A DNA stretch of 64,000 bases from Gymnodinialimonas sp. 202GB13-11 (GTDB taxonomy: Bacteria; Pseudomonadota; Alphaproteobacteria; Rhodobacterales; Rhodobacteraceae): the NCBI RefSeq assembly GCF_040932485.1, contig NZ_JBFRBH010000001.1, positions 3,398,212 to 3,462,211 on the forward strand. Reading direction: 5' to 3'. Within the stretch, counting starts at the first letter, position 1, and every line of letters begins with the position of its first letter. Positions 1-64,000 of the stretch are shown in pieces. Under the pieces are notes generated by a model that worked only from the letters and a program-made list of their open reading frames with translations, did not search any database and was not told the origin of the DNA. Both the position numbers and the translations under genes were made by a program.

Positions 1-263
1 ACCTTGGCCGTGCGCTTGCGGGTCTTGCGAAACGCTGCCCCCATATCGTCTTCACCGTTGCGCCGCGCACGCCCTTCCTGATGGCGTTCTTTGGCCTCGG
101 AAAGCTCTTCCCGCGCAGCGACCGCTCGCCTGTCATGATCCCGCATTCGGAAAAAGCTATACGGCGAGAATTGTTGAAAAACAATTGCTTAACCCCCGGT
201 TGCAACCTTGCAACCGTGTCGTCGGGCTTCTACATCTCCCAATGCTTGGAGATCCGCGCATGA
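1..263 (+). CDS. bchM: Mg-protoporphyrin IX O-methyltransferase, C-terminal part (cut by window start)
   Basis: Only the last 86 or so codons are present, read from base 3. The enzyme methylates Mg-protoporphyrin IX with S-adenosylmethionine, the step before the AcsF cyclase. The visible end reads VAPRTPFLMAFFGLGKLFPR, followed by SDRSPVMIPHS and then GFYISQCLEIRA. I recognise this as the BchM C terminus, including the aromatic GFYxSQ segment. The stop overlaps the next start in an ATGA at 260-263, so lhaA is translationally coupled to it. This matches the usual bchF-N-B-H-L-M-lhaA-puhA order, which supports the call despite the missing N terminus and SAM-binding part. Confidence 0.88.
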   Translation, partial: LGRALAGLAKRCPHIVFTVAPRTPFLMAFFGLGKLFPRSDRSPVMIPHSEKAIRRELLKNNCLTPGCNLATVSSGFYISQCLEIRA

Positions 264-1690
264 GTATGCTGAAACGCATATCCATCCGCTATCTGCCCTT
301 CGCAGATGCCGCCAGCGATGAGCTGCCGCTCGGCCAATTGCTGCGGCTGAGCCTCTTCCAGGTCTCCGTCGGCATGGCCGCCGTTCTGCTGCTCGGCACC
401 CTCAACCGTGTCATGATCGTAGAGCTTCAGGTTCCCGCCTTCCTCGTCGCCTGCATGGTCGCGCTGCCCGTCCTGATCGCCCCCTTCCGTGCGCTTCTGG
501 GCTTCAAATCCGACACCTACAAATCGGCCATCGGCTGGAAGCGCATTCCCTACCTCTGGTTCGGCACGCTCTGGCAATTCGGCGGCCTCGCCATCATGCC
601 CGCCTGCCTTCTGGTCCTCGGGGGTGAGGTCACGCAAACCACCTACGACATTCCCTTCGCCGGAGAGATCCTCGCAGGCCTCGCCTTCGTGATGACCGGC
701 GTGGGCATGCACATGACCCAGACTGCGGGCCTCGCGCTGGCCGCCGACCGCGCCACGGATGAGACCCGCCCCCGCGTCGTGGCGCTGCTGTATGTGATGT
801 TCCTGATCGGCATGGGCGTCAGCGCCGTGGTGATCGGCTGGTTCCTCCGTGAATTCACCCCGCTGGAGCTCATCCAGGTGATCCAATCCTGCGCCGTCCT
901 GACCCTTGTTCTGAACGTCGCCGCGCTTTGGAAACAGGAAACCGTGCGCCCAATGTCGAAGGCCGAGCGCGCTGTCGCAGGCCCCACCTTCCGCGAGGCT
1001 TGGGCCGATTACGCCAATGGCGGCACCGCTGGCCGTCTGCTCGTCGTCGTGTTCCTCGGAACCATGGCGTTCAATATGCAGGACGTTCTGCTGGAACCAT
1101 ATGGCGGTGAAATTCTTGGCCTGTCGGTGTCCGCCACGACGCTCCTGACCGCCACGTGGGCTGCTGGCGCGCTGACCGGTTTCGCTCTTGCCGCCCGTTG
1201 GCTGGCGAAGGGCATCAACCCGTTCCGAATGGCGAGCCGTGGCCTTCTCTTTGGCCTTCTCGCCTTCTCCGCCGTAATCTTCTCAAACCCATGGGGCTCG
1301 TCGGAGCTGTTCTTCATCGGCGCCTGCGCCATCGGCCTTGGCGGTGGCCTCTTCTCTGTCGCCACGCTGACCGCTGCCATGACCATGCCGACCACGCAAA
1401 ATGCCGGTCGCGGCCTTGCACTCGGTGCTTGGGGTGCGGCGCAGGCCACGGCTGCCGGTATCTCAATCGCCATCGGCGGAGCAATCCGCGATGGCGTCAA
1501 TTCCCTCGCCCTGTCTGGACAACTTGGCGAGGCCCTCGACAGCGGAGCGACCGGCTATCAGGTCGTCTACCATTTCGAGATCTTCCTGCTTTTCGCGACA
1601 CTCGTGGCCCTTGGGCCGCTTGTCAGAACCAGAACGACCAAAACCCAAGACGGGGGGGCAAAAATCGGCCTCGCCGACCTCCCCACTTGA
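260..1690 (+). CDS. lhaA: Light-harvesting 1 assembly protein LhaA (PucC family)
   Basis: A 476-residue polytopic membrane protein of the PucC/LhaA (BCD) branch of the major facilitator superfamily. It is needed for assembly of the LH1 antenna in the intracytoplasmic membrane. Family hallmarks are the loop FRALLGFKSDTYKSAIGWKR near residue 95, the following IPYLWFGTLWQFGG, and about twelve hydrophobic segments. The start at 260 is chosen because it forms ATGA with the bchM stop and gives the normal MSMLKRISIRYLPFADA N terminus; upstream in-frame codons would run into bchM. Its place between bchM and puhA separates it from a pucC beside puc genes, so lhaA is preferred. Confidence 0.92.
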   Translation: MSMLKRISIRYLPFADAASDELPLGQLLRLSLFQVSVGMAAVLLLGTLNRVMIVELQVPAFLVACMVALPVLIAPFRALLGFKSDTYKSAIGWKRIPYLWFGTLWQFGGLAIMPACLLVLGGEVTQTTYDIPFAGEILAGLAFVMTGVGMHMTQTAGLALAADRATDETRPRVVALLYVMFLIGMGVSAVVIGWFLREFTPLELIQVIQSCAVLTLVLNVAALWKQETVRPMSKAERAVAGPTFREAWADYANGGTAGRLLVVVFLGTMAFNMQDVLLEPYGGEILGLSVSATTLLTATWAAGALTGFALAARWLAKGINPFRMASRGLLFGLLAFSAVIFSNPWGSSELFFIGACAIGLGGGLFSVATLTAAMTMPTTQNAGRGLALGAWGAAQATAAGISIAIGGAIRDGVNSLALSGQLGEALDSGATGYQVVYHFEIFLLFATLVALGPLVRTRTTKTQDGGAKIGLADLPT

Positions 1691-1703
1691 AAGGACCCAC
1701 GTC

Positions 1704-2486
1704 ATGGAAAATGCATTCTTTGGCAACTTTGACCTCGCAAGCCTATCGATCTGGCTGTTCTGGATCTTCTTCGCGCTGCTGATCTACTACCTGCAGACTG
1801 AGAACATGCGCGAAGGCTATCCGCTGGAATCCGAGGAAGGTGGCGAAGCCGCGAACCAAGGCCCTTTCCCAGTACCTGATCCGAAAACCTTCGAGTTGCC
1901 CCATGGGCGCGGCAAGGTTGTGGTTCCCTCCGCGGAGAATGAAGAAGAGCATCGCCGCCACGATCTTGATGACGTGATGGAGCGCGAACGCCCCTCCACC
2001 GGCTATCCCTGGGACGTGACGGGCGATCCGATGAAGGCTGGTGTCGGCTCGGGCGCTTGGACGCCGCGCCGGGATGAGCCGGAACTGGACGGCCACGGCC
2101 ACGCCAAGATCGTGCCGATGGGCGCGACCGAGGCCTACCGAGTCAGCGCCGGTAAAGACCCGCGCGGCAAGGTTGTGCGTGGCGGTGACGGCGAAGAGGT
2201 CGGTGTGATCTCGGATATGTGGATCGACGCGCCGGAACAGCTGGTTCGCTACCTTGAGATCGAGCTTGATGCAGATCACGGCGGCGGAAAGCGCCTTGTG
2301 CCAATCCACTTCTGTCAGATCTGGAACCGCGTGACGATCAACGCGATCCACGGGCGTCACTTCGCAGATGTGCCGATCACCAAGTCGTCCACCCAGATCA
2401 CCAAACTCGAGGAAGAGAAGATCTCTGCCTACTACGGCGCGGGCATTCTCTACGCCGATGAGGATCGCATGGAACCGCTGCTCTGA
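1704..2486 (+). CDS. puhA: Photosynthetic reaction centre H subunit
   Basis: A 260-residue H subunit, the usual length. One N-terminal membrane helix (about residues 12-31, SIWLFWIFFALLIYYLQ) is followed by the conserved TENMREGYPLE segment and a large cytoplasmic domain that caps the L/M core and shapes proton delivery to QB. The start at 1704 gives the classic short periplasmic MENAFFGNFDLA leader and has AAAGGA upstream. An open frame continues upstream but lies inside lhaA. Thirteen bases separate it from lhaA and 39 from puhB. In related bacteria puhA has an extra promoter within the upstream gene; I could not identify one here. Confidence 0.97.
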   Translation: MENAFFGNFDLASLSIWLFWIFFALLIYYLQTENMREGYPLESEEGGEAANQGPFPVPDPKTFELPHGRGKVVVPSAENEEEHRRHDLDDVMERERPSTGYPWDVTGDPMKAGVGSGAWTPRRDEPELDGHGHAKIVPMGATEAYRVSAGKDPRGKVVRGGDGEEVGVISDMWIDAPEQLVRYLEIELDADHGGGKRLVPIHFCQIWNRVTINAIHGRHFADVPITKSSTQITKLEEEKISAYYGAGILYADEDRMEPLL

Positions 2487-2525
2487 CCGACGCAGCCAAA
2501 CCGTAACCCAAGGAGCAACAGACCG

Positions 2526-3182
2526 ATGCCCCACGACCACCACGACGACTTCCAGACCGAGCCGGTCCGTGGCCTTCCCGAGATGCTGCCGGAGGGGGAA
2601 CACATCCTCTGGCAGGGTCAGCCCCATTGGTGGACGCTGGCGAAAGAAGCCCTCAGCCTGTGGTGGGTCGCAGGCTATTTCGTGTTTCTTTTCGCCTGGC
2701 GGACCATCGGCGGGGCGGCAACGGAGTCGTGGGTGCAAAGCGCCACCGCCGCATCGTTCTTCCTTGTCCTGGGTTTAATTGTTTGCGTGCTTCTGATGCT
2801 GGTGGCTTTGGTTCAAGCCAAAGCCTCCGTCTATACGATCACCAACAAGCGCGTCGCGATGCGCATTGGCGCGGCACTGACTATGACGCTGAACCTGCCG
2901 TTCAAGCAGGTTCAGAACGCCAACCTCGGCCTGCGCAAATCCGGCCATGGGACCATCGCGTTAGAAATGAACCCCGAAGGTGGCACGGGCTTTTCCTACG
3001 TCATGACATGGCCGCATGTGCGCCCGTGGAAGATGAAGCACACCCAACCCGCGCTGCGCTGCATCCCCGATGCCAAGCGTGTGGCTGACATTCTTTCGGA
3101 CGCAGCGCAGACCGCCGTGTCCGAAGCCCCAACGATCAAAGTCACCCGCGTGCCTGAAATGGCCGCTCAACCCGCGGAATGA
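2526..3182 (+). CDS. puhB: Reaction-centre assembly protein PuhB
   Basis: A 218-residue membrane protein with a bacterial PH-like domain. In Rhodobacter, PuhB dimerises and assists reaction-centre assembly. The N terminus carries a histidine/aspartate-rich stretch (PHDHHDDFQTEPVRGLPEML), then LPEGEHILWQGQPHWWTLA. Two hydrophobic segments follow at about residues 45-62 and 78-98, and then the PH fold beginning near ASVYTITNKRVAMRIG. Position directly after puhA and the motif order agree with known PuhB. Its C terminus ends 16 bases before puhC, so the two are probably co-transcribed. Confidence 0.92.
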   Translation: MPHDHHDDFQTEPVRGLPEMLPEGEHILWQGQPHWWTLAKEALSLWWVAGYFVFLFAWRTIGGAATESWVQSATAASFFLVLGLIVCVLLMLVALVQAKASVYTITNKRVAMRIGAALTMTLNLPFKQVQNANLGLRKSGHGTIALEMNPEGGTGFSYVMTWPHVRPWKMKHTQPALRCIPDAKRVADILSDAAQTAVSEAPTIKVTRVPEMAAQPAE

Positions 3183-3198
3183 AGGAGGAGAACGACCA

Positions 3199-3708
3199 AT
3201 GACCCTCGATTCCACGACGACCCAAGACCGCATGGTCCGAACCGGGCCGGAGCAGAAACTTGTCGAGCGCGACAAGGAGATGATCCCAACGGTTCTGATC
3301 CGCGCGATGTTTATCCTGTGCCTGTGTGTGCTGATCATCGTGACCTATGCCCGGCTGACAGACAGACCGCTGTCAGCCATGCCACCGTCTGAGGCGGACG
3401 TTCCGATCGTGACCGAACGCACGGTGCGCATCTTTGCAGATCTTGACGGATCGGCCCGCGTGCTGGGCCTTGACGGCCAAGTCGTTGCCGATTTTGCGGC
3501 TGATGAAGGCGGCTTTGTCGCTGGTGTCTTCCGTGTTCTGGAACGCGAACGCGGGGCCGTGGGCCTTGAAGCGTCTGAGCCCATCCGCGTGGTCCGCTAT
3601 GCCGATGGCCGCATCAGCCTGCGCGATGATTTCACCGATTTCCGGGCCGAGCTTGTTGGTTTCGGTGCAACCAACGAAGCCGCCTTCGCGCGCATTCTGG
3701 AGGAATAA
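3199..3708 (+). CDS. puhC: Photosynthetic complex assembly protein PuhC
   Basis: A 169-residue protein with one membrane helix (about residues 29-49, MIPTVLIRAMFILCLCVLII) and a periplasmic domain of about 115 residues. PuhC affects the organisation of the reaction centre-LH1 complex. The start at 3199 is chosen because a strong GAAGGAGGAG Shine-Dalgarno lies just upstream; the longer upstream frame overlaps puhB and lacks such a site. The tandem order puhA-puhB-puhC and the C-terminal DFTDFRAELVGFGxxNEAAF pattern support the call. Only three bases separate its stop from the next start. Confidence 0.9.
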   Translation: MTLDSTTTQDRMVRTGPEQKLVERDKEMIPTVLIRAMFILCLCVLIIVTYARLTDRPLSAMPPSEADVPIVTERTVRIFADLDGSARVLGLDGQVVADFAADEGGFVAGVFRVLERERGAVGLEASEPIRVVRYADGRISLRDDFTDFRAELVGFGATNEAAFARILEE

Positions 3709-3711
3709 GAC

Positions 3712-4008
3712 ATGGGCCTTCTGACACGCGAATTCGAAACCCACCCTTGCGAGGTTGAAGTCAGCCACTGCTTCGACAGCCTCCATGCGCATGTGAAGTT
3801 TCTGGACGGCACAACCATCAACCCCGGTGACGAAGTGCTGGTGAAAGGGCCGCCTGTGATGGCCCCTTATGGCGAGGTCGTTCGTGAAGAACGCGTCGCC
3901 CGCATCACCCGCGCCTCGAAACTGGAACAGCTCTGGACCCGCCTGACTGGCGATTTCGAGTTCATGGAGCTGTGTGAATTTTCATTCTCTGAGGAGGTGA
4001 AACTATGA
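3712..4008 (+). CDS. Small conserved-looking protein of unknown function between puhC and acsF
   Basis: A 98-residue soluble protein with no signal peptide or membrane segment. It has a compact beta-rich look, with repeated polar/hydrophobic alternation (EVEVSHCFDSLHAHVKFLDG, then GDEVLVKGPPVMAPYGEVV) and an acidic aromatic C terminus. Two histidines and two cysteines (C13, C20 region) are scattered, not arranged as a known metal site. It starts three bases after puhC and its stop overlaps the acsF start (ATGA, 4005-4008), so it is made in step with the cyclase. I know similar small genes occur at this place in other phototrophic Rhodobacterales, but I know of no assigned function. A role in cyclase or H-subunit assembly is inference from position only. 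Confidence 0.8.
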   Translation: MGLLTREFETHPCEVEVSHCFDSLHAHVKFLDGTTINPGDEVLVKGPPVMAPYGEVVREERVARITRASKLEQLWTRLTGDFEFMELCEFSFSEEVKL

Positions 4009-5132
4009 AAGACCTTACCAACGAACCCGCCCTGCACACCGCTGACGCCACGACCGTTGAAGAAGGTTTGGCGATCCAGGAGGAACAGGCGAAGTATGAC
4101 GACGATTTCGCCACCACGACGGCGATGAGCGATACGCTTTTGACGCCGCGCTTCTACACGACCGATTTTGATGCGCTGGATGCGGTCGACGTCACTCCCG
4201 TTCGCCAAGAATGGGACGCACTGATTGCGCAGATGCAATCGGACCCAAACAAGGGCCATTTCAAGAAGAACGAAGATTGGGACCACGTCGATTGGGACGG
4301 AATGGAGCCGCAGCTGAAGAAGGAATTCATCGACTTCCTGATCTCAAGCTGCACGGCTGAGTTTTCGGGCTGCGTGCTCTACAAGGAGATGAAGCGGCGC
4401 GGGAACAATGAAGACATCACCCAATTGTTCCAGCTTATGGCCCGCGACGAGGCACGCCATGCGGGTTTCATCAACGACGCCCTGCGCGAGGCTGGCCTGC
4501 GCGTGAACCTTGGGTTCCTGACGCAGAACAAGAAGTACACCTACTTCCGGCCAAAGTTCATCTATTACGCGACCTACCTGTCCGAGAAGATCGGCTACGC
4601 CCGCTACATCACGATTTTCCGCCATCTGGAGAAGCATCCGGAGCATCGCTTCCACCCGATCTTCAAGTGGTTCCGTGAATGGTGCAATGACGAGTTCAGC
4701 CATGGTGAGGCCTTCGCCCTTCTGATGAAGACGGACCCCAAACTGACGCAGGGCCTGAACCTATACTGGATCAAGTTCTTCCTCGTCGCGTTTTGCGCCA
4801 CGATGTATGTGCGTGATCACCAGCGTCCGGCCTTCCACGAAGCCCTCGGCGTCGACCCGGATGAATACGCCCACGAGGTGTTTCGAAAGACGTTCGAGAT
4901 TGCTCGGCAAGTCTTTCCGATCACGCTCGACATTGATCACTCGCGTTGGCAGCCGGCGTTGGAGCGCCTGCAAAAGGCGAACGAGGATTTGGCAGAGGCC
5001 AAGGAACAGGGTCGGTTCCTGCGCAAGATTGACGCGCAGATGCGGGCTGGTCTGGCCTTTGCCAGCATGATGTCGATCCCAGCGATCCGTCGGGAAACGT
5101 TGACCAACGTTCGTCTGGAGCCCGCCTACTGA
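4005..5132 (+). CDS. acsF: Aerobic Mg-protoporphyrin IX monomethyl ester oxidative cyclase
   Basis: A 375-residue diiron enzyme that closes the isocyclic E ring of bacteriochlorophyll using O2. Ferritin-like diiron motifs are visible: an E in SSCTAEFSGCVLYKEM, EARH in MARDEARHAGF, a second helix pair around WCNDEFSHGEAF, and a later E/H set. Presence of acsF with no bchE in this window fits an oxygen-dependent pathway, typical of aerobic anoxygenic phototrophs. It overlaps its neighbours on both sides (ATGA with the small upstream gene, TGATG with puhE). The N-terminal 60 residues are acidic and variable, as usual for the family. Confidence 0.96.
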   Translation: MKDLTNEPALHTADATTVEEGLAIQEEQAKYDDDFATTTAMSDTLLTPRFYTTDFDALDAVDVTPVRQEWDALIAQMQSDPNKGHFKKNEDWDHVDWDGMEPQLKKEFIDFLISSCTAEFSGCVLYKEMKRRGNNEDITQLFQLMARDEARHAGFINDALREAGLRVNLGFLTQNKKYTYFRPKFIYYATYLSEKIGYARYITIFRHLEKHPEHRFHPIFKWFREWCNDEFSHGEAFALLMKTDPKLTQGLNLYWIKFFLVAFCATMYVRDHQRPAFHEALGVDPDEYAHEVFRKTFEIARQVFPITLDIDHSRWQPALERLQKANEDLAEAKEQGRFLRKIDAQMRAGLAFASMMSIPAIRRETLTNVRLEPAY

Positions 5133-5944
5133 TGCTCAGCTCGCCCTGGATCGCGGCCCTTGCGGCCCTTTTTGTCTGGTGGTTCTCCACCGGAGCGATC
5201 CTGTTTGCCGTGCGGCGCGCCGATCATGGCGGGCCGCATGCCAGGCTTTGGGCGTGCTTGATGACCTTGCCGATTGTCGTTCTGGGTGTGGCGGGCTTTA
5301 TCGACACGCTCGCCAACCCATCCCTTGCCGCGGTTTATGTCGCGTTCTTGTCCGCCCTCGCAATCTGGGGCTGGATCGAGCTGACATTCCTGACCGGCAC
5401 AATCACCGGCCCTGTCACTTCGCATTCGGTGCCCAATGTGTCCGAGGGCGAACGGTTCATTCGTGCCTGGGGCACCGTCGCCTATCACGAGATGCTGTTG
5501 GGCGCTGTCATGGTTGCCATGGTGATCCTGTCCTGGGGCGCCGAGAACCAGTTCGGAATGTGGACCTTCGCGGTGCTGTTCGCCGCCCGCATCAGCGCAA
5601 AGCTGAACCTTTATCTGGGTGTTCGGAAAGTGAATGTGGAATTCATCCCCGAACCTCTCGAACACCTTCCCAGCCATTTCCGCACCGCGCGGATGAACTG
5701 GCTGTTCCCGATGTCGATCACTGCCCTGTCGTTCACAACCGCCTGCTGGCTGGAACGGCTTTGGGTCTCTGAAAGCCAGGCTGATATTGTCGGCTTTGCC
5801 CTGTTGAGCGCGCTCTCCGCGCTCGCCCTGTTGGAGCACTGGTTCATGGTGCTGCCACTCCCCGACGAAAAACTATGGCGATGGATGCTGCCCGAGCGCC
5901 CCCAGCCTGCCCAAGCGACAAGACTAAGCGAGGAAGTCCAATGA
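5132..5944 (+). CDS. puhE: Photosynthetic complex assembly protein PuhE (DUF3623)
   Basis: A 270-residue integral membrane protein with about seven hydrophobic segments. The PuhE/DUF3623 family is found almost only in photosynthesis gene clusters. Mutation in Rhodobacter capsulatus alters bacteriochlorophyll production and reaction-centre levels. The conserved core is visible as [16 protein letters not shown] followed by [17 protein letters not shown], then [20 protein letters not shown]. It starts within the acsF stop (TGATG at 5130-5134) and ends within the hemA start (ATGA at 5941-5944), so three genes are coupled in a row. Confidence 0.93.
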
Positions 5945-7155
5945 ACTTTGACCAGCTGTTTGAATCCCAGCTCGACCAACTCAAGGAAGAGGGAAATTAC
6001 CGTGTATTTGCCGAGTTGGAGCGTGAAACGGGTGACTTCCCGCGCGTGAAAAACCACGGCAATGGGGAGCAGGACAAGGTCACTGTCTGGTGCTCAAACG
6101 ACTATCTGGGAATGGGTCAGAACCCCAAGGTCATGCAGACGATGATGGACACCGTCGCGACCTGCGGCACGGGCGCCGGCGGCACGCGCAACATTTCGGG
6201 CAATGCGCATCACCACAAGCTGTTGGAGGCCGAACTCGCTGACCTTCACGGCAAGGAAGCCGCGCTTCTGTTTACCTCGGGCTACGTGTCGAACTGGGCG
6301 TCCCTTTCCACGCTGGGCTCTCGCTTGCCTAATGCGGTGATCCTGTCGGACGCGCTCAACCATGCCTCGATGATCGAGGGCATCCGTCACGCAAAATGCG
6401 ACAAGGTCATCTGGAAGCACAACGATCCCGAAGATCTGGACCGGAAACTGGCCGCGTTGCCCTCGAATGCGACCCCAATCGTGGCGTTCGAGTCGGTATA
6501 TTCCATGGATGGTGACATCGCCCCGATCGCGGAAATTCTCGACGTCTGCGAAAAGCACGGCGCCATGAGCTACATTGATGAGGTGCATGCAGTTGGCATG
6601 TATGGGCCGCGTGGCGGTGGCGTGGCCGAGCGTGAAGGCTTGATGGACCGCATCACCCTGATCGAAGGCACGCTTGGCAAAGCCTATGGCTGCGTTGGCG
6701 GCTACATCACCGGTTCTCACTCGCTTGTGGATTTCATCCGCTCTTTCGCAAGCGGGTTCATCTTTACCACAGCCTTGCCACCTGCCGTGGCGGCCGCAGC
6801 CACCGAATCGATCCGGCACCTCAAGGAAAGCGGTTGGGAACGTGCGATGCAGAAGCGGCAAGTCGCCCGCCTGCGCGCCCGCTTGGACGCCGAAGGTATT
6901 CCGCATGAACACAACCCGTCCCACATCATTCCGGTGATGGTGAAGGACCCCGTGAAGTGTAAAATGCTGGCCGACATCCTGATGGATCAGTTCGGGATTT
7001 ATGTGCAGCCGATCAACTATCCTACCGTCCCAAAGGGAACAGAACGCCTGCGCTTCACGCCCGGCCCGCTGCATACGGATGAGGATATCGAGTACCTCGT
7101 GATGGCCCTGAAAACGCTCTGGAAGCAGTGCGCCATTGCGCATGCTGTTGCCTAA
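5941..7155 (+). CDS. hemA: 5-aminolevulinate synthase
   Basis: A 404-residue PLP enzyme condensing glycine and succinyl-CoA to 5-aminolevulinate, the entry point to tetrapyrroles in alphaproteobacteria. Visible motifs are [13 protein letters not shown] (substrate binding), [27 protein letters not shown] and the PLP lysine in [13 protein letters not shown]. The start at 5941 is chosen because it forms ATGA with the puhE stop and gives the standard [20 protein letters not shown] beginning; an upstream frame would intrude into puhE. Location inside the photosynthesis operon suggests pigment demand drives its transcription. Another ALAS copy elsewhere in the genome cannot be excluded. Confidence 0.96.
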
Positions 7156-7240
7156 GACGCGAAAACTTCACAAAAAGGTGTGGACGCATTCTGGATACAC
7201 CTAGGTATACAGTTGTGAGCACATTCGAAGGGAGCAACCC

Positions 7241-7687
7241 ATGAAAAGACTTTCTGTCCTGACCGCGGCAGCCGCACTTCTCACCACCCCTGTTCTGGCC
7301 GACGGCCACGCAACCGGTGACGCAGAAGCAGGCGAGCGCGCCTTCCGTCAGTGCATTTCCTGCCACGTTGTTGTGGACGCTGAAGGTGAAACGCTGGCTG
7401 GCCGCAATGCCCGCACCGGCCCGAACCTTTGGGGCATCCACGGTCGCGTGGTCGGTTCAGTCGAAGATTTCCGCTATTCCAACGGTCTGACGGCCCTGAT
7501 GGAAGCAGGCACCGAATGGGACGAGGCCGCATTTGTTGGGTACGTGCAAGACCCGACGGGCTGGATTCGTGAAACCACGGGCGATGATAGCCTGCGTGGC
7601 GCGATGAGCTTCCGCGTGCGCTCGGAAGAGGACGCGCTGAACCTCTACGCCTATCTTGTCTCGCTCGGCGGGCCGGAAGCAGAATAA
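7241..7687 (+). CDS. cycA: Soluble cytochrome c2-type electron carrier
   Basis: A 148-residue class I c-type cytochrome with a 20-residue signal peptide ending ...TTPVLA-DGH. Haem attachment is CISCH (about residues 38-42). The distal methionine is likely in LRGAMSFRVRS near residue 121. Length and the NGLTALM/WDEAAFVGYVQDP block fit mitochondrial-like cytochrome c2, which shuttles electrons between the bc1 complex and the photo-oxidised reaction centre. It has AAGGGAG at 7219-7225 upstream and lies 85 bases after hemA, a gap that may hold its own promoter. The symbol cycA is used for this position in related clusters. Confidence 0.92.
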   Translation: MKRLSVLTAAAALLTTPVLADGHATGDAEAGERAFRQCISCHVVVDAEGETLAGRNARTGPNLWGIHGRVVGSVEDFRYSNGLTALMEAGTEWDEAAFVGYVQDPTGWIRETTGDDSLRGAMSFRVRSEEDALNLYAYLVSLGGPEAE

Positions 7688-7716
7688 GCGGCTTCCGCGA
7701 TTTAGATGACTTTGAC

Positions 7717-7744
7717 AAACGGGCGGCCAATTGGTCGCCCGTTT
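7717..7744. terminator. Bidirectional terminator between cycA and bchO
   Basis: Perfect 9-base arms AAACGGGCG and CGCCCGTTT enclose an inner palindrome CCAATTGG. The A-run on one side and T-run on the other let it work in both directions. It lies between the convergent cycA stop and bchO stop (7744-7746), so it probably ends both photosynthesis operons. Confidence 0.85.
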
Positions 7745-8610
7745 CAGTTTGCCGATGCCATAATGCAAAAAGCCCGAACCTCTTGCGCGACGCGGTCAGG
7801 CATCTCTTCATGTGATAGATGACCGACCTCGTCCAACACGATCAGATCTGCGTTCGGCATCGCGTTTGCCGCTCGCTGAGCAACTTTCACGCCCACTGCC
7901 TCGTCCGCCGCACCATGGATGAACAAGGTGGGCGTCTCGATCTGAGGCAGAGCCTTCCCAAGCTCCGCAAGCGACCATTGCGCCATCATGGCGAGGGTTC
8001 CATCGACATGGGATTTGCGGCTGATGAGTTCCGCATATGGTTTGAGCAGTTTCTCAGGCAGTTCAGTTCCGGTCGAGGCGATGACGGAGCGCGCCTGTTT
8101 CACGGCCTGATCACCGGAGGGCAGGAAGAACCCGGTCAGCGGATTAAGTGCCAGCACCTTAGCCATGACCGGAAACAGAACGCCTGCAGCGCCCTGAAAA
8201 TCCTCCAACGCGCCGTTCAGGATGATCAGCTGCCTTGGCTTGCACAAGCTCCGCCGCACCAACTCAAGCGCAACGGCTCCACCGGCCGAATGGCCTATGA
8301 TCACCTCTGGCTCGGCATCCAGATGCGTGAGGAGCGTGGAAACATCGGAGGCCACATCCGGTAGGCGCGCGCGGCCACGCGGACTTTTCGTGAACCCATG
8401 GCCCGGAAGGTCGGGCATGATCGCGTCCCAATCGCCAATGCCCGACTCAAGCAGTGGGGCCCATGTATGTGTTGAGGCGCCGGCCCCATGCAGCATCAGG
8501 GCGGTTGGGCCGGCACCTTTTCGTTGCACATGCCAACGATGGGGCGCGACCTGCACGCTTTGGCTGGCGGATCGGTTTGGCCAGCCGGGCGGTGGCAGAT
8601 GGACAGTCAC
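7744..8610 (-). CDS. bchO: Mg-chelatase-associated alpha/beta hydrolase BchO
   Basis: A 288-residue alpha/beta-fold hydrolase. BchO always accompanies bchI and bchD in purple bacteria and is assigned to the Mg-chelation step, but its reaction is unproven. Motifs are the oxyanion HGAGAS near residue 41, the nucleophile elbow GHSAGG, and a C-terminal acid/His pair around FIHGAADEAVGVKVAQ and VGHLSHEE. It starts in ATGA overlap with bchD (8607-8610). Its stop sits at the edge of the shared terminator, making it the last gene of the crtA-bchI-bchD-bchO operon. Confidence 0.93.
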   Translation of the reverse strand: MTVHLPPPGWPNRSASQSVQVAPHRWHVQRKGAGPTALMLHGAGASTHTWAPLLESGIGDWDAIMPDLPGHGFTKSPRGRARLPDVASDVSTLLTHLDAEPEVIIGHSAGGAVALELVRRSLCKPRQLIILNGALEDFQGAAGVLFPVMAKVLALNPLTGFFLPSGDQAVKQARSVIASTGTELPEKLLKPYAELISRKSHVDGTLAMMAQWSLAELGKALPQIETPTLFIHGAADEAVGVKVAQRAANAMPNADLIVLDEVGHLSHEEMPDRVAQEVRAFCIMASAN

Positions 8611-10301
8611 GGGGTCAGCGCTGCGTCCACAGCGCGGGAAAGGCTTTGCCCGTCGGCGCGGGGCAAGGGCAGGTAAGGGGCCCCCATCTCGCGGGCCAAT
8701 CCGTCAAGGCCGCGGGTCGGGCGCAATCCGGTGTCGATAACAAGGCCCGGCACACCTTCGGCCCGTAGGGCCCGCGCCATCTGCGTAGCATCCTCGGACG
8801 CCTGCGCCCGGTTTGCAGCACCGCTGAGGTCGACGTTGGCACGGCCATCGGTCAGTAGTGCAATCGAGGGTGTCATGCCCTTGCCGCGCACCAACCCCGC
8901 CAATTCCATGGCCGCCTTCAAGCCAGCCGCAAGGGGAGTGCCACCGCCGCCCGGAAGGCTCGATAGCCGGCGTTTGGTTTGCACGAGCGACCGTGTGGGC
9001 GGCAGAAGCACGTCCGAGCCTTCGCCCCGGAAGGCAACGAGCGCCACGTGATCCCGGCGCGCGTAAGCTTCGGCCAGCAGCAGTTCGACCGCGCCCTTTG
9101 CTTCGGCCAACCGCGCCATGGCGGATGAGCCTGACGCATCGACGACAAAGATAATCGCGCGGTCGGAGGCTTCCTGATAGCGGCGAATGCGGAGGTCGGA
9201 AGGACGCACATGGATGCGCGTATCGTCCCCTGTTAAATTGCGGCGAATGGTTTGCCACGGGGCCGCGGTGCGCAGGGTTGCGACGAGGTCGAGACGTGCC
9301 CCACCCCCAAGCCGTCCGTGGCGTGCCGGCAATGGGCGACCGCGCCGATTGCCAGTGCGCTTCGCACCAGATCCATTGCCAGCGGGCGCCCTATTCGCCT
9401 TTGCGGCGGCCATCCGAGCCAACAGATCGGGTGGCAGCATCGCACGTGCGGCGTCGAGCAAGATCTCGGTTGGGATGTCTTCCTTCACCGGGTCGGGTTG
9501 GTCACTGTCGTCAGTGCTATCATTCTGTGGCGGTGGGGGCGGTGGCGTGTCCTGCTCCGCCTCTTCGTGTTGCTCTGGGATCTGCGTGGCGCGGGGCACA
9601 AACACCAATTCGACCGCCAACAGCAAGTCGGGTTCTTCGACCTCTTCGGCACCGGACAAAGCTGCCGATGCCCGCGCGACGGCCAGTGCCTGCAACGGCG
9701 CCCTCAGCGAATGCACGCCAAGCCGTGCTGCAACGCTCACCAATTCCTTCAATGCGTCGTCGGAAACCGTGATACTCGGCAAGGCGATCCGCGCCTCAGC
9801 CAAAGCATCCGCATCGAACTCCAATGCAGGCGCGTACGACAGCGGATGGTCGGACAGATCCAGATGAATCGCCAGCCGATCCGACAGACTGGCCGGTAGC
9901 CTTTCCCCAGGCTCCGCCCCTTCATCCAAGGCAACCAAAGCAAGATCAGGCCGGGCATCCAGCGCAGCCGCCAATCGTGCGGACAAACCGGGTTCGACCC
10001 GCTCCGCCATCGGAAGGAGTAAAACCCCTTCACGATCCAAAATGCCCTGCGTCTGGCACAGTGTTCCGGTTTCCAGCGTCGCGGCCAGATCAAGCCCACC
10101 GTAAAGGGCCTCATCCGACATGGTCGGCGCGATGCGATGCAGGGGAGTTTCAGCCAGCGCCAACCGCAACCCGGTTTCAAAACGCTCGCGCACAGGGCCG
10201 ACGCGACCTCTGACGCTGATGCCGCCCAATGCCGCCGGATCCAGCGCGAAGCACGCGACGGCCAGATTGACCGAATGCCAACGTGCCTCAGCGACACTCA
10301 C
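8607..10301 (-). CDS. bchD: Magnesium chelatase subunit D
   Basis: A 564-residue AAA+/VWA protein that links the BchI motor to the BchH porphyrin subunit during Mg insertion. The N-terminal half is a degenerate AAA+ module without a Walker A lysine, as known for BchD. A flexible proline/acid linker (six prolines then QNDSTDDSD) lies near residue 260. The C-terminal von Willebrand domain carries the MIDAS motif DASGSSA near residue 395 and TDGRANVDL further on. A 4-base overlap joins it to both bchI and bchO. Confidence 0.96.
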   Translation of the reverse strand: MSVAEARWHSVNLAVACFALDPAALGGISVRGRVGPVRERFETGLRLALAETPLHRIAPTMSDEALYGGLDLAATLETGTLCQTQGILDREGVLLLPMAERVEPGLSARLAAALDARPDLALVALDEGAEPGERLPASLSDRLAIHLDLSDHPLSYAPALEFDADALAEARIALPSITVSDDALKELVSVAARLGVHSLRAPLQALAVARASAALSGAEEVEEPDLLLAVELVFVPRATQIPEQHEEAEQDTPPPPPPQNDSTDDSDQPDPVKEDIPTEILLDAARAMLPPDLLARMAAAKANRAPAGNGSGAKRTGNRRGRPLPARHGRLGGGARLDLVATLRTAAPWQTIRRNLTGDDTRIHVRPSDLRIRRYQEASDRAIIFVVDASGSSAMARLAEAKGAVELLLAEAYARRDHVALVAFRGEGSDVLLPPTRSLVQTKRRLSSLPGGGGTPLAAGLKAAMELAGLVRGKGMTPSIALLTDGRANVDLSGAANRAQASEDATQMARALRAEGVPGLVIDTGLRPTRGLDGLAREMGAPYLPLPRADGQSLSRAVDAALTP

Positions 10302-11317
10302 CCCAGAACCTCATCCACGACGCGCATGACGCGGGTGGTGGACCCTGCTTCGTCCAACGGGTCGCGGCGCAGGCGATGGCGCAAGGCGCTTGGTGCGACT
10401 TTGCGCAGATGATCGCGGTTCACCTGATCGTCGCCTTCGAATGCCGCCAATGCCCGTGCGGCCCGCAGAAGCGTCAACTCGCCCCGCAGCCCGTCCGAGC
10501 CAAGGGCGACGCACAGCGCCGCACAATCGCGAATGATCGCATCGTCAGCCTCAACGGATCCAAGCCGTTTGCGGGCGTCGACAATCTGCCCGCGTAACTC
10601 CGCATCGGCCCCTTCCCACTCCGCACAGAAGCTGAGTGCATCGCGGTCATAGGCATCGCGGCGGCGGATCACGTCGATGCGGACATCCAGATCCTTGGGG
10701 CTTTCGACTTCAACAGACAGACCGAAGCGATCCAAAAGTTGGGGCCGAAGCTCCCCTTCCTCAGGGTTACCCGATCCGACCAGAACGAAATTTGCGGCAT
10801 GGCGGATCGAAAGGCCCTCCCGCTCGACCACGTTCAGGCCCGATTGCGCCACATCCAGCAGAAGATCGACGATGTGATCTTCCAGCAGGTTGACCTCATC
10901 AATGTAAAGATAGCCCCGGTTCGCCCGTGCCAGAAGCCCCGGTTCAAAGGCTTTTTCGCCTTTTGTTAGGGCCTTCTCGATGTCTAAGGCGCCTACAACG
11001 CGATCTTCGGTTGCGCCAAGGGGCAGGTCGATCACTGGCGTCGGTTTTGAGACTGTATTGGCATCCAACAAAGTGACCCAATCCGGCACATCAGAGACAA
11101 ACTCAGAGTTCACAGGGCAGCCGGCCACTGCATCAATCTCAGGCAACAGCGCCGCCAATCCACGCACGGCGGTCGACTTGCCGGTGCCGCGGTCGCCAAA
11201 CACCAGAACCCCGCCGATGCCACCATCAATGGCCGTCAGGACCATGGCCCGCTTCATTTCATCCTGACCCACAATCGCGGAGAACGGGAAAGAGCCTGGG
11301 CGCTTCATATCTTTCAT
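10298..11317 (-). CDS. bchI: Magnesium chelatase ATPase subunit I
   Basis: A 339-residue AAA+ ATPase that forms the hexameric motor of Mg-chelatase. Walker A is GDRGTGKST (residues 41-49), Walker B is YLYIDEVNLLEDH, and the sensor 1 region VLVGSGNPEEGELRPQLLDR is clear. These are canonical for BchI. The start ATG overlaps the crtA stop (ATGA, 11314-11317), so carotenoid ketolation and chlorophyll synthesis share one message driven from the crtA promoter. Confidence 0.97.
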   Translation of the reverse strand: MKDMKRPGSFPFSAIVGQDEMKRAMVLTAIDGGIGGVLVFGDRGTGKSTAVRGLAALLPEIDAVAGCPVNSEFVSDVPDWVTLLDANTVSKPTPVIDLPLGATEDRVVGALDIEKALTKGEKAFEPGLLARANRGYLYIDEVNLLEDHIVDLLLDVAQSGLNVVEREGLSIRHAANFVLVGSGNPEEGELRPQLLDRFGLSVEVESPKDLDVRIDVIRRRDAYDRDALSFCAEWEGADAELRGQIVDARKRLGSVEADDAIIRDCAALCVALGSDGLRGELTLLRAARALAAFEGDDQVNRDHLRKVAPSALRHRLRRDPLDEAGSTTRVMRVVDEVLG

Positions 11318-12048
11318 TCGGCGGCAATCCTTGTGTCATCACGCATTTGGTTGGCCAGCGGTAGGTCAGGGGCTCGCCCTTCCCAAACGCCTTCGACGGC
11401 GTCCACGTTGAACCGGGCGTAGAGGTCTTCTTTGAACCATTGCTCCGTGCGCACCGCACGAATGGCGCGCGCATGAGGGCCATCATGTCGGGCGAACGCG
11501 GCCATGCTGTCTGCATCGGGCCAGATAGAGAATGTCACCTGATGCAGCCAGGGCACTTCACCAATCCCGATCTTGAATAGAACGTTCGGATCTTCGCCGA
11601 TCACTTTGGAGATACCAGGGACGCGACCCCAGAACTTTGCTGCGATCCTTGGCTTGATCGTCGCGCGGGTCAGGGCGGCGATTGGGCCGCCGTTCGGCTC
11701 TACACCTGCGGCAAACGGTGCCTCCCCGGCCCATGTGCCCCGCGCAGACGTAGCGCTCAGGAACAAGGTACGTGATTCTGAGGCGTGCTCGCGGTAACGG
11801 CGAAAGACGTCGCTGCCATGGATCGCGCGCCGCGCCGCATCATGATCCGGCCATGTGGCGAGAATCGCATAGACGGCGGTGTTGGGCACCGGAGTGAACC
11901 CTTCGCCGGTGCCTGAACCGCACAGCTTCCATGTCTCGATTTCGCGAATATTGGACAGGCCACGCCGCGCCAGACCCATCTGGGCAAACGCCCAAAGACG
12001 CGCAGAAAGCGCGCCGAAGCGGAACAGGCTGAGAGTCACAGATTGCAT
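11314..12048 (-). CDS. crtA: Spheroidene monooxygenase
   Basis: A 244-residue haem-type monooxygenase that converts spheroidene to spheroidenone with O2, giving aerobic cultures a red carotenoid. The family pattern is visible in VTLSLFRFGALSARLWAFAQMG, the antibiotic-monooxygenase-like FSIWPDADSMAAFARHDG, and the C-terminal EQWFKEDLYARFNVD. The start at 12048 (MQSVTLSLF) is preferred over 12063: GGAAAG lies at the right distance before it, known CrtA proteins begin this way, and the longer start would leave almost no room before a PpsR-type site. It is first gene of the crtA-bchIDO operon. Confidence 0.93.
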   Translation of the reverse strand: MQSVTLSLFRFGALSARLWAFAQMGLARRGLSNIREIETWKLCGSGTGEGFTPVPNTAVYAILATWPDHDAARRAIHGSDVFRRYREHASESRTLFLSATSARGTWAGEAPFAAGVEPNGGPIAALTRATIKPRIAAKFWGRVPGISKVIGEDPNVLFKIGIGEVPWLHQVTFSIWPDADSMAAFARHDGPHARAIRAVRTEQWFKEDLYARFNVDAVEGVWEGRAPDLPLANQMRDDTRIAAE

Positions 12049-12064
12049 GGCCGGTCTTTCCATG

Positions 12065-12082
12065 TGTCAACTTAATCTGACA
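12065..12082. promoter_or_regulatory. PpsR/CrtJ-type operator, crtA-proximal
   Basis: Exact TGT-N12-ACA palindrome with the preferred outer bases TGTC...GACA. It sits 17 bases upstream of the crtA start at 12048. PpsR/CrtJ represses crt, bch and puc promoters under high oxygen by binding paired sites of this form. A second site lies 76 bases away near crtI. No ppsR gene is seen in the window, so the regulator is inferred. Confidence 0.8.
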
Positions 12083-12140
12083 TAATGATCCACGATTTGG
12101 AAGATAAATCGCCTTTGCAATGTATGCCTTGGGTGGATAG

Positions 12141-12158
12141 TGTAAGTTTTAGTGGACA
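12141..12158. promoter_or_regulatory. PpsR/CrtJ-type operator, crtI-proximal
   Basis: Second exact TGT-N12-ACA element, TGTA...GACA, ending 21 bases before the crtI start, close to its AGGGAAAG ribosome site. Centre-to-centre spacing from the first site is 76 bases, about seven helical turns. That favours cooperative binding and joint repression of both divergent operons. Confidence 0.8.
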
Positions 12159-12179
12159 CTTAGGGAAAGAAACGACCCG

Positions 12180-13721
12180 ATGCCCCCCAACGATCCATCC
12201 CGTGCAATCGTAATTGGCGCAGGCCTTGGCGGCCTGTCAGCTGCGATGCGACTCGGGGCAAAGGGGTATCGCGTGACTGTTCTTGATCGTCTGGATCGTG
12301 CCGGTGGGCGTGGATCGTCGATCACGCAGAATGGCCACCGCTTCGATCTTGGCCCCACGATTGTGACCGTCCCACAAGTCTTCCGCCAGCTTTGGGCCGA
12401 ATGCGGGCGCGACTTCGATGCAGATGTCGATCTGCGCCCTGTTGTCCCCTATTACGAGATCCGGTGGCGCGACGGTTCTGCTCTTCGTGTGCAGCAGGAT
12501 GAAACAGCGATGGAGGCTGAGATTGCCCGCCTCTCACCCGATGATCTGCCCGGCTACCGCAAATTCCTGGCTGACAGCGAAACACGCTATGAGTTCGGCT
12601 TTGAAGGTCTTGGCCGCCGCCCCATGAACAAACTGATGGACCTGGTTCGGGAGCTTCCGGGCTTCGTCCGCCTGCGCGCCGATCGCTCCGTCTACCGCCA
12701 CGCCGCGCGGCGCGTGAAGGATGAGCGCTTGCGCATGGCCTTGTCGTTCCACCCTCTGTTCATCGGCGGTGATCCCACGCGCGTCACCAGCATGTACATC
12801 CTCGTCTCCCATCTGGAGAAGGAGTTCGGCGTTCACTACGCGATGGGCGGCGTGCAGGCTATGGCCGACGCCATGGTCCGGGTGATTGAGGATCAGGGCG
12901 GCGAGGTGCGCCTGAACACCGACATTAGCGAGATCACCCTGACGAACGGACGCGCCAGCGGTGTCGTGACGGCCGATGGAGAGGCGCTGACCTCCGACAT
13001 TGTCGTTTCCAACGCGGATCCCGGCACGACCTACGAACACTTGCTTGCCAAACACCAGAAGCGGCGTTGGACGCCCAAACGGCTGAACCGGTCGCGTTGG
13101 TCCATGGGTCTGTTCGTCTGGTATTTCGGCACCAAGGGCACCCGCGCCCAGTGGGGCGATGTCGGCCACCACACGATTCTTAACGGTCCGCGCTATAACG
13201 GCCTGCTCGACGACATCTTCATCCGCCGCAAACTGTCGCAGGATATGTCGATCTACCTTCACCGTCCCAGTGTGTCCGACCCAAGCGCTGCACACGCGGG
13301 CGACGACACTTTCTACGCGCTTTCGCCCGTCCCTAACCTGCATGGTGCGGGGTCTGTGGATTGGGAGGAGATGACCGAGACCTACCGCAAACGGCTTGCG
13401 GGTGTGCTGAATGATCACCTGATCCCGGGTTTTGAGGATCACCTCAGCGCATCCCACATCTTTACGCCGGATACTTTCGTTTCACGATATCGCTCGCCTC
13501 ATGGTGCCGGTTTCTCGCTTGAGCCGCGCATTTTCCAATCCGCTTGGTTCCGCCCCCACAACGTCTCGGAAGAGGTTCCGGGCCTTTACCTTGTCGGCGC
13601 GGGCACGCATCCCGGCGCGGGCATTCCCTCGGTCGTGACCTCGTCTGAGGTGTTGACCCACCTCGTCCCCGATGCACCGCGCCCGATGGTGCAACCAGAC
13701 CAACGTCTTGCTGCCGAGTGA
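12180..13721 (+). CDS. crtI: Phytoene desaturase
   Basis: A 513-residue FAD-dependent desaturase introducing three double bonds into phytoene to give neurosporene in purple bacteria. The N terminus has the Rossmann motif GAGLGGLSAAMRLGAKG (residues 13-29), then GGRGSSITQNGHRFDLGPT. The C-terminal carotenoid signature is YLVGAGTHPGAGIPSVV. An AGGGAAAG ribosome site precedes 12180. It diverges from crtA over a PpsR-type promoter and is followed by crtB with four bases between. The three- versus four-step product cannot be told from sequence by eye. Confidence 0.96.
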   Translation: MPPNDPSRAIVIGAGLGGLSAAMRLGAKGYRVTVLDRLDRAGGRGSSITQNGHRFDLGPTIVTVPQVFRQLWAECGRDFDADVDLRPVVPYYEIRWRDGSALRVQQDETAMEAEIARLSPDDLPGYRKFLADSETRYEFGFEGLGRRPMNKLMDLVRELPGFVRLRADRSVYRHAARRVKDERLRMALSFHPLFIGGDPTRVTSMYILVSHLEKEFGVHYAMGGVQAMADAMVRVIEDQGGEVRLNTDISEITLTNGRASGVVTADGEALTSDIVVSNADPGTTYEHLLAKHQKRRWTPKRLNRSRWSMGLFVWYFGTKGTRAQWGDVGHHTILNGPRYNGLLDDIFIRRKLSQDMSIYLHRPSVSDPSAAHAGDDTFYALSPVPNLHGAGSVDWEEMTETYRKRLAGVLNDHLIPGFEDHLSASHIFTPDTFVSRYRSPHGAGFSLEPRIFQSAWFRPHNVSEEVPGLYLVGAGTHPGAGIPSVVTSSEVLTHLVPDAPRPMVQPDQRLAAE

Positions 13722-13725
13722 CCGA

Positions 13726-14739
13726 ATGATCGACCCCAAAGATATGGAGCACTGCCGCGCCGCGATCCGGGAAGGGTCTTACTCCTTCCACGCAGCGTCG
13801 AAACTCCTGCCCGCTTCCGTCCGCGACCCAGCCCTTGCGCTATATGCGTTTTGCCGATGTGCCGACGATGAAGTCGACTTCGGCGATGACAAGCCTGCGG
13901 CCGTTATCGCCCTATCTGAAAGGCTCGACGCTGCATATCAGGGCCGTCCACGTAATACACCAACGGACCGCGCCTTCACCGCCATGATCGAAGAATTCGA
14001 TATGCCGCGCGCTTTGCCGGAGGCGCTGCTAGAGGGCCTCGCTTGGGATGGCATGGAACGTCGCTACGCCAGCCTGTCTGACTTGCGCGCCTATTCTGCG
14101 CGCGTGGCCTCTGCCGTCGGGGCAATGATGTGCGTCCTGATGCGCGTACGCGACGAACAGGCCCTCGCCCGCGCCTGCGATCTGGGCGTGGCGATGCAGC
14201 TGACTAACATCGCCCGCGATGTGGGTGAGGATGCGCGCGCAGGTCGTCTCTATCTCCCGACCGATTGGCTGGAGGAGATGGGCCTGCGTCCCGAAGACGT
14301 CATGGGTGATCCAAAGCCGTCCCCCAAACTCCAGCGGCTCACCAAGCGCCTGCTGGCGGAGGCCAACCGCCTCTACCTTCGCAGTGAGCCCGGCATTGCC
14401 CGCCTTCCCATCAGCGCCCGTCCCGGCATCTTCGCGGCCCGCCATTGCTACGACGCGATTGGCCGGAAGCTGGCGCGGTCGGGATATGACAGTATCTCCA
14501 TGCGCGCGACGACGACCGGCGGCCACAAGATGCGTCTTCTCGGCCTGTCCGTCATGCGTGCGGGTCTTGCTACCGTGCTGCCCGAGAGCCCCGTTATCTT
14601 CGCCAAACCCCTGCCCGAAACCGCGTTTCTGGTAGATGCTGCTGCCCATCCAAAGGCCAATTCCCCGGTCTGGAGCGACTCGGTCATTTCAGTTCTGGGT
14701 CAGCTAAAGTCACAAGACCATATGACTGCTGCCGAGTGA
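13726..14739 (+). CDS. crtB: Phytoene synthase
   Basis: A 337-residue trans-isoprenyl diphosphate synthase joining two geranylgeranyl diphosphates to phytoene. Aspartate-rich motifs are visible as CADDEVDFGDD (near residue 48) and NIARDVGEDARAGRLYLP near 160. The start at 13726 (MIDPKDMEHCRAAI) is chosen because it follows the crtI stop directly; a longer frame would overlap crtI. Its stop almost touches the convergent permease stop (14740). The usual next genes (tspO-crtC-D-E-F) do not follow, marking the end of the photosynthesis cluster here. Confidence 0.95.
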   Translation: MIDPKDMEHCRAAIREGSYSFHAASKLLPASVRDPALALYAFCRCADDEVDFGDDKPAAVIALSERLDAAYQGRPRNTPTDRAFTAMIEEFDMPRALPEALLEGLAWDGMERRYASLSDLRAYSARVASAVGAMMCVLMRVRDEQALARACDLGVAMQLTNIARDVGEDARAGRLYLPTDWLEEMGLRPEDVMGDPKPSPKLQRLTKRLLAEANRLYLRSEPGIARLPISARPGIFAARHCYDAIGRKLARSGYDSISMRATTTGGHKMRLLGLSVMRAGLATVLPESPVIFAKPLPETAFLVDAAAHPKANSPVWSDSVISVLGQLKSQDHMTAAE

Positions 14740-15609
14740 TCAGCTCTGCCCTTTGGTCCGGGCCCGCCACAGCGTGAACAGCCCGGCCCCCACCACAATG
14801 CAGGCGCCAATCACCACATTGGTCGCCAGATCTTCCCCGAACACCACCAACCCAATGGCCGATGCGAAGACCAATTGCAGGTAAGCGAAGGGCTGCACTG
14901 TGGACGCTTCGGCAAACTCGTAGGTCTTGATCAGCAGGAAATGCCCGCTGGCTCCTGTCACACACAGCACGCCCATCCAGATCCAATCGCGCCCGCTCAT
15001 TGACTCCCAGAACCAGACGCCGACGCATGTCATGACCACCGCGCCCACTGTGCCCGTCCAGAAAAAGCTCGTCGCCGCCCGGTCCTTCCGCGCGGCGAAG
15101 CGGGTGAGCAAATTGTAGAGCGCGAACAGGAAGGCCGAACACAGCGGCACGAGCGCTTCGACCGAGAAAACCGCGACTCCCGGCTGAAGGATCACCAGCA
15201 CCCCAACAAAGCCGATGGCAATCGCCGTCCACCTCCGCCAACCGACCTTTTCTCCAAGAATAGGGCCTGACAAGGCCGCAACGAGCAGCGGGTAACAGGT
15301 GAAAATCGCATGGGCCTCCACAAGCCCAAGCAGCACGAATGCGCCCACCATAACGCAAATCTCAATCGCCAGAAGCGCGCCGCGCAGTCCTTGGATCCAC
15401 GGTTGGCTTGTCCGCGCAGCCGCCGCGATGCCGCCCGCCTGACGGGAGGCCACGGTGATCACGAACGCCGCAAAGAACCAGTAGCGGATCATCACGATCA
15501 TCAGCACGTTGTATTCGCCCGCGAGATGTCGACTGATCCCGTCCTGCGCAGCGAACACGAAGGTGGTGGCAATCATCAACGGGATGCCGATGCGGGGGTT
15601 CTCGTTCAT
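14740..15609 (-). CDS. EamA-family (DMT) permease
   Basis: A 289-residue drug/metabolite transporter with ten predicted membrane segments in two EamA repeats. Examples are MIATTFVFAAQDGISRHL at the start and the mid-repeat LFALYNLLTRFAARKDRAA. The substrate is unknown; the family exports amino acids, nucleosides or other small metabolites. Its start overlaps the mnmD stop by ATGA (15606-15609), so it probably lies downstream of mnmD in one transcript. It shares its EamA class with the gene at 25651-26625 but the two are not close copies. Confidence 0.85.
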   Translation of the reverse strand: MNENPRIGIPLMIATTFVFAAQDGISRHLAGEYNVLMIVMIRYWFFAAFVITVASRQAGGIAAAARTSQPWIQGLRGALLAIEICVMVGAFVLLGLVEAHAIFTCYPLLVAALSGPILGEKVGWRRWTAIAIGFVGVLVILQPGVAVFSVEALVPLCSAFLFALYNLLTRFAARKDRAATSFFWTGTVGAVVMTCVGVWFWESMSGRDWIWMGVLCVTGASGHFLLIKTYEFAEASTVQPFAYLQLVFASAIGLVVFGEDLATNVVIGACIVVGAGLFTLWRARTKGQS

Positions 15610-16271
15610 CTGAGACGCCCCTTCGTCATGTGCCGTTTTCGACCGAATCCGGGGATACGCTCCAAGTCAAAGCCCGCAGCGTCCAAGGCGCGCCTGACAT
15701 ACCCCACAGCTGTGTAGGTGGCGAAGGTGCCGCCCGGGGCCGTGCGCCGCCCGACCTCCGCCATCAATTCTGCTGACCACATGTCCGGGTTCTTCGCAGG
15801 CGCGAATCCATCCAGAAACCAGGCGTCGGCCTTTCCGTCCCAAGCGGGAAGCGTTTCGCGCGCATCGCCTTGGATGATCGATAGCGTGAAGTCTGGCCCC
15901 TCAATTTGTGGAGGCAAGTCTGGCCCAATGGCCGAAGTCAGCACCTCTGTCGGCAATTCATCGAACGCAGCAAGCGCGTGAGTCAAATCCCCCATCGGCA
16001 TCGGAAACGCCTCGAACGATGTGAAGTGCAGCACACCCGCCATCCCCGCCGCGCGCCAGCTCTGCAACGTCGCCAGAAAGTTCAGCCCAGTGCCAAACCC
16101 GAGTTCGGCCACATGAAATCCATCGGTAAACCGCCCGGGCAGGTCATTGCCCTCAAGAAACACATAACGCGTCTCCGCCAACCCATCGTCGAGCGAAAAG
16201 TACGGATCATCGAACCGGGTGGAGACTGGAACCGCTCCTCGCCATTCGATCTTCTGCTGGTCCTGATCCAT
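15606..16271 (-). CDS. mnmD: tRNA (5-methylaminomethyl-2-thiouridine)(34)-methyltransferase MnmD
   Basis: About 221 residues. A SAM-dependent methyltransferase that makes the final methylation of the mnm5s2U34 wobble base. The family pattern is clear: PVSTRFDDPYFSLDDGLAET, RYVFLEGNDL, the SAM loop VAELGFGTGLNFLAT, and DAWFLDGFAPAKNPDMWS. Enterobacteria fuse this domain to an FAD oxidase (MnmC). Here the oxidase-like part is a separate, divergent gene 54 bases away. The start at 16271 (MDQDQQKIEW) is chosen over 16286 because the family begins close to the core. Confidence 0.9.
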   Translation of the reverse strand: MDQDQQKIEWRGAVPVSTRFDDPYFSLDDGLAETRYVFLEGNDLPGRFTDGFHVAELGFGTGLNFLATLQSWRAAGMAGVLHFTSFEAFPMPMGDLTHALAAFDELPTEVLTSAIGPDLPPQIEGPDFTLSIIQGDARETLPAWDGKADAWFLDGFAPAKNPDMWSAELMAEVGRRTAPGGTFATYTAVGYVRRALDAAGFDLERIPGFGRKRHMTKGRLR

Positions 16272-16325
16272 GTCGCGCCCTATCACCTGACCGGCGGACG
16301 ATCTGCCAAGGTGTGGGAAGTTTCA

Positions 16326-17357
16326 ATGGCTGACATCACGATCAGGGGCGCGGGCATCATGGGCCTGATGTGTGCCTGGGTGCTGACCCGGCGCGGTGTG
16401 TCTGTGCAGGTGGTTGACCCGAACGGTGTCGCCGCCGGGGCCTCTGGTGGCATTGTCGGCGCGCTCGCCCCCCATGTGCCGGAGAACTGGAACCCCAAAA
16501 AAGCGATGCAATTCGACGCGCTGGATCGGGCGGAAGGTCTGTGGTCCGAGATTGCGGATGTGGCCGGTACCGATTCTGGATATGGGCGCACTGGGCGCAT
16601 CCAGCCGCTGGCCGACGACGCTGCCATCGCGCTGGCTCATCAGCGGGCCGAGCAATCGGTGGACCTGTGGCAGGGCCGTTACCAGTGGCAAGTCGTCCCT
16701 GCGGATCGGATTGGCGTATCCGTTTCCTCCCCGACCGGGCTCGTGATTCACGACACCCTGACCGCTCGGATTCATCCCAAACAGGCATGTTTGAGCCTTT
16801 CTATGGCATTGAAAGCCGTTGGTGTGCCGATCCTTTCTGAAGCGCAGGCCGCGCACAAAGAAATCTGGGCCACTGGTGCGGCGGACCTTTTGGAAATATC
16901 ACAGCAGCTTGGAAAAACGGTAGGCTCTCCCATCAAAGGCCAAGCCGCTCTCTTGAAGTGCCTTCTGCCAACCGCGCCCCAGATCTTTGCCGATGGTCTT
17001 CACATCGTGCCGCACGCCGACGGGACGGTTGCTATTGGCTCCACCACCGAGCGTGAATTCGACCATCCCACCGAGACTGACGCACAGCTAGAGCCCCTGA
17101 TCCAAGCCGCACGCAAAGCTGTGCCTGCGCTCGCCAATGCACCCGTGATCCAACGGTGGGCCGGCCTTCGCCCCCGCGCGCGCAGCCGGGCTCCCATGGT
17201 TGGCCTTCATCCGACTCGACCCGGTGCCTACATCGCAAACGGCGGCTTCAAGATCGGTCTCGCCATGGCCCCCGTCGTGGCCGAGATGCTGGCCGATCTG
17301 ATCCTAGACGGCCATGATCGCATCCCGGACAACTTCCGACCGGAGGCGAGCCTCTAG
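16326..17357 (+). CDS. FAD-dependent oxidoreductase, MnmC oxidase-domain type
   Basis: A 343-residue DAO/glycine-oxidase fold protein. The FAD motif is ITIRGAGIMGLMCAWVLTRRG (residues 5-25), followed by GASGGIVGALAPHVPENWN, which resembles the MnmC oxidase domain and not general amino-acid oxidases. C-terminal features are WAGLRPRARSRAPMVG and NGGFKIGLAMAP. Divergence from mnmD suggests it supplies the demodification activity (cmnm5 to nm5) that precedes MnmD. Its stop overlaps the convergent flavin reductase stop at CTCTAGAG. A role in glycine or thiamine metabolism is the main alternative. Confidence 0.8.
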   Translation: MADITIRGAGIMGLMCAWVLTRRGVSVQVVDPNGVAAGASGGIVGALAPHVPENWNPKKAMQFDALDRAEGLWSEIADVAGTDSGYGRTGRIQPLADDAAIALAHQRAEQSVDLWQGRYQWQVVPADRIGVSVSSPTGLVIHDTLTARIHPKQACLSLSMALKAVGVPILSEAQAAHKEIWATGAADLLEISQQLGKTVGSPIKGQAALLKCLLPTAPQIFADGLHIVPHADGTVAIGSTTEREFDHPTETDAQLEPLIQAARKAVPALANAPVIQRWAGLRPRARSRAPMVGLHPTRPGAYIANGGFKIGLAMAPVVAEMLADLILDGHDRIPDNFRPEASL

Positions 17358-17893
17358 AGTCCTGCGGCTTCCCTCAAAGCAGCCATCAAACCCTCCAGCG
17401 CCTTACGATTGATCGGGTTGGTCAGTTTATCCCCATCAAACTGGTCTTTCGCAGCCCCGACCAGCACCTCTGGCCCCGGCAAAAGCCTCGGCTGAAACGC
17501 AACAAGGCTCTCACGCATCATCAACTGGCCCCGCTCCCCGCCCGAGCGTCCTGCGGTGGCCGACATCAGCGCGACCGGCTTGCCCTTCCAAGGATTGCCC
17601 TCGGTCCGACTGACCCAATCCAAAGCGTTCTTGAGCGCACCCGAAATCGACTTGTTGTATTCCGGGCCTGAGATCACGACCGCATCTGCTGCTGCAATCT
17701 GGTCCGACAGGAGCTGTATGGCCTCCGGAATACCCTCAGCAGCCTCCAGATCGCCGTCATAAAGCGGCAGGCGCAGATTTCCCTCTTCAAACGACTTAGG
17801 GTCGAAGGCCGCCTTCGCCTCCATCATCAGCTTGCGGTTCAGCGACCCCGCCCGCAGGGATCCGCAAATCCCCAATAGTCTTCCGCTGGACAT
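17354..17893 (-). CDS. NADPH-dependent FMN reductase family protein
   Basis: About 179 residues with a flavodoxin-like fold. The phosphate loop GSLRAGSLNRKLM opens the protein, and the family signature GPEYNKSISGALKNALDWVSR is complete. Members reduce FMN, chromate, quinones or azo dyes with NAD(P)H; the substrate here is unknown. The start at 17893 (MSSGRLLG) is preferred because GGAGAG lies at good spacing; starts at 17899 and 17914 are possible. It diverges from the ThDP enzyme by about 55 bases. Confidence 0.88.
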   Translation of the reverse strand: MSSGRLLGICGSLRAGSLNRKLMMEAKAAFDPKSFEEGNLRLPLYDGDLEAAEGIPEAIQLLSDQIAAADAVVISGPEYNKSISGALKNALDWVSRTEGNPWKGKPVALMSATAGRSGGERGQLMMRESLVAFQPRLLPGPEVLVGAAKDQFDGDKLTNPINRKALEGLMAALREAAGL

Positions 17894-17948
17894 ATCCATC
17901 TCTCCGCCACACAAATCGGTTCAACGGCACTTAGGGCACGGGGCAGGC

Positions 17949-19568
17949 ATGACCAAACTCCACGGCGGAAAGATCTTGGCGCAGCGTCTGGCGATGCATG
18001 GGGTGGAGCGCGTGTTCTCTGTCCCCGGCGAAAGTTTCCTTGCCGCGCTCGACGGCCTGCATGACGCGGACATCCCCAACATCGTTTGCCGGCAAGAAGG
18101 CGGGGCCGCCATGATGGCCGAGGCTCATGGCAAGATGACAGGCCAGCCAGGCGTCCTTTTCGTCACGCGGGGACCCGGTGCCACCAATGCCAGTGCTGGC
18201 CTGCACATCGCCATGCACGACGCCACACCCATGGTCTGTTTCGTCGGTCAAATCCCCCTCAAACACCGCGACCGGGGCGTGTTTCAGGAGGTCGATTACC
18301 GCGCCTTTTTCGGACCCCTCGTGAAGTGGGTGGCTGAAGTTGAGCGGACAGACAGGCTGGCCGAATATATCGACCGCGCCTTTGCCATTGCGCAGTCCGG
18401 GCGGCCCGGCCCCGTGGTTCTGGCCCTGCCTGAAGACATTCTGTCAGCCATGACCGACCCGCCCGCGACACGTCCCGGCGCGCGGGCCATGCCCTCCGTC
18501 CACCCGGATATGATCGCACCCTTCGCCCAGATGCTGCGGCAAGCCGAACGCCCCTTGATCATTTGCGGCGGATCGCACTGGTCCGACACCGACCGCCAAA
18601 GCGCTGAGGCGCTCGCCGAACGCACCGGCGCGCCCATTGGTGTCACCTTCCGGCGGCAGGATTACATCAACAACGACCACCCGAACTATGCGGGCGATTT
18701 CGGTGTTGGCATGAACCCCGCCCTTGGCGCGCGGCTGGCTGAGTCTGACTGCATCCTGCTGCTCGGCGCCGAACTCAACGATATCACAACCGGCGATTTC
18801 ACCCTGCTCGATCCGGCCAAGGCCCCGGCCATCCTTCAGGTCCACCCCGACGCCGACGCGATCAGCAAGACCTACCCAGCCACCTACGCCGTCGCCGCCC
18901 CGCCAAGCGCGATCCTCCACCAGCTGATTGAGGCTATTGGCGAGCACACCGGCGACAAGGGGGCTGCCGAGGCACGTGCGGGCTACGAGGCTTGGCAAGA
19001 ACCCCAACCCACCCCCGGCGATGTACAGATGGAACATGTCATCGCATGGCTCCGCGACCATGCCAGCCCGGACACGATCATCACCAACGGCGCGGGCAAC
19101 TACGCCGCTTTCCTGCACCGCTACTACCGCTTCCGCCAATACGGCACGCAGGTCGCACCGACCTCCGGCTCCATGGGCTATTGCCTTCCCGCCGCTGTTT
19201 CCGCCAAGCTCCAGAACCCGCAAAGCCCGGTTATCTGCCTTGCCGGTGATGGCTGCCTGCAAATGACGATTCAGGAGCTTTCGACCGCCCGCCAATACGG
19301 CGCGGACATCACAGTGATCGTCGCCAATAACGGCCGTTACGGCACGATCCGAATGCATCAGGAAAAGAATTACCCCGGCCGCGTCTCCGGCACCGACCTG
19401 TTCAACCCGGACTATGCGACGCTGGCCAAGGCCTATGGCGGCACCGGGCATACCATCACGTCGAATGAGCAATTCGCGGATGCCTACACCGCAACCCTGA
19501 ACGGCGGACTACACATCATTGAATTGAAGCTTGATCCAAAGATGCTGGCGACCACGAAAAGCCTCTAA
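17949..19568 (+). CDS. Thiamine diphosphate-dependent enzyme, acetolactate-synthase-like
   Basis: A 539-residue three-domain ThDP enzyme. The catalytic glutamate lies in CRQEGGAAMMAEAHGKMTG, a central domain follows, and the C-terminal cofactor motif GDG...NN is in AGDGCLQMTIQELST through VIVANNGRYGTIRMHQ. It resembles the large acetolactate synthase and benzoylformate decarboxylase groups. No small regulatory subunit gene is adjacent, so it is probably not the biosynthetic IlvB but a decarboxylase or lyase of unknown substrate. The start at 17949 (MTKLHGGKILAQRL) gives the standard N terminus; longer frames overlap the upstream divergent gene. Confidence 0.88.
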   Translation: MTKLHGGKILAQRLAMHGVERVFSVPGESFLAALDGLHDADIPNIVCRQEGGAAMMAEAHGKMTGQPGVLFVTRGPGATNASAGLHIAMHDATPMVCFVGQIPLKHRDRGVFQEVDYRAFFGPLVKWVAEVERTDRLAEYIDRAFAIAQSGRPGPVVLALPEDILSAMTDPPATRPGARAMPSVHPDMIAPFAQMLRQAERPLIICGGSHWSDTDRQSAEALAERTGAPIGVTFRRQDYINNDHPNYAGDFGVGMNPALGARLAESDCILLLGAELNDITTGDFTLLDPAKAPAILQVHPDADAISKTYPATYAVAAPPSAILHQLIEAIGEHTGDKGAAEARAGYEAWQEPQPTPGDVQMEHVIAWLRDHASPDTIITNGAGNYAAFLHRYYRFRQYGTQVAPTSGSMGYCLPAAVSAKLQNPQSPVICLAGDGCLQMTIQELSTARQYGADITVIVANNGRYGTIRMHQEKNYPGRVSGTDLFNPDYATLAKAYGGTGHTITSNEQFADAYTATLNGGLHIIELKLDPKMLATTKSL

Positions 19569-20953
19569 TCCGCCAATTCGGGCCTTTCATTCAACACCTT
19601 CACCTCGCGTTGCGGGAACGGGATGTTGATGCCGTTGTCTTTGAACGTGTCCCAAAGCGCCAGAAAAACGTTGCCGCGAATGTTGGTCAGGCCACCGGTC
19701 GGGTCCTGTATCCAGAAGCGCAGGATATAATCGACCGAACTGTCCCCAAAGCCCACGATATGGCAGACGGGCGGGCGATGGCTCAGGACCCGGTCCACGC
19801 CTTGCGCGGCCTCAATCGCCAACTTGCGCACCTTGTGTGGGTCGTCGCCATACGCCGTGCCGAAATGAATATCGAGCCTGACGAATTCGTTCGAATGGGA
19901 CCAGTTCACAACCTGGCTGGTGATCAGATCCTCGTTCGGGATCAGGTATTCCTTCCCGTCCCGCGTCACCACACTGACATACCGCGCGCCGAGCGAGTTG
20001 ATCCATCCGAACGTCTCCCCCAGCGAAATCACGTCACCGGGCTTGATCGATTTGTCGAGCAGGATGATGACCCCGCTGACAAGGTTCGAGACGACCTTTT
20101 GCAGGCCAAAGCCCAAACCCACACCAATCGCACCGGACAGGACGGCAAGGCCGGTCAGGTCAATTCCGCTCAGACGGAGGCCCACGTAGATCGCCACACC
20201 GTAAAACGCGACCTGCATGAACTTGACGGCCAGCACCCGCATCGAAGGGGATATTTCGTCGTTCTTCTCAATCCGTGTCGTTGCCGTGCCGGTCAGGAAC
20301 CGGGCAATGATCACCAGCGTCGCGACGACAAGAATCGCCTGTAATAGCGTCAGCAGAGAAAGACGTGTCTCACCCAGATTGAAGCCAACTGAATCCAGAA
20401 TGGCAGCGGCCTCGTCCTGCAAATTCAGGATTGCGAGGGTCACGAATATCCAGGCCCCATACCGCACTACCGCGCGTAATAGGGTCGAACGGATCAACCG
20501 GGTTGCAAAGGCCACGAACAGCCATGCCGTCGCCAGTTCCGCGATGATTGTCAGCAGGAACGTGCGGGACGGCCAAGTCACTTCGCGCATCACCAGAACG
20601 ACGATCCAGATCAGGGCCACGAAGATGATCATTTGCAGGCGCGTGTGAATGATCACCAGAATGCGCATCCGCCATGTGGGCCAACCTTCGCGGGCGGCCA
20701 TCCAAGCACGCACACGCGGCCCGAACACGCGGCGCAGGATGTAGGCCGCCACAAGGACGGCGAGCGCGATGCCAACTTGATAAGCGTTCCATGGCCGCAG
20801 CAGACTTTCGGCAAAAGAAAGCCCCTGTTCCCACAGGCTATTGATCTCCCCCAGCGCGGCTTCAACGGCCTCGGCGTCTGTCGGTTGCTCGATCTCTGGG
20901 TCCATGCCTGCTCCGCTGCCCGTTTTTTCCACCATAGCCGTGTGCAGGGCCAC
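19565..20953 (-). CDS. MscS-family mechanosensitive channel, large N-terminal membrane region
   Basis: A 462-residue membrane protein. Five to six hydrophobic segments precede the conserved MscS pore helix and beta domain: GAIGVGLGFGLQKVVSNLVSG, then GVIILLDKSIKPGDVISLGE and YLIPNEDLITSQVVNWS. It releases solutes on hypo-osmotic shock. Starts at 20953, 20935 and 20905 are all possible. The stop overlaps the convergent ThDP enzyme stop. It diverges from leuC over about 180 bases, where both promoters should lie. Confidence 0.9.
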   Translation of the reverse strand: MALHTAMVEKTGSGAGMDPEIEQPTDAEAVEAALGEINSLWEQGLSFAESLLRPWNAYQVGIALAVLVAAYILRRVFGPRVRAWMAAREGWPTWRMRILVIIHTRLQMIIFVALIWIVVLVMREVTWPSRTFLLTIIAELATAWLFVAFATRLIRSTLLRAVVRYGAWIFVTLAILNLQDEAAAILDSVGFNLGETRLSLLTLLQAILVVATLVIIARFLTGTATTRIEKNDEISPSMRVLAVKFMQVAFYGVAIYVGLRLSGIDLTGLAVLSGAIGVGLGFGLQKVVSNLVSGVIILLDKSIKPGDVISLGETFGWINSLGARYVSVVTRDGKEYLIPNEDLITSQVVNWSHSNEFVRLDIHFGTAYGDDPHKVRKLAIEAAQGVDRVLSHRPPVCHIVGFGDSSVDYILRFWIQDPTGGLTNIRGNVFLALWDTFKDNGINIPFPQREVKVLNERPELAD

Positions 20954-21137
20954 CTTGGCAAGCTTGCTGTGCGCGTGTAATCCCCTCGGCCATGATCAGC
21001 TTCTTCGATATCGGTGACCGCGCGCGTCTGCCTTGGCGCTTCCACGGCGTCCGCACCTCGCGGCTGGGCGGGCTATAAGCCACGCCACAATCTCCGATTT
21101 CGACCTGCCAGACACATCCGGACAAAGGACTGAACCC

Positions 21138-22541
21138 ATGACCGGCAAGACGCTTTACGACAAAATCTGGGACGCCCACCTGGCCCACGAGGCCGAGGAT
21201 GGCACCTGCCTTCTCTACATCGACCGCCATCTGGTCCACGAAGTGACCTCACCGCAGGCCTTCGAAGGCCTCCGCATGGCCGGTCGCAAGGTCCACGCAC
21301 CTGACAAGACCATCGCCGTGCCGGATCACAACGTGCCCACCACGCCGGGCCGCGAGAACCCCGAGAATATGACCGAGGACAGCGCCATTCAGGTCGCCGC
21401 GCTTGACAAGAACGCCAAGGATTTCGGCATCCACTACTACCCCGTCTCTGACGTGCGGCAGGGCATCGTGCACATCGTTGGCCCGGAACAAGGCTGGACA
21501 CTGCCGGGCATGACCGTCGTTTGCGGCGACAGCCACACAGCCACCCACGGTGCATTCGGGGCGCTGGCCCACGGCATCGGCACGTCTGAGGTCGAGCATG
21601 TTCTGGCCACTCAGACGCTGATCCAGAAGAAATCCAAGAACATGAAGGTCGAGATCACGGGCAAACTCGCGCCCGGCGTCACGGCCAAGGACATCACGCT
21701 CAGCGTCATCGGCAAAACCGGTACCGCCGGCGGCACCGGCTATGTCATCGAGTACATGGGTGAGGCGATCCGCGATCTTTCCATGGAAGGCCGCATGACC
21801 GTCTGCAACATGGCCATCGAAGGTGGCGCCCGCGCAGGCATCATCGCCCCGGACGAGAAGACATTCGAATACTGCATGGGCCGCCCTCACGCCCCGAAAG
21901 GTGCGCAGTGGGAAGCCGCGCTGGCTTGGTGGAAGACGCTCTATTCCGACGATGATGCCCATTGGGACGAGGTCGTCACGATCCGCGGCGAAGACATCGC
22001 GCCAGTCGTCACTTGGGGCACCTCGCCCGAAGACGTCCTGCCGATCACTGCTGATGTGCCCGCACCCGAAGCCTTCACCGGCGGCAAGGTCGACGCCGCG
22101 GCGCGCTCGCTTGATTACATGGGCCTGACCCCCGGCACCGCTTTGCGCGATGTGGAAATCGACACAGTCTTCATCGGGTCCTGCACCAATGGCCGCATCG
22201 AAGACCTCCGCGCTGCGGCTGAGATCCTCAAGGGCAAAAAGGTCGCCGTGAAACGCGCCATGGTTGTCCCCGGCTCGGGCCTTGTGCGTGCGCAGGCGGA
22301 AGAGGAAGGACTCGCCGACATCTTCAAGGAAGCCGGCTTCGAATGGCGCCTCGCAGGCTGTTCCATGTGCCTCGCCATGAACCCAGACCAGCTCCAACCC
22401 GGCGAACGCTGCGCGGCCACGTCCAACCGCAACTTCGAAGGCCGCCAAGGCCGCGGCGGTCGCACCCACCTGATGTCGCCCGCAATGGCGGCAGCGGCCG
22501 CTGTAACCGGCAAACTCACCGATGTGCGTGAGATGATGTGA
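21138..22541 (+). CDS. leuC: 3-isopropylmalate dehydratase large subunit
   Basis: A 467-residue aconitase-family protein with a 4Fe-4S cluster that isomerises 2- to 3-isopropylmalate in leucine synthesis. Motifs are [20 protein letters not shown], the cluster cysteines in [14 protein letters not shown] and the later [12 protein letters not shown]. The start at 21138 ([16 protein letters not shown]) is canonical. leuD (33840) and leuB (27064) are on the other strand, 5-13 kb away, so the leu genes are dispersed though in the same neighbourhood. The next gene begins inside its stop (TGATG), suggesting co-translation with a small lipoprotein. Confidence 0.96.
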
Positions 22542-22906
22542 TGAAACGGGTGGCCCCTTTTGCTTTTGCGACGGGGGCTGCCCTTCTCCTTGCGTCTTGC
22601 GCGCCGACGTCCACCTACACCGGTGGCCCGCTAGACCAACACACGCTGATCAGCGCGCGAGATGGTGAACCAACCACGCTGACGTGCACGGCCGGCCCAG
22701 ATTCCCGCCAACGCGCGCAACAGGCTCTTGCGGTTCTCGACGCGGGCTTCACACAGCTGGAAGAAACGATCCGCGCCCGGACCGAGGCGTCGTTCAACGG
22801 CGGGGCCGACTTCAATTCAGCTGCGATGATCCGCCTTTCGCAGCGCACGGGAGAACAGCTCGCGCAGCGGATCGACTCCGAATACGGGTGCTTTTTGCTC
22901 GGTTAG
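22541..22906 (+). CDS. Small lipoprotein of unknown function
   Basis: A 121-residue protein with a lipoprotein signal: [20 protein letters not shown], lipobox LASC with the acylated cysteine at residue 20. The rest is polar, helical and without a recognised domain. Four cysteines occur in total, so an additional disulfide is possible. It starts within the leuC stop codon and its stop overlaps that of the convergent ABC permease. No functional link with leucine synthesis is apparent. Confidence 0.8.
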   Translation: MKRVAPFAFATGAALLLASCAPTSTYTGGPLDQHTLISARDGEPTTLTCTAGPDSRQRAQQALAVLDAGFTQLEETIRARTEASFNGGADFNSAAMIRLSQRTGEQLAQRIDSEYGCFLLG

Positions 22907-24579
22907 GCTTCTGCAGGCTCCGGCACGAACCGCCGTGCGGTCCGTTCCCGGCCTAGGCCCACGCACAGCACCACAACCGGCAATAACCCAACTGCTGCGA
23001 TAACCAGCGACGGCACGGCTGCCTCACCCAACCGCTCATCTGCGGCCAGCCTGTGTGCCTGCACCGCCAAAGTGTCGTAGTTGAACGGCCGCATGATCAG
23101 CGTCGCGGGAAGCTCTTTCATCACGTCCACGAACACGATCAACAGCCCCGTCAGGATCGACGGCCTTAGGATCGGCAAATGCACCCCCCGTAACATACTG
23201 CGCGGCGTGCGCCCTAGCGTGCGCGCCACGGCGTCCACGTTCGGGTTAATCGTACTCAAACCTGCATCATAGGCACTTAACGCCGCCGCCATGAACCGCA
23301 CCGCATAGGCGGCTACCAGTAGCCAGATCGAGCCTGTGATCAGCAGTCCCGTATCAATCCCGAACCGCGCCTCCATGAACCCATCCAGCGCATTGTCAAA
23401 GGCCGCGAACGGCACCAGCAGCCCCACCGCGATCACACCGCCTGGCACCGCATAGCCAAGCCCGGCCACCCGGATCGAGGCCTTGGCCGCCGGCGTCGGA
23501 TGCAGCCGCGCGTTGAAGCCCAACAACACCGCTGCCGCGACCGTCACTACTGCCGCGATCAAGGCTAAAACCACCGAATTGCGCAGGAAGCCCAGATACC
23601 GCTCGGTCAGCAGGTTATCGAATGAGTGCCATCCAAGCTCCAACAGCAACCCCACAGGAAGAAGGAACCCCAACAGCACCGGCAACCCGCAAAACGCAAT
23701 CGCGCCGACGCTCTGCCACCCGGTCAGATTAACCGACTGCATCGCCTCAAACCGCCGCCCCGCAGCATGGTGCCGCTGATCTTTGCGCTGCCGCCGCTCC
23801 AATGCAGCGATCACAAGCGCGATCACCAACAGGCACAAGGCCAGCTGCGCCGCCGCGCTGCGGTCGAAGAACGAATACCAGGCCTGATAGATGCCCGTAG
23901 CGAACGTGCGAACGCCGAAATAAGATACCGTCCCATAATCCGCCAGCGTCTCCATCAGCGCCAACAAGACACCGCCCGCGATGGCAGGCCGCGCAATCGG
24001 CAGGCTCACGCGGAAGAACGCACCCCACGAACTCGCCCCCAAGGTCCGTGCCGCGATATAGGCCGTGGCGGATTGCTGCAAAAACGCTGCTCGCGTTAGC
24101 AGGTAAACATATGGATAGAGCACGAGTGTCAGCATCGCCGCCGCCCCGCCAAGTGAGCGGATCTCCGGGAACCAATAGTCGCGTGGACCCCAGCCCGTCA
24201 GATCGCGCAGCGTCGTCTGCACCCAGCCCGGATGATCGAGGAAATCGGTATAGGCATAGGCCAGCACATAGGCCGGAAACGCCAGGGGCAGGGCCAAAGC
24301 AATCTCGAACAATCGGCGTCCGGGAAACCGAGTCGCCGTGACCAGCCAGGCCGAACCTGTGCCAATGATCGCCGTGCCCGTCCCGACCAGCACAATCAGC
24401 CACGCCGTCGCGATGGCGAAATCGTCCAGAACGCTGTTCCATAGGCCCTGAAACGTCTCGAACCCGCCTGTGAACGCTGCCAAAGCCGCTGCAAACATCG
24501 GCAACAGGCACATGCCGGCAATCAGCCAGGACAGGCTGCCAAGCCGAAAGGCTGACGGGGTGCGGTAACGTTTGGCCAT
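22903..24579 (-). CDS. Iron(III)-type ABC transporter permease, fused double domain
   Basis: About 558 residues with two homologous permease halves of roughly six helices each, as in FbpB/SfuB/AfuB ferric iron importers. The EAA-type loops are visible as AARTLGASSWGAFFRVSLPIARP (about residue 185) and DAVARTLGRTPRSMLRGVHLP in the second half. Neither the ATPase nor the binding protein is adjacent. A candidate periplasmic ferric-binding protein lies at 37710-38729. The start at 24579 (MAKRYRTPSAF) is chosen; the upstream extension looks non-coding. An iron role is inference from family. Confidence 0.88.
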   Translation of the reverse strand: MAKRYRTPSAFRLGSLSWLIAGMCLLPMFAAALAAFTGGFETFQGLWNSVLDDFAIATAWLIVLVGTGTAIIGTGSAWLVTATRFPGRRLFEIALALPLAFPAYVLAYAYTDFLDHPGWVQTTLRDLTGWGPRDYWFPEIRSLGGAAAMLTLVLYPYVYLLTRAAFLQQSATAYIAARTLGASSWGAFFRVSLPIARPAIAGGVLLALMETLADYGTVSYFGVRTFATGIYQAWYSFFDRSAAAQLALCLLVIALVIAALERRQRKDQRHHAAGRRFEAMQSVNLTGWQSVGAIAFCGLPVLLGFLLPVGLLLELGWHSFDNLLTERYLGFLRNSVVLALIAAVVTVAAAVLLGFNARLHPTPAAKASIRVAGLGYAVPGGVIAVGLLVPFAAFDNALDGFMEARFGIDTGLLITGSIWLLVAAYAVRFMAAALSAYDAGLSTINPNVDAVARTLGRTPRSMLRGVHLPILRPSILTGLLIVFVDVMKELPATLIMRPFNYDTLAVQAHRLAADERLGEAAVPSLVIAAVGLLPVVVLCVGLGRERTARRFVPEPAEA

Positions 24580-24642
24580 AATCCTTGGCGTTTTTGTCGG
24601 GATCAGGCCGCAATGCAACCCCGCAATGCGGCGCGGGCCGTG

Positions 24643-25476
24643 TCAGCCCCTTTGGAAGATGACCGGAAACCAGTCTTCCCGCAGGCGATCACCGGCCTGC
24701 ATCCCGTGTCCCGGAAAGGGTGGAGAGGTCTTTCCTGGCCGCTCAACATACCGCGCATCATCACCGACAAAGCGCAGCGACAAGGCACGCCTCCGCTGGT
24801 CAGAGGTATTCCCCCGAGCCCCGTGCAGGATCCAGTAGTTGAACGCCACTGCATCACCCGGCTCCAACGCCCATTCGCGGATATCCATACCCTCAGCATC
24901 CGGGTCCGGCACGGGCATGTAGGCGCTCTCGTCGGGATAGAAATTATCCTCGTTCAGCCATCGTGTCGGCAGCACGGGTTTCTCCCACAAGTGAGAGCCT
25001 GCAACGCACCTTAGGGACGCCTCTACCACCGGATCTACAGGCGCCCAGAAGCTGACAGTCTGTTGTCCACCGACAAAGTAATACGGCCCATCCTGATGCC
25101 AGGGCGTGGGCTTCGATGTGCCCGGCTCCTTCACCAGCACATGATCGTGGAAGAGCTGCGCTGTGTTTGAGCGCATCAAATCCGCAGCAACCTCCGCGGC
25201 TGCCGATTGCCGGGTGACCGCCTCGATCTCGCCGATACGCTGCCAGTTGCAATAATCGTCAAAAAACCGCCCGCCTTCACCGGGTTTCAGGTTCTCTGCA
25301 GCGTAGGTCCCGGGGTCAGCCATGTTGCGCGCAATGCCTGTGCGGATCGTATCAACATGCCCGTCAAACAGGCCACGGATCACAACGACGCCGTCCCGCT
25401 GGAAGGTGTCGATATCGGTTTGGGTCACTTTGGAATGCATCTTCACGGTCCGCTTGCGATCAGGGTCATGCGCCAT
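24643..25476 (-). CDS. Phytanoyl-CoA dioxygenase family (PhyH) oxygenase
   Basis: A 277-residue Fe(II)/2-oxoglutarate-dependent dioxygenase. The iron-binding facial triad is visible: HxD in TPWHQDGPYYFVGG and the distal histidine in YWILHGARGNTS. A 2-oxoglutarate arginine follows in RRALSLRF. Bacterial members hydroxylate many substrates, so the reaction here is unknown. Start choice is uncertain: 25476 (MAHDPDRK) or 25440 (MHSKVTQ); neither has a strong ribosome site. It lies immediately downstream of tRNA-Pro on the same strand. Confidence 0.87.
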   Translation of the reverse strand: MAHDPDRKRTVKMHSKVTQTDIDTFQRDGVVVIRGLFDGHVDTIRTGIARNMADPGTYAAENLKPGEGGRFFDDYCNWQRIGEIEAVTRQSAAAEVAADLMRSNTAQLFHDHVLVKEPGTSKPTPWHQDGPYYFVGGQQTVSFWAPVDPVVEASLRCVAGSHLWEKPVLPTRWLNEDNFYPDESAYMPVPDPDAEGMDIREWALEPGDAVAFNYWILHGARGNTSDQRRRALSLRFVGDDARYVERPGKTSPPFPGHGMQAGDRLREDWFPVIFQRG

Positions 25477-25527
25477 GAAAGCGAATCCACAAGCAGGCGC
25501 AATAGGGCTGCAAACGAGGGTGCTATC

Positions 25528-25604
25528 TGGTCGGGCTGAGAGGATTCGAACCTCCGACCCCCTGCTCCCGAAGCAGGTGCGCTACCAGGCTGCGCCACAG
25601 CCCG
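25528..25604 (-). tRNA. tRNA-Pro (CGG anticodon)
   Basis: A complete 77-base cloverleaf on the minus strand. The acceptor arms are CGGGCTG/CAGCCCG. The anticodon loop TTCGGGA between CCTGC and GCAGG gives anticodon CGG, reading the proline codon CCG. The T-loop GGTTCGAATCC is standard. The CCA end is encoded (25528-25530). No integrase or att-like repeat is seen beside it. Confidence 0.95.
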
Positions 25605-25650
25605 ACCGTGCCGGGCGGAATAGCGGGGGCGGGCGTTCTTGGCAAGGGCT

Positions 25651-26625
25651 TCAGTTCTCGTCCGATGGCCCGCGCGGCCCCCGGTTCTCATCGCTCAGGA
25701 AGGGGGCAATGCGCATCGCCCCGGGCGTGCCCAACCGCGCACGGGTCCGCAATACAGGCGTCGTTGCTGACCCGCCGCCTTTGCCCTCGCGCAAGACGAT
25801 GTAGATGCCCGACGCGATGATGATCCCTGATCCGAGGACGGTCGGCCATTCAAGGGCCTCATCAAACAGCAGCACCCCAAACAACGTCGCCCAAAGGATT
25901 TGCGAGTATTGCATCGGCGCGACCATCACGGCTGCGGCCATGCGGTAGGCGAGGATGAGGCAGAAGGTTGCGATCAGGGCGAGGGCCGCAATAACCGCAA
26001 GGGCGGCTACGTCCAGCCCGGGCATCGACTGATACACAAACGGCATCGCCGCCCCCATCAGCACGAAGTTCGCGACCATCGGATACAGGATCAGCACGAC
26101 CGAGCGTTCCTCCCGCCCGATCTTGCGCACCACGAGTGAGGCATAGGCCCCACCACACGCCGCCAATAGCGCCGCACCGTGGCCAAGGGACAGTTCGGTC
26201 TGGCCTGGCTGCAACACCACCAACACGCCGCCAAGCCCCACGAAAACCGCCAGGCCCCGTCGCCAGCCCACCTGCTCCCCCAACATCGGGATCGCCAGCA
26301 AGGTGATCAGCAGCGGCGCGGCAAACAAAATCGCATAAGTCTGCGCCAGCGGCAGGACTGAGAACGCGTAGAAGGCGCAAAATCCGGTGATCACCGCAGC
26401 CAAGGTCCGGCTGGCAATCCACCACGGATGCTTCGGGATCAGATTTGCCTCGGTCGCGTCCCGCAGCAACATGACCGTCACGAACGGAAACCCGAACAGG
26501 ACCGAGAAGAAGACGATCTGGAACGGCGCGTAGGATCCGCCCAAATATTTGATCAGGACGTCATGGGTGGCGAAGATGCCGAAAGCGGCCAGCGCCAGAA
26601 GGGATCCACGAAGCGAAGCAGACAT
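25651..26625 (-). CDS. EamA-family (DMT) permease with charged C-terminal tail
   Basis: A 324-residue ten-helix drug/metabolite transporter with two EamA repeats, for example LALAASFGIFATHDVLIKYL-like first helix (AAFGIFATHDVLIKYLGG) and GEQVGWRRGLAVFVGLGGVL. The last 35 residues (LRTRARLGTPG to NRGPRGPSDEN) are a charged soluble extension not usual in the family. The substrate is unknown. RhaT or S-adenosylmethionine carriers are possible relatives. It lies just upstream of tRNA-Pro on the same strand. Confidence 0.85.
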   Translation of the reverse strand: MSASLRGSLLALAAFGIFATHDVLIKYLGGSYAPFQIVFFSVLFGFPFVTVMLLRDATEANLIPKHPWWIASRTLAAVITGFCAFYAFSVLPLAQTYAILFAAPLLITLLAIPMLGEQVGWRRGLAVFVGLGGVLVVLQPGQTELSLGHGAALLAACGGAYASLVVRKIGREERSVVLILYPMVANFVLMGAAMPFVYQSMPGLDVAALAVIAALALIATFCLILAYRMAAAVMVAPMQYSQILWATLFGVLLFDEALEWPTVLGSGIIIASGIYIVLREGKGGGSATTPVLRTRARLGTPGAMRIAPFLSDENRGPRGPSDEN

Positions 26626-26640
26626 TTAGAACCTTACGTG

Positions 26641-27000
26641 TCAGACGCAGAGGCCATCCTGCCAGGTCACGGTATTTACGCCGCGATAGCAGAGCTGCTG
26701 CTGGTGCGCGTAGATCAACGTCCAGACCCCGTCTTCCCCAGGCTCCAGCACATACTGGTTGCGCACGCCTCTGACGGAGTCATCGGCAAACCCCGTCTCA
26801 GCCACCAGGATCGTCATGTTCCCGAAGTAATCGAGGCTCACATCCACCTCGACCCCCGGATTACCCTCTTCTTCCGTCAGGAACCCATCGAACACTTCGG
26901 TCGCCAAGACCATCGGATCCTCGAACGTGTCCCCAACGGCATATCCGTTGGCATGAAGCGGCGTGGCGAGCAGGGCAAAGGCAAAAGCAAAACGAAGCAT
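26641..27000 (-). CDS. Small secreted protein of unknown function
   Basis: A 119-residue protein with a short signal peptide (MLRFAFAFALLATPLHA, cleavage near residue 17). The mature part is acidic with no recognised domain. Two cysteines near the end (QQLCYRGVNTVTWQDGLCV) could form a disulfide. The start at 27000 is chosen because it gives a clean signal sequence; the longer frame to 27039 adds only a polar stretch. It follows leuB on the same strand with a 63-base gap. Confidence 0.7.
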   Translation of the reverse strand: MLRFAFAFALLATPLHANGYAVGDTFEDPMVLATEVFDGFLTEEEGNPGVEVDVSLDYFGNMTILVAETGFADDSVRGVRNQYVLEPGEDGVWTLIYAHQQQLCYRGVNTVTWQDGLCV

Positions 27001-27063
27001 GAATGAATCCTCAAGGTTGGAATGCCCCAACCCTGCCATGCCTTCCCCGGTTAATCGAGTACC

Positions 27064-28164
27064 TTAAGCCGCCAGCTTCGCGATAATCGCGTCACCCATT
27101 TCGCTGGTCGAAATCGGCGTACCACCTTCCGGCCCCATCAGGTCTGCAGTCCGCGCGCCATCGGCCAGCACCTGCTCCACCGCCTGCTCCAGCCGCGTCG
27201 CCTCATCGCCCAGGTCGAACGAATACCGCAACGCCATCGCAAAGCTCAGGATGCAGGCAATCGGGTTCGCCTTACCTTGCCCCGTAATGTCGGGCGCCGA
27301 CCCATGCACCGGCTCATAAAGCGCCTTGGGCCGCCCATTCTCCATTGGCGCGCCAAGCGAGGCCGACGGCAGCATCCCAAGCGAGCCCGTCAGCATCGCC
27401 GCACAATCGCTCAGGATGTCGCCAAACAGGTTATCGGTCAGGATCACGTCAAACTGCTTCGGTGCCCGCACCAACTGCATCGCGCCGTTATCGGCATACA
27501 TATGGCTCAGCTCCACATCGCCATATTCCGCCGCGTGCACCTCGTTCACCACATCCCGCCACAGGATGCCGCTCTCCATCACGTTGGCCTTCTCCATGGA
27601 ACAGACCTTGTTGTTCCGACGCCGCGCCAATTCGAACGCAGACCGCGCCGCCCGCGCAATCTCGCTCTCCGTGTAGCGCTGCGTGTTCACACCCACGCGC
27701 TCATTGCCTTCCTTGTGGATGCCGCGCGGCTCGCCGAAATACACGCCCGAGGTCAGCTCCCGCAGGATCATGATATCGAGGCCGGACACGATGTCCTTCT
27801 TCAGGCTCGAAAAATCCGCCAGCGCGTCAAAGCACTGCGCAGGCCGCAAGTTGGCGTAAAGATCCATCTCCTTGCGCAACCGCAACAACCCCCGCTCAGG
27901 CTTCACGCTGAAATCCAGATCGTCATAGGTAGGCCCGCCCACAGCGCCGAGCAGCACCGCATCAACCTCTTGCGCCTGCGCCATCGTCTCATCGGTCAGA
28001 GGCGTCCCATGCGCATCATACGAGGCCCCTCCAACGAGCCCCTCCGATACCGTAAATCCGATCCCGCGCGCCGCGCCGAACCAGTCAATCACCTTCCGCA
28101 CCTCGGCCATCACCTCGGGGCCAATCCCGTCACCGGGAAGGATAAGCAAGCTGCGGTCGGACAT
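27064..28164 (-). CDS. leuB: 3-isopropylmalate dehydrogenase
   Basis: A 366-residue NAD-dependent decarboxylating dehydrogenase, third step of leucine synthesis after LeuCD. The family pattern is clear: [17 protein letters not shown] at the start, the substrate-binding arginines in [20 protein letters not shown], the signature [20 protein letters not shown] and the NAD-binding [15 protein letters not shown]. Length is normal. Neighbours on both sides are unrelated, and leuC and leuD lie within 7 kb. Confidence 0.97.
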
Positions 28165-28730
28165 GGTTCTAATCCCTTATGGCTGAGTTGCGCACCGCGT
28201 ATCCCGCCCCCACCAGAAGATCAAGATTACGGACCGTAGACCGGGCCTCGGCCCGGGACCCTTTACGCTCGCCGCCTGCCACGGAGCCCCGCCATCGACG
28301 GGCCTGGGACTGGCGAGCCAAAGGGTCCCGCGTGGCACTTAATGGCAGCCAAATCATCGCGCCGAATAGACGAAGCACCCAGCCTCACCAAATCGCCCGC
28401 TGCCCGGCATGGCCTTTTTCAACAAGAAGATCCCAAGAGGTGGCCCGAGGCAGGCCAATCGATGGCGGGGAAGGCAAGCCCGCTGCTAACCCGCAAAGAA
28501 CAAAAGCACATATGTCGGTTTTGCGGAAAAACGCCACGATATCCGAACGCCACTTCTTCTCGAAATAATCGATACCAAAGCGTCGTTACTTCATCGCGTT
28601 ACAAAAGGGTTCGAACTACGAGAGCAGCTTCTTGAGAGGGCTTTCTCTGCTCAACTTCGAGATAGTTTATGGACAAGCCGACGTTGCCGTAAAATAATTC
28701 TAAGCGGTACACTTCATAGGACGACACTCA
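28165..28730. other. Long intergenic stretch with nested hairpins and a falling GC content
   Basis: No convincing gene is seen in these 566 bases. Three hairpin units lie at 28228-28330 (see the repeat entry). From about 28340 the base composition drops. Short frames here look unlike proteins, apart from a CxxC motif (ICRFCGK) at about 28506-28526, which may be a relic of a zinc-ribbon gene. The stretch may be an insertion point for the foreign-looking gene that follows. Confidence 0.6.
28228..28330. repeat. Nested inverted-repeat (REP-like) element
   Basis: Three hairpins in a row are visible: TACGG-A-CCGTA (28228-28238), CCGGGCC-TC-GGCCCGG (28241-28256), and a long pair with about 20-base arms. 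The long pair is CGGGACCCTTTACGCTCGCC at 28254-28273 and the near-perfect complement GGCGAGCCAAAGGGTCCCG at 28312-28330, with a 38-base loop. This layout resembles mobile-looking extragenic palindromes. I found no second full copy in the window. Confidence 0.7.
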
Positions 28731-29666
28731 TTGGCACGCTATTACTCGACTTACAAAATCACGATTGCAGGGGTAGCAGAAAAGGTCGCTGGTTTCATAT
28801 ACTCAGTGAGTGTGTTGATCCCTTGGTCATTGCTTGCCACGATTGGAAACTCAAGAATTGCAAGACTTTCAATCCTGGTTCCGGTCGTGGGCTACTTGAT
28901 TGTTATGAGCGATGTCCTGTCTTCGATCTTCTCAGGCGGTAACACGCTGGAAAACGAAGCAACTACCTTTCTTGATAGCCTTTCTCGTATAAGAATGGAG
29001 CTCTTCTACCTGGGTAGCTTAGCGTTTGCGCTTGGTTCGATTGTCTTTGCGGTGTTTGCACCCAAAACGGCAAAGAGGAGCCCAACGGCAGAACAATACT
29101 CTGCTCTCGACGAGAATGTCATGTCAAATCACCAGACGCGATTAAGGTTTCACTCGATAGTTAACAGCTACACTCAGGGTGAATGGCCCCATCATCTCTG
29201 GCCTAGGGTCAACAGCCCTTTCGACAGTGACAGCGGAATGTATGGTAGGCGCTACACTGACGATGAAGTCAGACATCTGTACTCAATCATAGCTTCAATT
29301 CTTGACGGACTGTACCTTGGCGGGGCCAAGACAGAGGTTCTTGCGAAGTATAATCGTCGATCAGATTACCCGGAACAAAAGGAGTTGAGAAATCTTGATC
29401 GGAACAAAGAACTGACAAATACCGCGGCCATCCATTTGCTACTCTTCCCGTCGTCCTACCCGGCGCTTAGCCATAGTGTTGATCAAGCGCTCGATAGCTT
29501 CACCGCTGACATCGCGGCTTTGTACTACAAATTCGAAGACCGGACCGCTTTTGGTGCGAGAATGATATGTGTTGTATGCTTCGCTACTGGCCTAATCACA
29601 ATGGCAGTCCCAACGATTCACACTGCCGCAACCGCATTTGCAAATGTGGTTGGCGCGTTTTCCTGA
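28731..29666 (+). CDS. Orphan membrane protein of unknown function, atypical base composition
   Basis: A 311-residue protein I do not recognise. The likely TTG start follows AGGA at about nine bases. Three hydrophobic segments lie at roughly 19-38, 45-66 and 88-109, then a soluble middle of about 160 residues, then a hydrophobic C terminus (about 275-300). The middle has polar, charged helices (e.g. YTDDEVRHLYSIIASILDGL) and no motif I can name. G+C in 28801-28860 is 27 of 60 by hand count, against 39 of 60 in 30001-30060. It stands alone between leuB and lysR. Horizontal acquisition, perhaps as an effector or accessory membrane gene, is inference. Confidence 0.7.
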   Translation: MARYYSTYKITIAGVAEKVAGFIYSVSVLIPWSLLATIGNSRIARLSILVPVVGYLIVMSDVLSSIFSGGNTLENEATTFLDSLSRIRMELFYLGSLAFALGSIVFAVFAPKTAKRSPTAEQYSALDENVMSNHQTRLRFHSIVNSYTQGEWPHHLWPRVNSPFDSDSGMYGRRYTDDEVRHLYSIIASILDGLYLGGAKTEVLAKYNRRSDYPEQKELRNLDRNKELTNTAAIHLLLFPSSYPALSHSVDQALDSFTADIAALYYKFEDRTAFGARMICVVCFATGLITMAVPTIHTAATAFANVVGAFS

Positions 29667-29915
29667 CCTGTGGCCCACAACCATTTGCAAATCTTGGCTT
29701 TCGGCTAAATGCACAGCAGCGGACTTGCTGGCACATCCAGCTGGTCGAAGCGCCATTAAATGGGCTGAATAAAGCCTCTCGTGCAGAAATTGCCGCTTGC
29801 CGACATAACGCGTTTCTCTCAGGCGATGCGCTTAAAAGGCAAACAGCGAACAACATCAAGAAGTCTTTCCGGCGATTTTGGCTCAAGTTGAACCTTCGGT
29901 GCACGGCTGAACGCC

Positions 29916-30803
29916 TCACCCACACACCCCACCAACCCCCTCCGCCAGCGCCTCCCACACCGCGGCGACCCGCGGTTGGTGCCGCAACCGCTGATGCGCC
30001 GTCAGCCACACGGGCAAACTCGGCAACTCCAACTCCGGCAGCACCCGCACGATCCCCTCTGTCCGCTCGGCCACAACCCTCTGCCCCACGCCAATCCCGC
30101 ACCCGGCCAGCACGAAGTTCCAATAGGCCACCTGATCGTCGGTGCAGGTCTGGAACCAGCGGCGCGTCACCATGAACCCCATCTCGCGCATCGCGCGGAT
30201 GATGCGGTCGTCGCGGTCATAGCCGACCATCGCGTGCTCGCGCAGGTCGTCAGGGTGCTCGGGCACGCCGTGGGTCTCGGCGTAACTCGCCGCCGCATAG
30301 AGGCCCAACGGCAGGTCGCCCAGATGCTTCGTCACCGTATCCAGCTGCGTGGGCCGGTACATGCGCAGCGCGATGTCGGCCTCGTGGAACAGGAGGTTGT
30401 CCGTCGCATCGCTCGCCACGACATCCAGAGAAATGCTCGGGTATCGCGCGCGGATGCCTGCCAGGATCGGCGGCAGGATATGCGTGGTGACGTAGACCGA
30501 GGCCGTGATGCGCACGCGCCCGTCGAGGCCCGGCTGCTCCCCCGCTACTTTCAGCGAGGCACGTTGCAGGCTTTCGCGCATGTCGCGGGCGTCGTCGAGC
30601 AGGCTCTGGCAGAACGGCGTGGCGACGAGGCCCCGTTCGTGGCGTTCGAACAGATATCCACCGGCCACCTCCTCGGCGGCGCGGATCAGGCGGCTGATGG
30701 TGGGCTGGCTTTGGCCCAGAACCTTCGCCGCCCCGGTCATGGAGCCCTCTTCCGCCACCGCCAAAATCGCGCGCAGCATGGGCCAGTCGATCACGTTGCT
30801 CAT
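29916..30803 (-). CDS. LysR-family transcriptional regulator
   Basis: A 295-residue regulator. The N-terminal winged helix-turn-helix has the family pattern MLRAILAVAEEGSMTGAAKVL followed by GQSQPTISRLIRAAEE. The C-terminal periplasmic-binding-like effector domain covers residues 95-290. It is divergent from an NAD-dependent epimerase-like gene. Two identical half-site pairs lie in the gap, one covering its own start, so autorepression together with control of the neighbour is likely. The 250 bases downstream hold no gene. Confidence 0.93.
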   Translation of the reverse strand: MSNVIDWPMLRAILAVAEEGSMTGAAKVLGQSQPTISRLIRAAEEVAGGYLFERHERGLVATPFCQSLLDDARDMRESLQRASLKVAGEQPGLDGRVRITASVYVTTHILPPILAGIRARYPSISLDVVASDATDNLLFHEADIALRMYRPTQLDTVTKHLGDLPLGLYAAASYAETHGVPEHPDDLREHAMVGYDRDDRIIRAMREMGFMVTRRWFQTCTDDQVAYWNFVLAGCGIGVGQRVVAERTEGIVRVLPELELPSLPVWLTAHQRLRHQPRVAAVWEALAEGVGGVCG

Positions 30804-30816
30804 TCAACAATGAATA
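30801..30816. promoter_or_regulatory. Candidate LysR operator, site 1
   Basis: Inverted repeat CATTCA-ACAA-TGAAT. It covers the lysR start codon (complement of CAT at 30801-30803), so binding would block the regulator's own translation start region or promoter. It has the same half sites as site 2, 42 bases away (four helical turns). Confidence 0.65.
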
Positions 30817-30842
30817 GCAGAGGCCCATTCTTTGGCAATGTT

Positions 30843-30858
30843 CATTCACGGATGAATG
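30843..30858. promoter_or_regulatory. Candidate LysR operator, site 2
   Basis: Perfect inverted repeat CATTCA-CGGA-TGAATG, within TTCAT...ATGAA. It lies 40 bases before the epimerase start at 30898, in the region where its promoter should be. Same half sites and same 4-base spacing as site 1. Confidence 0.7.
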
Positions 30859-30897
30859 CTCAATGTGAGACGGGAGACACCCATCAAGGAGGCTCCC

Positions 30898-31794
30898 ATG
30901 CCCAAAACCGCCCTCATCCTCGGCGCCAATGGCCGCTTTGGCCGCCACATCACAACCGCCCTCACCCGCCATGGCTGGCATACGAAACTCTTCAAACGCG
31001 CCACCGATACCCTCCCCGATGCGGCGATCGGGGCCGACCTGATCGTCAACGCGTGGAACATTCCCTACGCCCGATGGGTCGCTGAAATCCCCGCCCAGAC
31101 CGAAGCCGTTATCAGTGCGGCCAAGGCCTCAGGCGCGGCGGTCCTGATTCCTGGCAACATCTACGTGTACGGTGCAGATCTCCCTGCAACCCTCACGGCA
31201 CACACGCCCCATAAAGCCACCAACCCCCTCGGCCAAATCCGGCGCGAGATGGAGGGCACCTACCGCAAAGCGGGTGTGAAAACAGTGATCCTCCGCGCAG
31301 GCGACTACATCGACACCGAAGCGTCGGGCAACTGGTTCGACCGCATCATTGCCGCCAAGATCCGCAAGGGCCGCTTCACCTATCCCGGCCCGCTGGATCA
31401 GCCGCACCTGTGGGGCTATCTGCCCGACCTCGCCGAGGCGGGTGCATCCCTTGCGGATCGACTGGATGAGCTGCCGCATTTCACGGATGTTTTGCACGAA
31501 GGATTCACTCTGACAGGCGCTGAGTTGGCGCAGGCGATCGAACGCGCTACCGGCACAACCTTGCGCCAATCCCAGATGGCTTGGTGGCCGATCCAATTGG
31601 TGCGCCCGTTCTGGAGCGAAGCGAAGCACATTGTCGAGATGCGCTACCTCTGGCAGCGGCCTCACAGCGCGGAATGTGCAGCCGCGCTGTCGACGCAAAA
31701 TGCAACGCCGTTGGAGGAAGCGCTGAGGACCGCCTGCGCGCCGTTGCTTCAGAAGTCGACGTCCACCCAAACCAGCCGATGGTCCGTGGCCTGA
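30898..31794 (+). CDS. NAD-dependent epimerase/dehydratase family protein
   Basis: A 298-residue short-chain dehydrogenase-like protein with NAD(P)-binding GANGRFGRHITTAL at residues 9-22. The start at 30898 (MPKTALILGANG) follows an AAGGAGG ribosome site. The extended SDR signature is weak: VLIPGNIYVYGADLP replaces the classic YxxxK with a YxxG context. It may be an atypical reductase or binding-only NmrA-like protein. Its expression is probably set by the divergent LysR protein. The substrate is unknown. Its last 46 bases overlap the convergent exonuclease-like gene. Confidence 0.85.
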   Translation: MPKTALILGANGRFGRHITTALTRHGWHTKLFKRATDTLPDAAIGADLIVNAWNIPYARWVAEIPAQTEAVISAAKASGAAVLIPGNIYVYGADLPATLTAHTPHKATNPLGQIRREMEGTYRKAGVKTVILRAGDYIDTEASGNWFDRIIAAKIRKGRFTYPGPLDQPHLWGYLPDLAEAGASLADRLDELPHFTDVLHEGFTLTGAELAQAIERATGTTLRQSQMAWWPIQLVRPFWSEAKHIVEMRYLWQRPHSAECAAALSTQNATPLEEALRTACAPLLQKSTSTQTSRWSVA

Positions 31795-32885
31795 GCCGCC
31801 GCTTCGGCCAGCGGCCCGTCCTCTGGCCAGATCACGGCGGAGCCCAGAACGGTCAGCGATCGGGACGGCAACACATAATCCACCCGTAAATCGCCGGGGT
31901 TGGGATCATCCCAATCCGCCGTTGCGGCCCCGTAAGGGCTTTGCGGTTCAGGGTCCTGCACCGCGTGGTGAGATAGAAGGTCCAGAAGGGCGAAACGCCG
32001 CCCTTCGCCGTGCTCTGGGTCGAGATTGAGTGTTCCCATATAGGCGAAATGCTCTGCCTCGAACGGCTCCCCAGACGGCGTCCATTCGCCATCCAGATAC
32101 ATATGCCAGAACCGCAATTCGTCAGCGTTGCGCAATCCATTGCGATCTTCGGGGCCGTCGAACACAGGCGCGGAGGCGTGGGAGGTCAGAACACGAAAGG
32201 GCTGGCCGTCGATCAACACCTCGATGTCCCAAGCGGCGACAGAATGAAGGCGCAACACCGGCAAGGCGGCCTCGGGCGAAACTTCGGCCGCAGCCGCATC
32301 GGGCAGGTCCTGCCACAGCAGGTCTGAGAAATCGCGCACTTCCCGAATCGGGTGACGCGACAGAACCGCCATGCCCCCTTCACCATTGAAGCGCCCGTAT
32401 CCATGCGCATCACGCGGCCCGTCCGTGCGACCATCGCCGTCGATATCAACCCCAGTGGGCCATCCAGAATTGGGCCTGAGCGAAACGATATATGGATAGT
32501 CTAGGCCGCGTTCCGCCAGGGCGTCCCTAAGCGCCCCGATGGTCGAGCCACCGGCATCGAAATCCACATCCTGCAAGGCGAGTATGTCGGCCTGCGCTTC
32601 AACGATGATGTCGATGGTGGCGGCGGGCACGTCCTCAAGCCGCAGGATGTCACGCAGAACGGTGCCGGGACCACGGCCAGACAATTCGGTGTGTAAAGTT
32701 GCGAGGCGAAGGGGTTCGGCGAGCGCGGGAACTCCCACGCTCACAGCGATCAGGAAGGTACAGCCGAACCAGGTGCGTCGGCTTCGACGCTGGCGACAAG
32801 GCGCGCGCGGCGGGCGCGGATCATCCGGGCAATCCGCAACATGGCCATGCCGCGCATCACAAGGCTGAGGGGTAGGAACATCCAT
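31749..32885 (-). CDS. Endonuclease/exonuclease/phosphatase family protein, exported
   Basis: Catalytic-domain protein of about 340-380 residues. EEP motifs are visible: LALQDVDFDAGGS (acidic metal ligand), LTSHASAPVFDGPEDRNG, LRVDYVLPS and ATDHRLVWVDV at the end. It looks exported: SRRTWFGCTFLIAVSVGVPALA is a twin-arginine-like signal just before the mature domain. The start is uncertain; ATG at 32885 would overlap the upstream membrane-protein gene by about 136 bases. Non-ATG codons near the signal are possible. Extracellular nuclease or phosphatase for nutrient salvage is inference. Confidence 0.8.
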   Translation of the reverse strand: MDVPTPQPCDARHGHVADCPDDPRPPRAPCRQRRSRRTWFGCTFLIAVSVGVPALAEPLRLATLHTELSGRGPGTVLRDILRLEDVPAATIDIIVEAQADILALQDVDFDAGGSTIGALRDALAERGLDYPYIVSLRPNSGWPTGVDIDGDGRTDGPRDAHGYGRFNGEGGMAVLSRHPIREVRDFSDLLWQDLPDAAAAEVSPEAALPVLRLHSVAAWDIEVLIDGQPFRVLTSHASAPVFDGPEDRNGLRNADELRFWHMYLDGEWTPSGEPFEAEHFAYMGTLNLDPEHGEGRRFALLDLLSHHAVQDPEPQSPYGAATADWDDPNPGDLRVDYVLPSRSLTVLGSAVIWPEDGPLAEAAAQATDHRLVWVDVDF

Positions 32886-33598
32886 AGCGTTACGGCCCAG
32901 ACCATGGTTTGCGATGAGCCGAGGATGGGCACCTGCAACTGATTTGCCCCCATCACCGCCACCGCAGGGATAACAAATGGACTGCAAATTCCAAAGATAA
33001 CGTTAACGCGGCCGTCGCGGACCAACCTTTTGATAACGTCTCCACCTGCCGTCGGGTCGAAGGTCGGCAGGTTGACCCAGACATTGAAGGCCGTTCCGCG
33101 GTTGGGCCAGTTGCCCGTGCGGATCAGGGCCGAAAACAGGAAGAGCGAGATGATTGTGACCAAAACGGCCAGGCCTGCCATTGCTTGAACCTGTCCTGCG
33201 ATGGCCGGGTCGACGCCCGCTGGCAGGTTATCCACGACCATACGCAGCGGGCTGAACGAGAAGTCGAGCACGTGGCCCACAAGGAACCCAAGCGCCGTGA
33301 TCACCATGGCCAACGTGGATCCCTCGCGGTCGACGCCCGCGATGACTGACAGGCCGAACAGCATCAGGAACAGGGCGATGATGCGTATGCGATTGAACGG
33401 CGGGGCGTCGCGGAATTCGATCAGACCCGGGTATTTCGCGCCATATTCGAAGGCTGTGACAAGGGCGAAGGCAAGAGCGACAAGAGTGATGACCTGCGCA
33501 TTTTCAGCGTTGGCCCCCGGCGATAGCAGGGACGGCGTCAAAATGACGACGACGATCATAATCGCCCGCACACTTGCGCCGACCAATCTGGTGAACAC
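32750..33598 (-). CDS. Multi-pass membrane protein of unknown function
   Basis: A 282-residue protein with six or so hydrophobic segments, for example RAIMIVVVILTPSLLSPG, IIALFLMLFGLSVIAGV, LAVLVTIISLFLFSALI and a C-terminal WAVTLWMFLPLSLVMRG followed by an arginine-rich cytoplasmic end (RMIRARRARL). I do not recognise a family. Similar proteins with unknown function seem common in Rhodobacteraceae. It overlaps the exported nuclease-like gene downstream, so the two may be co-transcribed. Confidence 0.75.
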   Translation of the reverse strand: MFTRLVGASVRAIMIVVVILTPSLLSPGANAENAQVITLVALAFALVTAFEYGAKYPGLIEFRDAPPFNRIRIIALFLMLFGLSVIAGVDREGSTLAMVITALGFLVGHVLDFSFSPLRMVVDNLPAGVDPAIAGQVQAMAGLAVLVTIISLFLFSALIRTGNWPNRGTAFNVWVNLPTFDPTAGGDVIKRLVRDGRVNVIFGICSPFVIPAVAVMGANQLQVPILGSSQTMVWAVTLWMFLPLSLVMRGMAMLRIARMIRARRARLVASVEADAPGSAVPS

Positions 33599-33766
33599 CG
33601 CTTCTACCTCAATACTGATGCCAGTTCATGCTGACATCTTGTTCTGCCTTTTGGCCCGCTTCGTGGTGCGATCCGTCCAATTTCATGTGAATTGGTTGAA
33701 GAGCGCATATTGCAGGCATTGTTTTGACACATTTGTGCCCAATTTGGCCCGACCCCGCAACTGAAA

Positions 33767-33793
33767 CGGCGCGCCTGTTGCACAGACGCGCCG
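33767..33793. terminator. Terminator downstream of leuD
   Basis: Strong hairpin CGGCGCG...CGCGCCG with inner CTGT/ACAG pairs. The flanking AAA becomes TTT on the minus strand after leuD. It lies 46 bases beyond the leuD stop, so it fits the end of that transcript. Confidence 0.75.
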
Positions 33794-33839
33794 GTTAAGC
33801 TGCTGACCTGTCACAGTTTTGCATCACCGCATCTGCGGC

Positions 33840-34445
33840 TTATACCCAGGGACGCGCCTGTTCTGCCTGTGCTTCGAAGGCCTCGATGGAGGCCGATTTT
33901 TCCAACGTCAGGCCAATGTCATCAAGGCCGTTGAGCAGGCAATGCTTGCGGAAGGCGTCGACTTCAAAGCCGATCTCTCCGCCATCGGGGCCGGTGATGG
34001 TCTGGCTTTCCAGATCGACCGTGATGACGGCATTTGCGCCGCGTTCGGCGTCATCCATCAGCTTGGCGACGTCCTCTTCCGGCAGGACGATTGGCAGGAT
34101 GCCGTTCTTGAAGCAGTTGTTGAAGAAGATGTCGGCAAAGCTGGTGGAGATCACGCAGCGGATGCCGAAATCCAGTAGGGCCCAAGGGGCGTGTTCGCGG
34201 GACGAGCCGCAGCCGAAATTGTCACCGGCCACAAGGATCTGCGCATCGCGGTAGGCGGGCTTGTTGAGGACGAAATCCGCGATCTCGGCCCCGTCATCGT
34301 CATAGCGCATCTCATCGAAGAGGTTCACGCCAAGGCCCGAGCGCTTGATCGTTTTCAGGAATTGCTTGGGGATGATCATGTCGGTGTCGACGTTGATCAG
34401 GGGCATCGGGGCTGCGATCCCCGTCAGCTTGGTGAACTTGTCCAT
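33840..34445 (-). CDS. leuD: 3-isopropylmalate dehydratase small subunit
   Basis: A 201-residue swivel-domain partner of LeuC. The family pattern is visible: [30 protein letters not shown], the substrate loop [21 protein letters not shown], and [19 protein letters not shown]. An AAGGAGA ribosome site precedes its ATG. It stands alone with its own terminator, 11 kb from leuC. Confidence 0.96.
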
Positions 34446-34501
34446 GGGCGCTCTCCTTCGGTCGAGCTGTGGATTAGCGCCTTGGGGCTTGGGCTACAAG
34501 G

Positions 34502-35311
34502 TCACTCCGGCATGGCGAAGGTCATGTTGGCCCAATGCGTCACCCAGATCGCATCGCCTTCGGCCTCTGGTTCCACTGCTTCGAGGAAGACGGCATCAGC
34601 CATGTAGGTCATGCCGGGTTCAACCGGCAAGTAAACGACACCTTCCGTGTCGGTGCGGTGGAGGGTGATTTCGACATTGCCGTCTGCGTCCATTGCAAAC
34701 AGCTCGACCTGGTAATCGGGCTGGAGCGCGTCGTCGTACCAAAGCTCCATGGCCATCTCACCGGTCTCGAAATCCTCTGCGTATGGATTGGTCAGTGCAA
34801 CCAATTCGGTCCGCATCCCGAAGCGCGTATCTTGGCCTGCGCCATCCCCCACGGCCACCAGCGACTTGGCGTAGCGAATGTAATCCTCGCGCACATTCTC
34901 CTGGCTCAGGCCGCGCGCCTCGTGCATCGCGGTCACGTCACCCAGATCCTTGTGATTGGCGAAATTCAGGAACCGTTCCCATTCCGACCAGGTCAGATCG
35001 CTCACCCCGGTCTGGTGCACGACAACGGCCAGGCCGTCCTCCAGCCCCTCCATGTTCAGCGCCGGAATGTCGCCGATCCGCCCTTCGACCTCGCGCGTCT
35101 CGCCGCCGTTGACCACAACAAACGTCTCATACCGACGCGGCAGATAGCTCATGGCGGAGCCGACGAATTCCTGACCGACGCGCAGATCAGCCAGAAGGAC
35201 CTCACCCGGGTTGATCGTATACGCCTCCGGATCAATCCAGAATTCATGGGCCGCGCCCTTGTCAGTCAGCGCCAGAAGCGCAAGTGTCGCGGCGAGAAAC
35301 AGGGGTTTCAT
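34502..35311 (-). CDS. DUF4198-type periplasmic protein
   Basis: A 269-residue exported protein with signal peptide MKPLFLAATLALLALTDKGAA cleaved before HEFWID. The mature protein begins with the typical H-E-F/W-I-x-P start and shows GMTYMADAVF near the C terminus, as in the DUF4198 family. Members often sit beside metal carriers of the NikM/HupE type and may bind Ni or Co. Its divergent neighbour at 35327 is a HupE/UreJ-type membrane protein, supporting that link. The start positions are only 15 bases apart. Confidence 0.8.
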   Translation of the reverse strand: MKPLFLAATLALLALTDKGAAHEFWIDPEAYTINPGEVLLADLRVGQEFVGSAMSYLPRRYETFVVVNGGETREVEGRIGDIPALNMEGLEDGLAVVVHQTGVSDLTWSEWERFLNFANHKDLGDVTAMHEARGLSQENVREDYIRYAKSLVAVGDGAGQDTRFGMRTELVALTNPYAEDFETGEMAMELWYDDALQPDYQVELFAMDADGNVEITLHRTDTEGVVYLPVEPGMTYMADAVFLEAVEPEAEGDAIWVTHWANMTFAMPE

Positions 35312-35326
35312 AAAGGGTCCTTCCGA

Positions 35327-36454
35327 ATGAGTGCTGTAACGATGCTTTGGCGCGTGCTGTTGTCAATCGCCGTTCTGTTCACGGTTGTGCCAGCCACTGC
35401 ACATGAGATCCGCCCCACCATCGCGGATATCGAGGTGGGCGAAGCCGATGTGACGATGAGCCTGCGCATCACGCTTGAGACCCTGATTGCCGGCATCGAC
35501 CTGAGCGAAATCGAAAACACCAACGACGCGCCCGAGGCCGCTGTCTATGACCGTTTGCGTGGCCTTGACCCCGATGCGTTGGAGGCCGCCTTGCGTGACG
35601 CTTGGCCCCGCATCAGCGAAGGGTTCATCATGGAGTCCGCCGGTGAGCGCCTGTCGCCGGAGATTTCCGCCGTGCAGATCCCGCCGGTGGGCGATGTTGA
35701 ATTGCCCCGCGACAGCCTGCTGACCATCACCGCCGCCCTTCCGGAAGGCGATGCGGGTGTGCAAATCGGCCTCGCCCCGCAATTCGGCACATTCATCCCC
35801 CGGCAAGTCGGCGGCGGTGAGGAAGCCTATGAAGGGTTTCTTGACGGTGGCGAACTGACCCCCGAACTTCCCCGGGCTGAAGTCCTCAACGAAGGCGCGG
35901 GCGCGGTTTTCCTGCGCTATATCGGGGCGGGGTTCGAACATATCATTCCTCTCGGCCTCGATCACATCCTGTTCGTGCTGGGCCTCTTCTTCTTTGCCAC
36001 GCAGTTGCGGCCCCTTTTGTTTCAAATCACCGCATTTACCGTCGCCCACACCATCACACTGGCGCTCGCCGCCACCAACATCGTCAGCATCCCCGCTAGC
36101 ATTGTGGAGCCGATGATTGCCGCCACGATTGTCTTCGTCGGGATAGAAAACACCCTAGGATGGGGCAGTACGCGGGGTCGCACGGCCTTGGTCTTTGCGT
36201 TTGGCCTTCTGCACGGCCTTGGTTTTGCCAGCGTGCTGGGCGACTACGGGATCGCATCCGAGCGGTTTGCCGTCGCCCTGATTGGCTTCAACATCGGCGT
36301 GGAGTTCGGCCAGATCGCCGTCGTCGCCATCGCCTTTGCCCTCGTCGGTTGGTTCATGTCGAAACACTGGTACCGAAAGGGCATCGCCATTCCCGCCTCG
36401 CTCGGCATCGCGGCCATCGGCGCCTATTGGGTGATTGAGCGGACCATCCTGTGA
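35327..36454 (+). CDS. HupE/UreJ-family membrane protein
   Basis: A 375-residue protein. After a signal peptide and an acidic periplasmic domain (about residues 25-190), six hydrophobic segments follow. The HupE hallmark GFEHIIPLGLDHILFVLGLF and AFTVAHTITLALAAT is clear at about residues 200-250; HxxxxxDH is the proposed nickel or cobalt site. The start at 35327 (MSAVTMLWRVLL) is chosen because a much longer open frame upstream runs antisense to the DUF4198 gene. A nickel or cobalt import role is family inference. Confidence 0.85.
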   Translation: MSAVTMLWRVLLSIAVLFTVVPATAHEIRPTIADIEVGEADVTMSLRITLETLIAGIDLSEIENTNDAPEAAVYDRLRGLDPDALEAALRDAWPRISEGFIMESAGERLSPEISAVQIPPVGDVELPRDSLLTITAALPEGDAGVQIGLAPQFGTFIPRQVGGGEEAYEGFLDGGELTPELPRAEVLNEGAGAVFLRYIGAGFEHIIPLGLDHILFVLGLFFFATQLRPLLFQITAFTVAHTITLALAATNIVSIPASIVEPMIAATIVFVGIENTLGWGSTRGRTALVFAFGLLHGLGFASVLGDYGIASERFAVALIGFNIGVEFGQIAVVAIAFALVGWFMSKHWYRKGIAIPASLGIAAIGAYWVIERTIL

Positions 36455-37677
36455 GCTTCGTTCGGGAGAATGCCCGTTGGCTTGCCACCGGGCTTCTCCT
36501 GTCGCTTGGCTCGTCCTTTGGGCAGACCTATTTCATCGCGCTTTTCGCTGGTGAAATCCGTGCGGCCTATGGGCTGACGGACGGCCAATGGGGCGGCATA
36601 TACACCATCGCCACGCTCAGTTCCGCAGCCCTTCTGATTGCGCTTGGTGGCCGCGCTGACACGATGCGGCTGTCCCGGCTGGCGGTGATCGTAGCTGCAT
36701 TCCTTGCCATCGCTGCCGTTCTGATGGCGGTGGGCCAAAGCGTGTGGATTTTGGTCATCACCGTCTTCTTGCTGCGGTTCTGCGGGCAGGGGATGATGAC
36801 CCACATGAAGGCCACCGCCATGGCGCGTTGGTTCGTCGCCACGCGGGGGCGGGCTATGGCGATCACCAATCTAGGCTATCCGGTGGGGGAGGCTCTGCTG
36901 CCGCTGCTCGTGATTGCCGTTGTTGCCACCATCGGCTGGCGCGCGACGTGGGGGGTGACGGCGGCAGTGATCGTGCTGGTCCTGATCCCGCTGCTTGTCC
37001 TGTTGCTGTCACAAGACCGCGCGCCGAAAGGCTCGAACGGGGGGCGTGGCGCGCCGGGTCTTTACGGCAAACACTGGACGCGGTCCGAGGTTCTGTCACA
37101 TCCGCTCTTCTACGCTTTCATCCCTTTCTTGCTGACACCGGGTTTCATCGGCACGGTCGTCTTCTTCCACGCGGTTCATGTGGCCGAGGTCAAAGGTTGG
37201 AACCTGATTGACCTTGGCTCCAGTTATTCCAGCTACGCCATCGCCAGCGTCACCATGGGGTTTTTGTCTGGTAGCCTCGCCGACCGCTTCGGCCCCGCGC
37301 GGCTGTTGCCGTTTGCGTTGATCCCCATGGCCATTGGTATGTTTCTGATCGGCCCGGCTGAAACTCCAATGGGATGGGCCGTGGCGCTGGCCCTTGTCGG
37401 TGTCACTCAAGGCATCGCGGCGACGCTTGGTGGCACGCTCATGCCGACGCTTTTCGGCACGGATCATCTGGGTTCGGTTCGTGCGATTGCGACGGCGATC
37501 ATGGTTGTCTCCACCGCCATCGGGCCGGGGCTGACAGGGTGGGTGATCGACCTTGGCGTGACTTACCCAGACCAAGGCATCGCGCAGGGCCTGTGGTGCC
37601 TGTTTATCAGCGCAGCGATGGTGCCAGTAATGCTGTGGACTGCACGGCTCCAAAACGAAGAACGGGCGCCCGGTTAG
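36451..37677 (+). CDS. Major facilitator superfamily carrier
   Basis: A 408-residue twelve-helix MFS protein. It starts at GTG in a GTGA overlap with the HupE stop (36451-36454). The family loop between helices 2 and 3 is degenerate (LGGRADTMRLSRLAV), and a second loop appears as GSLADRFGPARLLP. Substrate is unknown; oxalate/formate- and monocarboxylate-like carriers share this pattern. Its stop lies inside a terminator-like hairpin. Confidence 0.87.
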   Translation: MSFVRENARWLATGLLLSLGSSFGQTYFIALFAGEIRAAYGLTDGQWGGIYTIATLSSAALLIALGGRADTMRLSRLAVIVAAFLAIAAVLMAVGQSVWILVITVFLLRFCGQGMMTHMKATAMARWFVATRGRAMAITNLGYPVGEALLPLLVIAVVATIGWRATWGVTAAVIVLVLIPLLVLLLSQDRAPKGSNGGRGAPGLYGKHWTRSEVLSHPLFYAFIPFLLTPGFIGTVVFFHAVHVAEVKGWNLIDLGSSYSSYAIASVTMGFLSGSLADRFGPARLLPFALIPMAIGMFLIGPAETPMGWAVALALVGVTQGIAATLGGTLMPTLFGTDHLGSVRAIATAIMVVSTAIGPGLTGWVIDLGVTYPDQGIAQGLWCLFISAAMVPVMLWTARLQNEERAPG

Positions 37678-37690
37678 GGACGCCCGCTTT
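37663..37690. terminator. Hairpin terminator between MFS carrier and ferric-binding protein
   Basis: CGGGCG (37663-37668) pairs with CGCCCG (37681-37686), followed by CTTT. The MFS stop codon lies in the loop. Both flanking genes converge here, so it may end either transcript. Confidence 0.6.
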
Positions 37691-37709
37691 GTACGTGGTT
37701 GAGGGGGGC

Positions 37710-38729
37710 TTATTCCCAACCAACGTCGTTGAAGATCGCCTGTGCAAGCGGCACGTTTTCGGCCACGGCGGCAAGGTCGACATCATCCGCTTCGAACTCA
37801 CCCAGTGAGGCCGGAGCCTCTGCAATCGGCACACCGGGCACAGCAGGATATTCATCGTTGCCCGCGCTGAAATACTGCTGTGCCTGATCCGAGGCGAGGT
37901 ATTCGAGGAACGCAACAGCGGCATCTGGGTTCGGCGCATTTGCGGCGATGCCACCACCGGACAGGTTCATATGTGCGCCATTGCCGCCCTGATCCGGGAA
38001 GACCCAGCCAATCTGGGCGCGGTCGGCTTCGTTCAGGCCTTCCACATCGCGGCGGATTGCACGCGCGAAGTAGTAGGTGTTCGAAATCGAGATATCGCAT
38101 TCACCGGAGACGAGGCCGCGCAACTGGTCTGTGTCGCCGCCCTGCGGATCACGGGCGAAGTTGTTCACGACACCGGCGGCCCATTCGCGGGCGGCTTCTT
38201 CGCCGTAATGCTCGATGATCGCGGACAGCAGTGTCTGCGAGTAAACGTTGCCGGACGAGCGGTGACAAACCATGCCCTCATAGGCCGGGTCGGCAAGGTC
38301 GACGTAGGTCTGCGGCGGGTTTTCGACATCGGCGGTATCGTAGAAGATGATCCGCGCGCGCTGGCTGAAGCCGAACCACAGGTTGTCATCATCGCGCAGG
38401 TTTGCTGGGATACGTTCGGCCAGCACATCGCTGTCGGCGGCCTGCAAAAGGCCCATATCAGCCGCGCGTTGCAGGCGGCTGGTGTCGACGGTCAGAAAAA
38501 CGTCAGCGGGGCTGTTCGCGCCCTCGGCTTCCATACGGGCAATCAGCTCGTCCGCGTTGCCTTCGATCCGGTTGATCGTGATGCCGGTCAAATCGGTGAA
38601 GTCGGAATAGAGCCGTTCATCCGTTTCATAATGGCGCGAAGAGTAGAGGTTCAGCTCCTGCGCCTGTGCCGCAGTGGCGGCGGAAACGACAATTGTTGTG
38701 GCAAGAAGGGCGGTCAGCGTGCGGGTCAT
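37710..38729 (-). CDS. Iron(III) ABC transporter substrate-binding protein (FbpA/FutA-type)
   Basis: A 339-residue periplasmic binding protein with signal peptide ending AATAAQAQ-ELNLYS. Family features are YSSRHYETDERLYSDFTDLTG at the start, ADVFLTVDTSRLQ, and a tyrosine cluster SNTYYFARAI (ferric ligands in FbpA). An iron box TGA-N9-TCA lies 20 bases upstream of its start. The likely membrane partner (22903-24579) and any ATPase are distant. It may use shared components. Confidence 0.92.
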   Translation of the reverse strand: MTRTLTALLATTIVVSAATAAQAQELNLYSSRHYETDERLYSDFTDLTGITINRIEGNADELIARMEAEGANSPADVFLTVDTSRLQRAADMGLLQAADSDVLAERIPANLRDDDNLWFGFSQRARIIFYDTADVENPPQTYVDLADPAYEGMVCHRSSGNVYSQTLLSAIIEHYGEEAAREWAAGVVNNFARDPQGGDTDQLRGLVSGECDISISNTYYFARAIRRDVEGLNEADRAQIGWVFPDQGGNGAHMNLSGGGIAANAPNPDAAVAFLEYLASDQAQQYFSAGNDEYPAVPGVPIAEAPASLGEFEADDVDLAAVAENVPLAQAIFNDVGWE

Positions 38730-38748
38730 GGATTGCTCCTACATGTTC

Positions 38749-38765
38749 CTGACTAAAACAGTCAG
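38749..38765. promoter_or_regulatory. Iron-responsive operator (TGA-N9-TCA, RirA/IRO-type box)
   Basis: Perfect inverted repeat CTGACT-AAAAC-AGTCAG, which is TGA-N9-TCA, the pattern described for iron-responsive boxes in Rhodobacterales and Rhizobiales. It lies 20 bases upstream of the ferric-binding protein start, at promoter position. Repression when iron is plentiful is expected. A second palindrome, CTTGA-N7-TCAAG, lies at 38783-38799. Confidence 0.75.
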
Positions 38766-38898
38766 ACGCTTTGAACCTGAGTCTTGAGCGGTGGTCAAGA
38801 TGTTTCCGACAAAAATAATCAGATACAAGAGCGCTTGCAGCTGTGAGGCGGGAACGTCAGTCTGCTTGGTGACGGGCCGAAAGCGGACGGAGGCCATC

Positions 38899-40068
38899 AT
38901 GCGCGCGGGCTTGGCCTTTCTGATCATCGCCTATTGCCTCAGCCAATTTTTCCGGGCGTTTCTCGCCGTGCTCAGCCCCGCCTTGGCGGAGGATATCGGC
39001 ACGACCACGGCGGATCTCGCCCGAGCCTCCGGCCTCTGGTTCGCAGCTTTTGCGCTGATGCAGCTGCCAGTCGGTTGGGCGCTCGACACCATTGGCCCGC
39101 GCCGCACATCGTTCGCGTTGTTCACACTCGGGGCAGTGGGTGGCTGTGTTGTCTTCGCCATCGCCTCAGCACCATGGATGATCACGCTCGCTATGGCGAT
39201 GATCGGCATCGGCTGCGCCCCGATCCTGATGTCGTCCTACTTCATCTTCGCCCGCACATTCTCGCTGGCCGTGTTCGGCACGCTTGCGGGCGTCACGGTC
39301 GGCATCTCGTCCCTCGGCAACCTGCTGTCCGCCGCGCCGCTCGCGGCACTGGTAGAGGCCATCGGTTGGCGAGAGACGCTTTGGGCCACCGCCGCCTTCA
39401 CCGCGATCATTGCGATGGGCATTGGCCTCTGCGTCCGCGATCCGGCCAAACCGCAGGACGAGGCGCATGGGTCCTTCACCGAGCTCCTCCGCATCCGTGC
39501 CCTCTGGCCGATCCTGATTGGAATGTTCATCTGCTACGCGCCCATGGCGGGCATTCGCGGCCTTTGGATCAGCCCCTACATCACGGACCGCTTTGGTGCA
39601 TCGCTGGAACAGATCGGCACGGCGACGCTTGTCATGGGGCTGGCCATGGTCGTGGGCAATTTCGTCTACGGCCCAATCGACAGGTTGGTCCCCAGCCGCA
39701 AATGGGCGATCTTCGCGGGGAACCTTACCGTTGCGGGTTTGTGCCTGTTCCTGTTCCTGGCCCCTCCCGCTTCGGTCGGCGCCTCCGTGATGGTCTTCGC
39801 CGCTATCGGTCTGTTTGGCGCATCTTATCCAGCCGTCATGGCGCATGGTCGAAGTTTCCTGCCGCCGCACCTGACCGGGCGCGGCGTAGCCCTTTTGAAC
39901 CTGTTTGGGATGGGCGGGGCCGGTGTGATGCAGTTTGCCTCAGGTCCCACCCACGGCGTGTTGTCGGGCTTGATGGGGCCGCAAGCCGCGTACGGAGTGC
40001 TCTTTGCTCTGTTCGCGGCTGCAATCCTTGCCGGGCTTGCCTTCTATGCCTTTTCGAAAGAGGCTTAG
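38899..40068 (+). CDS. Major facilitator superfamily carrier, sugar-phosphate/anion-porter-like
   Basis: A 389-residue twelve-helix MFS protein. The start at 38899 follows GGAGG. Family loop PVGWALDTIGPRRTSFALFT lies between helices 2 and 3. It reads divergently from the ferric-binding gene, so the 169-base gap carries both promoters and the iron box, raising the option that it is iron-controlled too. The substrate is unknown. It overlaps the convergent helicase gene by four bases. Confidence 0.86.
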   Translation: MRAGLAFLIIAYCLSQFFRAFLAVLSPALAEDIGTTTADLARASGLWFAAFALMQLPVGWALDTIGPRRTSFALFTLGAVGGCVVFAIASAPWMITLAMAMIGIGCAPILMSSYFIFARTFSLAVFGTLAGVTVGISSLGNLLSAAPLAALVEAIGWRETLWATAAFTAIIAMGIGLCVRDPAKPQDEAHGSFTELLRIRALWPILIGMFICYAPMAGIRGLWISPYITDRFGASLEQIGTATLVMGLAMVVGNFVYGPIDRLVPSRKWAIFAGNLTVAGLCLFLFLAPPASVGASVMVFAAIGLFGASYPAVMAHGRSFLPPHLTGRGVALLNLFGMGGAGVMQFASGPTHGVLSGLMGPQAAYGVLFALFAAAILAGLAFYAFSKEA

Positions 40069-41345
40069 GCTGCAGGCTTCCGACGCCGGTTCCGGCGCGG
40101 ACGGCGTGGTTTTCCATCTGCATTGGCCGGTTTCGGCCCGCGGTTGCGTTGGCCACCACCACCGCCGCCACCACGACGACGCCCGCCGCGTTGTGGTTTT
40201 TCGACCTTCACGGCCTCGGGACGTTCGCCATAGGCCACCGGAATGCTGATCTTCATCAGCTTCTCGATATCCTTCAGCAGATCGACCTCTTCGGCGGAGA
40301 CTAAGGCAATCGCCTCGCCCTCACGACCCGCGCGCGCGGTCCGGCCAATGCGGTGCACGTAGTTGTCGGGCGTATCGGGAAGCTCGTAGTTGATCACGTA
40401 AGCCACGTCGGGAATGTCGATCCCCCGCGCTGCCACATCGGTCGCCACAAGGATCTTCACCGAACCTTCACGGAACGCCTTGATCGCGCGGTCGCGCTGG
40501 CCTTGCGACTTGTTGCCGTGGATCGAGGCCGCGTTGAACCCGTCCGCCACAAGGCCCTTCATCAGCTTTTCACACCCATGCTTGGTGCGGCCAAAGACCA
40601 GCACCAGTGCCTCGGGATCGTTGCGCAGGATCTCCCGCAGGGCATCGCCCTTTTCCGGCTTCGACATGAACCGTACGCTTTGCGTGATCTTGTCCGCCGC
40701 CTTGCCCGGGGGCGAAACCTGCACCCGCTTGGGATTGTTCAGGTAGGATTGCGACAGCTCTTCCATCTGCTTGGGCATCGTGGCCGAGAACAGCATGGTC
40801 TGCCGCGGCGTTCCGAGCGCGGGCGCGATCTTGCGCAGCGCGTGGATGAAACCGAGATCCAGCATCTGGTCGGCCTCGTCCAGTACCAGATGGCGCACGG
40901 TATCCAGACGGATCGCCTTACGTTCCATCAGGTCGATCAACCGGCCCGGCGTGGCGACGAGAATGTCGGTCCCGCGCGACAGCATGTTGATCTGCCGGTT
41001 GATGCTTTGCCCGCCCACAACCGTGCCAATTTTCACAGGCGTGTTGCGGGTGAACACCTTAAGGTTGTCGGCAATCTGGTTCACCAACTCTCGCGTTGGC
41101 GCCAGGATCAGCGCTCGCGCTGTTTTCGGCTCGGGCTTGCCGTGGAGGCCAAGCAGATGCTCAATCAGCGGCAGGCCAAAAGCCAGGGTCTTGCCGGTGC
41201 CGGTTTGGGCAAGGCCCATAATGTCGTGCCCATCCAGCGCAAGCGGGATCGCTTGGTTCTGGATCGGCGTGGGTTCCTTGAAGTTGTTTTCCTTCAGGGC
41301 TTTGGAAAGGCTCGGTTTCAGGCCGAGCATGTCGAAATCAAACAA
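40065..41345 (-). CDS. DEAD-box RNA helicase, RhlE-like
   Basis: About 426 residues with all helicase motifs: Q motif EPTPIQNQA, Walker A AQTGTGKT, PTRELV, DEAD in VLDEADQML, SAT, ARGIDIPDV and HRIGRTARAG. The C-terminal 60 residues are a basic arginine/glycine tail (RGGRRRGGGGGGGQRNRG) typical of RhlE-type RNA chaperoning. The start at 41345 is a TTG preceded by AAAGGA giving MFDFDMLGL, the usual beginning; a longer ATG frame reaches 41432 but its first 29 residues look non-coding. Confidence 0.93.
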   Translation of the reverse strand: MFDFDMLGLKPSLSKALKENNFKEPTPIQNQAIPLALDGHDIMGLAQTGTGKTLAFGLPLIEHLLGLHGKPEPKTARALILAPTRELVNQIADNLKVFTRNTPVKIGTVVGGQSINRQINMLSRGTDILVATPGRLIDLMERKAIRLDTVRHLVLDEADQMLDLGFIHALRKIAPALGTPRQTMLFSATMPKQMEELSQSYLNNPKRVQVSPPGKAADKITQSVRFMSKPEKGDALREILRNDPEALVLVFGRTKHGCEKLMKGLVADGFNAASIHGNKSQGQRDRAIKAFREGSVKILVATDVAARGIDIPDVAYVINYELPDTPDNYVHRIGRTARAGREGEAIALVSAEEVDLLKDIEKLMKISIPVAYGERPEAVKVEKPQRGGRRRGGGGGGGQRNRGPKPANADGKPRRPRRNRRRKPAA

Positions 41346-41608
41346 TACATGTCCTTTCGGGCCTGCATCGGATGACACAAGCCAGGGGGCCACAAGGCTG
41401 TGGCCATACGAGGGTGCGACCGGGCGGCTCATCCGCCGATCGTCAGAGCCCTGCGTGATGGGGGTCTGGGGAAATTCTATCGGTGCTGTGGGCCCGGCTT
41501 TTCGGGCGACTGCTCACGCGGCAGTGCAGCATCGCTGGGAGGCAATGGGGCAGGGCCGGGGATAAGTCAAGCGTTTGCTTTGGCCACGGTCCGCCCGGCT
41601 GCAGGCCC

Positions 41609-41669
41609 GGCAGCCCCCGACCCTACCCCCGGGAGGGGGCTTCACCCCCACCCAGGGTCGGGGGCTGCC
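41609..41669. repeat. Perfect 16-base inverted repeat, GC-rich cruciform, upstream of asd
   Basis: Arms GGCAGCCCCCGACCCT (41609-41624) and AGGGTCGGGGGCTGCC (41654-41669) are exact complements. Inner runs of C and G (GGGGG...CCCCC) can add a second stem. It lies in the 438-base gap between the helicase start and asd, too far from either coding end for a simple terminator. It may be an extragenic palindrome. Confidence 0.8.
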
Positions 41670-41783
41670 CTCACAATATCACCGTCACTGATCACACCCT
41701 TCAGTGATCTTGTCTTTGCCCCTCTTTCCTTGCCCCGACGCATGGCGTAAAGCCCGCGCGTCCCATTCGAAAGGAACGATACT

Positions 41784-42806
41784 ATGGGTTACCGAGTCGT
41801 CGTCGCTGGCGCCACGGGCAATGTGGGCCGCGAAATGCTGAACATCCTGGCCGAGCGCCAGTTTCCCGTTGATGAGATCGTCGCCTTGGCGTCGCGTCGC
41901 TCGCTGGGAACCGAGTGCAGCTTCGGTGACACAACCCTGACCACCAAAGATCTCGACACGTTCGACTTCGATGGTTGGGATATCGCGCTCTTTGCCATCG
42001 GCTCGGACGCGACCAAGAAATACGCGCCCAAGGCCGCCAAGGCGGGCTGCATCGTGATCGATAACTCCTCGCTCTACCGCTACGACCCGGAAATCCCGCT
42101 GGTCGTGCCGGAAGTGAACCCGGAAGCCGTCGATCAGGTGCACAACAAGAACATCATCGCCAACCCCAACTGCTCGACCGCGCAGATGGTTGTGGCGCTC
42201 AAGCCGCTGCATGACCGCGCGAAGATCAAGCGCGTTGTCGTCAGCACCTATCAGTCCGTCTCCGGGGCCGGCAAAGAAGGCATGGATGAGCTGTGGGACC
42301 AGACCAAGGGCATGTATGTCCCGGGTCAGGAGAAGGAGCCGTCGAAGTTCCAGCGTCAGATCGCGTTCAACGTGATCCCGCAGATCGACGTGTTCATGGA
42401 AGACGGCACCACCAAGGAAGAATGGAAGATGGTCGTCGAGACGAAGAAGATCGTCGACCCGTCCATCAAGGTCACCGCGACCTGCGTGCGTGTGCCGGTC
42501 TTTGTGGGCCATTCTGAGGCCGTGAATATCGAGTTCGAAGACTTCCTCGATGAAGATGAGGCCCGCGACATCCTGCGCGAGGCACCGGGCATTCTGGTTG
42601 TCGATAAGCGCGAGGATGGTGGGTACACCACGCCGGTGGAGTGCGTGGGTGACTACGCGACGTTCATCAGCCGTATCCGTCAGGACTCGACGATTGAGAA
42701 TGGCCTGAACCTGTGGTGCGTGTCCGACAACCTGCGCAAAGGGGCTGCGTTGAACGCGGTGCAGATTGCTGAGACCCTGGGCAAGCGGGTGTTGAAAAAG
42801 GGCTAA
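41784..42806 (+). CDS. asd: Aspartate-semialdehyde dehydrogenase
   Basis: A 340-residue NADPH enzyme converting aspartyl phosphate to aspartate semialdehyde for lysine, methionine and threonine. It has the nucleotide loop VAGATGNVGREML, the active-site cysteine in NPNCSTAQMVVALKPL, and VSTYQSVSGAGKEGMDEL. AAAGGA precedes the ATG. A strong terminator lies about 70 bases downstream. Confidence 0.97.
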   Translation: MGYRVVVAGATGNVGREMLNILAERQFPVDEIVALASRRSLGTECSFGDTTLTTKDLDTFDFDGWDIALFAIGSDATKKYAPKAAKAGCIVIDNSSLYRYDPEIPLVVPEVNPEAVDQVHNKNIIANPNCSTAQMVVALKPLHDRAKIKRVVVSTYQSVSGAGKEGMDELWDQTKGMYVPGQEKEPSKFQRQIAFNVIPQIDVFMEDGTTKEEWKMVVETKKIVDPSIKVTATCVRVPVFVGHSEAVNIEFEDFLDEDEARDILREAPGILVVDKREDGGYTTPVECVGDYATFISRIRQDSTIENGLNLWCVSDNLRKGAALNAVQIAETLGKRVLKKG

Positions 42807-42876
42807 TCGCAGTAATTTCTGGGGTTAACAAACTGTTAGCCTTTTCCCGAAAATGATTTAAGAACAGAGACTTAAG

Positions 42877-42908
42877 GTGGGTGCTCACGCGTGAGCACCC
42901 ACTTTTTT
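42877..42908 (+). terminator. Rho-independent terminator downstream of asd
   Basis: Perfect 13-base arms GTGGGTGCTCACG and CGTGAGCACCCAC with no loop spare bases, followed by TTTTTT at 42903-42908. It lies 70 bases after the asd stop. Confidence 0.9.
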
Positions 42909-43045
42909 GTGGCTCACCCAAGGATCGGCCCTCGGGCCCCGTCTTACTGCATATCGACCCTCCCACCGGGCCGGGTTTCCCCACCTTGTTTGGTGGTGCC
43001 ACACGGCCGATTGTACCAAGATATTCACGTGAAGGACTGCCCCTG

Positions 43046-44737
43046 ATGAAACGCCTTTTCCTGACCACCGCCATTTGCGCCACGCTTCCACTGGCCGCCC
43101 ACGCCGAGGATGTCCTTGTCCGCGCCCATCTGTCCGAGGCGCTGATCTACGCCGACGGTGCTGAGGTCACGCGCACCGGAGCCGTCACGCTGCCCGCCGG
43201 CCAACACCGCCTGATCGTCGCGATGCCCGACCTCCACGAGGCGCGCCTGCCGCAGATTTCCACCGCCGATGGCATGCGCCTCGGTATCCCGCAGCAATTA
43301 TGGAACCACCCGATTGAGGATGGCACGCTGGATACACCAGCTCAGGCCGATGCTCGCGCTGGAGTTGAGGCCGCAGAAGATGCGCTGCAGGCCGCGCAGG
43401 ATGCGTTGGTTGAGGCAGATGCCGCGATCCGTGCAATCGAAACCCAACAAACCTACGTCGCCGCGATCCTGCGCGGGGGCGAGAATGGCGTGGCCATGCC
43501 CGAAGACCCAACCCTGGTGCCGCAATTCCTGGCGACCCTTGGTGCTGAAACGGAGCGACTTTCGCAAGAACGTCAAGCCGCACAGGTCGTTCGTCGGGAT
43601 TTGGCTGAGGCCGTTACGGAAGCTCAGGCAGACGTGAACCTGGCCATCCTGGCGCTGCAGGCGCTGCGCCCGCTTGGCACTCAGATCACGGCCTATGCCA
43701 TCGACGTTGAAGTTGCCGAGGAAGGCGAACTGGCTTTTGAGCTCAACTACATGACCCAAGGCGCCGGCTGGAGCCCAAGCTATGAACTGGAGCTCGACTC
43801 CGAGACCGGCGTGATGGAGATGGAGCGGTTCATCGTTTTGCAGACAAGCGGTTCCGCCGCTTGGGACGATGTCGCTGTAACGTTCTCGACCGCGACCCCG
43901 GGACGAGAGCGGCGGGCGACGGAATTGTCCTCGATCCCGGCGCGGATCGTCGACCCCAATTCAGGCGGAAGTTTCAGCGGCCTTCAAGTCTTTGGGGCAG
44001 CGGAAGATATGGCTGAAAGCCGAATTGAGCCACAATCCCTGATCGCCGGTGCGGTAGCGCCTGCGATGGAACCGGTCGTCATCGTGGAGGAAGGCGTATC
44101 GGGCGCCGAATTTGCGGGTTTGTCCATCTCGTACCCCTACAGCGCTCCGGTGTCCGTTGGACCTTCAGGGCAGGCGATCCTGCCGTTCGACACCCAGACG
44201 TTCGACACAGAGATGGAAAACCGCGCCGTGCCACGCCACGATGCGACCGCGTTCCTAGTGGCGCAGGTGGAGAACACCATTGGTGAGCCGATCCTGCCGG
44301 GTGAGGCCGTGTTCTTCCGCGACGGCGCCTTGATGGGCGAAGGGTATCTGCCCTTGATCGCATCCGGCGCGGATGTGGAAATGGGCTTTGGCCCGCTGGA
44401 TCACCTGCAACTGCGTTGGATTGATCGGTCTCTGGCGGAGGGCGATCGTGGCTTGTTCACGACCTCTACTACGCAAGTGCGCGAGCTGGCCTTTGGCGTG
44501 ACCAATTCCGGCAGGGAAGCGGAAGAGGTTCGTATTCTCTACGCTGTGCCCTTCGCCGAACAAGAGGATCTGGAACTTGATGTGACCCTTAGCCCGCGCC
44601 CGTCCGAGCAGGATGTAGACGATCAACGTGGCGTCCATGCGTGGGACCTGGTTGTTGCGGCTGGCGAAGAGGCCCTCATCGAACTGCAGGCGGAGTTCGA
44701 GTTCCCTGAAGGTCAGATCCTCGACTGGCGACCTTAA
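43046..44737 (+). CDS. DUF4139 domain protein (mucoidy-inhibitor MuiA-like)
   Basis: A 563-residue exported protein with signal peptide MKRLFLTTAICATLPLAAHA. The N-terminal DUF4140 part (ALIYADGAEVTRTGAVTLPAG) and a coiled helical region (about 100-195, rich in AEDALQAAQDALVEAD) precede the beta-rich DUF4139 domain with LNYMTQGAGWSPSYELELD. The family is of unknown molecular function; one member suppresses mucoid growth. AAGGA precedes 43046. It is followed convergently by the next gene with a four-base overlap. Confidence 0.85.
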   Translation: MKRLFLTTAICATLPLAAHAEDVLVRAHLSEALIYADGAEVTRTGAVTLPAGQHRLIVAMPDLHEARLPQISTADGMRLGIPQQLWNHPIEDGTLDTPAQADARAGVEAAEDALQAAQDALVEADAAIRAIETQQTYVAAILRGGENGVAMPEDPTLVPQFLATLGAETERLSQERQAAQVVRRDLAEAVTEAQADVNLAILALQALRPLGTQITAYAIDVEVAEEGELAFELNYMTQGAGWSPSYELELDSETGVMEMERFIVLQTSGSAAWDDVAVTFSTATPGRERRATELSSIPARIVDPNSGGSFSGLQVFGAAEDMAESRIEPQSLIAGAVAPAMEPVVIVEEGVSGAEFAGLSISYPYSAPVSVGPSGQAILPFDTQTFDTEMENRAVPRHDATAFLVAQVENTIGEPILPGEAVFFRDGALMGEGYLPLIASGADVEMGFGPLDHLQLRWIDRSLAEGDRGLFTTSTTQVRELAFGVTNSGREAEEVRILYAVPFAEQEDLELDVTLSPRPSEQDVDDQRGVHAWDLVVAAGEEALIELQAEFEFPEGQILDWRP

Positions 44738-45261
44738 TCGTCCTCGATCAGGATGACCTCTCCCTCATCCTCGATCAGGTCGGGGAACAGATCAGGATGG
44801 CCCCCGATCTCGGCCCGGTGCAACACGCGCCGGGCCAATTCTGTTTGCGCGAGATTGGGAAAAGCCGCACCGAATTTGTCGATCAAGTCGGCGTAAGACG
44901 AGCTAAGGTCTGATGCTTGGCAAATGCGCGCGGCGGTAGTCGTGCAGTAGAGCGCGATGCCGCCATCCCGTTCACGGAGGGTGTAACCATGCATGGCAAG
45001 CCGGTCCTGCAGATCGTCCCAATCCGATGCATCGGCCAAGTCATCTGCGAGCAGGGCGCGCAAGCGGCGGAGGAGGGGTTGATTGCGCTCCTCCTCCGCC
45101 CTTTCGGGCGTCCTCGCAGCGCGTATTTGCGGGGCGAGGGCCTGTACGAGTATCTTGTGCGCAAGGGTGGCAGGTGACATCTGCTCAGCCCGTGCGCGGG
45201 ATCGCAATGCGGCAAGCGCATTTGGGGGCAGATCAATAGCAATGGGGGCGGACATATCCAT
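44734..45261 (-). CDS. Ribbon-helix-helix-type protein with relaxase-like C-terminal segment
   Basis: A 175-residue protein. The N terminus (IDLPPNALAALRSRARAEQM followed by SPATLAHKILVQAL) resembles Arc/CopG ribbon-helix-helix DNA-binding domains. The segment WDDLQDRLAMHGYTLRERDG through ICQASDLSSSYADLIDKFG resembles a domain found at the C terminus of conjugative relaxases. No mobilisation genes surround it. A perfect TTAA-N7-TTAA box lies 25 bases upstream of its start. Function is unknown; a domesticated plasmid gene or regulator is inference. Confidence 0.6.
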   Translation of the reverse strand: MDMSAPIAIDLPPNALAALRSRARAEQMSPATLAHKILVQALAPQIRAARTPERAEEERNQPLLRRLRALLADDLADASDWDDLQDRLAMHGYTLRERDGGIALYCTTTAARICQASDLSSSYADLIDKFGAAFPNLAQTELARRVLHRAEIGGHPDLFPDLIEDEGEVILIEDD

Positions 45262-45285
45262 GCCGCCATCCCACCGTGATTCCGG

Positions 45286-45300
45286 TTAAGCCGTGGTTAA
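45286..45300. promoter_or_regulatory. CtrA-type box TTAA-N7-TTAA
   Basis: Exact TTAAGCCGTGGTTAA, the full CtrA consensus. It lies 25 bases before the minus-strand gene starting at 45261 and just beyond the SRPBCC gene stop. At about 60% GC roughly 0.16 exact copies per 64 kb would be expected by chance, so it is worth notice but not proof. Confidence 0.55.
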
Positions 45301-45301
45301 A

Positions 45302-45832
45302 TCAGCTTTCGACGGTCTCTTGCAGACGGGCGAGGCCGCGTTCGTAATCCGCGCCAACCATGCCATCCATCATCAGGCCGAACCAGCGCCCAATGGGGCC
45401 ACCGCCCATGTCAGCGTCCAGTCCCCAAACGACGCGGGTTCCATCACCCTCGGGCACCAAACGCCACCAAGCCTCTGCCGTTCCCATATCGCCGAAGTCC
45501 AACTCCGTCCGAACGCTTTCATTCTCTGCAATTTCGACGATCTCCTGCCGCCCATTACCAACATTCGGGTGCTCAGACGTCCATTCCATCACATTTCCAA
45601 CGCCAGTGTCCGGTCCGGAATAGGCGACTTGCATATCGGGATCGAGATCGCCCCAAGGCGACCATTCCGCAAAAGCCTGAAGCGAGCTGACATGCGGGAA
45701 CACGGCTTCCGGCGGGGCATCGACGACCAGCTCTCGTTCTACAATCACATGGCGCGGCAGGAACATTCCGACAATCGCCAGAACCGCCGCAAGGCCAACA
45801 AGACCGATCAGGATATTTCTAAGAATACGCAT
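45302..45832 (-). CDS. SRPBCC/START-domain (polyketide cyclase-like) protein
   Basis: A 176-residue protein with one N-terminal membrane anchor (residues 5-25, RNILIGLVGLAAVLAIVGMF) then a helix-grip domain: VDAPPEAVFPHVSSLQAFAEWSPW and WWRLVPEGDGTRVVWGLDADM. Such domains bind hydrophobic ligands; ligand and role are unknown. It is transcribed toward the RHH-type gene with 40 bases between. Confidence 0.85.
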   Translation of the reverse strand: MRILRNILIGLVGLAAVLAIVGMFLPRHVIVERELVVDAPPEAVFPHVSSLQAFAEWSPWGDLDPDMQVAYSGPDTGVGNVMEWTSEHPNVGNGRQEIVEIAENESVRTELDFGDMGTAEAWWRLVPEGDGTRVVWGLDADMGGGPIGRWFGLMMDGMVGADYERGLARLQETVES

Positions 45833-45909
45833 GGCGCCCTCCCGCGCAGTGTTGCTGCGGGCGATACTACCACAGGTTGTGCACTTTTTTGCAAGTGAGG
45901 TCGCGCCGA

Positions 45910-46221
45910 TTAGAACCGTTCGGCGCGCAAAACCTCACAGTCACTGACACTGATGACCCCAATATGCTTTTCGACGACGGCAAAAGCCTTGTTCAAAAGG
46001 TCATCCAGCTTGTCTGGTGCGATGATGCAGATCACCTGTACCATGCCCTGGCCCCGGCCGATCTGGCCTTCCCGGCTCCAATTCCCCGACCGGCCCCCAC
46101 CCGCCAGAACGGGAAGGATGGAATAGCCGGTGACGCCTGCATTCTCCATGGCGTCGGTCAGCCGAGACTGCATCACGGCTTCGATGATGACGGCGACGCG
46201 CTTTGCGTTGTGGGTTTGCAT
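45910..46221 (-). CDS. PII-like regulatory protein, SbtB-type
   Basis: A 103-residue PII-superfamily protein. The fold pattern is visible: VAVIIEAVMQSRLTDAMENAGVTGY, the T-loop region with GGGRSGNWSREGQI, and VQVICIIAPDKLDDLLNKAF. The start at 46221 (MQTHNAKRV) is chosen; the longer frame overlaps the carrier gene. It lies six bases after an SbtA-type carrier on the same strand, as in cyanobacterial sbtA-sbtB. In those, SbtB binds cAMP/AMP and controls bicarbonate uptake; whether this holds here is inference. Confidence 0.85.
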   Translation of the reverse strand: MQTHNAKRVAVIIEAVMQSRLTDAMENAGVTGYSILPVLAGGGRSGNWSREGQIGRGQGMVQVICIIAPDKLDDLLNKAFAVVEKHIGVISVSDCEVLRAERF

Positions 46222-46226
46222 GGGGC

Positions 46227-47207
46227 TCAGCCTCCGGTCACGAAAGAGGCAACCGCAAGATAGAGTGGGATGCCCAGGGTTAGATTGAAAGGGAAAGTCA
46301 CGCCAAGTGACAGGGTCAGGTAAATCGAGGGGTTCGCCTCGGGTAGAGCCACGCGCATCGCGGCGGGCACGGCGATGTAGGAGGCCGAGGCGGAGAGTGT
46401 CATGAACAGGACGACGCCGCCGGGGCTGAGGCCGAGGAGGACGCCGGCCAGCAGCCCGAAGGCCGAGCCGACCACCGGCATGACGACACCGAACAGGAAC
46501 AGTCCCGGTTTCAGCACCCCGCGCGCCTCTCGCAATCCCCGCCCTGCGACGAGCCCCATGTCGAGTAAGAACAGGCACAGCACACCCTGGAACGGAGTCA
46601 CGATGAACGGTGCGATCAGATCGAGGCCCTCAGCCCCTGTGATGACGCCAATCAGGAACGAGCCGACCAAGAGGACGATCGAGCCGTTCAAAAGGATTTC
46701 ACGCATCAGGCCCGCATCCATCTGCGCGGCCCCTTTGTCGAAGCGGGCAATCAGCCACAGCGCCGATAGGATGGCCGGTGCTTCCATAACGGCGGCGACG
46801 GCGACCATGTACCCCTCGGAATCGAGCCCCGCACCTTGAACCACGGACGTTGCGGCCACGAACGTCACGATTGAGATAGAGCCGTAATGGCCGGCCACGG
46901 CCGCCGCATCAACGACTGACAAGCCGGTCATCACGCGCAGAAGGGCGAAGGCGACCATTGGTATAGCGAAGGACAGCACAAGACCTGCGACCAGTGACAG
47001 GATGAGGGTGGAGTCGATCCCGTTGTCGGCCACCGCAGCGCCACCTTTGAATCCGATGGCGAACAGCAGGTAGATCGACATGCCTTTCGCAATTGCCTCA
47101 GGGATCGACAGATCCGACCGGGCAAAGGCGGCAAGGACTCCAAGCGCGAAGAACAGGATGATCGGCGACAGCAGATTGTCTGCGGCAAGCGCCAGCATTC
47201 CCTCCAT
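46227..47207 (-). CDS. sbtA: SbtA-type sodium-dependent bicarbonate transporter (DUF897)
   Basis: A 326-residue membrane protein with about ten hydrophobic segments. The family pattern includes GFKGGAAVADNG in the first half and SASASYIAVPAAMRVALPEANP in the second. In cyanobacteria SbtA imports bicarbonate with sodium. The gene lies between a beta carbonic anhydrase upstream (about 67 bases) and an SbtB-type PII protein downstream, all on the minus strand. The pattern points to inorganic carbon supply. No RuBisCO gene is in the window. Confidence 0.85.
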   Translation of the reverse strand: MEGMLALAADNLLSPIILFFALGVLAAFARSDLSIPEAIAKGMSIYLLFAIGFKGGAAVADNGIDSTLILSLVAGLVLSFAIPMVAFALLRVMTGLSVVDAAAVAGHYGSISIVTFVAATSVVQGAGLDSEGYMVAVAAVMEAPAILSALWLIARFDKGAAQMDAGLMREILLNGSIVLLVGSFLIGVITGAEGLDLIAPFIVTPFQGVLCLFLLDMGLVAGRGLREARGVLKPGLFLFGVVMPVVGSAFGLLAGVLLGLSPGGVVLFMTLSASASYIAVPAAMRVALPEANPSIYLTLSLGVTFPFNLTLGIPLYLAVASFVTGG

Positions 47208-47273
47208 GGAGGTCTCCCCATCTACAGCGGTCGTCTGGGGCGGGCTTTACGGGGGCAACGGCCCCTGCGCAAG

Positions 47274-47924
47274 TCAGGCAGGTGCGAAATGGCGGACGCG
47301 CCCGTCGAAGGTTTCGAGATCCATGTCGGCAATATCGGCCCAGAGACCATGCAGGCTGAGCTCTCCGGCATCGACGGCCTTCTTCACGAATGGGTAGCCT
47401 AGTAGGTTTTCGAGGCTGACGTGGATGCCCTCTTTCTCGAGCGCGGTCTGCTTGTCATCGGTGTCATCAATGTCGGCCACGCGCGCAAAGCCAGGGCGCA
47501 GAACATCCAGCCAGCGGCCAATCAGGCTTTCGTGCGCCTCGAATTCGTCTGCATGCCCTTCGCACATCGCAATACAACCCGCGACTCCTCCGCATCGGGA
47601 GTGGCCCATCACCAATATATGTTCGACTTTTAAGTGTTTGACCGCGAATTCCACCGCAGCACCGGTGCCGTGATGGTTTCCGTCCGGCGTGTAGGGTGGC
47701 ACGAGATTTGCGATATTGCGGTGAACGAAAAGCTCGCCCGTGCGTTGCCCGAAGATCGAGTTGATGGCCACCCGGCTGTCGCAGCACGCAATCACCATGG
47801 CCTTTGGATGCTGGCCTTCTTCGGCCAGTTTGCGAAACCAGTCCCGGTTTTCGGGGAAGCTGGATTCCTTCCAGTCATTATAGCGATCCAGAAGATAATC
47901 GGGGAGGGATTTCACTCGATGCAT
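47274..47924 (-). CDS. Beta-class carbonic anhydrase
   Basis: A 216-residue zinc enzyme interconverting CO2 and bicarbonate. Zinc ligands are visible in IACCDSRVAINSIFG (Cys, Asp-Ser-Arg dyad) and MGHSRCGGVAGCIAM (His, Cys). The start at 47924 (MHRVKSLPDYLLDRYNDWK) is standard. It is first in the operon with the sbtA-like and PII-like genes. Confidence 0.95.
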   Translation of the reverse strand: MHRVKSLPDYLLDRYNDWKESSFPENRDWFRKLAEEGQHPKAMVIACCDSRVAINSIFGQRTGELFVHRNIANLVPPYTPDGNHHGTGAAVEFAVKHLKVEHILVMGHSRCGGVAGCIAMCEGHADEFEAHESLIGRWLDVLRPGFARVADIDDTDDKQTALEKEGIHVSLENLLGYPFVKKAVDAGELSLHGLWADIADMDLETFDGRVRHFAPA

Positions 47925-48091
47925 GTGGCGTCTCTTTGGTCGTTCAACCTTAGGTTTAGCCGAATTTCCATTCAAATTGCAGCCGCTTTTTGCTGCCCGA
48001 TAAAGGGTTTCTTCAGCACGCCGACGGATGCTTGGTGCCGATCTCTTTCGAGAGCGTCCTGTGGTGGGGGCGAATGAAGTGGAGCGAGTGA

Positions 48092-48496
48092 ATGACACGG
48101 TATCAAGGGGTCGGGGTGGCCCCTCATGTAACAGCATTGTCGATGGAAGAACCTGCACGGTTCGACCCGGAATGCCTTGAAGATTTGTGCCACCGCATTG
48201 GCGAAGTGCGCGCCGAGGCTGAGGTGGCCCTTGCCCTGCATCGCATTTCGGAAGGTCTGCCTAAGCTGCGCGGGCTTCTTGACCGGGATGAGCGGAGCTT
48301 TCAGCGTGACTTGGACCAGATCGCGCGAGATGCGGAGTTGATCGGCATGTCGACGCTCGCGCGCGTTGCACAATCGGTCCAACAAAGCTTCTCTACTGCG
48401 AACCACGTGGCGCTTGCAGCGACACTTGCCCGCCTCGAACGTGTTGGGGAAAGATCCATCCACGCTGTCTGGGATCTGGAGGATTTGTCCGGCTGA
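48092..48496 (+). CDS. Small helical protein of unknown function
   Basis: A 134-residue soluble protein, helical throughout, with no cysteine cluster or membrane segment. The pattern CHRIGEVRAEAEVALALHRI then LPKLRGLLDRDERSFQRDLDQIARDAELIG resembles a four-helix bundle. GGAG at 7 bases supports the 48092 start. It diverges from carbonic anhydrase and is 60 bases before the peptidase gene. Confidence 0.7.
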   Translation: MTRYQGVGVAPHVTALSMEEPARFDPECLEDLCHRIGEVRAEAEVALALHRISEGLPKLRGLLDRDERSFQRDLDQIARDAELIGMSTLARVAQSVQQSFSTANHVALAATLARLERVGERSIHAVWDLEDLSG

Positions 48497-48555
48497 TCTG
48501 ATCTTGCGAAGCGGCGGCGGAACGTTAGGCTGCGCCCCACAAAAGGGGTGCGAAC

Positions 48556-49929
48556 ATGGCTTTGACATTTGCCGAAGACAGTGCGGACGCGCTGCCGATT
48601 TATCTTGTTGGTAGCGAAGCGCCAGAAACGGTGCTGGCCGGGCTGAGCGAAGAGCAAGGCGAATGGGCTGAATTCAACGGCTTCAACGGGCAACTTGGGC
48701 AAGCGCTGGCCCTGCCAAACCGTGGCGGTGCGTTGGTTGGGACGGGCACGCCAGAGGCACGCATACGAAAACGCTTTGCCGTCGGTGCGGCGATTTCTGG
48801 CCTTCCGGGCGCAACCTACAAGATCGCCAACCCCGCACCCGAAGGACCGGACGCCGATGAGATTGCGCTCGGTTTTCTTCTGTCCTGCTATCGCTTCGAC
48901 CGCTATCGCAGCCAATCTGCGGCAAAGGCTAAGCTCGTTGCGCCGGACGGCGTCGATGCCTCAAGCCTCGAGACCATCGCCGCGTCAGAGAGTCTGACCC
49001 GCGACCTTATCAACACACCTGCTGAGGATATGGGTCCGGATGCGCTGGAGGAGGCCGTTCGGACCCTCGCCCGCGAATTTGGCGCAGATGTCTCGGCGGT
49101 CGAAGGAGACGACCTCAAGGACCAGAATTTCCCGCTTATTCACACCGTTGGTCGCGCGGCGGCGAAGGCCCCTCGCTTGATCGAAATGACTTGGGGCATG
49201 AAAGGTCCCGCCCTTACTCTCGTGGGCAAGGGCGTGTGTTTCGACACCGGTGGACTGAACCTTAAGCCCGGCGCATCCATGGGGCTGATGAAGAAGGATA
49301 TGGGTGGGGCGGCCAATGTGCTTGGCCTTGCGCGCATGATCATGGCCAGTGGAATGACGTGCCGCCTGCGCGTCCTGATCCCGGCAGTAGAAAACAACGT
49401 TTCGGGCAATGCCTTCCGGCCCGGCGACATCTACACCGCCCGCAATGGCCTGACGGTTGAGATCAACAACACCGATGCCGAAGGCCGCCTCGTGCTGGCC
49501 GATGCGCTGGCCTATGGGTCCGAGGCCAAGCCGGACTTGATGATTTGCATGGCCACGCTCACCGGTGCCGCGCGTGTCGCCGTTGGCCCTGACATCGCCC
49601 CATTCTTCACAGATGACGACCCCTTCGCCAGCGCCCTAGCCGCTGCGTCCAGTCAGGTTGCGGATCCAGTCTGGCGTCTGCCTTTCCATGAGCCATATGA
49701 GGCGATGATTGAGCCCGGCATTGCCGATCTGGACAATGCTCCGTCCGGTGGGATGGCGGGGTCGATTACCGCCGCGCTGTTCCTGCGCCGCTTTGCCGAT
49801 GTGGGGCGTTTTGCGCATTTCGATGTCTATGGATGGCAACGCGCCAATGCGCCCGCACGCCCCAAAGGTGGCGTTGGCCAAGGTATTCGCGCGCTGTTCC
49901 ACGCTTTGCCGGAGGTGCTGTCCAAATGA
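48556..49929 (+). CDS. Leucyl aminopeptidase (M17 family)
   Basis: A 457-residue cytosolic metalloaminopeptidase. The catalytic region is complete: VGKGVCFDTGGLNLKPGASM, DMGGAANVLG, and the signature NTDAEGRLVLADAL. Two-metal site residues fall here. The N-terminal domain is variable. Its stop overlaps the next gene start by four bases (ATGA). Confidence 0.95.
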   Translation: MALTFAEDSADALPIYLVGSEAPETVLAGLSEEQGEWAEFNGFNGQLGQALALPNRGGALVGTGTPEARIRKRFAVGAAISGLPGATYKIANPAPEGPDADEIALGFLLSCYRFDRYRSQSAAKAKLVAPDGVDASSLETIAASESLTRDLINTPAEDMGPDALEEAVRTLAREFGADVSAVEGDDLKDQNFPLIHTVGRAAAKAPRLIEMTWGMKGPALTLVGKGVCFDTGGLNLKPGASMGLMKKDMGGAANVLGLARMIMASGMTCRLRVLIPAVENNVSGNAFRPGDIYTARNGLTVEINNTDAEGRLVLADALAYGSEAKPDLMICMATLTGAARVAVGPDIAPFFTDDDPFASALAAASSQVADPVWRLPFHEPYEAMIEPGIADLDNAPSGGMAGSITAALFLRRFADVGRFAHFDVYGWQRANAPARPKGGVGQGIRALFHALPEVLSK

Positions 49930-50762
49930 GTGATCCCCGCACCACCCCGTCCAATGGTCGTGTTGCCCATGCTTCGCTGAAAGGTGTGGTTGAGGCTGAG
50001 CGTTACACCGACGGTCGCATGATGATGGTCCAACAACCCATCGCCAACATCGCCGACCAGCCACGCGGCGCACGCACATCGCAACTGGTGTTTGGGGAAC
50101 GCTTTCTGGTGCTGGATACCGAGGATGGGTTTGCTTTCGGTCAGTCCGAGAAAGATGGTTATGTTGGTTACGTGCTGGCCGGTGCCTTGACTGGGGCTGA
50201 GCCCGCAACGCACTGGGTAATCTCGCCTGCGACGCACCTTTATCCGAAGGCCAATATCAAGGCACCGCCGGACGTTTGCCTGTACTTCGGAAGTCAGGTG
50301 AAGATCGTCGGGGAGAAGGGGGCGTTCAAACGCATCCACACCGGGCATTTCATGCCGTCCCAGCATCTTATGCCTATCAATGCGAAGTTCGCGGACCCTG
50401 TCGGGATTGCGGACCTTTTCCTTGGCACGCCGTACCTTTGGGGCGGAACAAGCCGCTGGGGGATTGATTGCTCGGGCCTGGTTCAGTCCTGCCTTCATGC
50501 CTGCGGAATCGACTGCCCCCGTGACAGCGACCAGCAGGAACTCGAGTTGGGCGAGGATATCGCGCCGGATGGGGCGTTAAAGCGTGGTGATCTGATCTTC
50601 TGGAAAGGTCACGTGGGCATGATGGCAAGCGACCGGATGCTCCTGCATGCAAACGCGCATCACATGTCTGTCGCATATGAGCCTTTGAAAGACGCCGCCG
50701 CCCGGATCGAGGCGAGCGAATTCGGCCCTATCACATCGCGCAAGCGATTGGCCTTGGCTTAA
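49926..50762 (+). CDS. NlpC/P60-family cell-wall peptidase
   Basis: A 278-residue protein. Two SH3-like segments (about residues 35-120) precede the NlpC/P60 catalytic domain with nucleophile cysteine in YLWGGTSRWGIDCSGLVQSC and the histidine in GDLIFWKGHVGMM. Such enzymes cut peptidoglycan stem peptides. It has no visible signal peptide, which is unusual but common for this short family in the group. It is coupled to the upstream aminopeptidase by ATGA, suggesting joint peptide turnover. It converges with the next gene with a four-base stop overlap. Confidence 0.9.
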   Translation: MSDPRTTPSNGRVAHASLKGVVEAERYTDGRMMMVQQPIANIADQPRGARTSQLVFGERFLVLDTEDGFAFGQSEKDGYVGYVLAGALTGAEPATHWVISPATHLYPKANIKAPPDVCLYFGSQVKIVGEKGAFKRIHTGHFMPSQHLMPINAKFADPVGIADLFLGTPYLWGGTSRWGIDCSGLVQSCLHACGIDCPRDSDQQELELGEDIAPDGALKRGDLIFWKGHVGMMASDRMLLHANAHHMSVAYEPLKDAAARIEASEFGPITSRKRLALA

Positions 50763-51100
50763 TCGACCGCACGGATCAGCTTGCGCTCCAAAACGCGTAG
50801 TACAGTCTTCAGATCGTTGCCGCGTTTCAGGATGCGTCCGTCCATGCCGATGATGGAATACTGCCCCTGCTTGTCGCGAAGCTTGGGCCGCTTCTCGATC
50901 CGATAAAGCGGGTTTTCAGCGGTGCGCCGAAAGATCGAGAAGACGGCCACATCACTCAGATGGCTGATCCCGTAATCCCGCCATTCCCCTGCCGCGACCA
51001 TGCGCCCGTAAAGGCCCATGATCGGCCCGAGTTCAGAGCGATGAAACGCGACTTGTTTCTGGAGGGAGGACGGGCCGGTCGGCTGGAAGTGCATCACCAT
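50759..51100 (-). CDS. DUF2794 family protein
   Basis: A 113-residue protein I place in DUF2794, a small family widespread in alphaproteobacteria. The pattern VAFHRSELGPIMGLYGRMVAAGEW is followed by WRDYGISHLSDVAVFSIFRRT. Function is unknown. Starts at 51100 and 51094 are both possible; longer upstream frame is arginine-rich and unlikely. Confidence 0.8.
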   Translation of the reverse strand: MVMHFQPTGPSSLQKQVAFHRSELGPIMGLYGRMVAAGEWRDYGISHLSDVAVFSIFRRTAENPLYRIEKRPKLRDKQGQYSIIGMDGRILKRGNDLKTVLRVLERKLIRAVD

Positions 51101-51146
51101 AATCTGATGGTGGGGGCGAAGTGGGTGGGGGTCAAGCAGGGGAAAT

Positions 51147-51174
51147 AAAAAAGGCCCCGCCCGGTGGCGGAGCC
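51147..51174 (-). terminator. Rho-independent terminator of ilvE
   Basis: On the minus strand GGCTCCGCC pairs with GGCGGGGCC (one wobble), then TTTTTT (plus-strand A run at 51147-51152). It lies 27 bases past the ilvE stop. Confidence 0.9.
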
Positions 51175-51200
51175 TCTTGGGTTTTTGAATGGTTGCGGGG

Positions 51201-52070
51201 TCAGGCCCGCACCAAATCCTCATAGCTTTGCGCGATATCGCGGGTCATGGCGCCGACTTCGAAGTTGTAGTCGCCGATCTGGCCCACCGGTGTGACTTCG
51301 GCCGCGGTGCCGGTCAGCCAGCACTGTTCAAAGCTTTCCAGCTCTTCCGGCATGATGTGGCGCTCGTGGACCTTCACTTGCTTACTCTCCAGCATCCCGA
51401 TCACGGTCTGGCGGGTGATGCCGTTCAGGAAGCAATCGGGCTTGGGCGTGTGCACTTCACCGTCCTTGACGAAGAAGATGTTGGCGCCCGTCGCTTCGGC
51501 CACGTAGTTGCGGTAATCCATGAACAGCGCGTCGGAGCAGCCTTTGGCCTCTGCCGCGTGCTTGGAGGTTGTGCAGATCATGTAGAGGCCAGCCGCTTTG
51601 GCGTGGACCGGGATTGTCTCGGGCGAGGGGCGTTTCCACTTGGAGATGTCGAGCTTCGCGCCCTTCATCTTGGCGTCACCGTAATAGCTGCCCCATTCCC
51701 AAGCCGCGATGGCCAGGCGGACGGGGTTCTTGGCGGAGCTGACACCCATGTCTTCACCGGCGCCGCGCCACGCAACGGCCCGGATGTAAGCGTCGGTCAG
51801 ACCGTTGGCCTTCATGACTTCGTACTTCGCGGCTTCGATCTCATCGACCGTGTAGGGGATCTCAAAATCGATGCAGGAGGCGGAGTAGTGCAGGCGTTCG
51901 GAATGCTTCCGGCTCTCGAAGATTTTGCCATTATAGGCGCGTTCCCCTTCGAACACGGAGGACGCGTAGTGCATCGCGTGGGTCAGAAGGTGTACGTTGG
52001 CATCGCGCCAATCAACAAGCTTGCCGTCCATCCAGATCTGACCGTCGCGGTCATCATAGGCTCCAGCCAT
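51201..52070 (-). CDS. ilvE: Branched-chain amino-acid aminotransferase
   Basis: A 289-residue fold-IV PLP aminotransferase for valine, leucine and isoleucine. Family motifs are VHLLTHAMHYASSVFEGERAY, the PLP lysine region WKRPSPETIPVHAKAAGLYM, and ECxLTGTAAEVTPVGQIG. The start at 52070 (MAGAYDDRDGQIW) follows GGAAGGGA. A terminator lies just downstream. It fits with leuBCD nearby but is not linked to them. Confidence 0.94.
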   Translation of the reverse strand: MAGAYDDRDGQIWMDGKLVDWRDANVHLLTHAMHYASSVFEGERAYNGKIFESRKHSERLHYSASCIDFEIPYTVDEIEAAKYEVMKANGLTDAYIRAVAWRGAGEDMGVSSAKNPVRLAIAAWEWGSYYGDAKMKGAKLDISKWKRPSPETIPVHAKAAGLYMICTTSKHAAEAKGCSDALFMDYRNYVAEATGANIFFVKDGEVHTPKPDCFLNGITRQTVIGMLESKQVKVHERHIMPEELESFEQCWLTGTAAEVTPVGQIGDYNFEVGAMTRDIAQSYEDLVRA

Positions 52071-52258
52071 GGTCCCTTCCTTTCCAAACATTCACCCGCT
52101 TCCACTCGGGCATCGTTTCCAAATGTTGCGCAATATGGGTCCGCTTCGGACATAAAATTACGCAAAATGCCAGTTTGGCTACCAATTGATTCTTGGAAAG
52201 TCAACAAGGCTGACATAAACTGATTTAAACCGGCTGAACCGGTCAAGGAGGGACAGAT

Positions 52259-52771
52259 ATGGCCGACCGAGGCGGGTCAGGGGCGATCACGCGAGGCGAT
52301 ACGCTGCTGTTTCTGACGGACGACCAGCTGCGTCGCGGTATCGAGGCCATGTTCTTCGCCTATCGTGGCTTTACGGCTGACCCCGACCGCATCCTCGTTG
52401 AGCAAGGTTATGGCCGCGCGCATCATCGCGCCGTGCACTTCATAAACCGCACGCCGGGCACGACAGTGAACAATCTGCTTTCGATTCTTGGGGTGACAAA
52501 GCAATCGCTCAACCGCGTATTGCGGACGCTTGTGGATGACGGACTGGTCGAGGCGCGGGTAGGCACACGGGACAAACGTGAGCGTCATCTCTACCTGACC
52601 GAAGCCGGAAAGACGTTGGAACAAGCCCTGTCCGAGGCGCAACGCAACCGCATGCGCGCGGCGTTTCGCAACGCCGGGCCGGAGGCGGTGCAAGGGTTTC
52701 GAGCGGTACTGGAAGAGATGATGGACCCCGAGATGCGACGCCAGTACCTTGATGGCGTGGACCAAGGGTAA
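52259..52771 (+). CDS. petP: MarR-family regulator PetP
   Basis: A 170-residue MarR winged-helix regulator with HTH VNNLLSILGVTKQSLNRVLRT followed by the wing RVGTRDKRERHLYLTEAG. It is immediately followed by an OmpR-type response regulator, three bases later. That pair is petP-petR, first found upstream of the bc1 genes in Rhodobacter capsulatus and needed there for photosynthetic and respiratory growth. AAGGAGGG precedes the ATG. The bc1 operon is not in the window, so the regulators are not next to their classic target here. Confidence 0.85.
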   Translation: MADRGGSGAITRGDTLLFLTDDQLRRGIEAMFFAYRGFTADPDRILVEQGYGRAHHRAVHFINRTPGTTVNNLLSILGVTKQSLNRVLRTLVDDGLVEARVGTRDKRERHLYLTEAGKTLEQALSEAQRNRMRAAFRNAGPEAVQGFRAVLEEMMDPEMRRQYLDGVDQG

Positions 52772-52774
52772 AGC

Positions 52775-53482
52775 ATGGATATTGGCGCGCATCTTCTGAT
52801 CGTCGACGACGACGAACGCATTCGGCAACTTCTGCAGAAGTTCCTGATGCGCAATGGATTCATGGCGTCGGGCGCGCGGGATGCAGCCCATGCGCGCAAG
52901 CTATTGGACGGGCTGAGTTTTGACCTCATCGTGCTGGACGTGATGATGCCGGGTGAAGATGGGTTGAGCCTGTGTCGAGACATAAGGGCAGAGTCCACGA
53001 CACCCATTCTCTTGCTAACCGCCAAAGGTGAATCCGAGGACCGGATTGAAGGTTTGGAAGCGGGGGCGGATGACTATCTGGCTAAGCCGTTTGAACCCAA
53101 AGAATTGCTGCTGCGGATTAATGCGATCCTGCGGCGGATGCCGGCTCCGGCGGAAGAAAGCACGGTGCCGCAGGTCCTTCACCTCGGGCCGATCCGCTAT
53201 GACATCGAACGTGGAGAGATGTTTGAGGGGCAGGAGCCGGTGCGGTTGACCGCAACGGAGGCCGCTTTGATGCGCATCTTCTCGCACCAACCGGGCGAGG
53301 CGATCACGCGAGCGGATTTGGTGAGCTTGCTGAACCGTGACAAGGTTGGGGGCGAGCCTGTACAGGAACGCGCCGTGGACGTTCAAATAACCCGCCTCCG
53401 CCGCAAGATCGAAGTGAACCCGAAACAGCCACGCTACCTTCAAACGGTGCGCGGAGCCGGGTATATGCTGGCGCCCGATTAA
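52775..53482 (+). CDS. petR: OmpR-type response regulator PetR
   Basis: A 235-residue two-domain regulator. The receiver has acidic pocket DDDE, the phospho-acceptor aspartate in DLIVLDVMMPGEDG, and K in DDYLAKPFEP. The C-terminal OmpR winged helix is LTATEAALMRIFSHQPGEAI and VDVQITRLRRKIE. No histidine kinase is beside it. It is coupled to petP and followed directly by a small membrane protein. Confidence 0.9.
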   Translation: MDIGAHLLIVDDDERIRQLLQKFLMRNGFMASGARDAAHARKLLDGLSFDLIVLDVMMPGEDGLSLCRDIRAESTTPILLLTAKGESEDRIEGLEAGADDYLAKPFEPKELLLRINAILRRMPAPAEESTVPQVLHLGPIRYDIERGEMFEGQEPVRLTATEAALMRIFSHQPGEAITRADLVSLLNRDKVGGEPVQERAVDVQITRLRRKIEVNPKQPRYLQTVRGAGYMLAPD

Positions 53483-53698
53483 ATGCGCCTCTTGCGATGG
53501 CTGACTGAAAGCACGGTTCACATCTTCGGCGTTTACCTCGCCGTGCGGTGCCTATTTTGGGCAGCAGAATGGATCTTCCCGACCTTTGAAACGCCGCGTT
53601 GGGCTCTAAGCCTGCTATTGGCCTATGTGGTTGTCGCACTGGCGGTTTGGGGCTTGAAATATTGGCGCGCTGACGAGAATTGGAAACTTCCGAGATGA
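53483..53698 (+). CDS. Small membrane protein beside petR
   Basis: A 71-residue protein that starts immediately after the petR stop. Two hydrophobic segments lie at about residues 12-27 and 41-59 (ALSLLLAYVVVALAVWGLKY). Aromatic-rich (WAAEWIFP) with a basic C terminus. No family is recognised. Position suggests co-transcription with petPR. Confidence 0.6.
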   Translation: MRLLRWLTESTVHIFGVYLAVRCLFWAAEWIFPTFETPRWALSLLLAYVVVALAVWGLKYWRADENWKLPR

Positions 53699-53702
53699 TC
53701 GA

Positions 53703-54623
53703 ATGCTGATTATTAACAACCCGTCGGGCCTTGCCCATGAGATGCCGGAGGGGCACCCGGAACGGATCGCCCGGCTTGAGACGGTCTTTGCCGTCCTGGC
53801 CGATGTCGAAGCACTGCGCGAAGAGGCCCCGGAAGCGACCGAGGCCGATATCGCACTATGCCATCCCCAAAGCTACATCGACGCGATGCGCGATGCGCAG
53901 CCCACCACCGGCATGGTGCAGATCGACGCCGATACCTCCGCCTCGCCCGGCACGTGGGAGGCCGCGCTCAAAGGTGTGGGCGGTTGCCTGCTGGCCGTGG
54001 ACCGGGTTCTGTCGGGCGCGCACAAACGCGCCTTTGTCGCCACGCGCCCACCCGGCCACCATGCGGAGAAGAGCCGCGCGATGGGCTTCTGCCTGTTCGG
54101 TAACATCGCCATCGCCGCGCAGCACGCACTGGAGCGCCATGGCCTCGACCGGGTCGCCGTGGTGGATTTCGACGTGCACCACGGCAACGGCACGCAAGAC
54201 CTGCTGTGGGATGAGCCGCGCGCTTTGTTCATCAGCTCGCATCAGATGCCGCTCTACCCCGGTTCTGGCGCAGTGCATGAGCGTGGCGCGTCGGACAACG
54301 TGATGAACCTGCCCCTGCCGCCGGGATCGGATGGCATGGCGATGCGGTCCCGTTACGAGAGCCACGTCTTCCCTCGCCTGCGGGAATTTGACCCAGACCT
54401 GATCCTGATCTCCGCCGGGTTCGACGCGCACTCCCGCGATCCGCTGGCCAACCTTCTGTGGGAGGATGAGGATTTCGCGTGGGTCATGCGCAAATTGGTG
54501 CGCGTCGCCGAAGAGGTCTGTGACGGGCGCGTGGTCTCGACACTCGAAGGCGGCTATGATCTGGAAGGTCTGGGCGGTGGCGTGCTCGCCCATGTGAGAG
54601 AGTTGGAGGACCGAGATGGCTGA
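53703..54623 (+). CDS. Histone deacetylase-like / acetylpolyamine amidohydrolase family protein
   Basis: A 306-residue zinc amidohydrolase of the arginase-deacetylase fold. Family features are HPERIARLE near the start, RPPGHHAEKSRAMGFCLFGN (catalytic His pair), DFDVHHGNGTQD (zinc ligands) and ISAGFDAHSRDPL (zinc Asp). Bacterial members deacetylate polyamines or small amides. It starts just after the small membrane protein and its stop overlaps xseB. Confidence 0.92.
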   Translation: MLIINNPSGLAHEMPEGHPERIARLETVFAVLADVEALREEAPEATEADIALCHPQSYIDAMRDAQPTTGMVQIDADTSASPGTWEAALKGVGGCLLAVDRVLSGAHKRAFVATRPPGHHAEKSRAMGFCLFGNIAIAAQHALERHGLDRVAVVDFDVHHGNGTQDLLWDEPRALFISSHQMPLYPGSGAVHERGASDNVMNLPLPPGSDGMAMRSRYESHVFPRLREFDPDLILISAGFDAHSRDPLANLLWEDEDFAWVMRKLVRVAEEVCDGRVVSTLEGGYDLEGLGGGVLAHVRELEDRDG

Positions 54624-54858
54624 AACCCCGATCGACGAGATGAGCTTTGAAGACGCAATCCGCGAGTTGGAGCAGGTCGTCACGCAGCTGGACCGGGGCG
54701 AAGTTGCGCTGGAAGACTCGATCAAACTCTACGAGCGCGGCGCGGCCTTGAAGGCGCGGTGCGAAGCCAAGCTGAAAGAAGCCGAAGAGAAGGTTGCGCA
54801 GATCACCCTCGACGCGAATGGCGAGGCAACGGGCGCAACGCCGGTTGAGGGTCTGTAA
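54616..54858 (+). CDS. xseB: Exodeoxyribonuclease VII small subunit
   Basis: An 80-residue helical protein with the family core MSFEDAIRELEQVVTQLDRG and LEDSIKLYERGAALKARCEAKL. It partners XseA in single-strand DNA degradation. It overlaps the deacetylase-like gene by eight bases and precedes ispA by three. xseB-ispA-dxs is a common bacterial arrangement. Confidence 0.95.
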   Translation: MAETPIDEMSFEDAIRELEQVVTQLDRGEVALEDSIKLYERGAALKARCEAKLKEAEEKVAQITLDANGEATGATPVEGL

Positions 54859-54861
54859 GGC

Positions 54862-55728
54862 GTGTTCGAGACGGCATTGGCCGATGCACAGACCCGCATC
54901 GGTGATTTTCTGACAGAGCAGATGGCGCGGCTTGGCGATGACGATATCGCCGAAGGTATGCGCTACGCCACGAATGGTGGCAAACGTCTGCGCGGGTTTC
55001 TGGTGCTGGAAAGTGCGGCGCTGTTTCAGGTTCCTGTCGAACGCGCGCTTTACGCCGCGGGCGCGGTTGAATGCCTTCATGCCTACAGCCTGGTCCACGA
55101 TGACTTGCCGTGTATGGACGACGACGACCTCCGACGTGGGCAGCCAACCGTCCACAAGAAATGGGACGAAGCCACTGCCGTGCTGGTGGGTGACGCGCTA
55201 CAGACCTTTGCCTTTGAACTGCTTAGCTGCGAGGAGGCTGGAACAGCCGAGGAGCGCGTCAGGCTGGTTGCGACGCTGGCGGGCGCAAGTGGGGCCGAAG
55301 GCATGGTCTTGGGCCAGGCCCAGGATATCGCGGCGGAGACAGCCGGTCGCCCGCTGACGCTGGAGGAAATCACGGCGTTGCAAGCCAACAAGACGGGTCG
55401 GCTGATCGAATGGCCCGCCCATGCGGGTGCGATCCTTGGTGGAGCAGACCCTGCGCCGCTGCGGGCCTATGCAAAGGCGATCGGTCTAGCGTTCCAGATT
55501 GCCGACGACATTCTGGATGTCGAAGGCGATGCGGAGAAGGCGGGCAAGGCGCTGCGCAAGGATGAGGATGCCGGGAAGGCGACCTTCGTTTTGCTGCTTG
55601 GATTGGATGCGGCGAAGGCCCGCGCGCGGGATCTTGTGGCGGAGGCCGATGCGGCACTCGCGCCCTATGGCGAAAAGGCGCAGGCATTGCGCGATCTGGC
55701 GCACTACATAGTGACTCGTGACAAGTAA
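54862..55728 (+). CDS. ispA: Farnesyl/geranylgeranyl diphosphate synthase
   Basis: A 288-residue trans-prenyltransferase with a GTG start. The first aspartate-rich motif is DDLPCMDDDDLRRG and the second DDILD. Residues before the first motif (SLVH) resemble farnesyl diphosphate synthases, but chain length is not certain. The product feeds quinones, carotenoids and the bacteriochlorophyll tail. Neighbouring xseB and dxs support the name. Confidence 0.92.
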   Translation: MFETALADAQTRIGDFLTEQMARLGDDDIAEGMRYATNGGKRLRGFLVLESAALFQVPVERALYAAGAVECLHAYSLVHDDLPCMDDDDLRRGQPTVHKKWDEATAVLVGDALQTFAFELLSCEEAGTAEERVRLVATLAGASGAEGMVLGQAQDIAAETAGRPLTLEEITALQANKTGRLIEWPAHAGAILGGADPAPLRAYAKAIGLAFQIADDILDVEGDAEKAGKALRKDEDAGKATFVLLLGLDAAKARARDLVAEADAALAPYGEKAQALRDLAHYIVTRDK

Positions 55729-55744
55729 CTGAAAAGGCCAGCCG

Positions 55745-57664
55745 ATGAGCGAGCGCCCGAATACCCCGTTGCTGGACAAGGTCCACCAGCCTGCCGATCT
55801 GAAACATCTCTCGGATCACGATCTGCGCAAACTGGCCGATGAGTTGCGGGCGGAAATGATCTGGACCGTCAGTCAAACCGGCGGCCATTTCGGAGCCGGG
55901 CTGGGCGTGGTCGAGATGACGGTGGCCTTGCATTCCGTTTTTGACACTCCGCGCGACAAGCTGATCTGGGACGTGTCGCACCAATGTTATCCGCACAAGA
56001 TCCTGACGGGTCGGCGGGAGCAGATGCTGACGATCCGACAGAAGGATGGGTTGAGCGGGTTTACCAAGCGCAGTGAGTCTCCGTTCGATCCGTTTGGCGC
56101 GGCGCACTCCTCAACCTCGATTTCCGCAGCACTTGGCTTTGCCGTTGCGCGTGATCTGGGCGGCGATTGTGACACCGGCCATGGTGACGCGATTGCTGTG
56201 ATTGGCGACGGCGCGATGTCGGGGGGCATGGCGTTCGAGGCGATGAACAATGCGGGCCATCTGGGCAAGCGGTTGATCGTGATCCTGAACGATAATGAGA
56301 TGTCGATCGCTCCGCCCACCGGCGCGATGTCGTCCTATCTTTCAAGGCTTTATGCCGGTGCCCCGTTTCAGGAGTTGAAGGCGGCGGCCAAAGGCGCGGT
56401 ATCGCTGTTGCCCGAGCCATTCCAGGAGGGCGCGCGGCGGGCCAAGGAATTGCTGAAGAGCGCGACCGTTGGCGGGACGTTGTTTGAGGAGCTTGGATTT
56501 TCCTATGTCGGGCCGATTGACGGGCATGACATGGAGAGCCTTCTGGCCGTGTTGCGGACAGTGAAGGTGCGGGCCGATGGGCCGATCCTGATCCATGCGA
56601 TCACCAAGAAGGGCAAGGGCTATGCCGAGCATCGCGCCGATCGCGGCCATGCGACGGCGAAGTTCGATATTGCGACGGGGGAGCAGAAGAAAGCGCCAAG
56701 CAACGCGCCATCCTATACAAAAGTGTTTGCGCAGAGCCTGATTGCCGAGGCGGTGGATGACCCCAAGGTGGTGGCCGTGACGGCGGCGATGCCTGATGGC
56801 ACGGGCTTGGATCTGTTTGCCGAGCGGTTCCCGACGCGCTGCTTTGATGTGGGTATCGCGGAGCAGCATGCCGTCACCTTCGCGGCCGGCATGGCGGCGG
56901 GTGGGCTAAAGCCATTCGCGGCGATCTATTCGACCTTCCTGCAGCGCGGCTATGACCAGATCGTGCATGACGTGGCGATCCAACGTTTGCCCGTGCGCTT
57001 CGCGATTGATCGGGCCGGGCTGGTCGGGGCCGATGGCTGCACCCATGCGGGCAGCTACGATATTGGATACCTTACGAACCTGCCGGGGTTCGTTGTGATG
57101 GCGGCGTCAGACGAGGCCGAATTGCGGCACATGGTGCGCACGGCTCTTGAGATTGACGACCGGCCCAGTGCGTTCCGCTTCCCGCGCGGGGAAGGGGTTG
57201 GCGTTGAATTGCCGGAGCGCGGTGTAGCACTGGAGATCGGCAAGGGGCGGATGATCTCGGAAGGCAAGCGCGTGGCGATCCTGAATTTCGGGGCGCGGTT
57301 GAAAGAGGTGCAGGAGGCGGCGGAGAGCCTGGCGCAGAAGGGGATCACGCCGACGGTGGCCGATGCCCGCTTTGCCAAGCCGCTGGATGAGGAGATGATC
57401 CTGCAACTGGCCCGCCATCATGAGGCTCTGATCACGGTGGAAGAGGGTGCTGTTGGTGGCTTCGGCTCTCACGTGGCGCAGCTGTTGGCCGAAAATGCCG
57501 TGTTCGATACTGGACTGAAATATCGGTCGATGGTTTTGCCCGACACGTTCATCGATCAGGCGAGCCCGAAGGATATGTACGCCGTGGCGGGCATGAACGC
57601 CGAGGATATCGAAGCGAAGGTGCTACGCACCCTCGGCGTGGAAGTCATGGAAAAGCGGGCCTGA
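55745..57664 (+). CDS. dxs: 1-deoxy-D-xylulose-5-phosphate synthase
   Basis: A 639-residue ThDP enzyme, first step of the MEP isoprenoid pathway. The GDG...N cofactor motif is in [20 protein letters not shown]. The family start [20 protein letters not shown] and [20 protein letters not shown] (catalytic glutamate) are clear. AAAAGG precedes the ATG and ispA ends 17 bases before. It supplies precursors for the crt and bch pathways at the window start. Confidence 0.97.
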
Positions 57665-57667
57665 ACC

Positions 57668-57862
57668 TTAGCAATCCGTGCAGGTTTTGAGCCCAAACAC
57701 GCGATAGATCGGGCAGAAGTTCATGAAGGCCGTGGCGACGAAGACTGCGCCGATATAGCCCCAGAGGCCGATGGTGCCCATTGCGGCCAGGACGATCAGA
57801 AGCGCACCGAGAACGAAGCGGGCGGCGCGGTCCCAGGTGGCGAGGTTGCGGGTGATGGTCAT
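57668..57862 (-). CDS. DUF2892 (YgaP transmembrane-like) small membrane protein
   Basis: A 64-residue membrane protein of the DUF2892 class. Two helices (RFVLGALLIVLAAMGTIGLW; YIGAVFVATAFMNF) precede a conserved cysteine-rich end CPIYRVFGLKTCTDC. Such proteins often accompany rhodanese or nitrosative-stress genes. It lies downstream of a Crp/Fnr gene on the same strand. Confidence 0.85.
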   Translation of the reverse strand: MTITRNLATWDRAARFVLGALLIVLAAMGTIGLWGYIGAVFVATAFMNFCPIYRVFGLKTCTDC

Positions 57863-57881
57863 GGGAGAGACTCCTTCCTGA

Positions 57882-57907
57882 TGAGATGCACCAAGTATCG
57901 CATCTCA
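57882..57907. promoter_or_regulatory. Perfect 8-base inverted repeat between fnr-like gene and DUF2892 gene
   Basis: TGAGATGC-N10-GCATCTCA. It lies 20 bases upstream of the DUF2892 start and 24 bases after the regulator stop. It is not an Fnr site (TTGAT-N4-ATCAA). It could be an operator or a weak terminator. Confidence 0.5.
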
Positions 57908-57930
57908 CGCGGCGTCATTCCGTGACGGAG

Positions 57931-58545
57931 TCACATTGCGTGCGATTTTGCGTGCGCGTGAAGCGCGACCGGGTCGATCACCTCCAGGCGTCCGCGCCCA
58001 AGCACCAGCCAGCCCTCGCGTTCGAAGGATTTCAGCGTGCGTGATACGACCTCTCGCGCGGTTCCGATCTCCCGCGCAATGTCTTGCTGGGTCATTTCGC
58101 ATATGCCCTCGCCACGTGCAGCAAGCCAGGCGGCGAGGCGAAGATCGGTCCGATGCAGCAAAAGCGCATCTATCACATCGGTCAGTTCGCCCAATCGTTG
58201 GCTAAACCCTTCAAACACCAGATCGCGAAAGTCTGCATCCTCGGCCATAAGGCGGTGGAATGCGCCGGCCCCGATGGCAAGGGCCTGCACCGAGCCTTCT
58301 GCATAGCCGTAACCGCTATAGGGGCGCGCGCCCAGAAGGCACGACGTCGTCATCACGCAACTTTCGCCCTCATGCACGCGGTATAGGACCATCGTGCGCC
58401 CTTCTGCATTCGTTTGTTCGACCCTAACATGCCCATTTGTCACGATCAGAAAGGCACTGCTTTCATCGCCCGGTTGGAACAGGCACGCCCCGTCTGGTGC
58501 AGTGATCATCTGCCCAAAGTCGGCATATCGGGCAGTGTCGATCAC
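57931..58545 (-). CDS. Crp/Fnr-family transcriptional regulator
   Basis: A 204-residue regulator with cyclic-nucleotide-fold effector domain (about residues 10-115) and a C-terminal helix-turn-helix DIAREIGTAREVVSRTLKSF. The recognition helix keeps E-x-x-S-R, as in Fnr-type proteins that read TTGAT half sites. The N-terminal cysteine cluster that binds 4Fe-4S in Fnr is absent; one cysteine sits at residue 21 and others mid-protein, so it is more Dnr/NnrR-like. It starts in an ATGA overlap with the sodium-channel gene and precedes a DUF2892 gene. Confidence 0.9.
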   Translation of the reverse strand: MIDTARYADFGQMITAPDGACLFQPGDESSAFLIVTNGHVRVEQTNAEGRTMVLYRVHEGESCVMTTSCLLGARPYSGYGYAEGSVQALAIGAGAFHRLMAEDADFRDLVFEGFSQRLGELTDVIDALLLHRTDLRLAAWLAARGEGICEMTQQDIAREIGTAREVVSRTLKSFEREGWLVLGRGRLEVIDPVALHAHAKSHAM

Positions 58546-59354
58546 CCTTTGCTCAACCGCTCTTCAATGGCCTTTAGGCGTTCCAGCACTTCATCCCGAT
58601 ATGCGTCGGTGGCGGCATTGGCCTCTTCCGCGTGGGCGTCCTGCATGGAGTTTACGACCAGACCCACGACAAGGTTCACGACCGCGAACGTGGTGATCAG
58701 GATGAAGGGTACGAAGAAGAGCCATGCGAAGGAATAGACCTCCTGCACTGGGCGGACGATGCCCATGGACCACGATTCCAGGGTCATGATCTGGAACAGC
58801 GAATAGAGCGAGCGGCCGAGCGTACCAAACCATGCATCGAAATTCGCAGCTTGCTCCGGCGTGCAGGCGGGGCAATCGCCGCCGAACAGTTTCGTAGCCA
58901 TGACCGCGCCGATGTAGAAGATGACCGACATCAGCAGAAAAACGGAACCCATGCCGGGCAATGCCGTTAGCAGCCCTTCGACCACGCGGCGAAGCGACGG
59001 CACGACCGAAATAACCCGCAACACCCGCAAGATGCGAAGGGCGCGCAAGACGCTGAGGCCCTGAGCCGATGGTACAAGCGCAATGCCCACGATCAGGAAG
59101 TCGAAGATGTTCCAGCCGGACCGGAAGAAGCGAGGACCAAGGGCGAAGAGTTTCAGGGCTAATTCTGCGACGAAGATGCTCAAACAGAGCCGATCCAACG
59201 CGTGGATGAGGCTGCCATAGCTGGCCATCACGGGGTCGGACGTTTCCAAACCCAGAATAATCGCGTTGAAGATGATGACGCCGATTATGAAATTTCGCAC
59301 CCGCGCGCTTTCCACGAAGTTGGCCAGACGGGTGCGGGCGCTCGGTTCAGACAT
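58542..59354 (-). CDS. Bacterial voltage-gated sodium channel (NaChBac type)
   Basis: A 270-residue single-domain channel. The S4 voltage sensor is visible as LRALRILRVLRVISVVPSLRR (about residues 99-119) with arginine every third residue. The selectivity filter TLESWSMG matches known BacNav proteins. A C-terminal helix (YRDEVLERLKAIEERL) fits the cytoplasmic tetramerisation coiled coil. ATG at 59354 follows AGGAG. It overlaps a Crp/Fnr gene by ATGA. Such channels in marine bacteria may serve motility or pH homeostasis. Confidence 0.95.
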   Translation of the reverse strand: MSEPSARTRLANFVESARVRNFIIGVIIFNAIILGLETSDPVMASYGSLIHALDRLCLSIFVAELALKLFALGPRFFRSGWNIFDFLIVGIALVPSAQGLSVLRALRILRVLRVISVVPSLRRVVEGLLTALPGMGSVFLLMSVIFYIGAVMATKLFGGDCPACTPEQAANFDAWFGTLGRSLYSLFQIMTLESWSMGIVRPVQEVYSFAWLFFVPFILITTFAVVNLVVGLVVNSMQDAHAEEANAATDAYRDEVLERLKAIEERLSKG

Positions 59355-59375
59355 CAATGAAATCTCCTGAAGAAA

Positions 59376-60599
59376 TCAGGTGTGGATATGGGGCAGCGTA
59401 AAGCGCGCGGCAAGTTCGACATGGGGCGACCAGCGGAATTGATCGACGGGCTGCACCCAATCAAGGCTGTAGCCCGCATCGGTCAAGATCTTCGCATCGC
59501 GGGCAAAAGTGACGGGGTTGCAGGACACCGCTGCAACAATGGGGACCTGCGCTTTGGCGATTTCGATGGTCTGCGCCTCTGCCCCGGCACGCGGCGGGTC
59601 GATGACGATGGCATCGAACTTCGAGAGTTCGTCGGACAGAAGGGGGCGGCGGAAGAGGTCGCGCGCCTCGGTCGTGATGGGTTTCAGGCCAGTTGTATGG
59701 TTGGCGGCTTGGGTCAGCGCGGCCAACAGGTCGGATGCATTCTCGACGGCGTGAACCGGTGTCGTCTGTGCGAGACGCAGGGCGAAGGTACCAAGGCCGC
59801 AGAAGAGGTCCGTGATGTTGGTCGCGCCTTGAACTGCCTCGGCGACAGCGGATTGAAGCGCAGTTTCGCCTTCCGGTGTGGCTTGCAGAAACGCGCCGGG
59901 CGGCGGAAGGACGCGGGCAGAGCCGACGGTGAGTATTGGAGGCGTTTCCACGAAAACAGGCTCGTCCTCCCATGTCAGGCGGATGAATGGGCGCGCGATG
60001 GCTGGAAGAGCCGCGCGAAGGGGGCCATCGAGAGGTTTGCCGCCAGTCACGCGCAGGTCGATGCCCGTGTCAGTCAACGTCAGAGCGAAAGCGAGCGTGG
60101 CCGAGCGAGACGCGCCAAGGCGGGTAATCTGTTCTAGTGCCGGGAGCGTCTCCAGAAATCTCGGATGCAGCAAAAAACAGTCCCTAATTGGCACAACCGT
60201 ATCTGATTTTCTTGCATGAAAGCCGACAAGCGCGCCCTTCTTTGTGCGCGTTCCGGCGAGTGTGGCCCGGCGGCGCGTGCGAGAGGGCGATGTATCAATA
60301 TTGCGAAGTGGCGTCGGCAAGTCATGAGCCGTTAGTGCGTTTGTGATCACATCTATCTTGAACTGCGCAACGAATGGATCGGAGGCATGCATCAGGCTGC
60401 ATCCGCCACAGGATTTGTAATGTGGGCAGGGCGCTTTCACCCTGTCGGGTGAAGGTGTGATCACTGACGGGCTGGCGATGCGGTCGCCTTCAAGATCGCC
60501 GCTGACAACCTCACCGGGCAGAGTCAAAGGTGCAAAGATCGGGCCTTGGGCGATACCATCGCCGTGATGGCCGAGGCGCTGGATCGTGACTTCAACCAT
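59376..60599 (-). CDS. Class I SAM-dependent RNA (uracil-5) methyltransferase, RlmD/TrmA family
   Basis: About 407 residues. It has an N-terminal TRAM-like part (VTIQRLGHHGDGIAQGPIFAP), an iron-sulfur cysteine set CPHYKSCGGCSLMHAS, the SAM loop ITDLFCGLGTFALRLAQ and the catalytic cysteine in VAAVSCNPVTFARDAKIL. The target is 23S rRNA or tRNA uridine; which one is unclear. The start at 60599 (MVEVTIQRLG) is chosen over longer frames. It overlaps the VOC gene by 8 bases. Confidence 0.93.
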   Translation of the reverse strand: MVEVTIQRLGHHGDGIAQGPIFAPLTLPGEVVSGDLEGDRIASPSVITPSPDRVKAPCPHYKSCGGCSLMHASDPFVAQFKIDVITNALTAHDLPTPLRNIDTSPSRTRRRATLAGTRTKKGALVGFHARKSDTVVPIRDCFLLHPRFLETLPALEQITRLGASRSATLAFALTLTDTGIDLRVTGGKPLDGPLRAALPAIARPFIRLTWEDEPVFVETPPILTVGSARVLPPPGAFLQATPEGETALQSAVAEAVQGATNITDLFCGLGTFALRLAQTTPVHAVENASDLLAALTQAANHTTGLKPITTEARDLFRRPLLSDELSKFDAIVIDPPRAGAEAQTIEIAKAQVPIVAAVSCNPVTFARDAKILTDAGYSLDWVQPVDQFRWSPHVELAARFTLPHIHT

Positions 60600-61014
60600 G
60601 CGGTATCGCCGGGGAGAAGGCGTAGCCTTCAGGGCTAAGGATTGTCGCCTCACGCAGACCATGGGGTTTATTGGCGGGCGGCTCAATCACGTGATGCCCA
60701 AGCTTTTCGGCACGCTGCACGGCCATGTCGGGGTCTATGCCAAACAGGTATAGCTGCGCGCCGCCGCCACGGGGCGGGTTTTCAGGGATCAATTGCGGCA
60801 ACGGATTGGAGTGGTACGTGCCATCGGCATGGAGTTGGATCAGCGCATCACCATGTCGGATGATCGCAAAATCATCGGACAGGCGATGGGCAGTCAGCCC
60901 GAACGTAACGGTCAGAAACGCCGCAAGCGCGCGAACGTCTCGCGTCAGAAGGTTAAGCCCAACTCCGGTGAGGGTGCGGCCAAAATCTTCTGCAGAAATC
61001 GTTTCAAGGTCCAT
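60592..61014 (-). CDS. VOC (glyoxalase/bleomycin-resistance) superfamily protein
   Basis: About 140 residues with a VOC fold: GLNLLTRDVRALAAFLTVTFGL, HRLSDDFAIIRHGDALIQLH and YLFGIDPDMAVQRAEKLGHH. Metal ligands are plausible at histidine and glutamate positions, but the substrate is unknown. The start at 61014 (MDLETISAEDFG) is favoured. It lies upstream of the RNA methyltransferase gene on the same strand. Confidence 0.82.
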   Translation of the reverse strand: MDLETISAEDFGRTLTGVGLNLLTRDVRALAAFLTVTFGLTAHRLSDDFAIIRHGDALIQLHADGTYHSNPLPQLIPENPPRGGGAQLYLFGIDPDMAVQRAEKLGHHVIEPPANKPHGLREATILSPEGYAFSPAIPHG

Positions 61015-61103
61015 GCCCGAAGAATTGCGGGAAAGCGCCCGGAACGGCAAGCGTTGCGCTTGGGATTTGTACTTAGCTGAACAATGTCCGGCGGGCCGGC
61101 GCG

Positions 61104-61610
61104 CTACACCACTCCGTCGAGAAAGCGGCTCACCTGCGCGGGAGAGCAGAGGTGATGGACCGTGACATGCGGGCCCGCTTCTTCCATCCATCGGAGGTTG
61201 GCAAGGCGGTTCTTTTCGCGCGTGTCCCAGATCCACTTCCAGAATTCGAAACTGACCTGTTCGGGACAGCCATCGGGCAGGTCGGGACGCGTGCGGCCGT
61301 AGTGAAGAAATGTCCGTTTTCCCACGCGCCAGGCGCGGAGCCAGAGTCGGAAATCGAGGTTGATGAGGGTGTCACAGCGCAAGAGGCGGTGTTCCTTGGT
61401 GGCGCCCAGGCCGCCCTCAAAGATCCACGTGTCGCTGTTCTGAACCTCCATCGCCAGTGCGATCTTCTCTGTGCGGGCTCGTTCGACCCATCCGGACATC
61501 CAGTGGATTTGATCCATGTGGTAGACAGGCAGGCCGGTTTTTTCGCCCAGAAGGCGTGCCAGTGTTGATTTGCCGCTACCGGGCTGGCCAATGATCATGA
61601 CGCGTTTCAT
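61104..61610 (-). CDS. P-loop NTPase (adenylate-kinase-like, FlaR type)
   Basis: A 168-residue P-loop protein. Walker A GQPGSGKST lies at residues 8-16, followed by LARLLGEKTGLPVYHMDQIHW. Such small ATPases often act as nucleotide or shikimate kinase relatives; the substrate is unknown. It starts seven bases after the ABC transporter stop and is probably in the same transcript. Confidence 0.85.
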   Translation of the reverse strand: MKRVMIIGQPGSGKSTLARLLGEKTGLPVYHMDQIHWMSGWVERARTEKIALAMEVQNSDTWIFEGGLGATKEHRLLRCDTLINLDFRLWLRAWRVGKRTFLHYGRTRPDLPDGCPEQVSFEFWKWIWDTREKNRLANLRWMEEAGPHVTVHHLCSPAQVSRFLDGVV

Positions 61611-61616
61611 GGTGCC

Positions 61617-63476
61617 TCATTCAGCTGCGGCCATGTCATCGATGCCGATGAAACCGCCGGATTGGCGGGTCCAGTAGCGGGCGTAGAGGCCGTCTTGGGC
61701 GAGAAGGGCGTCGTGTGTGCCGTCTTCCACGATCCGGCCCTGATCCAGCACGATGATGCGGTCCATGGCGCTGAGCGTGGACAGGCGGTGGGCGATGGCG
61801 ATGGTGGTCTTACCCTCCATTACGCGGGTCAGCGTGTCCTGGATGGCGGCTTCAACTTCGGAGTCCAAAGCGCTGGTGGCCTCGTCCAGCACCAGAACCG
61901 GCGCGTCCTTGAGGAACGCGCGGGCGAGCGCAATACGCTGGCGCTGGCCGCCGCTCAGCTTCACGCCCCGTTCACCGAGAAAGGCGTCGTAGCCCTTGCG
62001 ATCCCTGAAGTCCTGAAGGTCGAGGATAAAGTCATGCGCTTCAGCCCGTTTGGCGGCCGCGATGACCTCTTCCTCCGTGGCATCAGGACGGCCATAAAGG
62101 ATGTTGTCGCGCGCGGTCCGATTGAACATCGCGGTTTCCTGCGTGACCATCGCGATCTGCTGGCGGAGGCTGTCTTGTGTGACATGCGCCACGTCCTGCC
62201 CGTCTATCAAGATACGACCCTGTTCTGCATCGTAGAGCCGCATCAAGAGGTTCACGAGGGTGGATTTACCTGCTCCGGATGCGCCAACAACACCAAGTTT
62301 CTGGCCGGGCTCCACAACCAGATGGATGCGATCCACGCCGCCCGCCCGTTGGCCATAGGCGAAGCTGACATTTTCGAATTCCACACGCCCGGTCAGGCGG
62401 GAAAGGGCGCTGGCATCGGGTGCGTCGGTCAGGCCATGGGCGGGCGTTAGTGTGCGCATCCCGTCCTCCAACTCGCCGATGTTGGAGTAGATGCCCATGA
62501 GAGTGAAGCTGACCCAGCCGGTCATTTGGCTGATGCGCATGGAGATCGCGCCAATGGCCGCGATGTCGCCGGGGGTCACGGCCCCGGTGCGCCACAGCAG
62601 GACCGCACCAATGACCAACAGAACAGGCAACAGGCCCGCAACGGCCATCAGAACGAAGCGGAACGCGGTGGACAGATAACCGAAATGCAGCGCCGCCTCG
62701 CGGTAACCGGACATGGCTTCGATAGCGGCTGTATCCTCATGATCCGTGTGGCCGAACAGTTTGACCGTTTTGATGTTTGTTACGGTGTCGACCACCTGGC
62801 CCGTGACATTCGCACGGGCCGCGGCGCGGGCTTTGGCGCGGATACGGATGCGGGGCAGGTACCAGCGGATCAGGGCGGCGTAGACCCCCATCCAAAGGAT
62901 CAACATGACCGCGATGCGCCAATCGATGGCGACGAGCAGGCCAATCGTGCCGAAAATGGTGATCACGGCGTAAACGGCGGCTGAGATGACTTCCTGCACG
63001 ACGTTTACCAGCGCGGAGGCTGATTGAGCCTGTTTCTGCGCGATGCGCCCCGCGAAATCATTGTCGAAGAAGGTGACATCGTGGCCGAGGGTCCAGCGGT
63101 GCAGACGGGACTGGATCAATGGCGCGAGGTTAGGCGGCAAAACGATGCCGGTGAAGGCAGCGGAGAGGCCAAAGAATAGCGGACGGATCAGCAGGTAGAA
63201 GCCGATATAGGCTGCGATCAGCAGCGCGTTGTCGGCCAGGTACGATGCGCTTTCGCTTGTGGTGCTGTCGATCATCACGCCGAGAAACCAGGCTGATACG
63301 ACCTCCATAAGACCGGCCATACCGGACGCTGCGGCGGCTAGTAAGATGACGGGCCAGGCGCCGGACAGGCACCACTTGATGAACGCCCACAACGTTTGGG
63401 GTGGTGGGCCGTCGGCGCGCGCAAAGGGCGGAATGAGGCTTCCAAGCCAGATGCCCAAGCGTTTGATTTGGGTCAT
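61617..63476 (-). CDS. ABC exporter half-transporter (MsbA/LmrA type)
   Basis: A 619-residue protein with an N-terminal six-helix domain (about 30-330) and a C-terminal ATPase. Walker [21 protein letters not shown], signature LSGGQRQR and Walker [14 protein letters not shown] are complete. Substrate is unknown; lipid or peptide export is usual. It starts in ATGA overlap with the upstream half-transporter. The C-terminal [13 protein letters not shown] matches the partner end, so the two are paralogues that may form a heterodimer. Confidence 0.93.
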
Positions 63477-64000
63477 TCCGCGGCCTCCCCTGTGTCGATA
63501 CCAATGAACCCGCCCGATTGGCGCGCCCAGAAATTCGCATATAGGCCGTTTGCCGCGAGAAGCGCGTCGTGCGTGCCGTCTTCGACGATGCGGCCATCGT
63601 CGAGCACAACGATCCGGTCCATTCGGGCGATGGTGGAGAGGCGGTGGGCGATTGCTATGACGGTCTTGCCCTCCATGACGCCATAGAGCGTATCCTGGAT
63701 CTGCGCCTCGACTTCGCTATCGAGCGCCGAGGTGGCTTCGTCCAACACAAGGACCGGCGCATCTTTGAGGATCACGCGGGCGAGGGTGACGCGTTGGCGT
63801 TGTCCGCCACTGAGCTTCACGCCGCGTTCGCCGACATGGGCGTCGTAGCCTTTGCGGCCCTGCGGATCTTCGAGGTCGAGGATGAAGTCATGCGCTTCGG
63901 CCCGGTGGGCGGCGGCCAGCATCATCTCTTCGCTGGCATCGGGCCGCCCGTAAAGGATGTTGTCGCGCACAGAGCGGTGAAGCAGGGAAGATTCCTGTTG
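63473..64000 (-). CDS. ABC exporter half-transporter, C-terminal ATPase part (cut by window end)
   Basis: Only the last 175 or so residues are visible, from mid-ATPase at 64000 to the stop. The signature [18 protein letters not shown] and Walker [21 protein letters not shown] are complete; the D-loop and H-loop (AIAHRLST) follow. Walker A and the membrane domain lie beyond the window. It ends in ATGA overlap with the next half-transporter. Its end [13 protein letters not shown] shares a motif with that protein. Confidence 0.93.

Follow-up and report, generated by a model that had tools for sequence, protein, structure and literature searches.

Genes at the locus and their genomic setting

The window, i.e. 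the whole stretch of 64,000 nucleotides analysed here, corresponds to positions 3398212-3462211 of contig 1 of the genome of Gymnodinialimonas sp. 202GB13-11 (4.0 Mb, 99.96% complete). The earlier note had read a carbonic anhydrase (CA) gene, an Sbt transporter gene and a PII gene on one strand of it, and all three were found there, on the reverse strand, followed by one further gene:

47274-47924, (-) strand: beta-carbonic anhydrase, 216 aa (Pfam Pro_CA, E 3e-44; solved beta-CAs match)
46227-47207, (-) strand: Sbt_1-family transporter, SbtA2-type by sequence, 326 aa (Pfam Sbt_1, E 1.4e-115)
45910-46221, (-) strand: PII-like regulator, CPII/SbtB2-type by sequence, 103 aa (Pfam P-II, E 3.5e-13)
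45302-45832, (-) strand: SRPBCC-type protein (Polyketide_cyc2), the next gene, 77 bp beyond the PII gene

The CA and transporter genes are separated by 66 bp, and the transporter and PII genes by 5 bp. The arrangement is not a matter of chance, because the same gene order recurs in the survey of the family presented below. The SRPBCC-type gene was left out of the operon, since it is present in only 2 of 62 compared loci, the window's own being one of them. The window also encodes, at 44734-45261, a protein of 175 aa that matches the middle domain of the TraI relaxase weakly and below the cut-off; this protein is present in 9 of the 62 loci.

The CA has both of what we take to be the zinc motifs defining a beta-carbonic anhydrase: C-x-D-S-R begins at residue 47 and H-x-x-C at residue 108. 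A hydrophobic leader, judged by eye, is absent, and a whole-genome search showed this protein to be the sole beta-CA of the genome. The transporter scores 386 bits against PF05982 (Sbt_1; cut-off 27) and covers positions 1-307 of the 308 of the profile, while the PII-like protein scores 50.2 bits against PF00543 (P-II; cut-off 25). With such matches, the folds of the operon proteins may be regarded as already settled.

The organism had been described in the earlier note as a likely photoheterotroph, with cbbLS as the genes to look for. This description is borne out: the reaction-centre L and M genes (pufLM) are present at 3378306-3380068 of contig 1, and a search of the 99.96% complete genome found no RuBisCO large subunit. 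The genome contains two Sbt_1 genes and no PEP carboxylase (PF00311). PEP carboxylase is thereby ruled out as a bicarbonate user, and the proposal of anaplerotic carboxylation has to do without this classical anaplerotic enzyme.

Neither a sigma-70-like promoter nor a TGT-N12-ACA motif, presumably the PpsR-type site, was detected ahead of the operon. Two TGT-N12-ACA sites are present elsewhere in the window (12065-12082 and 12141-12158), immediately before a putative crtI gene.

Subclass of the PII-like protein

The best solved relative of the PII-like protein is CPII (5d4n, E 2e-8), from an organism that we take to be Thiomonas; the SbtB of Cyanobium follows with E 1e-3. CPII is the best PDB match both for the single sequence and for the profile. 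Profile comparison gave 5e-15 for CPII, 6e-13 for the cyanobacterial SbtB2-type, 2e-11 for the alphaproteobacterial SbtB1-type and 1e-9 for cyanobacterial SbtB1, values to be read as a ranking only because all these sets are homologous. In one small tree of these short proteins, the window's PII grouped with CPII and SbtB2 at a support of 0.957 and outside the SbtB1 clade. It also lacks the C-terminal CGPxGC hairpin found in some SbtB1 proteins. The T-loop shows a conserved GxSGxW(S/T)REGQ stretch, whose tryptophan (W48) is invariant in 20 aligned relatives. By its sequence, therefore, the protein groups with the CPII/SbtB2 type and not with SbtB1. Binding of adenylates and bicarbonate is a characteristic of CPII proteins. 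The title of the 2016 paper by Wheatley describes CPII as carboxysome-associated; in this respect, the present genome, which is devoid of RuBisCO, differs.

Subclass and substrate site of the transporter

In alignments, the transporter carries the signature SASYIAVPAAMR together with VTFPFN, and not the SbtA1 signature SSSDISGPPTLR. Its position in the tree is outside the SbtA1 group that contains Slr1512, within a large clade of 140 sequences in the other half of the Sbt family. Judged by signature and tree position, the window's transporter and cyanobacterial SbtA1 are not orthologues. The SbtA1/SbtB system (Slr1512/slr1513; 7cye, 7cyf) shares with it the family (E 5e-21 against the Slr1512 structure 7cye) and the same kind of PII partner, whereas the TM9 signature differs and full-length identity is about 25-32%.

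The second Sbt protein that some cyanobacteria possess falls into the same clade as the window's transporter; it has the same signature and is not its sister. Because cyanobacterial SbtA is reported to divide into SbtA1 and SbtA2 (2022 survey, PMC9477826, accessible part), we infer by exclusion that this clade is the published SbtA2. For the latter, the accessible part of a 2026 review (PMC13249358) gives HCO3- uptake with a Km of ~150 uM and SbtB2 as the partner protein; the functional criterion for SbtA2 is chloride-dependent HCO3- uptake with a Km of about 150 uM. The cyanobacterial SbtA2/SbtB2 system (Rourke et al. 2026, via PMC13249358) resembles the present one: in the cyanobacterial genomes that have it, the second Sbt_1 protein is 45-48% identical to the window's and carries the signature SASYIAVPAA(M/I)R. 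In several cases it has its own PII-like neighbour, and these neighbours are the PIIs with which that of the window groups. The window's system differs in that the organism has no Calvin cycle, that a CA heads the operon, and in the T-loop of its PII.

Thirty-nine genomes, mostly cyanobacteria picked for carrying SbtA1, were searched for the SbtA2-type. A near-complete match at 46-48% identity was present in seven, and in one more genome the match spans 263 residues with 45% identity (L204-L211); the remaining genomes gave SbtA1-type matches, in some cases along with shorter stretches of SbtA2-type sequence. The SbtA2-type transporter gene has a PII-like gene nearby in L204-L209; in L204-L207 and L209, this gene stands immediately downstream.

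Mutation of S114, Y140, S324 or S327 of Slr1512 lowers HCO3- uptake (PMC8352866). Two of these four HCO3--site residues are kept in the window's transporter (S112, S276) and two are replaced by alanine (Y140 by A138, S327 by A279); further changes are D325 to Y277 and S323 to A275. Since the TM9 stretch is shared with the cyanobacterial SbtA2-type proteins and S112 and S276 are kept, the site appears compatible with bicarbonate, which falls short of proof.

It should be noted that the two replaced residues would also fit a transporter that moves another small anion (e.g. formate), or one that exports bicarbonate for pH balance, with the CA incidental or serving export. Two published results, each known to us from part of its source, lean the same way. 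When tested in E. coli, an SbtA-like protein of Labrenzia alexandrii, the only alphaproteobacterial one with an uptake test that we found in the literature, did not take up HCO3- (PMC4275256); it is taken here by description, not by sequence. In Shewanella, the A269T change in SO_3758 raises formate tolerance, and the authors lean to efflux (PMC12093963); the S268-A269-S270 site of this protein reads as SbtA2-type. In the parts accessible, these results on related proteins leave the choice of substrate open, and the import of HCO3- reported for cyanobacterial SbtA2 (PMC13249358, accessible part) speaks against this alternative. With the gene neighbourhoods described in the next section also taken into account, we consider it unlikely.

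Gene order and classes in the family

The survey covered 295 genomes of the family, 92 of which have an Sbt match. The loci were sorted into classes by gene context and identity, the class lists being compiled by hand:

Class A: SbtA2-type with a PII of the window's type; 61 loci in 60 genomes
Class B: SbtA2-type, in most cases lacking PII; 21 loci, from which 18 genomes were counted
Class C: SbtA1-type; present in 27 genomes, with the locus examined in 20

SbtA2-type fragments (G086, G252, G021, G222), divergent or truncated loci (G194, G063, G157) and four distant loci (class I) were set apart from the counts.

In the 61 class A loci, the PII gene follows the transporter gene after 5-53 bp; its presence is true by definition, because these loci were chosen for it, while the count for the CA is independent. 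A CA gene on the same strand lies no more than 125 bp upstream in 42 of the 61 loci; in the other 19 it is not directly adjacent, one of these offering only 143 bases of flank. The recurrent order is asd - DUF4139 - [PII-SbtA2-CA] - hypothetical - pepA - NlpC-like, with asd inside the fetched flank, which is often short, in 32 of 61 loci.

Class B is organized differently. A CA gene within 125 bp upstream was found in none of its 21 loci, and a divergent LysR gene lies no more than 300 bp away in 13 of them, as against 0 of 61 in class A (PII-less paralogues L067-L085, L116, L117 and L123). Named relatives of this LysR bear the annotation hydrogen-peroxide-inducible genes activator. Members without PII also occur on phage contigs beside a putative peroxiredoxin and a TerC-like protein. 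The OxyR-like LysR and the phage neighbours hint at a role of the PII-less paralogues in oxidative stress rather than in carbon supply, and add to the case for another anion or for export. The frequent presence of a CA directly upstream in class A points the other way, as does the link with phototrophy, which within the SbtA2-type is confined to the PII-bearing branch.

A relative of the window's CA is present in 263 of the 295 genomes. As it is also the sole beta-CA of the genome, its role is likely to be a housekeeping one. One relative (G235, L094) has the same neighbouring genes and a CA of 78% identity, with neither SbtA2 nor PII between the CA and DUF4139 genes. The SbtA2-PII pair can thus be gained or lost as a cassette, with the CA left in place. 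G235 is a phototroph also without this cassette; its SbtA1-type gene (L111) matches in two pieces and is possibly frameshifted.

Association with phototrophy

Reaction-centre genes are present in 122 of the 295 genomes. Among class A carriers, 49 of 60 are phototrophs, compared with 73 of the 235 others, where every genome outside a class is counted among the others; 11 carriers of class A are non-phototrophic. For class B, 6 of 18 genomes are phototrophs. A RuBisCO match was counted as form I/II at an E value below 1e-100, a cut of our own, which is reached by 49 of the 92 genomes with any match; form I/II was found in 5 of the 60 class A carriers. The module of CA, Sbt transporter and PII in a RuBisCO-less phototroph, as the earlier note had it, stands, and it recurs in phototrophic relatives; the likeness to the cyanobacterial SbtA1/SbtB pair does not, the proteins being assigned on sequence to the SbtA2-type and the CPII-SbtB2-type.

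Common descent was controlled for with two LeuC trees of 145 genomes, each a single-gene tree (median node support 0.86-0.89). The sample drawn consisted of 150 genomes, in which carriers are over-represented because all 60 were taken but only 90 of the 235 others. G146 (no LeuC match), G009 and G021 (split) and G114 and G207 (partial) dropped out, while three further partial sequences stayed in. On both trees, a model in which the two traits depend on each other beat the independent one (likelihood ratios 37.7 and 40.4, 4 df). Of 20 independent pairs that were informative, about 17 went as expected (~17 to 3, with ~20 ties; p about 0.003-0.004), and without the RuBisCO genomes the contrasts were about 14 to 3 (p 0.02) and 16 to 4 (p 0.008). 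The association of the transporter-PII pair with phototrophy thus survives the LeuC-tree control. Class B, with 10 genomes in the tree, showed no such link, and RuBisCO runs, if anything, against class A on the tree.

The association might nevertheless be an artefact, either of common descent, since the species trees rest on a single gene with the node support given above, or of the operon being physically linked to the photosynthesis gene cluster. In the window's genome, 65 kb separate the operon from pufLM, and in 10 of 11 other genomes with both on one contig (among the matches listed, compiled by hand) the distance is 34-341 kb; one genome has the two about 1.2 Mb apart, which does not suit linkage. 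Nor does the locus of G235, which misses SbtA2-PII yet keeps CA, asd and pepA; this makes it less likely that the pair was simply deleted along with the photosynthesis genes. As the contrasts hold on two trees, and also when the RuBisCO genomes are removed, we regard an artefact as quite improbable.

The second Sbt_1 gene of the genome (L002/L102) lies outside the window, at about 3729258-3730229 of contig 1. It carries the SbtA1 signature SSSDISGPPTLR, and is accompanied by an SbtB1-like PII gene downstream and a divergent LysR gene. Among the class C (SbtA1-type) genomes, 26 of 27 are phototrophic and 2 of 27 have RuBisCO, and on the LeuC tree the contrasts with phototrophy are 12 to 0. The SbtA1-type is thus tied to phototrophy even more tightly than the SbtA2-PII pair.

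Possible function of the operon

Aerobic anoxygenic phototrophs, which abound in surface waters, assimilate CO2 by routes other than the Calvin cycle; to our knowledge, the genes by which they acquire CO2 have hardly been identified. The operon described here is a good candidate for inorganic carbon acquisition by RuBisCO-less phototrophs. We think it probable that it serves to supply bicarbonate to an anoxygenic phototroph without RuBisCO, and that it is not part of a CO2-concentrating mechanism.

A cyanobacterial-type CO2-concentrating module for Calvin-cycle fixation would be suggested by the protein families, which are the same as in cyanobacterial uptake of inorganic carbon, and the earlier note had drawn this likeness. 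However, RuBisCO is absent here and its form I/II is rare among the carriers of class A. A CA beside a bicarbonate importer does not fit such a mechanism either, and would undo it, because a cytoplasmic CA lets HCO3- escape as CO2 (according to the accessible part of a review). For the window's genome, a module of this kind is rejected, unless a RuBisCO was missed in the nearly complete assembly, and even as a general reading we find it hardly conceivable. An operon that combines an importer with a cytoplasmic CA makes sense, on the other hand, where HCO3- and CO2 are both needed at low demand.

In the bicarbonate-supply reading that we prefer, the SbtA2-type transporter would probably import HCO3- by Na+ symport, and the cytoplasmic beta-CA would hold HCO3- and CO2 in equilibrium, so that carboxylases using HCO3- (the biotin enzymes) and those using CO2 would both be served. 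The HCO3- users are probably biotin carboxylases, because PEP carboxylase is absent. The PII trimer would probably plug or open the transporter through its T-loop according to the adenylate state, and perhaps to bicarbonate. The tie to phototrophy could plausibly be explained by light reducing respiration and the CO2 that it yields within the cell, which would raise the need for uptake, and at the same time powering that uptake.

The proteins could have much the same roles in an ordinary operon for CO2/HCO3- homeostasis, in which case the link with phototrophy would reflect a habitat that these bacteria have in common (surface or bloom water that is alkaline and poor in CO2) and not light physiology; the two readings overlap on what the proteins do and differ on why phototrophs keep them. 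The sole beta-CA of the genome, so widespread in the family, and the class A carriers that are not phototrophic are in keeping with this. It is harder to reconcile with the CA without SbtA2-PII being common among non-phototrophs, and with two distinct Sbt systems of the same family both being linked to phototrophy. We regard homeostasis as a possible explanation, although a rather doubtful one.

Uptake of bicarbonate by Sbt for anaplerosis in a RuBisCO-less phototroph has already been proposed, for 'Ca. Phycosocius' (PMC10008586); the CA/PII operon and the association across the family are not found in the part of that text covered here. Our literature search, in which subscription journals were thinly covered, returned no report of the operon in RuBisCO-less phototrophs or of its association with phototrophy. 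The present data show a conserved CA-SbtA2-PII operon that tracks phototrophy, not RuBisCO, across the family, and give named genes; they extend the SbtA2/SbtB2-CPII pair, which has until now been discussed in the context of autotrophs, to photoheterotrophs. The relative lacking only SbtA2-PII provides a natural experiment. More tentatively, RuBisCO-less phototrophs may possess an inorganic carbon supply of their own, made of two PII-paired Sbt transporters, one in an operon with the housekeeping CA, which would be retained with phototrophy, lost without it, and gated through PII by energy and bicarbonate, so that light-driven growth does not starve the carboxylations.

As a minor observation, no match to the SbtA2-type transporter was found in a named phage collection, and seven IMG/VR contigs (L379/L385, L380-L384, L386) bear SbtA2-type genes. 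One of these genes, split in two frames, lies by a T4-type terminase, and another by a putative terminase and tail genes; two are beside a putative AhpC-type peroxiredoxin and a TerC-like protein, and one is on a contig of 518 kb. It is possible that the SbtA2-type transporter is a phage-borne auxiliary gene.
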